Origin: Bacteroidales bacterium
GTDB lineage: Bacteria; Bacteroidota; Bacteroidia; Bacteroidales; F082
Direction: 5' to 3'
Length of the DNA stretch: 33,202 nucleotides
NCBI GenBank assembly: GCA_017538795.1
Contig: JAFYIE010000007.1
Location: 1 to 33,202 of the forward strand
The notes under the pieces were generated by a model that saw only the letters and a list, made by a program, of their open reading frames with translations, was not told the DNA's origin and did no database searches. A program made the translations under genes and the position numbers. Positions 1-33,202 of this stretch are shown here, in pieces; positions within the stretch are counted from its first letter, which is position 1, and each line of letters starts with the position of its first letter.

Positions 1-220
1 CCCTACATGGCATCGTTACGATGCCTTTTTCATTCAATTGTTCCTGCAATTCCTCGTCTTGCAGGCGAAGAAATTCATCGCTGACGGGGGCAGGCATCCT
101 CACGTTGCGCAAGGCCCGGAACAGGTCGCGTTTGCCTTGCAAATCCGATGGAATCTGCATTTCGGAATATTGTGGGTCTTCCTTCAGAAGATAGTCTATG
201 AGATAATCAAGACGGTTCAT
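1..220 (-). CDS. protein-ADP-ribose hydrolase (macrodomain), N-terminal part, cut by window edge
   Basis: The minus strand from the ATG at 220 is open to the window edge and gives 73 residues starting MNRLDYLIDYLLKED. The helical N-terminal segment, with 'LFRALRNVRMPAPVSDEF' followed by a charged QDEELQEQL stretch, is what I recognise from the pre-macrodomain region of the Zn-dependent macrodomain hydrolases encoded beside SirTM sirtuins. These enzymes remove ADP-ribose from proteins. The macrodomain itself lies outside the window, so its catalytic residues cannot be checked. The gene follows the SirTM gene by 18 nt in the same direction, which fits the known SirTM-macrodomain operon. The identification rests on the N-terminus plus this context. 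Confidence 0.7.
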   Translation of the reverse strand, partial: MNRLDYLIDYLLKEDPQYSEMQIPSDLQGKRDLFRALRNVRMPAPVSDEFLRLQDEELQEQLNEKGIVTMPCR

Positions 221-222
221 TT

Positions 223-252
223 TTCAACAATTCAACAATCAACAATTCAACA
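223..252. repeat. period-7/8 tandem repeat (TTCAACAA units)
   Basis: Four units in a row: TTCAACAA, TTCAACAA, TCAACAA, TTCAACA. They fill the gap between the sirtuin and macrodomain genes. The sirtuin stop codon (complement of 239-241) and its last residues LNC are encoded by the repeat. Confidence 0.75.
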
Positions 253-1072
253 TTTCTTCCAAAACAACGGCAATGTCCGCATCAATCACGATGGAGCGGT
301 CTTTGATCTGTTCGACGGTGAATGCCTCACCGAGGTTGACGGTGGCGTAGGTTGCATCGGGGTTTTTGAGCGTCATCTGCATGAATGGCAGTTTGATGAT
401 GGTCGGGGTGTTGCTGCCGATGCCGAGGTCCCAATAGAGGATTTTGCCGTGGGCGTGACCGTTCACGAAACTGATGTAACGCTCAGCCGCCGCATGCCAG
501 CCGTCGTCTTCCACGAAGGTGTTGTCGGAACGCAGGTTGACGGTCATCGGGCCGCCGCAAACGGGACAATGGGGAATTAATTCCGATGGGATTTTCATAT
601 CATTTTGTTCCGAAATCATCCGTTTTACGACATTTTCGTTGTCATACGTTTTTTGATGACATGGTTTCGCACATTGAAACAGACCATAATCGCCCTGGGT
701 GTAGAACAGGCGTTTTTTGTCGAACCCAGCCTTTTGAAACTGATGATCGACATTGGTGGTGATGACGAAATAATCTTTGTTTTTCAACAACTTAAGAAGA
801 TTCTCATGCACTGGTTTCGGTGCGGGAACATACCTATTATAAAAGATATGTCGGCTCCAGTACGCCCAGTGTTCCTCCTCCGTCGTGAAATGATGGAAGC
901 CGGCGGTGTACATGTCGGTGAAACCATATTTCCCGATGAAATCGGCGAAATATTTCTCAAACCGCTCGCCGGAATAGGTGAATCCCGCCGCCGTTGAGAG
1001 TCCAGCGCCAGCACCGACTATGATGGCATCGGCAGATTGAAGGGTATCAAATAGTTTTTTTATGTTTTCCAT
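239..1072 (-). CDS. SirTM-type (class M) sirtuin, NAD-dependent protein ADP-ribosyltransferase
   Basis: A 277-residue sirtuin-fold protein. The NAD-binding GAGAGLSTAAG lies at residues 20-30, TTNVDHQF at 105-112 (N107, D109), and TQGDYGLFQC at 125-134. Where classical sirtuins have the catalytic His, this protein has Gln126, the hallmark of SirTM enzymes, which ADP-ribosylate rather than deacetylate. Zn ligands are C134/C138 and the later HCPVCGG pair. I chose the MENIKK start at 1072 because an upstream ATG at 1105 would overlap the preceding gene by about 20 nt and adds an unconserved-looking stretch. The macrodomain gene follows immediately and would reverse the modification. Well-studied SirTM operons in Gram-positives also carry GcvH-L and a lipoate ligase; neither is visible here, and the target protein is unknown. 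Confidence 0.88.
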   Translation of the reverse strand: MENIKKLFDTLQSADAIIVGAGAGLSTAAGFTYSGERFEKYFADFIGKYGFTDMYTAGFHHFTTEEEHWAYWSRHIFYNRYVPAPKPVHENLLKLLKNKDYFVITTNVDHQFQKAGFDKKRLFYTQGDYGLFQCAKPCHQKTYDNENVVKRMISEQNDMKIPSELIPHCPVCGGPMTVNLRSDNTFVEDDGWHAAAERYISFVNGHAHGKILYWDLGIGSNTPTIIKLPFMQMTLKNPDATYATVNLGEAFTVEQIKDRSIVIDADIAVVLEEMLNC

Positions 1073-1085
1073 GTCTTTGAGTGGT

Positions 1086-1544
1086 TTATGCTTTGTAGAT
1101 ACCATACCGTTCTCCAGCGAAACCGCCTTCTACGGTATCGGCGTTGCTGTCATAATGAAGCACCACTGGCGGCGTGGGGCGCAGGTCGAAGTATTCCAGA
1201 TGCTCAACAGGCATACGGAAGTACACCAACTTGTCGTAGGACGTGTAAAGTCGCGGCAGCACGGGGTTGTTGTCGTAAATCCAACGGCAAGTAGCATCGT
1301 CCACATCGAAAAAAGCCGTACCCGAGCAACGCACGCTGACCTTGCCTTGCAACACCATAAACTCGATGTTAGGGTTGCCTTGCAGTTGTCGGTACACCTC
1401 TTTCTGCGGTGCGGTGGCGAAGTAGAGTGTTTCACTTTCTTGCTTCATGATCTGGAAAGCCCGCAGGCAAGGCTTGCTCTCGCTAATCGTTGCCAACACC
1501 CCCTCGTTGTGCTCTCGAAGAAAATCCCATGCTTTTTGTATCAT
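1086..1544 (-). CDS. pyridoxamine 5'-phosphate oxidase family protein (FMN split-barrel)
   Basis: 152 residues, the usual length for small PNPOx-like flavoproteins. The N-terminal pattern 'FLREHNEGVLATISESKPCLRAF' followed by LYFATAPQKEVYRQLQGNP is the FMN-binding split-barrel signature: strand, phosphate-contacting K/R, then the A.K....L..NP motif. The substrate cannot be inferred; such proteins bind FMN, F420 or haem. It has its own TAGTTTTG -7 box at 1567-1574 and is the first gene of a likely operon with SirTM and the macrodomain protein (13 nt to the SirTM start). That neighbourhood suggests a redox or NAD-stress role, which is inference. Confidence 0.85.
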   Translation of the reverse strand: MIQKAWDFLREHNEGVLATISESKPCLRAFQIMKQESETLYFATAPQKEVYRQLQGNPNIEFMVLQGKVSVRCSGTAFFDVDDATCRWIYDNNPVLPRLYTSYDKLVYFRMPVEHLEYFDLRPTPPVVLHYDSNADTVEGGFAGERYGIYKA

Positions 1545-1566
1545 TTGAAGTCGTTTTTGATGGCTG

Positions 1567-1574
1567 CAAAACTA
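1567..1574 (-). promoter_or_regulatory. -7 promoter box TAGTTTTG
   Basis: Reads TAGTTTTG on the minus strand, matching the Bacteroidota TAnnTTTG consensus, 23 nt upstream of the ATG at 1544. It abuts the terminator hairpin of the preceding arsenic operon. Confidence 0.6.
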
Positions 1575-1578
1575 CAAA

Positions 1579-1618
1579 AAATTCCGCAACCCAAGCCTTC
1601 GCCTGAGTTGCGGAATTT
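1579..1618 (-). terminator. intrinsic terminator of the arsenic-type operon
   Basis: Perfect 12-bp inverted repeat (AAATTCCGCAAC at 1579-1590 and its complement at 1607-1618) with a 16-nt loop, followed on the minus strand by a T run. It lies 15 nt after the stop of the ArsP-like permease. A near-identical copy is at 4514-4552. Confidence 0.85.
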
Positions 1619-1632
1619 CATATCTGCATATT

Positions 1633-2601
1633 TTACAAAATCAAATTGAACAGCCAACCGCTGAGGATGATGAACAGCGTCACCGTGCCGAAAAACACGC
1701 CGATGAGCTTCCAAGTCATCGCCTTTTTCAGCATGGTGGCCTCGGGTATTGAAAGACCCACTACGGCCATCATAAAGGCTATAGAAGTGCCTAACGCCAC
1801 GCCTTTCTGCACAAATACCTCGATGACGGGGATGATGCCAGCGGCGTTGCTGTACATCGGAACGGCTAGAATCACCGCCAACGGCACCTCCCACCAGTGA
1901 CCGCCCGAAAGATGCTCCTGGAAGAAACCCTCCGGCACATAACCATGCATGGCGGCACCGATTCCGATGCCTATGAAGACGTAAATAAGCACGCCTTTCA
2001 CGATGCCCCAAGAGTCCTTGATGATACCAGGCAACCTTTTCCAAAAACTGACTTTTTCAGCCTCCCATTTTTCCGTCTCGGCCATGCTCTGTTGCTGTAG
2101 CTCCAGTACCCACGGACTGAGCCAACGCTCCAAGCGGAAACGCCCCAACACGACACCACCTATGATACCCAAAAGGATGCCTGATGCCACATAAATTAAG
2201 GTGACTTTCAGCCCGAAGGTACCCAGAAACATGGCCACCGCCACCTCGTTGACCAACGGCGAGGTGATGAGAAACGAGAAGGTCACGCCCAAGGGAATGC
2301 CACCCTTCACGAAGCCGATGAAAAGCGGGATGCTGCTGCACGAGCAAAACGGCGTGATGGCACCGAACAAAGCCGCCAGAAGATATTGCAAACCGAACAT
2401 CTTGTGCGTCTGCAAATAGTTCCGCAGCCTGTCAATGGGCAGATAGGCGTTGATGACACCCATGACGGCACTGATGAGAAACAGCAACAGCAGGATCTTG
2501 ATGCTGTCATAGACGAAGAAATTGAGCGCGCTGCCCAAACGCGAGGCACTGTCAAGCCCGATGAGGCTGTAGATGAGCCAATCCGCAAATTGTTGAATCA
2601 T
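1633..2601 (-). CDS. ArsP/YraQ-type permease
   Basis: A 322-residue polytopic membrane protein of the permease family that includes ArsP (DUF318). The diagnostic motif is ITPFCSCSSIPLF around residue 84, with 'GGIPLGVTFSFLITSPLVNE' after it; the second half has 'MYSNAAGIIPVIEVF' and 'SIPEATMLKKAM'. Roughly eight hydrophobic segments are visible with a charged cytoplasmic loop around residues 170-190. ArsP proteins export trivalent organoarsenicals; the cysteines of TPFCSCS are the family's candidate metalloid ligands. It is the last gene of the cassette, 18 nt after the ArsG-like permease, and is followed by a strong terminator. Arsenic as substrate is inferred from family and neighbours; the family also occurs in other contexts. 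Confidence 0.85.
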   Translation of the reverse strand: MIQQFADWLIYSLIGLDSASRLGSALNFFVYDSIKILLLLFLISAVMGVINAYLPIDRLRNYLQTHKMFGLQYLLAALFGAITPFCSCSSIPLFIGFVKGGIPLGVTFSFLITSPLVNEVAVAMFLGTFGLKVTLIYVASGILLGIIGGVVLGRFRLERWLSPWVLELQQQSMAETEKWEAEKVSFWKRLPGIIKDSWGIVKGVLIYVFIGIGIGAAMHGYVPEGFFQEHLSGGHWWEVPLAVILAVPMYSNAAGIIPVIEVFVQKGVALGTSIAFMMAVVGLSIPEATMLKKAMTWKLIGVFFGTVTLFIILSGWLFNLIL

Positions 2602-2619
2602 AATGACCTGTGTGTTTGA

Positions 2620-3327
2620 TTAAAAGAAAACGATGATGCAATAATAGAGGCCGATGGCCACGAACAGCCCGCCCACAATCCAGTTGAACCACTTTTGGAT
2701 AGTGTTCATCTTGTTGTAGAACCGTCCGATGCTGTTGGTGCTGAACGCCAGAATCCAAGCCACGATGATGACGGGCAAGGCCGTGGCAATGGCAAAGACA
2801 ACAGTGAGAAGCCATCCTGCGGTAGTCGATGCCGCCAAGGGGATGAGCATCCCGAAGTAGAAGATGGCGCTGGAGGGGCAGAACGCCAAGGCGAAGAGCA
2901 GTCCCAACAGCAGGGCACCCCAACCGCCTTTCTTCGCCAAGCCCTCGCCGTTGCCCTTGAAGCCAAACGAAGGCAAGTTGAGGCGGTTGCCAAACAGCAA
3001 ATAAAGGCCAAAGAACAAGAGGATGGGGCCAATGAGCATCTCGCCGTATTTGCCGATGAACTTCTGAATGCCGAACAAACTACTGCCACCTTTGAGGATG
3101 GCAAGTAGGATGATACCCAGTACGGTATAGGCAATAATACGTCCCAAGGTGTAAAGCAAGCCCTTCACGAAAATGCGTTTCCGGCTTTCAATGTCTTTGC
3201 TGATATAGCCGATGGCGGCGATGTTGGTTGCCAAGGGGCAGGGACTGATGGCGGTAATCAAGCCGAGCAGGAAAGCAGTGACGATGGGCAGACTGCTGTT
3301 GTCGAGAAGCTGTTGCAGGAATTCCAT
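2620..3327 (-). CDS. CcdA-like permease, ArsG-type efflux transporter
   Basis: 235 residues with about six transmembrane segments and the CcdA/DsbD-type layout. Cys29 sits in TAISPCPLATN in the first membrane helix and Cys150 in LAFCPSSAIFYFG in the matching later helix, the paired cysteines that move reducing equivalents across the membrane. Some annotation systems name close relatives in arsenic operons ArsG-family transporters. Its start codon overlaps the stop of the upstream thioredoxin lipoprotein by one base (TAATG), indicating translational coupling, and that lipoprotein is its likely periplasmic redox partner. Whether it exports an arsenical or only passes electrons cannot be decided here. 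Confidence 0.8.
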   Translation of the reverse strand: MEFLQQLLDNSSLPIVTAFLLGLITAISPCPLATNIAAIGYISKDIESRKRIFVKGLLYTLGRIIAYTVLGIILLAILKGGSSLFGIQKFIGKYGEMLIGPILLFFGLYLLFGNRLNLPSFGFKGNGEGLAKKGGWGALLLGLLFALAFCPSSAIFYFGMLIPLAASTTAGWLLTVVFAIATALPVIIVAWILAFSTNSIGRFYNKMNTIQKWFNWIVGGLFVAIGLYYCIIVFF

Positions 3328-3767
3328 TACTCAAGCAATTTGTCGATTTCAGTCTTCAGGTTCGCCTTGAAAGTCTCAGGCTCCGAGTGCGCATAGCGGA
3401 AAGCCATGTCGGTAAGGTTCACGACGGTGCCGTCCTTGTCGAGCAACAGCGAAGAGAACGCGACCTCATAACTGTCGGCGATGGCTTCGCCTTCGGATTC
3501 CGAGAAGTCGATGGGGCAGAACTTCACCTTGCCATCCTGTTGCGCCTGGACGTAGGCCTCCTGAAGCAATTCCTTGGTCTTTTCCTCGATCGCGACACAA
3601 GTGGCACAGCGTTGCGCTCCGTGAAAATACAGCACTTTCACCACGCCTTTTTCGTCTTGCGCTTCGGACTTTTCAACCTTTGCCTTGTTGTTGGTCGATG
3701 GTCCACAGGCGGCAAAAGCCACCGCCATGACGGCCAAAGCCGCCAAAAACAATAATGCTTTCTTCAT
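3327..3767 (-). CDS. thioredoxin-like lipoprotein, ArsF-type
   Basis: 146 residues. An N-terminal lipoprotein signal ends in AFAAC with lipidated Cys21, then a short linker and a thioredoxin-like domain starting VVKVLYFHGAQRCATC, with the redox pair Cys54-Cys57 (CATC instead of CGPC). The fold continues with KVKFCPIDFSE and an alpha-beta tail. It should face the periplasm. Relatives in Bacteroidota arsenic operons are annotated as ArsF, a proposed subunit for reduction of nitroaromatic arsenicals. Its position, coupled to the CcdA-like permease and next to a cytoplasmic mini-thioredoxin, suggests a thiol relay from cytoplasm to periplasm. That chain is inference. Confidence 0.8.
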   Translation of the reverse strand: MKKALLFLAALAVMAVAFAACGPSTNNKAKVEKSEAQDEKGVVKVLYFHGAQRCATCVAIEEKTKELLQEAYVQAQQDGKVKFCPIDFSESEGEAIADSYEVAFSSLLLDKDGTVVNLTDMAFRYAHSEPETFKANLKTEIDKLLE

Positions 3768-3785
3768 GATACTTAATTGTTTAAG

Positions 3786-4022
3786 TTAGATTGCCTTTTG
3801 AATTGCTTCACGCACTTGGTTGGCGTTCATGGCTCCTTTGGCCACCACCTTTTCATCGATGACGAGAGCGGGAAGGGTCATCACATTGTACTTCATGATC
3901 TCCATCATGTCCTCCTGTTTGACCACTTCGGCCTCAACGCCCATCTCTTCAACAACCTGCTGCACCGTCGAGTACAGCGACTTGCATTTGGAACATCCTG
4001 TTCCCAAAACTGTGATTTTCAT
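3786..4022 (-). CDS. small thioredoxin family protein (CSKC)
   Basis: 78 residues, a complete mini-thioredoxin of the 'redox-active disulfide protein 2' kind. Residues 1-9 form the first strand, the active site is Cys10-Ser-Lys-Cys13, and the cis-proline loop is VMTLPALVIDEKVV. There is no signal peptide, so it acts in the cytoplasm. It is the first gene of the metalloid transport operon, directly after the operator-like palindrome at 4055-4085. It probably supplies electrons to the downstream CcdA-like permease or reduces the metalloid; neither is shown by the sequence. Confidence 0.88.
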   Translation of the reverse strand: MKITVLGTGCSKCKSLYSTVQQVVEEMGVEAEVVKQEDMMEIMKYNVMTLPALVIDEKVVAKGAMNANQVREAIQKAI

Positions 4023-4054
4023 TTTCTTTTGTGTTTAAATTAGACATTTATTAT

Positions 4055-4085
4055 AATGTTTGTAATTCGCAAAACTACGAACATT
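4055..4085 (-). promoter_or_regulatory. promoter (TAGTTTTG) overlapped by ArsR-type operator
   Basis: Arms AATGTTTGTA (4055-4064) and TACGAACATT (4076-4085) match at 9 of 10 positions across an 11-nt gap. The minus-strand -7 box TAGTTTTG (4070-4077) lies inside the palindrome, so a bound repressor would block the operon starting at 4022. The half-site ATGTTCGTA also occurs in the arsR promoter. Confidence 0.7.
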
Positions 4086-4104
4086 AGATTCAAAAAAATT
4101 GTTG

Positions 4105-4431
4105 CTATCCGCAGCAGGGCTTATTTTTGCAGATGCATTGTCCGAAAAACTCCCCAAAAAGCGAATTGGCCTCTTGCCAATTATTCTTGTTGATGCAATA
4201 TTTCACCTTGGGCGGCATGATTTCACCTTGGATAAGCCCTGCTTCCTTCAACTCCGAAAGGTGCTGCGAGGCTGTGGCCTTGGCAATTGGCAGTTGCTCA
4301 TGGATTTCACCAAAGAAACAGGTCTCTTGCTTCGCCAAAAACTCCATGATAGCCATACGCGCTGGATTGCCCAACGCCTTGGCATAACGCGCCATGCGAA
4401 CCTGTTTTTCAGTGTATTCCTGCTTTTCCAT
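4105..4431 (-). CDS. arsR: ArsR/SmtB family metalloid-responsive repressor
   Basis: 108 residues from the MEKQEY start; an ATG at 4461 lies upstream of the -7 box and is unlikely. The winged helix-turn-helix is clear: 'ALGNPARMAIMEFLAK', then the recognition helix 'KATASQHLSELKEAGLI' and the wing 'PPKVKYCINK'. The classical ELCVCDL sensor in helix 3 is absent; that place reads CFFGEI with a single Cys38. Instead the C-terminus is cysteine-rich: C99, C101, C106 and C107 (QCICKNKPCCG). As(III) or a similar thiophilic ion is probably bound there, as in other ArsR proteins with C-terminal sensor sites. The downstream gap of about 80 nt holds a second promoter and operator, so arsR and the transport operon are probably separate units under one repressor. 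Confidence 0.9.
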   Translation of the reverse strand: MEKQEYTEKQVRMARYAKALGNPARMAIMEFLAKQETCFFGEIHEQLPIAKATASQHLSELKEAGLIQGEIMPPKVKYCINKNNWQEANSLFGEFFGQCICKNKPCCG

Positions 4432-4458
4432 TACTTGTTTCTTAATTGATTTCGGCTG

Positions 4459-4499
4459 CAAAAATACACATTATTTTTATATGTTCGTAATTTTACGAA
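4459..4499 (-). promoter_or_regulatory. arsR promoter and operator
   Basis: The minus strand carries the -7 box TATTTTTG (complement of 4459-4466). Upstream is a perfect palindrome TTCGTAA-TT-TTACGAA (4484-4499), covering the -33 area. With flanking bases it contains the same ATGTTCGTA half-site as the palindrome at 4055-4085. Autoregulation by ArsR is the simple reading. Confidence 0.7.
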
Positions 4500-4513
4500 T
4501 AATTTTGCAAAAA

Positions 4514-4552
4514 CAATCCGCAACCCAAGCCATCGCCCGAGTTGCGGAATTG
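4514..4552 (-). terminator. intrinsic terminator after the HxlR gene
   Basis: Hairpin TCCGCAAC (4517-4524) with GTTGCGGA (4541-4548), followed on the minus strand by a T-rich run. Over 36 nt (4515-4550) it matches the terminator at 1581-1616 at 33 positions, loop included, in the same orientation. Confidence 0.8.
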
Positions 4553-4578
4553 TCTGTCTAACGCTGTTGAATCGAATT

Positions 4579-4929
4579 TCAGATGGAAGTCATCTCGGCA
4601 GCATATGCCTTCGCCCAGTCGATAAGGGATTTAATGTGGGGCATCAAGCTTTTGCCCGTCTCGGTGAGCCCATACTCCACGCGGGGCGGCACCTCAGGAT
4701 AGAGCCTGCGGCTGATTAGGTGCAATTGCTCCAATCGTTTCAGCGTCTGCGACAGCATTTTTTGTGAGCAGTCGGCCATATCGCGATGGATGCTGTTGAA
4801 ACGCATAGTGCCATGAACATCAAGGTGATACAACACCAAAAGCGACCATTTGTCGCCGAATTTCTCAATCACGTTGCGGATCGGGCACTCCAGATAGTTG
4901 GGGTCAACCGGCTTATTTATCTTTCTCAT
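4579..4929 (-). CDS. HxlR family winged helix-turn-helix regulator
   Basis: 116 residues with the complete HxlR pattern: a conserved N-terminal cysteine (Cys15 in YLECPIRNVI), 'GDKWSLLVLYHL', 'MRFNSIHRDMADCSQKMLSQTLKRLE' as recognition region, the wing 'RRLYPEVPPRVEYGLTETG', and the final helix LIDWAKAY. HxlR proteins of this type often sense quinones, aldehydes or disulfide stress through the N-terminal Cys and control a divergent oxidoreductase. Here the divergent gene at 5151 encodes a NAD(P)-binding protein. Its -7 box TACTTTTG is at 4950-4957 on the minus strand. Confidence 0.9.
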   Translation of the reverse strand: MRKINKPVDPNYLECPIRNVIEKFGDKWSLLVLYHLDVHGTMRFNSIHRDMADCSQKMLSQTLKRLEQLHLISRRLYPEVPPRVEYGLTETGKSLMPHIKSLIDWAKAYAAEMTSI

Positions 4930-4949
4930 ATTAACTTAAAAATGATCTG

Positions 4950-4980
4950 CAAAAGTACAAAAATTCCCGAAAGAAACTTA
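4950..4980 (-). promoter_or_regulatory. hxlR promoter with candidate operator half-site
   Basis: Minus-strand -7 box TACTTTTG (complement of 4950-4957). At 4967-4980 the plus strand reads CCGAAAGAAACTTA, closely matching CCGAAAGTAACTAC at 5087-5100 in front of the divergent gene. This suggests one regulator binds both sites. Confidence 0.5.
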
Positions 4981-5074
4981 GTATTTAAAAAAAATAAAAT
5001 TTTTTTGAGTGACAATTGTCAGGAAAACAGGCAATACACACTTTTTTGAAACCAGCCCACTTTTCCGTGCCCTC

Positions 5075-5105
5075 TTGCGTAAGTTACCGAAAGTAACTAC
5101 TTTTG
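5075..5105 (+). promoter_or_regulatory. promoter of the NAD(P)-binding protein gene with inverted repeat
   Basis: TTG (5075-5077), a 20-nt spacer, then TACTTTTG (5098-5105): a complete Bacteroidota -33/-7 promoter. The spacer holds the inverted repeat AGTTAC-CGAAA-GTAACT (5082-5098), a likely binding site for the divergently encoded HxlR regulator. Confidence 0.7.
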
Positions 5106-5150
5106 CAGTCGAAAACATAACAATATTGTCAAACAAAATACATTAAAAAA

Positions 5151-5810
5151 ATGAAAAACGTTGTATTGATTGGAGCTACAGGCTTCGTGGGCAGTGCCCT
5201 TTTGAACGAGTTGGTGATGCGCGGTCACAAAGTGACAGCCATAGTGCGCAATTTGGAAAGCGCCAAGGTGAAGAACCCTCTTATTGAATATGTTGTGGCT
5301 GACGCTACCAATCCGACAGAGTTGGCTAAGATTGCCAAAGGCAAGGACGCTGTCATCAGCGCTTACAACCCGGGATGGGCAAATCCTCGCCAGTATGAGG
5401 ACACTTTGGAAAACTATCCTAAGATTGTTGAAGGCACAAAGCAGGCAGGTGTGCGCCGTATTTTGATTGTAGGTGGCGCGGGAACTTTGTTCGTGAAACC
5501 TGGCGTTCGCTTGGTTGATGCAGGCACTCTGCCAGAGGCATGGTTACCGGGCGTAAAGAGCCTTGGAGAGTTTTATCTTAACACTCTGATGAAAGAAAAC
5601 GACATCGACTGGATTTTCTTCTCACCTGCAGGCAACCTCGGCAACATGACTACTGGTGTCCGCACAGGCAAATACCGTTTGGGCAAAGACGACATGCTCT
5701 TCGACGAGAAAGGCGAGAGCTTCATCTCCGTCGAAGATTACGCTGTGGCGATGATCGACGAACTCGAGCAGGAAAACCACCACAAAGAGCGCTTCACAGC
5801 TGCTTATTAA
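5151..5810 (+). CDS. NAD(P)H-binding atypical short-chain dehydrogenase (NmrA/epimerase-like)
   Basis: 219 residues starting MKNVVLIGATGFVGSALLNEL, the Rossmann dinucleotide motif GATGFVG at residues 8-14. A basic residue follows strand 2 (VTAIVRN), typical of NADP-preferring atypical SDRs. Later parts include 'GKDAVISAYNPGW', 'VRRILIVGGAGTLFV' and 'DWIFFSPAGNL'. It lacks a clear YxxxK catalytic pair, as is common for the NmrA-like and flavin-reductase-like group, so it may be a reductase or a redox sensor. It is divergent from HxlR and probably its target. It ends in a bidirectional terminator. Confidence 0.85.
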   Translation: MKNVVLIGATGFVGSALLNELVMRGHKVTAIVRNLESAKVKNPLIEYVVADATNPTELAKIAKGKDAVISAYNPGWANPRQYEDTLENYPKIVEGTKQAGVRRILIVGGAGTLFVKPGVRLVDAGTLPEAWLPGVKSLGEFYLNTLMKENDIDWIFFSPAGNLGNMTTGVRTGKYRLGKDDMLFDEKGESFISVEDYAVAMIDELEQENHHKERFTAAY

Positions 5811-5833
5811 GACTTAATTAAACTATGAAAAAA

Positions 5834-5862
5834 CCGCAATCAGAGACAAACTCTGGTTGCGG
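5834..5862. terminator. bidirectional terminator between convergent genes
   Basis: CCGCAA-T-CAGAG (5834-5845), loop ACAAA, CTCTG-G-TTGCGG (5851-5862): a 12-bp stem including one T-G wobble. A-rich sequence lies before it and an AT-rich stretch after it, serving both the gene ending at 5810 and the one ending at 5868. Confidence 0.85.
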
Positions 5863-5867
5863 ATTTA

Positions 5868-6371
5868 TTAATTCATCAACCTGCTTTCGCCCCATTTGTA
5901 CTGCGGATAAGCTTTCTTCAGGTCGTTGTAAGAATCCTTTACATCGCTGCCGCCGCTGGTTGCGAAAACTTTTAACGTTTTGCCGCTTAAATCGTGAGCT
6001 TCGATGAAGGTGTTGACGATAGTCGGTGCGGTGTACCACCACACAGGGAAGCCGATCCACACTACGTCGTAGTCGGCGATGTTGTCGCAATGACCTTTTA
6101 TTGCCGGACGTGACGATTTGTCTTTCATCTCAATGGTTGAGCGGGAGTTTTTGTCGCGCCAGTCGAGGTCGGCGGCGGTGTAAGGCACCTCGGGTGTGAT
6201 TTCGTAAAGGTCGGCGTTGAATTCTTTAGCCAGACGTTGTGCAGCGGCCTTTGTTGTGCCGGTTGCCGAAAAGTAAACTACAAGTGTTTTCATGTTTTTA
6301 TCGTTTTTGTTTTGCGCGAATGTCGGGATTCCCAGAATCAGCACGACTGCAATTAATAATAGTTTTTTCAT
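5868..6371 (-). CDS. flavodoxin with an N-terminal signal peptide
   Basis: 167 residues from the MKKLLLIAVV start. This start lies directly after its own -7 box TATCTTTG (6387-6394); longer readings would start upstream of the promoter. Residues 1-20 look like a cleavable signal peptide ending in TFAQ. The flavodoxin domain begins at M27 (MKTLVVYFSATGTTKAAAQ), the FMN phosphate loop being SATGTTK. 'VVWIGFPVWWYTAPTIVNTF' is the second FMN loop, followed by 'FATSGGSDV'. Flavodoxins are normally cytoplasmic electron carriers; if the signal is real this one is periplasmic. An internal start at M27 would give a cytoplasmic form. Confidence 0.88.
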   Translation of the reverse strand: MKKLLLIAVVLILGIPTFAQNKNDKNMKTLVVYFSATGTTKAAAQRLAKEFNADLYEITPEVPYTAADLDWRDKNSRSTIEMKDKSSRPAIKGHCDNIADYDVVWIGFPVWWYTAPTIVNTFIEAHDLSGKTLKVFATSGGSDVKDSYNDLKKAYPQYKWGESRLMN

Positions 6372-6386
6372 GTTAATTATTTTTTG

Positions 6387-6394
6387 CAAAGATA
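6387..6394 (-). promoter_or_regulatory. -7 promoter box TATCTTTG
   Basis: TATCTTTG on the minus strand, immediately after the stop codon of the GNAT-like gene and 15 nt before the ATG at 6371. It supports separate transcription of the flavodoxin and the shorter start. Confidence 0.65.
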
Positions 6395-6877
6395 CTAAAT
6401 ATCCAATTTGTAATACACGCATTCCGCATCGTGGTAAAACTCTTTCGCGCCCCAACGTTGCCAGTATTGATGGGTTTTGAGGCGATGCAGCACTGGAATG
6501 AAGATAAAATCGTAGTTGGCTTTCAACTCGGGCATGATTGACATCAGCATGTCGTAGTTCAAGCGGGTGCCACGATATTTTTCAGCGACGATGAACGAGA
6601 AGACAGCGATATAACGCCGGGTGTTGAGGCTTTTTATCAGCTCAGGCTTGTCTTTTAGAATCTGCGGTGTCTCCTCTTCAATGCGATAATCGCTCATATT
6701 AAGCAATCCTATCACATCACCATTTTCATCTAAAGCTTTGGCACTCAGAGGCCAGTTGAAATGCAGATTTTGCACCCAATCCTCGACTTCAGCGCGGTTG
6801 AAGCCATATTGACGCACCATCCAGTCAACGGTCAACGACGCGTCATCTTCAGTCATTCTTTGTAATATGTACGACAT
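6395..6877 (-). CDS. GNAT-like N-acetyltransferase
   Basis: 160 residues. The N-terminus YILQRMTEDDASLTVDWM resembles the first strand and helix of GNAT enzymes, and 'YIAVFSFIVAEKYRGTRLNY' looks like strand 4 followed by the acetyl-CoA loop, though the Q/RxxGxG/A motif is degenerate (KYRGTR). The end, 'LKTHQYWQRWGAKEFYHDAECVYYKL', fits the usual GNAT C-terminus. The start overlaps the end of the DUF2156 gene by 29 nt; a second ATG at 6856 would shorten the overlap but lose the first strand. Last gene of the peroxide-type operon. The substrate is unknown. Confidence 0.65.
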   Translation of the reverse strand: MSYILQRMTEDDASLTVDWMVRQYGFNRAEVEDWVQNLHFNWPLSAKALDENGDVIGLLNMSDYRIEEETPQILKDKPELIKSLNTRRYIAVFSFIVAEKYRGTRLNYDMLMSIMPELKANYDFIFIPVLHRLKTHQYWQRWGAKEFYHDAECVYYKLDI

Positions 6878-7739
6878 TGTAAGTCAATAGTATTTCAGGG
6901 TGATACGATAGTTTTGCTTGGCGAAGGCCAGGGATTCCCATGTCTTCTTCGCGGTTAAAATAGATATATTGTTCAGGCAGATGCTCGGCGAACTGCTGGT
7001 TGATGATGGCGAAAGCGCCTTCCACATGACGGTCGGCTTTCTCCACGCAGACGTCGAATGTATCTTTTGTGACAGCGGCTCCGTAGGTGAAAGCCACCAT
7101 ACGGCCGTCCACGAAGATGCTTCCACCAATCATGTCGAGGGCGTCCCAATTCGAGAATATGGTCTCCATCACGCGACGCTCGGCAGTAATACTAACGTTA
7201 ACGTTTTTGTCCTCCTGCCAAATTTCCGTAAGTCGGCGGCATTCGTCGAAGAGTTCCGGCGTAAGAGGACGATATTCAAAATCGGGATGCTCGGCGCGGA
7301 AACGATGGATGTGATTACGCTTGGCGTTGAGATGTTTGCCGTGAAGCGTTGCAAGGTCGGTGCGACGGTAGATGTAATCGTATTGATTTCGAATCGGCTC
7401 CACCGAAATCGAGAGTTGAGAATTAAGAGTTAAGAGTTGAGATGCTTGCGAGTCTTCAAGTCCAATTAGGGTCAAATTTCCATTGCTATCTTTTACTAAT
7501 GCTTCAATCAGTTCTAGCGACAAATCTTCTGCCGTGCAGACCATATATGCCCGCTGGCCGTCGAAGGTATAGCGGAGCATTACGGCGTTTTCGAGCACGC
7601 ACACCTCGGTGTAGTACCAAAACTGCCATCCCACAAGGTTGGCAAAGGTGTAGTTACAGTTACGCCGCCCAGCATGAAGCATTACAGCCTGCACTGCCTC
7701 GCGGTCGGAAAGTGTCAGTTGATGAAAAGATAGCGTCAT
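6849..7739 (-). CDS. DUF2156 / phosphatidylglycerol lysyltransferase C-terminal-like protein
   Basis: 296 residues from MTLSFHQL at 7739; an upstream ATG would run into the glutathione peroxidase gene. Features of the DUF2156 double-GNAT fold are an N-terminal half with 'NYTFANLVGWQFWYY', and a C-terminal half with 'KRNHIHRFRAEHPDFEYRPL', 'GGSIFVDGRMVAFTYGAAV', 'EGAFAIINQQFAEHL' and 'YINFNREEDMG'-like 'YFNREEDMGIPGLRQAK'. The family relates to MprF aminoacyl-transferase domains, but no flippase part is present, so the acceptor is unknown. Odd: residues LLTLNSQLS are encoded by a four-unit period-7 repeat (7414-7441). Confidence 0.85.
   Translation of the reverse strand: MTLSFHQLTLSDREAVQAVMLHAGRRNCNYTFANLVGWQFWYYTEVCVLENAVMLRYTFDGQRAYMVCTAEDLSLELIEALVKDSNGNLTLIGLEDSQASQLLTLNSQLSISVEPIRNQYDYIYRRTDLATLHGKHLNAKRNHIHRFRAEHPDFEYRPLTPELFDECRRLTEIWQEDKNVNVSITAERRVMETIFSNWDALDMIGGSIFVDGRMVAFTYGAAVTKDTFDVCVEKADRHVEGAFAIINQQFAEHLPEQYIYFNREEDMGIPGLRQAKLSYHPEILLTYNVVHITKND
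7414..7441. repeat. period-7 tandem repeat inside a coding region
   Basis: Four heptamers: AGTTGAG, AATTAAG, AGTTAAG, AGTTGAG. They lie inside the DUF2156 gene and are translated as a LLTLNSQLS-type loop between its two halves. The other members of this repeat family in the window lie between genes or at their ends. Confidence 0.8.
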
Positions 7740-7746
7740 CAGTTTT

Positions 7747-8292
7747 TTATCCCAGCATCTCCTGAACGTCTTTCTCGAAATCCTTCGGCTCGGTGGTTGG
7801 GGCAAAACGCTTGATGACACTGCCGTCCTTCGAGATGAGAAATTTGGTGAAGTTCCAGAGGATGTCGCCCTCTTTCTTCGCAGTCTTGCTGAGGCCTTTG
7901 AGCATGGTGTGAGTGGCCTTTGCCTTCAAGCCTTTATATTCCTCTTTCGGAGCCTGCGACTTCAGATATTCGAAGATAGGATGTGCCTCTTCGCCGTTTA
8001 CGTCTATTTTCTTCATCAGCTGGAATGTGACGCCGTGGTTGATGCGGCAGAACTCAGCAATTTCCTCATCTGAACCTGGCTCCTGGTGTGCGAACTGGTC
8101 GCAAGGGAAGCCGATGATGACCAATCCCTGGTCTTTGTACTTCTGATAGAGCTCTTCGAGTCCGTCGTACTGCGGAGTGAATCCGCATTTCGATGCGGTG
8201 TTGACAATCATCAGGACTTTGCCTTCAAACTGGCTGAAGTCCATCTCCTCGCCACGGTTGGTGAGGGCTTTGAAGTTATAGATTGTTGCCAT
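7747..8292 (-). CDS. glutathione peroxidase family thiol peroxidase
   Basis: 181 residues, the normal family length. The peroxidatic Cys36 is in NTASKCGFTPQ; the second signature is GFPCDQF (usually FPCNQF) with the resolving-type Cys, and 'WNFTKFLISKDG' supplies the conserved Trp. Enzymes of this Cys type usually use thioredoxin rather than glutathione to reduce H2O2 or organic hydroperoxides, and there is no signal peptide. It lies 2 nt after the ferritin-like gene and 7 nt before the DUF2156 gene, within an operon headed by an OhrR-like sensor, which fits organic peroxide defence. Confidence 0.95.
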   Translation of the reverse strand: MATIYNFKALTNRGEEMDFSQFEGKVLMIVNTASKCGFTPQYDGLEELYQKYKDQGLVIIGFPCDQFAHQEPGSDEEIAEFCRINHGVTFQLMKKIDVNGEEAHPIFEYLKSQAPKEEYKGLKAKATHTMLKGLSKTAKKEGDILWNFTKFLISKDGSVIKRFAPTTEPKDFEKDVQEMLG

Positions 8293-8294
8293 AA

Positions 8295-8750
8295 TTACAT
8301 CTGCTTGATAAGCCAGTTCTGATAGCCGATCTTCTCGATGAGCTCGAGCTGTTCCTCGCTCCAGTATTGGTCTTCCTCTTCATCGAGCAAGTAGGCTTTC
8401 AGCATGTCGTAAGTTGTAGGGTCGTCGGTCAGAGTTGCCATGCAATTGCGAAGGATTTCCACGCCTTTCACTTGGATGGCGAGGTCGGCTTTGACATATT
8501 CCATAGGGTCGCAAATAAGCTCGCGAGCCTCGTGTTTCTCAACTTTCGGGCAGCCGCCAAGGTCGATAATGCGATCGATGAATTTCTCAACCCATTCCAT
8601 CTCCTCATTGAAGTGGCCGATGTATTTTTCGCCAAGCTTGCTGAAGCTTTCCGAGTTGAAGATCTGTCCCTGTACTTTGTGTACAAATGCGCCTTCTGAA
8701 AGGCCTGTCACGAAGAATTGCAATGCTTCAATTGATTTCTGTTTTTCCAT
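8295..8750 (-). CDS. ferritin-like (bacterioferritin/Dps-type) protein
   Basis: 151 residues, all helical. The pattern 'YIGHFNEEMEWVEKFIDRIIDLGGCPKVE' matches the second helix of bacterioferritins (E..H/E..E....RI..L.G.P). Further acidic residues occur in the last two helices (EILRN, LLDEEEDQYWSEEQLELIEKIG), including the E-D-EE-Y-W arrangement seen in di-iron sites. It probably stores or oxidises iron, limiting Fenton chemistry during peroxide stress. No haem-ligand Met can be assigned with confidence. Second gene of the operon led by the OhrR-like regulator (21-nt gap). Confidence 0.85.
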   Translation of the reverse strand: MEKQKSIEALQFFVTGLSEGAFVHKVQGQIFNSESFSKLGEKYIGHFNEEMEWVEKFIDRIIDLGGCPKVEKHEARELICDPMEYVKADLAIQVKGVEILRNCMATLTDDPTTYDMLKAYLLDEEEDQYWSEEQLELIEKIGYQNWLIKQM

Positions 8751-8771
8751 AATGTCAGATTTTTAAGTTAG

Positions 8772-9221
8772 TTATTTATTAAGTTTAGATAATTTTTCGA
8801 TTAGTTTGTCGATGGCAGGAACCATTTGAAAGATTTCTTCCTCTTCGCCCGATTTCAGAGCCATATCCTTGCGTATATGTTCATGGATGTCAACTGCTTT
8901 TTCCTGCATCGCGCGTCCTTTGTCGGTAAGCGAGACGATACGCTTGCGTGTGTCGAATTCACCTTTTGTGCGGGTGATGAGGCCTGCTCTCTCCATGCGC
9001 TGAAGCAGCGGAGTGACGGTGTTGGTTTCCAGCAGCAGACGTTTGGCGATATCGCATACAGGTTGTTTATCTTGCTCCCAAAGCACCACCAATACAAGAT
9101 ATTGCGGATAGGTCAGGTCGAGCGGGTCGAGATAAGGATAATATGCCCCCATCATTAGGCGCGATGCCGTGTAAAGACGGAAACAAAGCTGGTTTTCCAA
9201 TTTAAGCTGGTCGTATGCCAT
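8772..9221 (-). CDS. OhrR-like MarR family peroxide sensor
   Basis: 149 residues from MAYDQLKLENQLCF; the upstream ATG at 9248 is part of the promoter region. Cys13 within 'LENQLCFRLYTASR' corresponds to the reactive cysteine of OhrR, which oxidises on contact with organic hydroperoxides and releases DNA. The Tyr residues just after it (AYYPYLDPLDLTYPQYLVL) are also typical. The winged helix follows: 'VCDIAKRLLLETNTVTPLLQRMERAGLI' and the wing TRTKGEFDTRKRIVSLT. It heads an operon with ferritin-like, glutathione peroxidase, DUF2156 and GNAT genes. Two palindromic operators flank its -7 box, so it probably represses itself and the operon. Confidence 0.92.
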   Translation of the reverse strand: MAYDQLKLENQLCFRLYTASRLMMGAYYPYLDPLDLTYPQYLVLVVLWEQDKQPVCDIAKRLLLETNTVTPLLQRMERAGLITRTKGEFDTRKRIVSLTDKGRAMQEKAVDIHEHIRKDMALKSGEEEEIFQMVPAIDKLIEKLSKLNK

Positions 9222-9230
9222 ATCAAATTT

Positions 9231-9281
9231 ATATCGTTTGCGATGCAAAATTACAAAATATTTTTATATCGTGAACGATAT
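9231..9281 (-). promoter_or_regulatory. ohrR-like promoter with two palindromic operators
   Basis: A perfect palindrome ATATCGT-GA-ACGATAT at 9266-9281 and a second, imperfect copy ATATCGT-TT-GCGATGC at 9231-9246. Between them on the minus strand is the -7 box TAATTTTG (complement of 9246-9253). This arrangement suits repression by the MarR protein. The upstream palindrome also sits just before the divergent small gene at 9341. Confidence 0.75.
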
Positions 9282-9310
9282 TTTTAAAAAATTTTCAAAA
9301 AAAATATAAC

Positions 9311-9318
9311 TAATTTTG
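9311..9318 (+). promoter_or_regulatory. -7 promoter box TAATTTTG
   Basis: TAATTTTG 22 nt before the ATG at 9341. No clear TTG at the -33 distance; the OhrR-type palindrome ends 29 nt upstream, so the small gene might share that control. Confidence 0.55.
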
Positions 9319-9340
9319 CGAAGTTAATAACGTTTATTTT

Positions 9341-9556
9341 ATGAAAAAAGTCGTCTTTTCCCTGATATTATTGTGCTGCTGCATGGCATGCTTCGCCGTT
9401 GAACCTGTTGAAGTTATGGTGCTGATGAAAGCCCGTTACGACCGCGTCGTCAACACCGATTTCGACAACTTATCGCCAGGCATCTACCTGATACAATACC
9501 GTCAAGGCACTCAGCTGAAAACGAAAAAGGTTGTTGTCAGAGATGTTAAAAAATAA
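9341..9556 (+). CDS. 71-residue secreted protein resembling an isolated T9SS tail
   Basis: MKKVVFSLILLCCCMACFAV is a signal peptide; Cys17 in MACF is a poor lipobox. Only about 50 residues remain. The second half, 'DNLSPGIYLIQYRQGTQL' then KTKKVVVRDVKK, has the GIY-L-x-strand-KKVVV form of the last two strands of a T9SS type A C-terminal domain. It has its own promoter and is followed directly by a perfect hairpin, so it looks like a real transcription unit. It could be a decayed remnant of a larger cargo protein or a free-standing tail-like peptide. Function unknown. Confidence 0.7.
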   Translation: MKKVVFSLILLCCCMACFAVEPVEVMVLMKARYDRVVNTDFDNLSPGIYLIQYRQGTQLKTKKVVVRDVKK

Positions 9557-9576
9557 AGCCCGCATTGCTGCGGGCT
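9557..9576. terminator. perfect hairpin after the small secreted protein
   Basis: AGCCCGCA-TTGC-TGCGGGCT begins on the base after the stop codon: 8-bp GC-rich stem and a tetraloop. It lacks an immediate T run on the plus strand, so termination is probable, not certain. Confidence 0.65.
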
Positions 9577-9644
9577 GAACTGCACAAAGCAAAAAGCCAT
9601 TTTGAAGTTAGAAAAAACGCTTCATGCAGTGTGGTGTTTAGCCA

Positions 9645-9905
9645 TTAGCTGCGTTTCTTACGGGCTACAGCATAGCCGGCACCGAGGGCGGTGAGGATTA
9701 ACAAACCGCTGCCGAGAGGAGCTTCTTGGTCATCTCCATATTCTCCAGGATTTCCGCCAGGAATTACAGGTGTTATGTTACTAATAGTGTTGCCTGTGCG
9801 GTCACCCATGCCGTTGTCCCAGTTCTTGAAGAAGCCGTCTGATTGGGCGGTTGCGGTTAAACCAAACGTTAAAACTATTGCTATTGCGAATAATATCTTT
9901 TTCAT
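9645..9905 (-). CDS. small secreted protein with PLGSG-hydrophobic-KKR tail (copy 1)
   Basis: 86 residues: signal peptide ending in TATAQ, the segment SDGFF, a Gly/Pro/Asn-rich low-complexity middle, then EAPLGSGLLILTALGAGYA and the basic end RKKRS. The PLGSG motif, hydrophobic helix and basic end form a tripartite C-terminal signal like those recognised by exosortase- or sortase-type systems; related Bacteroidota tails have been catalogued under PID-CTERM-like names. It starts 21 nt after the 1423-residue T9SS protein in the same direction, so the two are probably co-transcribed. A second protein with the same ends is at 15808-16053. Confidence 0.85.
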   Translation of the reverse strand: MKKILFAIAIVLTFGLTATAQSDGFFKNWDNGMGDRTGNTISNITPVIPGGNPGEYGDDQEAPLGSGLLILTALGAGYAVARKKRS

Positions 9906-9926
9906 TGTATTTTCCTCCTTATTTTA

Positions 9927-12900
9927 TTATTTAACAACAATTTTCTGCGTCTTATCATTCAACTTGAAGATGTAAACGCCATGCATTGACGGAGCGGTTA
10001 TCGTTGTTTCGCCGCTTACACGCACTGTCGAAACCCTGCGTCCCATCACATCGAAAATCTGAAGTTCACCTTCACCGTTGACAATGATGTCTGAGCCGTT
10101 TTGCCAAGCAAATGTTGAGCTCTCAAAGCCAGCCGGGTTCTCAGAGTACTCTAATCTGACAATAAATCTGTTCTCGTTGTCCTGCTTCGAAGCAATGAAT
10201 GAATATTCACCTTCAAGAAGCATATCCACATCTTCACCTGTAAGCCTGTCGATGACATGCAGATAGCTGTAGTTACCTTTTGTTTTGCAGCTCAAAGTAT
10301 ATTTGCCTGTTGTCATCGCCTTGAAGTTAAGCTCGAACGCCTTGGTGTCGTCGTTCATCATCGCGATAGCGAAGTTCTCGTCGTTCTGTGGGATGTAAAG
10401 CATCGGAACATCCTGGTTACGATGGCTGATCTTGTTCAAGCCATGACCTTCATCAAACATCGCATATGTAACATCCGAGTATTCCGAGTTCCCCACCGTA
10501 AACATGATGTTGTCGTGGTTGGCTTTTGCAGAAGCGTTGGTGTAGGTAACGTCTAATTTTTTCCCATCTCCAGTTGAATTAGCCTGAACAAGAATACCTG
10601 CGCCTGGTGCTATTGCGACATCATCATCTCTAACGCTCCATGCACCACCATCTAAAACGTAGTATCCTGTTTCGAGATATGTGTTCGAAATGGCCACACC
10701 TTTATATATATCCATCTGATAAGGGTTTCCTACGAAGTTGAAACCGATGATGCTTGGGTCGCTACCACTTCTTGAAAGAGTGTAGTCTGAAATGTCTGAA
10801 GTATTGAGAGCGCCTTCTATGGTGATATCCATTGTGGCTGCGTTACGGTAGAGGTAACCTCGGCTGTTTGTGAGATTTGCAAAGTAGCTTGTGTGAGCTT
10901 TGTAGTTTACCCATTCTTTGTCAGCCGACTCGTCGTACATATACAAATCGTATGTTCCCGTGATGAGGTTTGTGTTTCCGATAGCAGGGGTGTTGATTGT
11001 TGAAGCAAATGCCTCCCAAGCTGCTGCTTTCGTGTTGCCTGTGACATGTCTTTTCACTGTGGCGTTAACTGAAGCGTCTTCAGGAAGAATGATTTGACCG
11101 CCGTCTTCGATGATGAGGGTTCCGCCATCTTCAATAGTTAAATAATTTCCAGCATCTAATATTCCTCCATCTTCAATTGTAAGCGTTTGACCTGATTCGA
11201 TAATTGCTGGAGCATTAAGCGTGACTGTTGTATTGATATCCACATCATCATCAATAATTCGGGTGAATTTCCTGGCAACAGATTTTGTAAACACTACAAC
11301 CACACTACTGGTTTTTCCTGTTTCGCCACCAACAATTGTTTTGAAATAGCCTTTGCCAGTGCCGGCATCACCAGAACTCGGTTGTGCCGTTGTACCATAA
11401 TAGGTAGTGAATGAGCCTGCAGTAGATGTTACTATAACAGATTTTACAGTTCCTAAATCAGTGCTATTATATAAATATCCAGCACTTTTCTGCCATTGCA
11501 TTAAACTACTACTCTGTTGTATTTGATAAGAATAGCATGTAACACTCATTGTTTCTCCTGTTGCTGCCGTTGCTGTTTTGTTTTTAGTATAACCATTGTT
11601 AATTGCATAACTCTCTGTTGTAAAATCATCTTTATCTATTGTAAAACTAAATGTAGCAGGTTTTGTTCCTGAGAAAACAGCATAAAGATTTGTCGCTCCA
11701 GCAGGAGTGTACGTGCCTGTATAAAGTGTGCTCAAGTCTTCCTCATTATCAGTCCATCCTGCAAATGTAAATCCAGACGGAACATAAGCAGAAATATCAC
11801 CTGCTGTTTTCAATGTCATTTCATCGCCTTCTGTAACATTGACAGTTGCTAATAAAGCGCCATTAACGTAATATTTTACATCGACTTTTTCAATTGCTCT
11901 AGTTGTAGCACTGACAGTAACAGCATAATCCGGCATCGTGAAAGTATTACTTGTCACAGTAACCTTTGTTGCCGGAGTGTCTGTTTTATATACATTCCAC
12001 TCATCAATAATATAATCTGCACTTGGTGTGGATGCCAATGTTACTGTAACACCTGGTTTCACATAGGCACTGCCATCTTCATCTATAGCAGATTGGCCTG
12101 ATGGTGTTGCTGTGTTGGTAATATTTGCAACAGTTGCAACGTCTAATTGATATGTGTTAGTTTTTTTGTAAAGATAAGGTTTTGTACCAGTACCAGTTGC
12201 ATAACTAGCCCAACCTGTACCTTCATTTCTCCTCAAAAATTTGTTATTGGGGTCAGTACCTTGACTACGAGCATAATTAATAAAATTGTAAACCCCATTA
12301 TCTACTTCTACAGTCCATTTTGCATTGTTAGTGACACTTGACAACAAATCAGCAGTGTTTTTCGCTGTCTTACTTCCTGCATATTTCTTTTCATCAACGT
12401 TATATATTGTCCAATATGAAGTTTCGCTTATATTTGCAATATGCCATGTAACATCTGCCTCTGTGGTGGCATTGGCAATCACCATATCATTACCGCTCAC
12501 ATAAATATTTGTTGTTTGATTTGCAAATTTATCTGTATTAGAACCTTGAAGGGCATTTTTCATTGCGGCACCATCTGTAGCATAAATTACATAATCGCCT
12601 TCAGCAATATCGCCAGTATATTTTACAAAAGCATTGCCAACTGTGCCGCTAATAGTAACGTTATATTCCGGAACAGTGAATTTGTTGTCCGTAACAGTTA
12701 CTTTTGTTCCTGTCTCACCAGTTTTATAAACATCCCAAACAATGCCTTTACCTGCGGCAAGACCATCAGCTCTTAATGTAATTTCTGTGCCATAAGCGAC
12801 ACTAGCATTTCCACTTTCAGCAATTACGTTGTTTCCGTAAACAGCAGTGATAATCTCACTTGCACTACCTATAGAAGCAACTATAACAGTGTGTTTTCCA

Positions 12901-14198
12901 GGAGCCCATTGCGCATATAATGTGGTGTTTGCTGTAATTTCGAATTCGTCTCCATATTCATAATCCGTTCCATTTCCATCGTTTTGCGTGTTCCAAATAG
13001 AAAAATCATATCCGTCGCGTATAAAAGTATTATTTAAAACCGTCACCGTTGAGCCAGATGTATAAGGACTATTTCCATCTGTCATTGTGCCTGTGCCGCC
13101 GTTGGCATCGTAGGTTACAGTGTAAACCGCCTCAAACACAGCTTCAAGATTGGCATTGGCTGTTCCCATGGTGAATGTCGTAGGATTTGTGGTTTCGCTT
13201 TCTACACTTGAACCCGAGCCTGTGACATTCCATTTTTTGAATCTGTATCCTGAATTTGGCGTTGCTGAAATGTTCATAACACCGCCCTCGGCAACTGGTG
13301 TGTTTGTTGCAACAGGTCTTCCTTTATTAACGGTGACAGTGCCGTTCGTGGCTGTATATTCGAAATTATGTGGTGTTGCAAAATATGCTGTAACAGTTGC
13401 GTCAGCTGTTCCCATTTTGAAAGCTGTTGTATCTGAATTGACATTATATAATGTACTTCCAGTTCCACTTACTGCCCAGTTTTTAAATGCATAACTTGCA
13501 CTGCTTGGTGTCGCCGTGAGATAAACTTTCGCGCCTTCAGCGACACTTGCGCCACTCGCAACAGCACTGCTTCCACCATCTACACCTGTGATAGTTCCGT
13601 TGGTTACTGAGTAAGTGAGAGTGTGGTTAGTCGTTGTTCCTGCCGTTTTAACTTTCAAGACAATATCATCAAGACGACAGTTATCTCCTGTTGATGTATT
13701 TGTAAATGTTAAATCAAAAGTTTCTGCAGACTTGGTATTAGCAATAGTATATGAATAAGCTGTTTTTGAATCCAAAGTAATCGTTATTCCGCTGGTACTT
13801 GAGGATAATGTTAAGTTTTTATTAATTTTAAATGTTAGAGTCATATCCACAGCTCCACCAGTTGATATGCCCGAAATAGAGAACGTACCAGAATTACCAC
13901 TCTTAGTTTTGCTAACCAGCAGCTCTGGCTTCGTTCCTCCAGCTAACGCCTCATTATATGTTTTTGTATCGGTATAGCCATTTGAACAGGCATAAGTTAA
14001 GGTTACACCACCATAAACTGTTGTACCGGTATGACTATTTTGGATGCTTCCAGTGGGTGCATCACCAACCGTAAATCCACTAAAATCTTCAGACCATAAA
14101 GTGGTATTAGCAGCAGCTTGTCCTTTTGCCATTTGGGGCATGTTGATCATAGCCAACAGCATTAAAGCTGCGATTAAGATTGTAAAAGTTTTTTTCAT
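9927..14198 (-). CDS. large T9SS-secreted surface protein with InlB-type repeats
   Basis: 1423 residues. A signal peptide ends near residue 26 (KGQA). Residues about 34-190 form a jelly-roll-like domain starting LWSEDFSGFTVGD. From about 195 to 530 come InlB B-type repeats: 'YSVTNGTITGVDGG', 'YTATNGTVTVNKG', and the Listeria-Bacteroides type 'VTYDANGGTGTMTDG' ending in LYAQW. A middle region follows, with two more such units near 700-860. A stretch with repeated TIEDGG follows (about 1010-1050), then a module of about 300 residues shared with the 780-residue protein at 16102. The C-terminus 'GVYIFKLNDKTQKIVVK' is a T9SS type A sorting domain. It is probably an outer-surface adhesin. The 5' leader is long, with a -7 box at 14537-14544, and contains a large hairpin. 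Confidence 0.9.
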   Translation of the reverse strand: MKKTFTILIAALMLLAMINMPQMAKGQAAANTTLWSEDFSGFTVGDAPTGSIQNSHTGTTVYGGVTLTYACSNGYTDTKTYNEALAGGTKPELLVSKTKSGNSGTFSISGISTGGAVDMTLTFKINKNLTLSSSTSGITITLDSKTAYSYTIANTKSAETFDLTFTNTSTGDNCRLDDIVLKVKTAGTTTNHTLTYSVTNGTITGVDGGSSAVASGASVAEGAKVYLTATPSSASYAFKNWAVSGTGSTLYNVNSDTTAFKMGTADATVTAYFATPHNFEYTATNGTVTVNKGRPVATNTPVAEGGVMNISATPNSGYRFKKWNVTGSGSSVESETTNPTTFTMGTANANLEAVFEAVYTVTYDANGGTGTMTDGNSPYTSGSTVTVLNNTFIRDGYDFSIWNTQNDGNGTDYEYGDEFEITANTTLYAQWAPGKHTVIVASIGSASEIITAVYGNNVIAESGNASVAYGTEITLRADGLAAGKGIVWDVYKTGETGTKVTVTDNKFTVPEYNVTISGTVGNAFVKYTGDIAEGDYVIYATDGAAMKNALQGSNTDKFANQTTNIYVSGNDMVIANATTEADVTWHIANISETSYWTIYNVDEKKYAGSKTAKNTADLLSSVTNNAKWTVEVDNGVYNFINYARSQGTDPNNKFLRRNEGTGWASYATGTGTKPYLYKKTNTYQLDVATVANITNTATPSGQSAIDEDGSAYVKPGVTVTLASTPSADYIIDEWNVYKTDTPATKVTVTSNTFTMPDYAVTVSATTRAIEKVDVKYYVNGALLATVNVTEGDEMTLKTAGDISAYVPSGFTFAGWTDNEEDLSTLYTGTYTPAGATNLYAVFSGTKPATFSFTIDKDDFTTESYAINNGYTKNKTATAATGETMSVTCYSYQIQQSSSLMQWQKSAGYLYNSTDLGTVKSVIVTSTAGSFTTYYGTTAQPSSGDAGTGKGYFKTIVGGETGKTSSVVVVFTKSVARKFTRIIDDDVDINTTVTLNAPAIIESGQTLTIEDGGILDAGNYLTIEDGGTLIIEDGGQIILPEDASVNATVKRHVTGNTKAAAWEAFASTINTPAIGNTNLITGTYDLYMYDESADKEWVNYKAHTSYFANLTNSRGYLYRNAATMDITIEGALNTSDISDYTLSRSGSDPSIIGFNFVGNPYQMDIYKGVAISNTYLETGYYVLDGGAWSVRDDDVAIAPGAGILVQANSTGDGKKLDVTYTNASAKANHDNIMFTVGNSEYSDVTYAMFDEGHGLNKISHRNQDVPMLYIPQNDENFAIAMMNDDTKAFELNFKAMTTGKYTLSCKTKGNYSYLHVIDRLTGEDVDMLLEGEYSFIASKQDNENRFIVRLEYSENPAGFESSTFAWQNGSDIIVNGEGELQIFDVMGRRVSTVRVSGETTITAPSMHGVYIFKLNDKTQKIVVK

Positions 14199-14260
14199 TT
14201 TGTTTTGTTTTAGTTATTATTTTGTTTCTATTTTTGTTTTCGTTTAAAAAGAGGATTTCT

Positions 14261-14316
14261 CCACTCCGCTTCGCTCCGGTCGAAATGACAATAAAAAAAG
14301 GCGTCAGTCATTTCGC
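14261..14316. repeat. dispersed-type inverted element (TCCGGTCGAAATGAC)
   Basis: The plus strand has TTTCTCCACTCCGCTTCG followed by CTCCGGTCGAAATGAC (to 14289), a phrase I recognise as recurrent in intergenic DNA of Bacteroidota. CGAAATGAC (14281-14289) is matched by GTCATTTCG (14307-14315) as an inverted repeat. Only one copy is visible here. Confidence 0.45.
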
Positions 14317-14329
14317 TTTCGCCTATCTG

Positions 14330-14443
14330 CTCGGAGGGCTCTGGTAAGCCTAAGCTGTAATAAGCACGAAATACTCACGCCAAAATGCGCGATCTTCCGC
14401 CTGCTTATTCCCCAGCTTTAAAAAATTTACCAGATTTTCCGAG
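14330..14443. other. long imperfect hairpin, candidate structured leader RNA or miniature element
   Basis: Four nested complementary segments: CTCGGA (14330-14335) with TCCGAG (14438-14443), CTGGTAA (14341-14347) with TTACCAG (14427-14433), AAGCTG (14352-14357) with CAGCTT (14413-14418), AATAAGCA (14359-14366) with TGCTTATT (14402-14409). The loop is about 35 nt. It lies in the 554-nt gap between 14198 and 14753, inside the putative 5' leader of the large T9SS gene. No coding capacity was seen in the gap. Confidence 0.6.
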
Positions 14444-14450
14444 TGAGAAT

Positions 14451-14467
14451 AAGAGCGTAAAGCTCTA
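14451..14467. other. small hairpin AGAGC-GTAAA-GCTCT
   Basis: A short stem (AGAGC at 14452-14456, GCTCT at 14462-14466) next to the long hairpin, within the same leader region. No function assigned. Confidence 0.35.
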
Positions 14468-14536
14468 AGTTATAATATGTTACAGTTTTTTCTTCTACAT
14501 AATCTTTTCGTTTTACGATATTTTTTGCTCAGGGCG

Positions 14537-14544
14537 CAAAATTA
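14537..14544 (-). promoter_or_regulatory. -7 promoter box TAATTTTG for the large T9SS gene
   Basis: TAATTTTG on the minus strand, the best promoter match upstream of the ATG at 14198. If used, it gives a 5' leader of roughly 330 nt that includes the long hairpin. No clear -33 TTG. Confidence 0.45.
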
Positions 14545-14579
14545 GCATTAATTTTCGAATAAGCTGATTAATTTTGAAA

Positions 14580-14600
14580 AAGTTTAAAGTTTGAAGTTGA
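14580..14600. repeat. period-7 tandem repeat (AAGTTTA units)
   Basis: AAGTTTA, AAGTTTG, AAGTTGA in tandem, in the intergenic region before the C10 peptidase gene. Confidence 0.65.
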
Positions 14601-14693
14601 GACTTTGAATGTTTTTCGTATCTTTGCTGCATAGAATACAAAACATTTTTGAAACGACAGCTGTTTTTCTGAAAATTTTTAATATTAAAATTC

Positions 14694-14724
14694 TTGACAA
14701 GAATTAAATAATAGTGTAATTTTG
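14694..14724 (+). promoter_or_regulatory. promoter of the C10 peptidase gene
   Basis: TTG at 14694-14696, 20-nt spacer, TAATTTTG at 14717-14724, then the ATG at 14753. It is among the best -33/-7 matches in the window. Confidence 0.75.
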
Positions 14725-14752
14725 CGGCACTTAATCCTAATATTTAAATAAA

Positions 14753-15784
14753 ATGAAAAAAGCTTTAACTGTATTGCTGCTTTTATGCGCTTTGACCAGC
14801 TTTGCGCAAGAACCCCTCATGAAAACAAAATGGAACCAGGGCCACCCTTACAACATGCTTTGCCCGGCCGATCCGCTTGAAAATTACGCCCATTGTTATA
14901 CAGGCTGTCCGGCAACCGCTATGGGACAGATTATCAATTATCTGAAAACAACACAAGACACCCGCTTCGACGACGGCGACGACTATTTTTCGAACTACGC
15001 CGGCCGTCAATTCCATATCGACGACGACTGGCAAGCATATCAGTTTCCATCATTCCCGCAACTCAACGTGTTGCTCGATTCCGTCGACGCCACCTTCCAA
15101 CGCGATGAGGATCTTTCCGACCAATTGGTGGCTGCCGTGATATTTTCTTGCGGCGTGGCCTGCACACAGGTCTATACAGCGTCGTCCAGTTATGGCTCAG
15201 GCACTTTTTCTGTTAATCAGGCGTATGCGGCCTACCAGCGTTTCGGGTTCGCCGAATGTAAACTGTTTACCGACCCTACCGATGAGATGTATGAAATCTT
15301 GATCTCCAACATACAAAACGGATATCCGGCTCATCTGGCTGTTGTAAACAACGCAGGAAATAGCGGACATAATGTGGTGGTCGATGGATATCGCGAAAGC
15401 GACGGCAAGTTTCATGTCAACTTCGGATGGGGCGGCTATAAGGATAACTGGTACGACATCCCAGATCCTTCAGGTTTTGGTTACGGATGGACAAAAATTG
15501 AAGGCATCATTTTGGACATAATCCCTACGTCACATCTGGGTGCTAACGAGTATGCCTATCAGGAACAACTCGAAGTGTATCCTAATCCGGCCTCAGATGT
15601 TCTCTACCTGAACAACATTCCTGGCGAACAGGTCGAGTATGCCATTTTCAATGTCTTGGGACAGAAGATGACCGCCGGTTTATCCGATGGAACCATCTCC
15701 GTTTCTGAATTGGAAAAGGGAATCTATATTTTACAGGTTAATAAAGACGAATTCAGGAAAACAACCAGGTTTGTTGTGAAATAA
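14753..15784 (+). CDS. secreted C10 family (streptopain-like) cysteine peptidase with T9SS tail
   Basis: 343 residues. The signal peptide ends in SFAQ (residue 19). The peptidase domain starts almost at once: 'WNQGHPYN', then 'HCYTGCPATAMGQIINY' with nucleophile Cys52, and 'GHNVVVDGY' with catalytic His206, followed by 'FHVNFGWGGYKDNWY'. About 30 residues of prodomain would be the most that could fit, whereas streptopain and interpain carry a long inhibitory propeptide. After residue 265 comes 'LEVYPNPASDVLYL' and the end 'GIYILQVNKDEFRKTTRFVVK'-type T9SS type A sorting domain, so the enzyme should be surface-attached or released. Convergent with the small gene at 15808. Confidence 0.93.
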   Translation: MKKALTVLLLLCALTSFAQEPLMKTKWNQGHPYNMLCPADPLENYAHCYTGCPATAMGQIINYLKTTQDTRFDDGDDYFSNYAGRQFHIDDDWQAYQFPSFPQLNVLLDSVDATFQRDEDLSDQLVAAVIFSCGVACTQVYTASSSYGSGTFSVNQAYAAYQRFGFAECKLFTDPTDEMYEILISNIQNGYPAHLAVVNNAGNSGHNVVVDGYRESDGKFHVNFGWGGYKDNWYDIPDPSGFGYGWTKIEGIILDIIPTSHLGANEYAYQEQLEVYPNPASDVLYLNNIPGEQVEYAIFNVLGQKMTAGLSDGTISVSELEKGIYILQVNKDEFRKTTRFVVK

Positions 15785-15809
15785 CAACACAACAAACCTG
15801 TTGTTTGTT
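15783..15809. terminator. bidirectional terminator hairpin
   Basis: AACAA-C-ACAACA (15783-15794), loop AACC, TGTTGT-TTGTT (15799-15809): an 11-bp stem with one bulged C. It overlaps the stop codons of both convergent genes. Confidence 0.65.
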
Positions 15810-16053
15810 ATTCTTCACGTTTCTTTCTCAGAGCGTAGCCTGCTCCCAGCGTTGCGAGAACGAGCAAACCGCTGCCGAGTGGTGCGTCTGAGTTTTCAGT
15901 GCTGCCTATCGGTTTTGTAGGCGTATAAGGAGTGTTGTCGCTTGTTCTGTCGAAAGAACCTCCGTCGTAATCGCCAAAGAAACCGTCACGCTGTGCGTTC
16001 GCACCAAAACCAACTGTTAAAACTAATGCTACTGTGAATAATAACTTTTTCAT
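15808..16053 (-). CDS. small secreted protein with PLGSG-hydrophobic-KKR tail (copy 2)
   Basis: 81 residues with the same plan as the protein at 9645: signal peptide ending in ANAQ, then RDGFF, an Asp/Gly/Thr/Pro-rich middle of about 35 residues, 'APLGSGLLVLATLGAGYA' and the basic end LRKKREE. Only the two ends and the DGFF motif are conserved with copy 1. It lies 48 nt downstream of the 780-residue T9SS protein and is co-oriented, as copy 1 is with the 1423-residue protein. The tail suggests membrane insertion with a cytoplasmic basic anchor and possible cleavage at PLGSG. No processing enzyme is visible in the window. Confidence 0.85.
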   Translation of the reverse strand: MKKLLFTVALVLTVGFGANAQRDGFFGDYDGGSFDRTSDNTPYTPTKPIGSTENSDAPLGSGLLVLATLGAGYALRKKREE

Positions 16054-16075
16054 TGTATTTTTTTATCTTTTATTT

Positions 16076-16103
16076 CTAAACTTTAAACTCTACACTCTAA
16101 ACT
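16076..16103. repeat. period-7 tandem repeat (CTAAACT units)
   Basis: CTAAACT, TTAAACT, CTACACT, CTAAACT: four heptamers directly downstream of the 780-residue T9SS gene. Its stop codon (complement of 16102-16104) overlaps the last unit. Confidence 0.8.
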
Positions 16104-18444
16104 ATCTCACGACTATCTTTTGTGTATTCTCATTTAATTTGAGAATGTAAACACCTTGCATCGATGGGGCGGTTATCGTTGTCTCGCCGTCGACGCGCAT
16201 TGTTGAAACCTTGCGTCCCATAAGGTCGAAGATCTGAAGCTCGCCTTCGCCTTCAACGAAGATGTCGCTACCGTTCTGCCAAGCAAACACCGAGTTCTCA
16301 AGGCCTTCTGGATTCTCCGAGTAGTCCAAACGAACGATGAATCTGTTCTCGTTGTCTTTTGGCGAGCCAATGAAGCTGTATTCGCCTTCGAGCAACATAT
16401 CCACATCCTCGCCGGTGAGCATGTCGACGAGATGCAAATATCCGAACTCGCCGTTGGCGGCGCATCTCAAGGTGTATTTCCCTGTTGTCTTAGCCTTGAA
16501 ATTGAGGTTGATGACCTTCACGTCGCTGTTCATATTGACCGAAGCGAAGTTGGCGCTGTTGTAGTTGACGTAAAGCATAGGTGCTGCCTCGTTGCGGTGC
16601 TCGATCTTATTCAGTCCGTGTCCTTCTTTGAACTCGACGAATGCTACATCATCGAAATTGCTGTTGGCTACTGTAAACACGATGTTATCGTTGCTGGCGC
16701 CTCTCTTCGACGCTTCGACGGTGTTCTTGAATGTCAAAGTCTCTTCAGCTGTCGCTTGAACGAGGATAGCTGTTCCGGCAGGGATGGCGTCGATGTCGCT
16801 CTTCGCTGTCCAGATGCCGTTGCTTTCAAGCATGTAGAACTTGTCGGCGAGGTTCTCTCCCGAGAAAGCCACACCTTTATAAATATCGTGCGAGAATGGG
16901 TTGCCGATGAGGTTGAACGACTTCAACCCGCTGCCTTCGGTGTACGATAACACGTATTTCACGTCTGCTGTGTTGAGCGTGCCAGTATACTCGATGTCGG
17001 CAGTCTTCTCGCTGCCTTCTGTGCGGTACAGGTAGCCGCGGCCGTTCTCAAATGATGTGAATGGAGTTACGCCCGGGTCGGTGTTTCTGTATTCCTGCCA
17101 TCTGATGTGCTCCGGGTCGTAGAGATAGATGTTGTGTTTCAACACATCGCTGAGCAACCCTGAAACGCTCTCAAATGTGACTTCACCTACAGGTGATGCT
17201 ATGGCGTTCCAGCCTGTGGCTGTCTTGTGGTCGTCTTTGTTTTCTTCCCAAGTCTCGACGCTCTTCTTAAATGTTACGTTGAAAGCGATGTCGCTGACGA
17301 GCTGTCCTTCTTCGACGTAAATCTTACCGTCGATGCTACCTGTCTTTTTCTCGCTGTTGTCAACGATGGTGAGTGTAGCGCCTTTACGGACAACGATAGC
17401 GTATTCGTCGCGGGTGAGGGTGTGGCCGTTCAAGTCGATGATAACCTCATCATCCTCAGCGATGACCAAAGCTCTGTTTGAAGCGTGTGCTGTCAAGTCC
17501 TCAGTCAAAGCGACGTCCTTATCCTCGTTGATGGTGTTCTGGAACAACTTCCAAGTGTTATCACCTGTGATATAATAATAGGTGTTACCGTCGGCCGACA
17601 CAACATCATTATAATAATAGTCGTCATCGTCGTCGTTTGTGTAAACTCTCGCATTTCCCTCCACTTTATGTAAAGGAGTCACATAATATGCGTTTGTGAA
17701 GTTGTTCACACCATAGCTTTTCTCGCAACGACCGAAAGTGCATGAAAGTTCATTGTTCCCAACAATATTAAAAGTAACCTCCGATGGGTTGAAGAGACAG
17801 TTGTTGAAATTAACCGTTCCCTTGTTGTAACCTACAAAACCGCCGCAGTTGGTTGTTTTGGCGCCAAGAAACTTGCCGTCGAACCAGCAGTTGGTGATGT
17901 TGGTTGTGCTGCTTCTTTCAACCAAACCAATCAAACCGCCATGTGTGCCGTCGCCATTAATTGTCGAATTGATATTCATGTTGACATGGCAGTTATTTAA
18001 ATAGCACACTCCTGATGTATATCCTGCGACACCTGCCGCAAACTTGTTGCTAGTTTTAATTTCTCCTTCTACAACAATATCTTGAATGGTTGCATTCGAC
18101 AAACTGCCGAAAGGAGCCGCATATTTTTCGTTTGTGGTGAAATTAACGGTGATGGTGTTGCCGTTTCCGAGGAAAATACCCTCGAATTTTTTGCTTAAGC
18201 TTGTATTAGTTGTCTGGGTGCCAACGGTTTGGGTGATGGTGATGTCTGTATTCAGACTGAAGTATTTGCCGCTGTAGCTGTTGCCGGCTTTGACATTGGT
18301 TGAGAGGGTCTCCCAATCGCTGTCACTATTAATCATATAAGGGTCATTTTGTGAACCCGAACCTGTGAGCTCGTTTTGCGCGAGCATTGTCATTGGAGCG
18401 ACAATTGTAATGAGCAGTAAGAAAAGTAAATTGTTCTTTTTCAT
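16102..18444 (-). CDS. T9SS-secreted surface protein with GLUG-like beta-helix
   Basis: 780 residues. The signal peptide ends near residue 22 (LAQN). Residues about 30-260 look like a right-handed beta-helix with GLUG-like turns: 'KFEGIFLGNGNTITVNF', 'GGLIGLVERSSTTNITNCWF', 'CGGFVGYNKGTVNFNNCLF'. Then comes an 'ALVIAEDDEVIIDLNGHTL' segment. From about residue 395 a module follows with 'GWNAIASPVGEV', 'FENGRGYLYRTEGS' and 'FNLIGNPFSHDIYKGVAF'. The final 250 residues are very similar to the end of the 1423-residue protein (GHGLNKIEHRN, TGEDVDMLLEGEYSFI, AWQNGSDIFVEGEGELQIFD), ending in a T9SS type A sorting domain (GVYILKLNENTQKIVVR). Probably a surface adhesin or glycan-binding protein. Confidence 0.9.
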   Translation of the reverse strand: MKKNNLLFLLLITIVAPMTMLAQNELTGSGSQNDPYMINSDSDWETLSTNVKAGNSYSGKYFSLNTDITITQTVGTQTTNTSLSKKFEGIFLGNGNTITVNFTTNEKYAAPFGSLSNATIQDIVVEGEIKTSNKFAAGVAGYTSGVCYLNNCHVNMNINSTINGDGTHGGLIGLVERSSTTNITNCWFDGKFLGAKTTNCGGFVGYNKGTVNFNNCLFNPSEVTFNIVGNNELSCTFGRCEKSYGVNNFTNAYYVTPLHKVEGNARVYTNDDDDDYYYNDVVSADGNTYYYITGDNTWKLFQNTINEDKDVALTEDLTAHASNRALVIAEDDEVIIDLNGHTLTRDEYAIVVRKGATLTIVDNSEKKTGSIDGKIYVEEGQLVSDIAFNVTFKKSVETWEENKDDHKTATGWNAIASPVGEVTFESVSGLLSDVLKHNIYLYDPEHIRWQEYRNTDPGVTPFTSFENGRGYLYRTEGSEKTADIEYTGTLNTADVKYVLSYTEGSGLKSFNLIGNPFSHDIYKGVAFSGENLADKFYMLESNGIWTAKSDIDAIPAGTAILVQATAEETLTFKNTVEASKRGASNDNIVFTVANSNFDDVAFVEFKEGHGLNKIEHRNEAAPMLYVNYNSANFASVNMNSDVKVINLNFKAKTTGKYTLRCAANGEFGYLHLVDMLTGEDVDMLLEGEYSFIGSPKDNENRFIVRLDYSENPEGLENSVFAWQNGSDIFVEGEGELQIFDLMGRKVSTMRVDGETTITAPSMQGVYILKLNENTQKIVVR

Positions 18445-18496
18445 CTGTTATTTTGTTAGTTTTTTAACACTTATTATTTTCCTTTTTTTCGGGCTG

Positions 18497-18504
18497 CAAA
18501 AGTA
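18497..18504 (-). promoter_or_regulatory. -7 promoter box TACTTTTG
   Basis: TACTTTTG on the minus strand, 52 nt upstream of the ATG at 18444. Direct repeats GTGTTAAAAAT lie just upstream (18525-18555). Confidence 0.6.
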
Positions 18505-18524
18505 GACTTTTACAAAAAAATAAT

Positions 18525-18593
18525 GTGTTAAAAATCTAACAATAGTGTTAAAAATGTGACAAAATGGTGTTCAAATTGTCACATTTTTAACAC
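18525..18593. repeat. inverted and direct GTGTTAAAAAT repeats between C69 peptidase and T9SS gene
   Basis: GTGTTAAAAATGTGACAA (18545-18562) is perfectly complementary to 18576-18593, giving an 18-bp stem with a 13-nt loop. It starts 4 nt after the end of the C69 gene, so it can act as that gene's terminator. An extra direct copy GTGTTAAAAAT is at 18525-18535, exactly 20 bp from the one at 18545, suggesting a protein-binding array for the downstream promoter. Confidence 0.75.
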
Positions 18594-18596
18594 AAA

Positions 18597-20189
18597 TCAG
18601 AATCCTGTCCAGAATCTTTCCCAGAAGTGGTGTTCCATTTCCTTCCAGGTCTCGGCTGTAGCGGCTTCGAAGTCGGCGGTGTAGCGGTTGAGTTCTTTTG
18701 CTGCCTCTTCTTTTTTGCCTTCGTCGAGGAGTTTTTGCACTCTTTTCTCTAGCTCAGGCATCTCAATCATAGCCTTTTCTTCGTAGCGCTTAATGTTGTT
18801 GTACATGATATCCTTCGCGTAGCCCCAGTTGACCTGAGCGAGTTTGTTGGCTTTTCTGTAACGCCACAGTGCTGTGCGCTCGTCGAAGTTGCCGTGTCCG
18901 CATCTGTCGAAGCATGAAGGCATCTTGGTGCAGCCGCTGTAAACAGGTATTCTCGGGCTCTGGCCTGGGTTCTCGACGCCGATCCAGCAGATGCCGCCGA
19001 TCTCGTCTGGCATCCAGCCGCGGAGCTGTGCCACAAAAGAGTAGGAGCACCACGACATCGCCACGCCACGCTTGAATTCTATGGTACCTGGCTTGAGCAT
19101 GTTGTACACGCTGCGCTCGGGACCGCCCATCCATGGGTTGGCTGAAGGGGAGACGACGGTGTCGCCGTCACGGTTGACGATCTTGAGGTTGCGTGTGATG
19201 TCCATATCGGTGCCTTCGTAGTAGCTGCGAAGGAGACGCATCACGTCGCGCACGTCGACTTTGTTCTCAGGCTTCACCGAGAACGGAATCTCCTGGCCGT
19301 CTCTGTCGAGGTTTAATGACGGGGCTAACTCGTTGAAGATGAACCACTCGCGCTCGCGGAAGTTCTTGCCGTTGGAGTAGTCGCTTGCAAAAGCTTTGTA
19401 CCAGATAAACTCTTCCTTGCCGTCCCACAAGCCGTATTTCTTTGCCACCTTCTCCACATTGTCGGAGCACATGAAATAGTCTTTGTTGTCTCTGTCTAAA
19501 TATTTGATTCTCGGGATGTTAGCCGATATTCCGACTTCTCCGTCAGGGACTCTTTGTGCAGCCCAGATGCCGCCGATTTTCTTCGGACCTTCGCCCATGA
19601 TTTCCATGAGCCACACTTCTTTGGTGTCGGCAATGGTGATAGCCTCGCCGCCGTCGCCGTAGCCGTATTCCTTGATGAGCTCGCCGATGAGCCGGATGGC
19701 GTCACGGGCATTGTCGCAACGCTGCAATGCTATACGCTCAAGCTCTTCAATCTGGAACATTCCTTCTTTGTTGACGAGGGTGTCGGGACCTGAAAACGTG
19801 GTCTCGCCAATAGCCAGCTGTTTCTCGTTGAAACATGGATAAGCGGTGTTGAGATAAGCGTATGTGTGTGCTGCCTGTGGAATCTCGCCGGCTTCCTTCA
19901 TGCCGTTCATGCTGTTAGGATCAGAGGTGTGCATGGTGCCTTTGTAGATCTTCATCTTGGCGCCTTTCTCGTTATCCGTGGCTTTCTCCCAGCGCATCCA
20001 GGTGCGATACCAGCTGTCGCAGGTGTGCGATGTCATCACCGAGCCGTCGGTCGAGGCGTCCTTGCCAACCATGATGCTGGTGCAGTTGGCGCCGTCAAAT
20101 TCATATTCATCAACGTTGACCTGAGCACTCAAGCTCATCGTCATCGCGATTATAACTAACGTGATTAAGGATTTAATGGTTGCTTTCAT
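18597..20189 (-). CDS. secreted C69 family dipeptidase
   Basis: 530 residues. The signal peptide ends at SLSAQ (residue 23), followed by a short propeptide VNVDEYEFDGAN. Cys36 in NCTSIMVGKDAS is the expected N-terminal nucleophile of the Ntn-hydrolase fold, freed by cleavage before it. Other family landmarks are 'TSHTCDSWYRTWMRW', 'LAIGETTFSG', 'EYGYGDGGEAITIADTKEVWLMEI' and 'AAQRVPDGEVGISANIPRI'. Family members hydrolyse dipeptides with broad specificity; this one should act in the periplasm or outside. The C-terminus is a charged helix (LEKRVQKLLDEGKKEEAAKEL) with no T9SS tail. It follows rsmD by about 50 nt, a gap filled by period-7/8 repeats. Confidence 0.93.
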   Translation of the reverse strand: MKATIKSLITLVIIAMTMSLSAQVNVDEYEFDGANCTSIMVGKDASTDGSVMTSHTCDSWYRTWMRWEKATDNEKGAKMKIYKGTMHTSDPNSMNGMKEAGEIPQAAHTYAYLNTAYPCFNEKQLAIGETTFSGPDTLVNKEGMFQIEELERIALQRCDNARDAIRLIGELIKEYGYGDGGEAITIADTKEVWLMEIMGEGPKKIGGIWAAQRVPDGEVGISANIPRIKYLDRDNKDYFMCSDNVEKVAKKYGLWDGKEEFIWYKAFASDYSNGKNFREREWFIFNELAPSLNLDRDGQEIPFSVKPENKVDVRDVMRLLRSYYEGTDMDITRNLKIVNRDGDTVVSPSANPWMGGPERSVYNMLKPGTIEFKRGVAMSWCSYSFVAQLRGWMPDEIGGICWIGVENPGQSPRIPVYSGCTKMPSCFDRCGHGNFDERTALWRYRKANKLAQVNWGYAKDIMYNNIKRYEEKAMIEMPELEKRVQKLLDEGKKEEAAKELNRYTADFEAATAETWKEMEHHFWERFWTGF

Positions 20190-20195
20190 ATCTAT

Positions 20196-20245
20196 AAACT
20201 TTTAAACTTTTAAACTACTCTACACTCTACACTCTAAACTCTACA
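20196..20245. repeat. period-8 and period-7 tandem repeats
   Basis: Two AAACTTTT octamers (20196-20211), then CTCTACA, CTCTACA, CTCTAAA, CTCTACA (20218-20245). They fill the gap between rsmD and the C69 gene; the rsmD stop codon (complement of 20241-20243) is part of the last heptamer. Confidence 0.85.
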
Positions 20246-20792
20246 CTGTTTTCTGAGGCGCAGCCGAAAAAAACGTAAAATTCACTTTCCCGTACTTCCT
20301 GTGGTCATAATAATTAGCATGCCCTGAGAAATCAACGGTTCTGTCGTGTTCCAAAACAAAGATGCCGTCTTCTTTCAGCAGCTCGTTCTGGAAAATCAGA
20401 TCGACCAAAAGCTCATAATGCTTGCAGTCGTACGGCGGATCGGCGAAGATGAGGTCGTATTTCGCCTTGTGCATCGGCAAAAACCTGAAGACATCCGACT
20501 TCACCACCGACAACTCGTTCATATTCAGCTTGTTGGCTGTCTCTCTGATGAATCTCACGCAGTTTTGGTTCTCGTCGACGGCGGTCACATGAGGACAGCC
20601 TCTTGAGACGAGCTCGTAGGAGATGTTTCCCGTTCCCGCAAAGAGGTCGAGAGCCGTGGTCTCCTCCAAATCTATCTGATTTTCAAGGATGTTGAACAGG
20701 CTTTCCTTCGCCATGTCGGTCGTCGGACGCGTCGGCAGGTTGTCGGGCGCCACGATCTGTCGTCTCTGATGTTTTCCTCTTATGATTCTCAT
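20241..20792 (-). CDS. rsmD: 16S rRNA (guanine(966)-N(2))-methyltransferase RsmD
   Basis: 183 residues, full length. The N-terminus MRIIRGKHQRRQIVAP and 'TRPTTDMAKESLFNIL' are RsmD signatures; 'ALDLFAGTGNISYEL' is the SAM-binding motif I and 'YDLIFADPPYDCKHY' the catalytic DPPY motif IV. It methylates G966 of 16S rRNA in the assembled small subunit. Its start overlaps the stop of the DUF3822 gene by 4 nt (ATGA). The last residues QKTV and the stop come from a period-7 repeat, so the C-terminus may vary between strains. Confidence 0.96.
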   Translation of the reverse strand: MRIIRGKHQRRQIVAPDNLPTRPTTDMAKESLFNILENQIDLEETTALDLFAGTGNISYELVSRGCPHVTAVDENQNCVRFIRETANKLNMNELSVVKSDVFRFLPMHKAKYDLIFADPPYDCKHYELLVDLIFQNELLKEDGIFVLEHDRTVDFSGHANYYDHRKYGKVNFTFFSAAPQKTV

Positions 20793-21343
20793 CTTATATC
20801 TTTTTTGAAACGGATGTCACGCACATATCTCGACGTCAACTCCACTATTTTCGAGTCTTCCTCAATCATGCCGAGGAAATAAACCGGCACCGAGCCTGCG
20901 TCTAAATGCAGCTGTTCGATCGAGAAGAGCAGGAAATAAAGGAAATCTTCTTTTGTCTTGAAGCGGAATGTGTTGTTAAACAACAACTTAGTTCCTTTCA
21001 AGACGAACATCTCAAAACGTTGGTCTTTGACGTTTAAATAAATTCTGATGTCGTCGGTGCGCTCTAAATTTTCCTTGATCAGATTTTCCAGGAGTATGCT
21101 CGCCGCATGTCGAAACTCCTTGTTTTCAGGTTCCGGCGTGCAATAAACATTATATACGTCGGCCGCTTCGATATAATCCGAACAAACCACGCCGTTCTCC
21201 TCTTTGATTCCAAGAAAATCGAGATATTTCTCTTTTTGCTTGTCTTGATAAATGATAGCGGGCACGAAAACATACGAAAAACCATCCGCCGAATGCCGGA
21301 TGGTTAATTCGTTTTTGTTCAGATCTTTAGCGTTTGGGGACAT
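20789..21343 (-). CDS. DUF3822 family protein
   Basis: 184 residues. Recognised as the Bacteroidota DUF3822 protein regularly found directly upstream of rsmD: 'LTIRHSADGFSYVFVP', 'YNVYCTPEPENKEFRHAASILLENL', 'NNTFRFKTKEDFLYFLLFSIEQLHLDAGSVPVYFLG'. The alternation of strands resembles half of an actin-like (ASKHA) fold, but no nucleotide-binding motifs are obvious. Cytoplasmic, function unknown. Translationally coupled to rsmD and 1 nt from the upstream gene. Confidence 0.85.
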   Translation of the reverse strand: MSPNAKDLNKNELTIRHSADGFSYVFVPAIIYQDKQKEKYLDFLGIKEENGVVCSDYIEAADVYNVYCTPEPENKEFRHAASILLENLIKENLERTDDIRIYLNVKDQRFEMFVLKGTKLLFNNTFRFKTKEDFLYFLLFSIEQLHLDAGSVPVYFLGMIEEDSKIVELTSRYVRDIRFKKDIR

Positions 21344-21344
21344 A

Positions 21345-21959
21345 TTACAATGATTCCCAGTTACCGCTTAATGAAGGCTCGTCCATCGAACCGACTTTCA
21401 GACCAGCGTATTTGTCGAGGTCTTCCTGCTCGGCTCTGAGGTTGTTGACTCTCTGTGGGTCAAGATCCCAGAGGTATGATTTGTAAGGAGTCTTTGCCTC
21501 GAACACAGCCACTTTCAAACCACCGCGTTTGATAGAGCCGGCCTGGAGCTCGAACTGAACGTCCTGTGAGAACGGGACGATGCGCAGTCTGTTGACATCG
21601 AAGTTTTCTCTGCCACCGAACAATGAGTCGAGAACCTTAACGTAACCAACTGTATCGTTGATAGTCTTGGTAAATGTGGTATCGTTAGGGTCAGCGACGA
21701 TATTTACGACAGGAAGCTCGCCGGTTTTCACGTATTCGATAAGTGAATCGAAGTCGGCGGTGTATCTGTTGTAGGTCTGCTTGAACAGAGTTTGTGTGCT
21801 TCTGATGTCTTTCAAGCTCTGGACTACCTGGATTTCTCTTTCTTTACGTGTGTTTTCGAAAGCCACAGGTTGTCTGATGCTGTCAAATACCAAATAAGCC
21901 AAAAGGATAGCAACGAGTGCCAATCCGATGTTGATTAAAGTCAGTTTTTTATTATTCAT
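21345..21959 (-). CDS. membrane-anchored protein of unknown function
   Basis: 204 residues from MNNKKLTL; an ATG at 21995 overlaps the -7 box and is rejected. One N-terminal membrane helix (NIGLALVAILLAYLVFDSI) is followed by an extracytoplasmic region. The part 'SLKDIRSTQTLFKQTYNRYTADFDSLIEYVKTGELP' recalls the long helix plus small globular head of pseudopilins, but there is no prepilin peptidase site. The C-terminal half is predicted mixed alpha-beta (FELQAGSIKRGGLKVAVFEAKTPY). First gene of an operon with DUF3822 and rsmD. Function unknown. Confidence 0.8.
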   Translation of the reverse strand: MNNKKLTLINIGLALVAILLAYLVFDSIRQPVAFENTRKEREIQVVQSLKDIRSTQTLFKQTYNRYTADFDSLIEYVKTGELPVVNIVADPNDTTFTKTINDTVGYVKVLDSLFGGRENFDVNRLRIVPFSQDVQFELQAGSIKRGGLKVAVFEAKTPYKSYLWDLDPQRVNNLRAEQEDLDKYAGLKVGSMDEPSLSGNWESL

Positions 21960-21992
21960 GATTGTAAACTTTTGTATACTTTTTTTGCGTTG

Positions 21993-22000
21993 CAAATTTA
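21993..22000 (-). promoter_or_regulatory. -7 promoter box TAAATTTG
   Basis: TAAATTTG on the minus strand, 33 nt before the ATG at 21959. Drives the 21959-20241 operon. Confidence 0.6.
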
Positions 22001-22040
22001 GCTAAATTTTTTAATAAGAACGAAAATTTTTAAAAATATT

Positions 22041-22817
22041 TTATGAATAATATTCGACATTGAGCCCCAATGCTTTAACTCTGTCGGCGATACGGCTCAT
22101 TTCCTCTTTCGAGAGTTTCTCGAGATTTTTTTCCGGCGTCTCTCTGTCGATGACGTAAATCATTGTCTTTCTTGGTTTTATCTTTTTCAGATGCTCGAGC
22201 CATAGATTGATTTCCTCTTCAGTGGTGTTGTCGATTTTCTGGCCGTTGTGCTCGCCGCGTAGAAATAGCGTTTGGATAATCACCTGACCCTCAAAGCGTT
22301 GCAGGTTTTTGATGTATTGCTCAAGATTGATTTTCACGTTCGGCAGGTTCACCTTATTAATAGTATCGAGCGTTCCGCCGTCGAGTTTGCAGATGTTGTT
22401 GTCGACGCGCTGCAATGTCTTGAAAATCTGTTCTTTGTGGATATTCGTTCCGTTTGTCAGCACACTGATGACAGCTTTCGGCACGTATTTGTCTCTTAAT
22501 CTGATGGTTATATCAATGATTTCCGGGAAATTCGGATGCAGCGTCGGCTCGCCGTTGCCCGAAAACGTGATGCTATTAGGTTCTTTTGGTGTCCCGACGA
22601 GCGATTTCAGCGCATTCTCTAATGTTTGCTCGTATTCATGAGGCGTTGCTAATTTCGCTTTCTCATCGCGATGTTCCGGATTCCAGCCGCATTCGCAATA
22701 AACGCAGTTGAAAGTGCAGATCTTTCCAACCTTCGGCAACAAGTTGACGCCCAAAGAATTACCCAATCTCCGACTATGAATCGGCCCAAAAACCAAATCT
22801 TCAGTTAAAAATGCCAT
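22041..22817 (-). CDS. radical SAM protein
   Basis: 258 residues. The [4Fe-4S] cluster motif is CTFNCVYC (Cx3Cx2C) near residue 34, preceded by 'HSRRLGNSLGVNLLP' and followed by another Cys (ECG). 'NSITFSGNGEPTLHPNF' is the glycine-rich SAM-contacting strand (GNGEPT), and VISVLTNGT and 'CKLDGGTLDTINKVN' are further family features. The reaction is unknown; the protein belongs to the small stand-alone group related to tRNA-modifying or wybutosine-like radical SAM enzymes, without an added C-terminal domain. Divergent from AMP nucleosidase. Confidence 0.9.
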   Translation of the reverse strand: MAFLTEDLVFGPIHSRRLGNSLGVNLLPKVGKICTFNCVYCECGWNPEHRDEKAKLATPHEYEQTLENALKSLVGTPKEPNSITFSGNGEPTLHPNFPEIIDITIRLRDKYVPKAVISVLTNGTNIHKEQIFKTLQRVDNNICKLDGGTLDTINKVNLPNVKINLEQYIKNLQRFEGQVIIQTLFLRGEHNGQKIDNTTEEEINLWLEHLKKIKPRKTMIYVIDRETPEKNLEKLSKEEMSRIADRVKALGLNVEYYS

Positions 22818-22834
22818 TTTTGAAAAATTTTCTG

Positions 22835-22894
22835 CAAAGATATAAAAAAACTAAGGTCTAAAGTCTAAAGTCTAAAGTCTTTTTATTATTTTTG
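22835..22894. promoter_or_regulatory. divergent promoters separated by period-7 repeats
   Basis: Minus-strand -7 box TATCTTTG (complement of 22835-22842) for the radical SAM gene and plus-strand -7 box TATTTTTG (22887-22894) for AMP nucleosidase. The 44 nt between them, where both -33 elements should be, is mostly the heptamer repeat. Confidence 0.6.
22851..22880. repeat. period-7 tandem repeat (CTAAAGT units)
   Basis: CTAAGGT, CTAAAGT, CTAAAGT, CTAAAGT, then CT: four almost identical heptamers in the divergent promoter region. Confidence 0.85.
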
Positions 22895-22909
22895 CAAAAA
22901 ATTGTAGTT

Positions 22910-23680
22910 ATGAAAACTAAACAGGAAATCACTGAAAACTGGTTGCCGCGCTACACTGGGCAAGCGCTCGACAAGTTCGGGGAATATATTCTTTTGACGA
23001 ATTTCTCGCATTATCTGGAGCTTTTCGCGTTTTGGAACAATGTCTCGATAGTGAGCCGCGACCGCTCGATGCCTTGCGCCACGGCGGGCGACATCACGAT
23101 GATTAACTTCGGAATGGGAAGCGCCAACGCCGCCACCATCATGGACCTGCTGAGCGCCGTGCATCCAAAAGCCGTGCTTTTCCTGGGAAAATGCGGCGGA
23201 GTGAAGAAGAAAAACCAGGTTGGTGACCTCATCCTGCCTATCGCCGCAATCCGTGGCGAAGGAACGTCGAACAACTATCTTTTGCCTGAAGTGCCTGCGC
23301 TACCGGCCTTCTCGCTGCAGAAAGCTATCTCGACAACCATCCGCGACCACGGCCACGACTACTGGACAGGAACAGTCTACACCACCAACCGCCGTGTATG
23401 GGAATACGACGAGGAATTTAAGGAGTATCTGCATAAGACACGCTGCATGGCGGTCGATATGGAGACTGCAACCATCTTCGCTGCCGGTTTCGCCAACGAA
23501 ATCCCGACAGGCGCATTGCTTCTCGTTTCCGACCAGCCGATGATTCCTGAAGGCGTCAAAACTGAGGCAAGCGACAAGAAAGTAAGCTCGATGTTCGTCG
23601 ACGAGCATATCAAAATAGGTATCGACGCCTTGCATCAGATTAGAGAAAATAAGCTGACAGTCAAACACTTGAAGTTCTGA
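22910..23680 (+). CDS. amn: AMP nucleosidase
   Basis: 256 residues from the ATG at 22910, 15 nt after its -7 box. It is the short form typical of Bacteroidota, lacking the extra N-terminal domain of the enterobacterial enzyme. Nucleoside-phosphorylase-fold landmarks: 'MINFGMGSANAATIMDLL', 'AVLFLGKCGGVKKKNQVGDLILP', 'CMAVDMETATIFAAGFAN' with the ribose-binding ME pair, and 'ALLLVSDQPM' with the catalytic Asp. It splits AMP into adenine and ribose 5-phosphate. The stop codon overlaps the holA start (TGATG). Confidence 0.9.
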   Translation: MKTKQEITENWLPRYTGQALDKFGEYILLTNFSHYLELFAFWNNVSIVSRDRSMPCATAGDITMINFGMGSANAATIMDLLSAVHPKAVLFLGKCGGVKKKNQVGDLILPIAAIRGEGTSNNYLLPEVPALPAFSLQKAISTTIRDHGHDYWTGTVYTTNRRVWEYDEEFKEYLHKTRCMAVDMETATIFAAGFANEIPTGALLLVSDQPMIPEGVKTEASDKKVSSMFVDEHIKIGIDALHQIRENKLTVKHLKF

Positions 23681-24678
23681 TGACCTACGAGCAGATTCTT
23701 TCGGACATTAAAAACAAGATTTACCATCCGGTGTATTTCTTGATGGGCGAGGAGCCGTATTTCATAGACTCTATCAGCGACGCCATCGAGAGCACCGTGC
23801 TGGACGAGGCCGACAAGGCTTTCAACCAGATTATCCTTTACGGAAAGGACGTGAACGTGCACGACATCGTGACGCAGGCGCGCAACTTCCCGATGATGGG
23901 TAACTACTTGGTAATCATTGTGAAAGAAGCTCAAGACGTGAAAAATATCGAGTCGATGGAGCCTTTCTTGGAGATGATTCCGGAGACCACGATTTTGGTT
24001 TTAAACTACAAATACAAAAAGCTCGACAAACGTCTGAAGTTCGCGAAAACGCTCGATAAGGACTATGTTTTGTTTGAGTCGAAGAAACTTTATGACCGCG
24101 ATATCCCAAAGTGGATTGTCAATTTCCTTGGAACCAAGAATTATAAGATTTCGCAGAAAGCCTGTCAGATGCTTGCCGATTACCTCGGCACCGACTTGCT
24201 GAAGGTGCGCAATGAGCTTGAAAAGCTGATGGTTGCGGTGCCTCAGAAAAAGGAAATCGACGACTTTGATGTGGAATATAACATCGGAATCTCCAAGGAT
24301 TTCAACATCTTCGAGCTTCAAAAAGCAATCAGCTACGGCGACTTCCCGAAGGCGGTTCAAATCATCAATTATTTCGGCGACAACACCAAGGAAAATCCGC
24401 TAATCGCCACAGTGATAATGCTTTACGCCTATTACTGCAAGCTACTGAAACTGCATTACGCCACTGACAAATCTAAAAACAACATTGCCGCCGTCCTTGG
24501 CGTGAGTCCATTCTTCGTCGAAGACTATTTCGAAGCCGCCCGCCGCTACAACATCAAAAAATGTGTCGACAACATCGCCGTTCTCCGTGAATTTGACCTA
24601 AAATCAAAAGGATACAACGTTGGTGATGTTGAGCAGAAGGATTTGTACCGGGAAATGATTTATAAGCTGATGAGATAA
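23680..24678 (+). CDS. holA: DNA polymerase III subunit delta
   Basis: 332 residues, normal length. 'HPVYFLMGEEPYFIDSISDAI' at the start is the delta-subunit signature (vYlL.GeE.yli....). Domain I continues with 'ARNFPMMGNYLVIIVKEAQ'; domain II has 'LADYLGTDLLKVRNELEKL'; domain III has 'ISKDFNIFELQKAISYGDFPKAVQIINYFG'. It is the clamp-loader subunit that opens the beta clamp. Coupled to amn by a 1-nt overlap. Confidence 0.95.
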   Translation: MTYEQILSDIKNKIYHPVYFLMGEEPYFIDSISDAIESTVLDEADKAFNQIILYGKDVNVHDIVTQARNFPMMGNYLVIIVKEAQDVKNIESMEPFLEMIPETTILVLNYKYKKLDKRLKFAKTLDKDYVLFESKKLYDRDIPKWIVNFLGTKNYKISQKACQMLADYLGTDLLKVRNELEKLMVAVPQKKEIDDFDVEYNIGISKDFNIFELQKAISYGDFPKAVQIINYFGDNTKENPLIATVIMLYAYYCKLLKLHYATDKSKNNIAAVLGVSPFFVEDYFEAARRYNIKKCVDNIAVLREFDLKSKGYNVGDVEQKDLYREMIYKLMR

Positions 24679-24682
24679 ACCG

Positions 24683-24722
24683 TCCCGCCCTGGTACGCTG
24701 TTCAACGGGAAGCGTGGCGGGA
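24683..24722 (+). terminator. hairpin after holA
   Basis: TCCCGCC (24683-24689) pairs with GGCGGGA (24716-24722), and inside it ACGCT (24695-24699) with AGCGT (24711-24715). It lies 4 nt after the stop. No strong T run follows, so it is a probable rather than certain terminator. Confidence 0.6.
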
Positions 24723-24816
24723 ACTATCTGGCTGCAAAAAATACAAATTATTTCTATATATGCAGCTTATTGTAGAATTTTTTCAAAAAAAATTTCATTA
24801 TTATTAAAATAAGTTG

Positions 24817-25089
24817 TATTTTTGTGTCGATTTATGAGCAGTCGATGACTGCATTTTATTGAAAAACAACGAAGCGTTATGCTTTGCTTGTAATTGGAAA
24901 TGTGAGAAGTTTTCAAAGGGTTGCAAGCAAGTGTAAGGTTCACGCCTAGGCGTGGACTGTTTGCATTTCCCCAACCCAAGGTCTTTCTCACAACCTCCAA
25001 TTAAGGAATGCATTTCAGTTCCACGCTTCATTCATTAATTAACTGGTTATTTTTCCATGATGGGACTGACATGGATGGAGGGAATAAAA
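24817..25089 (+). ncRNA. conserved structured leader RNA, copy 1
   Basis: The promoter -7 box TATTTTTG (24817-24824) is followed by about 260 nt without a gene, almost identical in layout to 30064-30338. A hairpin GCAGTC/GACTGC is near 24838-24852. The main structure at 24891-25003 has nested stems: TAATTGGA/TCCAATTA, GTGAGAA/TTCTCAC, GGGTTG/CAACCC, AAGTGTAA/TTGCATTT and TTCACGCC/GGCGTGGA. A last stem, CAGTTCC (25016-25022) with GGGACTG (25062-25068), ends just before a strong Shine-Dalgarno-like GGAGGG (25077-25082), which suggests control of translation of the gene at 25090. The in-frame ATG at 25057 is rejected as a start. Confidence 0.75.
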
Positions 25090-25776
25090 ATGAAAAAAAA
25101 CTTACACCTTCTCATGACAGCTATCATGCTGTTTGCGTTCTCAACATTCTGCAATGCTCAAGATGACTACAAAGAGTTTATGAAAGAACGTAAAGAAATT
25201 TCTAAATTTACCAAAGACCAATTAAGAGAAAAAGTGTCGAAATCAACCCAAAAAGAAGCCAAAAAACTTCAAAAAGAAGGTTGGAAAGTGTCTCCAGGAG
25301 CTTTGCCACTTGACAAGCAACTCGAACGTGCTTATCAGATGCAGTATGAGCTTGACATGGAAACCGGCTTTCCAAAATATATCCAAGGTACAGCTTCATC
25401 AGTAGGTGGGTCTTATGACGCAGCCAAAATGCAGGCAATGAATCTTGCAAAGATAGAATTGGCAGGCAATATCGCAACCGAAGTCGGTGCACTCATCGAC
25501 AGCCGCGCAAGCAATAATGATCTAGGCCAAACCGAAGCTGAATCAGTGTCAAAATCAGTGATGGCAGCCAAAAGTCTTATCCAACAGAAAATTGGAAGAA
25601 CCATTCCGATAGTGGAAGTTTATCGTGATTTCAAAAACAAAAACAAAGAAGTGCGAGTCATTATTTTATATAATAGTGAAATGGCAAAAGCTGCAGCCAA
25701 AGAAGCCATTCGCGAGGAGATGACAAAGCAATCAGACAAGCTCGCCGACCAATTGGACGAAATCTTAGGTTTCTAA
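25090..25776 (+). CDS. secreted LPP20-like protein, caspase operon 1
   Basis: 228 residues from MKKNLHLL, 8 nt after a GGAGGG ribosome-binding site. The signal peptide ends in CNAQ. Residues 25-65 are a highly charged helix or coiled coil (KEFMKERKEISKFTKDQL). The second half has 'AAKMQAMNLAKIELAGNIATEVGALIDSR', resembling the LPP20 / FlgT-N type domain, and 'KNKEVRVIILYNSEMAKAAAKEAI'. It should be periplasmic or bound to the envelope. The paralogue at 30339 is very similar along its full length. Gap to the DUF4384 gene is 3 nt. Function unknown; possibly a structural or assembly partner of the downstream proteases. Confidence 0.85.
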   Translation: MKKNLHLLMTAIMLFAFSTFCNAQDDYKEFMKERKEISKFTKDQLREKVSKSTQKEAKKLQKEGWKVSPGALPLDKQLERAYQMQYELDMETGFPKYIQGTASSVGGSYDAAKMQAMNLAKIELAGNIATEVGALIDSRASNNDLGQTEAESVSKSVMAAKSLIQQKIGRTIPIVEVYRDFKNKNKEVRVIILYNSEMAKAAAKEAIREEMTKQSDKLADQLDEILGF

Positions 25777-25779
25777 ACC

Positions 25780-26628
25780 ATGAAAAAATTATTTTTTTCA
25801 ATTATACTGATGGTATTCGCCCTCGTGTGTCACGCACAAAAAACGGTCAATGTGAGTGGCGAATACCGTTATGTTGTACCCGAAAACGTTTCAATAACCG
25901 ACGCCAAGAACATCGCCATTGACAAAGCTAAAAATGAAGCGATGGCAAAGGAGTTTGGAACGCTTGTTTCGCAAACAAACACCAGTACTATTAAAACCGT
26001 TGACGGCAAAGTTGAGACCGACTTCATGTCAATTGGCGGCACTGAATCGAAAGGTATTTGGCTCGCCGACACCAAAGAGCCTGAAATCAATATTCTGTAC
26101 GAAAACGGTGTGATGGTAGTTGAGGCTAAAGTTTGGGGCAAGGCGAGGGAAATCAAAAACTCCGAAACGGATTTGGATATAAAGATCCTTTGTAACGGAA
26201 TTGAAAGCGAAAGTTTCAAAAATAATGACAAATTTTCCATTGATTTAAAATCGGCATCCAAAGGCTATGTGGCGATTTTTCTGCGTGGCGACAACATAGA
26301 AGACCCAATTTATTGTCTGTTACCATACGAAAATGAAAACGGAGAAGCTCGTGCCGTGAAAAACGGTACAAAATACACATTCTTATCAAAAAAAGACCCT
26401 ATTTATCCAGTACCTGAGGAAATAATTCTGACAACAAATAAAACCTTAGAATACAATGCAATTATAATAGTTTTTTCGAAGAATCAATTCACTCTTCCTC
26501 TTTCAGAAATGGGAGAGTATGTGCTTGAAATACCAGCCGAAAAATTCCAGAAATGGCTTCGCAAAAACCGTGTCAATGACGAGACTATGCAAGTGGTTGA
26601 AAAAACTATCGAAATAAGAAAAAAATAA
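25780..26628 (+). CDS. secreted DUF4384 protein with LPP20/FlgT-like N-terminus, operon 1
   Basis: 282 residues. The signal peptide ends in CHAQ. The N-terminal half, 'GEYRYVVPENVSITDAKNIAIDKAKNEAMAKEFGTLVS', looks like an LPP20/FlgT-N domain. The C-terminal half is a DUF4384-type beta-sandwich: 'FSIDLKSASKGYVAIFLRGD', 'IYCLLPYENENGEARAV', 'YTFLSKKDPIYPVP' and 'YNAIIIVFSKNQFTLPL'. DUF4384 is often found in or next to caspase-like peptidases, matching the two caspase genes that follow. Probably periplasmic and part of the same complex. The paralogue at 31031 has an insert of about ten residues before the last part. Confidence 0.85.
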   Translation: MKKLFFSIILMVFALVCHAQKTVNVSGEYRYVVPENVSITDAKNIAIDKAKNEAMAKEFGTLVSQTNTSTIKTVDGKVETDFMSIGGTESKGIWLADTKEPEINILYENGVMVVEAKVWGKAREIKNSETDLDIKILCNGIESESFKNNDKFSIDLKSASKGYVAIFLRGDNIEDPIYCLLPYENENGEARAVKNGTKYTFLSKKDPIYPVPEEIILTTNKTLEYNAIIIVFSKNQFTLPLSEMGEYVLEIPAEKFQKWLRKNRVNDETMQVVEKTIEIRKK

Positions 26629-26647
26629 ATTGAAAAATATCTACATC

Positions 26648-28318
26648 ATGAAAAAAATCAAATTATTGGCAATATTATTGATCATAGTAATGGTATTGCC
26701 GTCGTGTGCTACACTTTTTAAACGTAAAGTGACATTCACATCAAACGTTTCTACTGCCGACGAACTTACAATAGGCAAAGTGACATATTATGATGTTACA
26801 TTTCCATTTTCAGTTCGTTTAAAAGGAGGATATGGTAAGACAAAAGTTTATGCAAAAACTAATGACAATCAAGTTGCTACTGCCGAGATTCGAAAAAAAT
26901 TCAGAACAATGTTTATTTTTGATGCACTGTCATATGGTATACCTGGTATTATAGATATATTTTCAGGAAACGTCACAAAACCTGTGCAGAAAGAAATTCG
27001 TCTAAATTTTAATGGACAAAATAGTGTTCCGAATGAAAATGGAAATACTAATGCTATTGCAAAGAATAAACTTCCTCAGCAACCAGCTATAGCTGCACAA
27101 GCAGATATAAAAGTGATTTACATTTATTATACCAATGTCATTAGTAACAATTATAATAATACAATATTTATTGAAGATGATTACGCTACAGATGTAAAGA
27201 ACTATTCGTATATAAGAATATATACTGATGAGCAAAGATTATTAATAGACAATAAATTTGCAACCAATGGAACAACATTCGAAGAACTGAAAGCAATGAA
27301 AGGCAATAAGTTTGAGTTGCGCATGAACAACAACAAAGAGTACTATATTTTTATATCTGGCGGCAATCTACAAGAAAAAGACAAAGCTGATTTTGATAAG
27401 AAATTTTCTAAATTAAATTTCTCTGGAGATTATATATATAAAGATAAAAAAATCACACAACCAGAGTCGTACCAACAACCGGTGGCATCGTCTATAGCAG
27501 CGGCTACACAAATCACGAATGCGCATTCTGCTGCAATTATTAAAAGTGATGTCGATACAGCTCCTATATCAAATTCAAAATCACCAAACACATTCGTTTT
27601 AATCATCGCTAACGAACACTACACTTTCGTTGACAATGTTGATTTCGCCATTCATGACGGAGAAGTCTTCAAGGAATATTGCATCAAGACTTTGGGTGTG
27701 CCGGAGAGACAGGTTTGGTTCTACCAGGACGCTTCAGCAGGTATCATCTCTGGTGGTGTAGACAAGATGGTTCAGGCGATGAGTCTGTTTGAAAATTCTA
27801 AAGCCATCGTTTATTACTGCGGTCATGGCATCCCGGATGAGCACACAGGAGATGCGTACATCGTTCCAACTGATGGTAAGGGTACCAATACGGCGACTTG
27901 TTACAGTCTTAACAAAATGTACACCACTTTGGCAAAATCTAATGCAAAAAGTGTGACTTATTTCATGGATGCATGTTTTAGCGGAGCTAACAAAGAAGGT
28001 TCGATGCTCGTTGCGGCACGTGGTGTAGCCCGTGAAGCTAAAAAAGAAACACTCAAAGGCAACACTATTGTGTTCTCGGCAGCATCTGGAGATGAGACGG
28101 CGATGACGTACAAGGAGAAAGGACATGGTCTGTTCACATACTTCCTTTTGAAGAAACTCCAGGAAACCAAAGGTGATGTTAGTTACGGTGACCTTGACAA
28201 ATACATCAAGGATAACGTAAAACGCGAATCATTCCTCACTAACGAGAAAGTGCAGAATCCTACCACGAACGTCAGCGAGAACGCAGTTAATAGTTGGAAA
28301 CAGATGAGGTTGAAATAA
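26648..28318 (+). CDS. lipoprotein with C-terminal caspase (C14) domain, operon 1
   Basis: 556 residues from the ATG at 26648. The lipoprotein signal ends in LPSC with lipidated Cys20. Residues 22-120 form a beta-rich domain with a PEGA-like look (VRLKGGYGKTKVYA, then a hydrophobic 'FDALSYGIPGIIDIF'). A linker, a second alpha-beta region, a Q/A-rich linker and the motif SDVD (300-303) follow. The caspase p20-like domain starts at TFVLIIANEHY. The dyad is clear: His393 in YYCGHGIPDE and Cys443 in MDACFSGA. A p10-like end follows (FSAASGDETAM, GLFTYFLLKKL). It is exported, unlike the cytoplasmic caspases of known bacterial defence systems. Substrate and Asp or basic specificity are unknown. Confidence 0.9.
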   Translation: MKKIKLLAILLIIVMVLPSCATLFKRKVTFTSNVSTADELTIGKVTYYDVTFPFSVRLKGGYGKTKVYAKTNDNQVATAEIRKKFRTMFIFDALSYGIPGIIDIFSGNVTKPVQKEIRLNFNGQNSVPNENGNTNAIAKNKLPQQPAIAAQADIKVIYIYYTNVISNNYNNTIFIEDDYATDVKNYSYIRIYTDEQRLLIDNKFATNGTTFEELKAMKGNKFELRMNNNKEYYIFISGGNLQEKDKADFDKKFSKLNFSGDYIYKDKKITQPESYQQPVASSIAAATQITNAHSAAIIKSDVDTAPISNSKSPNTFVLIIANEHYTFVDNVDFAIHDGEVFKEYCIKTLGVPERQVWFYQDASAGIISGGVDKMVQAMSLFENSKAIVYYCGHGIPDEHTGDAYIVPTDGKGTNTATCYSLNKMYTTLAKSNAKSVTYFMDACFSGANKEGSMLVAARGVAREAKKETLKGNTIVFSAASGDETAMTYKEKGHGLFTYFLLKKLQETKGDVSYGDLDKYIKDNVKRESFLTNEKVQNPTTNVSENAVNSWKQMRLK

Positions 28319-28350
28319 TTTTTTATACTAATACTTTTTCGAAAAAAATT

Positions 28351-29673
28351 ATGAAAATAAGTACTATAAAATCATTGACCACTTTTTTGCTGCTGGTTTT
28401 ATGTGGTTTAATGCCGGCTTTTGCGCAAAATAACGGGTATTCAACTATCTATATACGTTGTGAAAGTAATATCGCTTTCTCTAACATTGTTGAGATTAAT
28501 GGACAACATTTAACCACTATGCCACATCGTAGTTACATAGTTATAAAGTCTAACTATGATAAGTTATTATTAAGGCAATGGTGCTTTCAAAAAGGAACTT
28601 CTTATGAATCAATTATAGAAAAAGATAACAAACGAAAAAGGAAAACTCCTGTTTATGAAATTTTGTTAGCTCCAAATTCAGAACATTATGTGGGACTTGA
28701 AGGTGGTCTCATTAATGAAATAACGAAAAGTACTTTTGAAAAAAAGAAAGAAAAATTTACGTTCCATGGAGAATATGTTTTATATGATAATAATTCTAAC
28801 ATTATTGAACAAAACGATATTCCACAACAAGCACAATCAATTCAGCAATCAATCGCACCTGAACCTGTTGCAGCTGCCGCTACAGAGGTGTTTGTTTCAG
28901 ATGTTGATGTAAACATCCCGGCAACAGGCAAAAAGGCAAGTGACACATTTGTCTTAATCATCGCCAATGAGGATTATCAGTATATCGACAGGGTGAAATA
29001 TGCCGCACGCGACGGTGAGATTTTCAAAGAGTATTGCAAAAATACTTTAGGTGTGCCTGAAAAGCAGATTCGTTATTGTCCGAACGCCACTTTCGGTGTA
29101 ATAAACGGCGGTGTCGATTGGCTTCGCTATGCTTTGGAAAACTTTGAAGGAAGTCGCGGAATAGTTTATTATTGCGGTCACGGCATCCCTGACGAACACT
29201 CTGGCGACGCTTACATAATCCCTGTAGATGGTAAAGGCACAAACATGATGACATGCTACAGTTTGAATGCTCTATATACAACATTAGCAGCTACCAACGC
29301 CGACAACATAACCTATTTCATGGATGCTTGTTTTACCGGTGCCAACAAAGAAGGTTCAATGCTTGTGGCGGCTCGCGGCGTGGCTCGTGAACCTAAAAAG
29401 GAGACATTAGAGGGAAAATCCGTGGTGTTCTCTGCTTCGAGTGGTGATGAGACTGCCATGACCAACGAAGAACAGCACCATGGTTTGTTCACGTATTATC
29501 TTTTGAAGAAAATACAGGATACAAAGGGTGATGTTAGTTACGAGGAACTTGCTGCATACATAAGTAAAAATGTGAAGAAAGATGCATTCTTGTTAAACGA
29601 AAAGCCACAGAATCCTGTTGTGGCAACAAGCCCTGATGCGCAAGATTCTTGGAAAACTATGAATCTGAAGTAA
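28351..29673 (+). CDS. secreted caspase (C14) protease, operon 1
   Basis: 440 residues from MKISTIKS; a longer reading from 28294 overlaps the previous gene. An ordinary signal peptide ends in AFAQ, with no lipobox. The N-terminal 150 residues are a distinct domain (STIYIRCESNIAFSNIVEI and onward), followed by a Q/A/P-rich linker, SDVD at 183-186, and the caspase domain from TFVLIIANEDY. Catalytic His277 (YYCGHGIPDE) and Cys327 (MDACFTGA) are intact. The caspase domain is very close to that of the preceding gene while the N-terminus is unrelated. Ends at a strong terminator. Confidence 0.9.
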   Translation: MKISTIKSLTTFLLLVLCGLMPAFAQNNGYSTIYIRCESNIAFSNIVEINGQHLTTMPHRSYIVIKSNYDKLLLRQWCFQKGTSYESIIEKDNKRKRKTPVYEILLAPNSEHYVGLEGGLINEITKSTFEKKKEKFTFHGEYVLYDNNSNIIEQNDIPQQAQSIQQSIAPEPVAAAATEVFVSDVDVNIPATGKKASDTFVLIIANEDYQYIDRVKYAARDGEIFKEYCKNTLGVPEKQIRYCPNATFGVINGGVDWLRYALENFEGSRGIVYYCGHGIPDEHSGDAYIIPVDGKGTNMMTCYSLNALYTTLAATNADNITYFMDACFTGANKEGSMLVAARGVAREPKKETLEGKSVVFSASSGDETAMTNEEQHHGLFTYYLLKKIQDTKGDVSYEELAAYISKNVKKDAFLLNEKPQNPVVATSPDAQDSWKTMNLK

Positions 29674-29691
29674 CTTACGTTCTAAATTCAC

Positions 29692-29737
29692 ATCCCCGAA
29701 CTTATTGAGAAATCAAACGAGTCCGGGGATTATTTTA
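29692..29737 (+). terminator. terminator of caspase operon 1
   Basis: ATCCCCG (29692-29698) pairs with CGGGGAT (29724-29730), with an inner ACT/AGT pair and a 25-nt-class loop, followed by TATTTTAT. Confidence 0.8.
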
Positions 29738-29738
29738 T

Positions 29739-30002
29739 ATGTTTGAAAATCGCCAGTTGCCAATTGACGATTTTAATGAAGTGAAAGTCAATGAGTTAGA
29801 AATTCGACAAATGGCATTTGCCGAATTTAACGAACAAGATATGGAGGCTTTTCTAAATGTAAGTTTTACAATTCATCATCTGATTCTAACCAAGACAAAA
29901 ACTTTTGAAGAAAGAATGTTTTACATCAGAAGATGTGCAACTGAATTTTGGAGTTATTTAAAAACAGTATCCTTTCAGCGAACAGAACAAAAACATATTT
30001 AG
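29739..30002 (+). CDS. doubtful 87-residue hypothetical protein
   Basis: An open frame beginning right after the operon terminator: MFENRQLPIDDFNEVKVNEL, charged and mostly helical, with 'FEERMFYIRRCATEFWSYLKT'. It has no promoter match and no recognisable family. The first 30 nt contain an inverted repeat (AAAATCG/CGATTTT), so part may be a regulatory or remnant sequence. It lies in the 390-nt gap before the second leader RNA. It may be a remnant of a gene lost when the locus was duplicated. Confidence 0.3.
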   Translation: MFENRQLPIDDFNEVKVNELEIRQMAFAEFNEQDMEAFLNVSFTIHHLILTKTKTFEERMFYIRRCATEFWSYLKTVSFQRTEQKHI

Positions 30003-30063
30003 GTCTAGTAGACATTTTTTAGGATAAAATACATTAAAAAATTCATTTTTAATTAAAAAGTTG

Positions 30064-30338
30064 TATTTTTGTGTCGATTTATGAGCAGTCGGTGACTGTT
30101 ATTTATTGAACAAAATAACGAAGCGTTATGCTTTGCTTGTAATTGGAAATGTGAGAAGTTTTCAAGGGTTGCAGGCAAGTGTAAGGTTCACGCCCCAGGC
30201 GTGGACTGTTTACATTTTCTCAACCCAAGGTCTTTCTCACAACCTCCAATTAAGGAATGTATATCAGTTCCACGCTTCTTTTACTAATTAACTGATTATT
30301 TTTCCATGATGGAACTGGCATGGATGGAGGAAATAAAA
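30064..30338 (+). ncRNA. conserved structured leader RNA, copy 2
   Basis: The same arrangement as copy 1: TATTTTTG (30064-30071), hairpin GCAGTC/GACTGT, and the main structure TAATTGGA (30140-30147) to TCCAATTA (30245-30252), exactly 113 nt as in copy 1. Differences keep pairing: TTACATTT replaces TTGCATTT opposite AAGTGTAA; the apical loop between CACGCC and GGCGTG changes from two to three bases; TGGAACTG (30310-30317) pairs perfectly with CAGTTCCA (30265-30272), where copy 1 has a G-U. It ends at GGAGG and the ATG at 30339. Confidence 0.75.
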
Positions 30339-31028
30339 ATGAAAAAACATTTACACCTTCTCATGACAGCTGTCATGCTGTTAGCATTCTCAACTTTCTG
30401 CTATGCTCAGGAACAATCCTACAAAGAGTTTATGAAAGAGCGTAAAGAAACGATGAAATTCACCAAAGACCAATTAAATGAGAAAGTATCAAAAAACACA
30501 CAAAAAGAGGCCAAGAGACTGAAAAAAGAAGGCTGGGAAGTAGCTCCGGGAGCACTGCCGATGGAACAGCAGCTTGAACGCGCATACAGGATGCAGTATG
30601 AATATGACCTTGAAACAGGTTTTCCGAAATATATTCAGGGCACAGCATCATCGGTGGGCGCGACTTTCGATGCTGCCAAAATGCAGGCTATGAATCTCGC
30701 CAAAATAGAATTGGCCGGCAATATCGCTACAGAAGTCGGCGCACTCATCGACAGCCGTGTCACCAACAATGATCTCGGTCACGAAGAAGCCGAATCAACT
30801 GCCGAATCGGTGATGGCGGCAAAGAGCCTCATCCAACAGAAAATAGGAAGAACCATCCCTGTGCTGGAAGTCTACCGTAACTTTAAAAACAAGAACAAGG
30901 AAGTAAGGGTTATCATATTGTACAACAGCGACATGGCAAAAGCCGCGGCCAAAGAAGCCATACGCGAGGAGATGACCAAGAAAGCTGACAAACTTGCCGA
31001 CCAATTAGATAATATTTTAGGATATTAA
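30339..31028 (+). CDS. secreted LPP20-like protein, caspase operon 2
   Basis: 229 residues, paralogue of the gene at 25090 with the same signal peptide type (ending CYAQ), charged N-terminal helix, 'ETGFPKYIQGTASSVG' and 'AAKMQAMNLAKIELAGNIATEVGALIDSR'. Differences are scattered and conservative, so both copies seem to be under selection. The start was chosen at MKKHLHLL after GGAGG; the in-frame ATG at 30306 belongs to the leader. Gap to the DUF4384 gene is 2 nt. Confidence 0.85.
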   Translation: MKKHLHLLMTAVMLLAFSTFCYAQEQSYKEFMKERKETMKFTKDQLNEKVSKNTQKEAKRLKKEGWEVAPGALPMEQQLERAYRMQYEYDLETGFPKYIQGTASSVGATFDAAKMQAMNLAKIELAGNIATEVGALIDSRVTNNDLGHEEAESTAESVMAAKSLIQQKIGRTIPVLEVYRNFKNKNKEVRVIILYNSDMAKAAAKEAIREEMTKKADKLADQLDNILGY

Positions 31029-31030
31029 GG

Positions 31031-31909
31031 ATGAAAAAAACTGTTTTTTCAATCATTTTGCTGATCACAGCACTCATTTGTCATGCCCAGAAAGTCGTCA
31101 GCGTGAGCGGCGAATACCGTTATCTGGTGCCTGAAAACGTTTCGATAACTGATGCCAAGAACATCGCCATCGAGAAGGCTCGCAACGAGGCTATGGCAGC
31201 TGAATTCGGAACTTTAGTGTCGCAAACCAGCACCAACATGATGAAAACCGTCGACGGCAAGCTTGAAACAGAGTTCGTCTCGATTGGCGGCGCCGAATCA
31301 AAGGGCATCTGGCTCGGCGATACCAAAGAACCTGAAGTGAAAGTGCTTTTTGAAAACGACGTGATGGTTGTTGAAGCCAAAGTTTGGGGCAAAGCAAGGG
31401 AAATCAAGAACTCGGAGACTGATTTGGAGATAAAAATCCTCTGCAACGGCATCGAAAGCGAGCGTTTTAAGGATAAGGACACGTTTTCCATTGATTTCAA
31501 ATCGGCATCGAAAGGCTATGTGGCGATTTTTCTGCGCGACGACATTCTCGATGACCCGGTTTTTTGCCTGATGCCATACAATAACGAAAATGGTGAGCCG
31601 CGTGAAGTTAAAGGCAACACCGTATACACATTCCTTTCGAAAAAAGACCCGCATTACCCTCTTTCTATGGAAAAAAATGGAAAAACTTACTATATGCCGC
31701 CAACAACTCTTACGACCGAAAAAGATGTTGAATATAATACAATAATAATTGTTTTTTCTAAAAACCAATTTGGTATGCCACTTTCTGAAAAAGGTGAATT
31801 TGTGGATGAAATAGATGTTGACAAATTCCAGAAATGGCTCCGCAAGAACCGCCTCAACGACGAGACGATGCAGGTGATTGAAAAAACTGTGGAAATAAGA
31901 AAAAAGTAA
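31031..31909 (+). CDS. secreted DUF4384 protein with LPP20/FlgT-like N-terminus, operon 2
   Basis: 292 residues, paralogue of the protein at 25780. The signal peptide ends in CHAQ, the N-terminal LPP20-like half is nearly the same, and the DUF4384 half has 'FSIDFKSASKGYVAIFLRDD' and 'VFCLMPYNNENGEPREV'. After 'FLSKKDPHYPL' there is an insertion (SMEKNGKTYYMPPT) absent from copy 1. The end, 'KFQKWLRKNRLNDETMQV', is conserved. Codons here are visibly more GC-rich than in copy 1, suggesting the duplication is not recent or that the copies had different histories. Confidence 0.85.
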   Translation: MKKTVFSIILLITALICHAQKVVSVSGEYRYLVPENVSITDAKNIAIEKARNEAMAAEFGTLVSQTSTNMMKTVDGKLETEFVSIGGAESKGIWLGDTKEPEVKVLFENDVMVVEAKVWGKAREIKNSETDLEIKILCNGIESERFKDKDTFSIDFKSASKGYVAIFLRDDILDDPVFCLMPYNNENGEPREVKGNTVYTFLSKKDPHYPLSMEKNGKTYYMPPTTLTTEKDVEYNTIIIVFSKNQFGMPLSEKGEFVDEIDVDKFQKWLRKNRLNDETMQVIEKTVEIRKK

Positions 31910-31927
31910 AACTAAAAATTTATCAAT

Positions 31928-33202
31928 ATGAAAAAAGCACACATATTTAAATTATTGTTTGCGACATTGGTATTAATTGTTGCCTTCTCGAGCTGTTCAG
32001 TGTACAACGAGACGATGGTAAATACAACAAATTCCCCGATAAAACAAAAACTACCATGTATGCAGGTGACTGTCATAAACAACAGCAAAGCAGACAAATC
32101 AAATCCCTATGTATATATAGATCTGATAAAAAATGATTATATAGATCTGATAAAAAATGATCCGGCTTTCGAAATTGTTGAAAAAACAATAACAGAAGAG
32201 CTTAAACACAATGTTGTATCTTATGGAGCTCCTTCAAGTTCAAATTGCAGAATAGAAGTTGTCTGTGAAAGGTTAAACGAGGCTGATGACCAGACATGGC
32301 TTATGCTATCAGCCTGTACATTATTTACTGCCAATTTTTTAGGTTTTCCATGTGATGTTACAAAATGGGATATCAAAATGCAATTTAATATTTATGATAA
32401 TAATGATGAAATCATAAAAAAGTATAAATATAGAGCAACTGACAAATCTCTTTTGGGATTCTATTACGGGAGATGTTATAATGTGGTTTTGGTTGATGTT
32501 ACCAAAAAGATATTGAATGATTTCAGGAAAGATATTGAGCGGGATGCCGAAATGATTACACAAAGGATAAATGAATCAGCTGTGCCACAATACCCAAACA
32601 ACATTTACTACCAGCAACCCGCCATCGCACAACAGCCAGTCCAACAACAGGTTGCGATGCAGCCTGCTACAACAGTTGCTAACAAAACAATAGAATCAGA
32701 TGTTGATGTAAACATCCCTGTAACCGACCGCAAGTCAGACGATACTTTTGTTTTAATTATAGCCAATGAAAATTACAAATATGTTGACAAAGTTGATTTC
32801 GCTATCCACGATGGCGAGGTTTTTAAAGAATATTGTGTCAAGACATTAGGCGTGCCCGAAAGACAGGTTTGGTTCTGTAAGGACGCTACAGTAGGCGACA
32901 TGCTTAATGGTATTGACAAGATGGTCAGGGCGATGAATAAGTTTGAGAACTCGAAGGCCATTGTTTATTATTGCGGCCACGGCATTCCTGACGAGCACAC
33001 TGGCGATGCATACATAATACCGACTGACGGCGATGGCAAGAAAATGGTCACCTGCTACAGTCTCAACAAGCTTTACACGACTTTGGCGGAATCAAAAGCA
33101 ACAAGTGTGACATATTTTATGGATGCCTGCTTCAGCGGTGCCAACAAGGAAGGTTCAATGCTTGTGGCGGCTCGTGGTGTGGCAAGAGAACCTAAGAAGG
33201 AG
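31928..33202 (+). CDS. lipoprotein with caspase (C14) domain, operon 2, cut by window edge
   Basis: 425 residues are visible from the ATG at 31928; the frame is open to the window end. The lipoprotein signal ends in AFSSC. The N-terminal domain (about 30-215) is an alpha-beta fold unrelated to that of the operon 1 lipoprotein and contains a perfect duplication of YIDLIKND. A Q/P/A-rich linker (PAIAQQPVQQQ), SDVD at 257-260, and the caspase domain from TFVLIIANENY follow. Catalytic His351 (YYCGHGIPDE) and Cys401 (MDACFSGA) are present. The p10-like end is outside the window. Same position in operon 2 as the gene at 26648 in operon 1. Confidence 0.88.
   Translation, partial: MKKAHIFKLLFATLVLIVAFSSCSVYNETMVNTTNSPIKQKLPCMQVTVINNSKADKSNPYVYIDLIKNDYIDLIKNDPAFEIVEKTITEELKHNVVSYGAPSSSNCRIEVVCERLNEADDQTWLMLSACTLFTANFLGFPCDVTKWDIKMQFNIYDNNDEIIKKYKYRATDKSLLGFYYGRCYNVVLVDVTKKILNDFRKDIERDAEMITQRINESAVPQYPNNIYYQQPAIAQQPVQQQVAMQPATTVANKTIESDVDVNIPVTDRKSDDTFVLIIANENYKYVDKVDFAIHDGEVFKEYCVKTLGVPERQVWFCKDATVGDMLNGIDKMVRAMNKFENSKAIVYYCGHGIPDEHTGDAYIIPTDGDGKKMVTCYSLNKLYTTLAESKATSVTYFMDACFSGANKEGSMLVAARGVAREPKKE
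32113..32160 (+). repeat. perfect 24-nt tandem duplication inside caspase gene 3
   Basis: Bases 32113-32136 are repeated exactly at 32137-32160. In frame, this duplicates eight residues (YIDLIKND). The absence of any difference suggests a recent event. Confidence 0.9.

What the first reader, a model, noticed from the sequence alone, without database searches (positions are those of the whole stretch)
25090..33202. Duplicated operon of exported caspases with LPP20-like and DUF4384 partners
Two adjacent operons share the order LPP20-like, DUF4384, caspase. All products carry signal peptides; two caspases are lipoproteins and one has a plain signal peptide. All three caspases keep the His-Cys dyad. 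Well-known bacterial caspase-like systems (CRISPR-linked TPR-CHAT, gasdermin loci, NLR-like defence) are cytoplasmic and have sensor or pore modules, which are missing here. The envelope location, small helper proteins and swapped N-terminal domains suggest a protease relay at the cell envelope, perhaps for stress, cell death or maturation of surface proteins. The role is inference.
Basis: partly seen in the sequence, partly recalled or inferred. Interest (0 to 1): 0.85.

Follow-up and report, generated by a model that had tools for sequence, protein, structure and literature searches.

The report
Shared RNA leader before exported caspases
A gut bacterium carries duplicated genes for exported caspase-like enzymes, and each copy starts with a folded RNA that also sits in front of many unrelated exported-protein genes in related bacteria, which suggests an undescribed shared control element.

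Summary
The gene order is real. Two tandem operons run A (Lpp20-type fold, weakly supported) - B (LPP20/DUF4384-like) - caspase. The first holds two caspases; the third caspase is cut by the contig end. A third A-B-C operon lies on another contig of the same genome (a MAG). Three related MAGs have A-B-C too, and some other Bacteroidales genera keep all or part of the set. A and B also occur without caspases, so the partnership is loose and the 'relay' is unproven.

The larger result lies just outside the given coordinates. Each operon begins with a 163-nt structured leader RNA (24868-25030 and 30117-30279). Its family is in 92 of 149 relatives and 49 of 198 genomes of the order, often in several copies. 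Covariation is strong (977 two-sided changes; shuffles 285). No Rfam 15 family matched it in the stretches scanned. A TAnnTTTG promoter motif starts 36-54 nt upstream in most copies; a start codon follows, most often at 50-79 nt. 65 of 87 downstream genes look exported, in 59 sequence clusters overall.

Best reading: a cis-acting mRNA leader shared by envelope and surface proteins, the caspase operons among them. What it senses is unknown.

The parts
24817..24824 (+). promoter-like TATTTTTG (Bacteroidetes TAnnTTTG motif) ahead of leader copy 1
   Evidence: read; motif within 109 nt upstream in 93 of 101 leader copies
24868..25030 (+). structured leader RNA, copy 1
   Evidence: cmsearch 182.9 bits (the sequence is one of the five in the model); fold z -4.2 for 24815-25075; covariation in the family
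25090..25776 (+). A1: exported protein, predicted fold nearest Tip-alpha/Lpp20 (weak)
25780..26628 (+). B1: exported LPP20/DUF4384-like protein (below Pfam cut-offs itself)
26648..28318 (+). C1: lipoprotein-type caspase (PF00656), His-Cys motifs kept
28351..29673 (+). C2: caspase with plain signal peptide, His-Cys motifs kept
30064..30071 (+). promoter-like TATTTTTG ahead of leader copy 2
   Evidence: read; family statistics
30117..30279 (+). structured leader RNA, copy 2
   Evidence: cmsearch 187.6 bits (the sequence is one of the five in the model)
30339..31028 (+). A2: paralogue of A1
31031..31909 (+). B2: paralogue of B1
31928..33202 (+). C3: lipoprotein-type caspase, cut by the contig end after the His and Cys motifs
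   Evidence: a 3' part of a caspase domain lies at an end of contig C48

Best explanation
Each caspase operon is one transcription unit made of a promoter, a 163-nt folded leader RNA, then A, B and one or two caspases. The RNA belongs to a cis-acting leader family, often with several copies per genome, that heads unrelated genes, most of them for exported proteins, in Bacteroidales. Shown by sequence: the RNA's structure, its place between promoter motif and start codon, and the exported look of most downstream genes. Inferred: the RNA acts on its own mRNA (stability or translation) and ties these envelope and surface proteins to a common signal. Inferred for the proteins: the caspases work as proteases in the periplasm or at the outer membrane, the variable N-terminal part chooses the target or the place, and A and B are envelope partners that form or steer the complex.
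For: RNA: copies before A1, A2 and the C118 operon, before A in L010, L011 and L012 (L011 and L012 at E 3e-8 and 4e-7) and in L090-L092 (L090 may be the same species as L010, equal score). On 101 aligned copies (99 distinct), 91.7% of cells pair and 977 cells change on both sides, against 285 in shuffles and at most 126 in slid controls; score 0.514 against 0.192 (alignment fitted to the model). A fold predicted afresh on that alignment has 33 pairs, 23 with two-sided changes. Promoter motif in 93 of 101, shuffled mean 8.9, maximum 19; 90 of 94 motif starts lie 36-54 nt upstream. A gene of at least 80 aa starts within 300 nt downstream in 87 of 101; 58 of these 87 at 50-79 nt, median 70. By a rule that chose the gene blind to signal peptides, 65 of 87 look exported against 47 of 155 other ORFs in the same loci, odds ratio 6.8, p 2e-11. 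The 87 proteins form 59 blastp clusters, with Pfam matches such as PorV, T9SS C-terminal signals, lipocalins, BspA repeats and trypsin. Present in 92 of 149 relatives and 49 of 198 order genomes. In the two of six other-order genomes whose ORFs I listed, the copy also stands about 55 nt before a gene that looks exported by eye. Proteins; between C2 and its L010 counterpart the caspase domain changes slowly (w 0.06) and the N-terminal part fast (w 0.58).
Against: No transcript, no probing and no regulation data. 83 of the 101 copies come from one genus (15 from other genera of the order, 3 from named MAGs), and they come from the best-scoring rows, so p-values overstate independence. 22 of the 87 downstream genes did not look exported and 14 copies had no gene of 80 aa within 300 nt; 4 copies are overlapped by an ORF of 120 aa or more; some targets are cytoplasmic or membrane types (glycosyltransferase, GtrA). 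The A-B-caspase clusters of L053-L055 have no leader match up to E 1, and G101 has the leader but none of the three protein families, so leader and caspase operon are separable. The signal-peptide rule is crude. The fast N-terminal change is not general: 0.13 for C1 against the C118 copy and no protein change between L011 and L012. No caspase activity, location or substrate was tested.
Confidence: 0.6

Rival explanations
1. The RNA is a mobile palindromic repeat (MITE-like, or an integron-type recombination site) that spread through the genomes and happens to lie in promoters.
For: Several copies per genome in many genomes; near-invariant inverted ends GAAGCGT/ACGCTTC; the reverse strand of the window copies also matches weakly; one distant copy lies near a transposase-like ORF and another near a RadC-like ORF (read by eye).
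Against: Same-strand start codon downstream in 87 of 101 at a narrow distance, while divergent starts upstream (54 of 96) are spread broadly; narrow promoter distance; covariation in the middle with conserved apex and base; the ends do not look like attC boxes (recalled consensus, compared by eye). Empty sites and target-site duplications were not tested.
Confidence: 0.12
2. The RNA is the 5' part of the transcripts but acts in trans, as a small RNA released from the leader.
For: Closed structure with its own base helix; conserved unpaired stretches that could bind a partner.
Against: Narrow distance to start codons; many different genes each have their own copy. No transcript data either way.
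Confidence: 0.15
3. The RNA is only a stabilising 5' hairpin for exported-protein mRNAs, with no signal.
For: Very stable fold; targets are unrelated, mostly exported proteins.
Against: Near-invariant base and apex sequences are more than a plain stabiliser needs. The 3' apical arm GCGUGGnCUG is complementary to the basal CAGUnCCACGC, so a second fold is possible (read, inference; too invariant to test by covariation).
Confidence: 0.25
4. The caspase operon is an anti-phage or suicide system.
For: Caspase domain; a generic PADLOC caspase model matches all three (E 2e-7 to 1e-4).
Against: Products look exported; no other PADLOC model matched in the seven proteins scanned up to E 1.
Confidence: 0.08
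5. The caspases are ordinary secreted digestive proteases; A and B are unrelated envelope proteins in the same transcript.
For: A and B often stand without a listed caspase nearby.
Against: Order A-B-C kept in genomes with different flanks, with strong purifying selection on A and B copies.
Confidence: 0.25

Closest known systems
Prokaryotic caspase homologues (metacaspases/orthocaspases, Peptidase_C14)
   Same: p20-type domain with His-Cys motifs; signal-peptide-like starts, multi-caspase operons in Bacteroidetes and sigma-factor operons already reported (PMC3501461: passages and section 13 read)
   Different: conserved exported A and B partners and the shared RNA leader; not mentioned in the passages read. 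NCBIfam's caspase_w_EACC1 model matches far below its cut-off (56 and 50 bits against 140)
DUF4384-caspase proteins of cyanobacteria and alphaproteobacteria
   Same: DUF4384 linked to caspase domains (PMC8283722 and PMC6426788: passages read)
   Different: there in one protein; here a separate exported protein beside an exported caspase, and DUF4384 only weakly matched
Lpp20 / Tip-alpha fold proteins of Helicobacter (PDB 5ok8, 2wcq)
   Same: first and third PDB fold matches of A
   Different: E 0.009 (Tip-alpha) and 0.07 (Lpp20) only, with an unlike ferredoxin-like protein between them; no LPP20 among the Pfam families listed for 21 A-family members
Structured 5' leader RNAs (riboswitches, protein-binding leaders); Bacteroidetes motifs such as Flavo-1 and Bacteroidales-1 (named in PMC2864571, passages)
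   Same: conserved fold with covariation before coding regions
   Different: no match at the RNA in the Rfam scans made; targets are many unrelated, mostly exported-protein genes, not one pathway

Membership tests
Peptidase_C14 caspase homologue | Pfam match over cut-off | tested here: met
   C1, C2, C3 at 57.0, 58.7, 39.5 bits, cut-off 21.4
Peptidase_C14 caspase homologue | catalytic His and Cys motifs | tested here: met
   all three window caspases and the L009 one
Peptidase_C14 caspase homologue | proteolytic activity and P1 preference | not testable with these tools
   needs purified protein
LPP20 lipoprotein family (A) | sequence match to PF02169 | tested here: not met
   LPP20 is not among the 25 families listed for 21 A-family members up to E 0.1
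LPP20 lipoprotein family (A) | Lpp20 fold | tested here: inconclusive
   model pLDDT 79; Lpp20 5ok8 probability 0.95, E 0.068, TM 0.48 by target; no match at E 0.001 or better
DUF4384 (B) | PF14326 over cut-off | tested here: inconclusive
   B1 14.7 and B2 14.1 bits, cut-off 27; 10 of 19 family members match at E up to 0.1, best 1.5e-6
Known anti-phage caspase systems | partner components in the same locus | tested here: not met
   only the generic caspase model matched among seven proteins, PADLOC of 2023
Any Rfam 15 family (leader RNA) | match at gathering score, or by E-value in two scans | tested here: not met
   none at the RNA in window, L009, L010, 24700-25100 (only a chance match just upstream), 20 loci, 4 distant loci
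Cis-acting structured leader RNA | conserved structure with covariation, between promoter motif and start codon | tested here: met
   no transcript data
Riboswitch | ligand binding changes expression | not testable with these tools
   needs experiment
Integron attC site | RYYYAAC / GTTRRRY end boxes (recalled) | tested here: not met
   ends are GAAGCGU / ACGCUUC, compared by eye only

The most novel reading that the evidence does not exclude
A single leader RNA family forms an RNA-based regulon for exported and surface proteins in Bacteroidales: a bistable structure of about 165 nt on each mRNA reads one shared signal, such as envelope or secretion status, and sets the output of many unrelated exported proteins at once, including duplicated exported caspases.
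Probability: 0.35. Interest if true: 0.92.

Novelty: new variant of a known kind. Interest (0 to 1): 0.8.

Why it matters
If the leader is a shared control element, it would explain how Bacteroidales co-regulate many unrelated exported proteins, and it gives a list of member genes that can be tested at once. It also puts the exported caspases, whose role is unknown, into a defined group of envelope and surface proteins. The RNA has strong covariation and matched no Rfam 15 family in the scans made, so it can be probed directly.

Tried and rejected
Led nowhere or rejected: PDB sequence search with C2 (best E 0.25, MALT1). Profile comparison of A with B (probability 6): no proof that they are homologues. 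The fold model of B was poor (pLDDT 62). Rfam scans by E-value gave only chance-level matches beside the RNA, none at it. NCBIfam gave no curated family for A or B. Literature: ten searches. One search (LPP20 with DUF4384) gave 0 papers; I saw no title or abstract start that names this RNA. PMC8040213 (passages read) predicts 3161 structured RNAs in human microbiomes; its supplements could not be read, so overlap with this RNA is not excluded. PMC2864571, PMC9723704 and PMC7159879 were read in passages. Integron attC and MITE readings were considered and held unlikely (see rivals). Whether C3 continues on contig C48 was examined: no exact end overlap, but one end of C48 holds a caspase 3' end followed, after small ORFs, by a PurL-like ORF on the other strand, the same layout as in L010 (PurL named by eye).

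Selections and dropped rows: one search took 100 sources; five fetched loci (L090, L108, L109, L187, L188) and the window's first copy were left out because of the 100-source limit. The 80 regions were picked by me from the listed rows, a listing that was itself cut. In one search I used 50 listed caspase rows, those of genomes with A or B hits, not every listed row. One search preferred candidates with signal peptides (90 of 101 looked exported) and is not used as evidence; one search is the blind version. Of the loci L198-L201 I listed ORFs only for L198 and L199.
Full report
OBSERVATION. The window is the whole of contig C17 of a 2.48-Mb, 122-contig genome (completeness 93.5, contamination 6.6). 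It carries two tandem operons: A1-B1-C1-C2 and A2-B2-C3. C1, C2 and C3 match Peptidase_C14 and keep the His and Cys motifs; C3 is cut by the contig end. The paralogues are under purifying selection: dN/dS is 0.056 for A1/A2, 0.107 for B1/B2, and 0.061 for C1 against the C118 copy (dS is above 1 in all three, so the ratios are rough). Signal peptides of these proteins were judged by eye.

HISTORY OF THE LOCUS. A third A-B-C operon stands on contig C118 of the same genome. In MAG L010 (title: Yak_Omasum) the same 332-aa upstream gene (HolA-like by eye) is followed by one A-B-C operon and, after a small ORF, a PurL-like gene on the other strand. In the window genome one end of the small contig C48 holds the 3' end of a caspase, followed after small ORFs by a PurL-like ORF on the other strand. 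This fits a single ancestral operon at this place that became two by tandem duplication; the contig join itself is not shown.

CONSERVATION OF THE GENE SET. In 198 genomes of the order, the A family is in 20, the B family in 18 and the caspase domain in 68. Within 5 kb, A has B in 12 of 24 hits, A has a caspase in 9 of 24, and B has a caspase in 11 of 21 (50 typed caspase rows of a cut listing, so lower bounds). Full A-B-C runs occur in G000 (three times), G025, G055 and G021, with up to two ORFs between B and C, and in L010, L011 and L012; L013 has B-C. A genome of the same genus, G101, has none of the three in these searches. In a sample of 296 genomes of the phylum, A was found in 7 and B in 4, the own genome included, the others with weak scores. 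So the set is mainly Bacteroidales and patchy. In G010 and G028 the A gene lies near a DUF6175 gene with no caspase in the stretch fetched.

WHAT THE PROTEINS ARE. A has no Pfam family. Its AlphaFold model (pLDDT 79) has Tip-alpha (E 0.009, rank 1) and Lpp20 (E 0.07, probability 0.95, rank 3) among its best fold matches; none reaches E 0.001. In the B family, 3 of 19 members match LPP20 (best E 3e-4) and 10 of 19 match DUF4384 (best 1.5e-6). The caspase N-terminal parts differ between relatives: BspA-type LRR_5, WG repeats, DUF2846, or none recognised. In one relative (L055) an outer-membrane barrel gene lies between B and C. In L059 a sigma-70-type factor and a gene with a sub-threshold zf-HC2 match precede B-C; in L065 a zf-HC2 gene stands before A. 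A recurring neighbour in six genomes looks like a transglutaminase-fold cysteine protease (motif read by eye). Between C2 and its L010 counterpart the caspase domain is 94% identical (w 0.06) and the N-terminal part 45% (w 0.58); between C1 and the C118 copy the N-terminal w is 0.13, and between L011 and L012 the N-terminal part is identical. So a fast N-terminal part is seen in one of three pairs.

THE LEADER RNA. Aligning DNA upstream of four A genes showed a conserved stretch of nearly 300 bases. The strand 24815-25075 folds with z -4.2 against shuffles. A covariance model from five copies (R1) finds, besides those five (window 24868-25030 and 30117-30279, the C118 operon, L010, and a copy on C118 before a different exported-protein gene), weaker matches upstream of A in L011 and L012. 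In 149 related genomes 92 have it, with up to 13 matches in one genome. In the order, 49 of 198 genomes and 38 of 150 genera have it. In the phylum sample 8 of 296 have it, six of them outside the order with one copy each.

STRUCTURE. On 101 copies from 100 loci the stored structure has 91.7% of cells paired, 40 of 56 pairs with two-sided change, and a covariation score of 0.514 against 0.192 in shuffles and at most 0.067 when slid. That alignment was fitted to the model, so it leans towards it; a fold predicted anew on it has 33 pairs, 23 with compensatory changes. The base helix GAAGCGU/ACGCUUC, the following UUAUGC and the apical GCGUGG are nearly invariant, while the middle helices vary and covary. 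The 3' arm of the apex is complementary to the 3' strand of the base; this possible switch is inference only.

PLACE. In 93 of 101 copies a TAnnTTTG motif, given as the sigma-A consensus of a flavobacterium in PMC9723704 (passages), lies within 109 nt upstream; 90 of 94 motif starts are 36-54 nt before the RNA. In 87 of 101 a gene of 80 aa or more starts within 300 nt downstream, 58 of them at 50-79 nt. By a rule that picked the gene blind to signal peptides, 65 of 87 of these genes look exported, against 47 of 155 other ORFs of the same loci. The 87 proteins form 59 blastp clusters. Among 59 representatives, the 25 of 42 Pfam families shown include T9SS C-terminal signals (3 members), lipocalin-like (2), PorV, BspA LRR, DUF6175, DUF1573, trypsin, WG repeats and an OMP barrel, but also a glycosyltransferase and GtrA.

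READING. The most likely reading is a cis-acting mRNA leader family, mainly for exported proteins. It is real as a structured RNA family (near certain) and very probably part of the mRNA; a shared signal is a fair guess, and its nature is unknown. The caspase operons belong to this set, but either can exist without the other: no leader match up to E 1 in L053-L055, and G101 has the leader but no A, B or caspase match.

LIMITS. Copies were taken from the best-scoring listed rows, 83 of 101 from one genus. E-values of R1 are rough. The signal-peptide rule is crude. 14 copies had no gene within 300 nt and 4 are overlapped by an ORF of 120 aa or more. No experiment has been done. Overlap with motifs predicted in PMC8040213 could not be checked.

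VERDICT. The caspase finding is sound in its facts and modest in its mechanism. The structured leader before each operon is the more surprising result, and it makes the control of exported proteins in Bacteroidales directly testable.

Noticed in passing
window 14303-14471 (-): Weak leader-RNA match (E 1.7e-5, unfiltered scan), 104 nt upstream of the 1423-aa gene at 9927-14198 (-), which looks exported by eye.
   Followed up: partly
window 29739-30002 (+): Short ORF between C2 and A2 with a sub-threshold DUF1016_N match (E 0.0015); possibly a gene remnant.
   Followed up: no
L053 10011-11471, L056 5602-8223, L059 7622-9097, L060 2684-5344, L065 5979-7322, L066 5524-7002: Recurrent neighbour of A/B/C genes with a transglutaminase-like Cys-His-Asp motif read by eye; the four scanned with Pfam (L056, L059, L065, L066) gave no protease family.
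   Followed up: partly
L059 9094-10428, L065 8295-8693: Sigma-70-type factor with a sub-threshold zf-HC2-like gene before B-C in L059, and a zf-HC2 gene before A in L065: possible ECF-type control of caspase operons in relatives.
   Followed up: partly
L062 9825-11243, L072 8826-10073: A-family genes without a caspase in the stretch lie near DUF6175 genes; a DUF6175 gene is also among the genes headed by the leader RNA.
   Followed up: no
L081 (contig C48, 4346 bases): Contig end with the last 88 codons of a caspase domain, then a PurL-like ORF on the other strand; perhaps the continuation of C3, not shown.
   Followed up: partly
L082 (contig C121): Weak A-like hit (E 8e-4) near a contig end, among ORFs several of which look exported by eye.
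   Followed up: no
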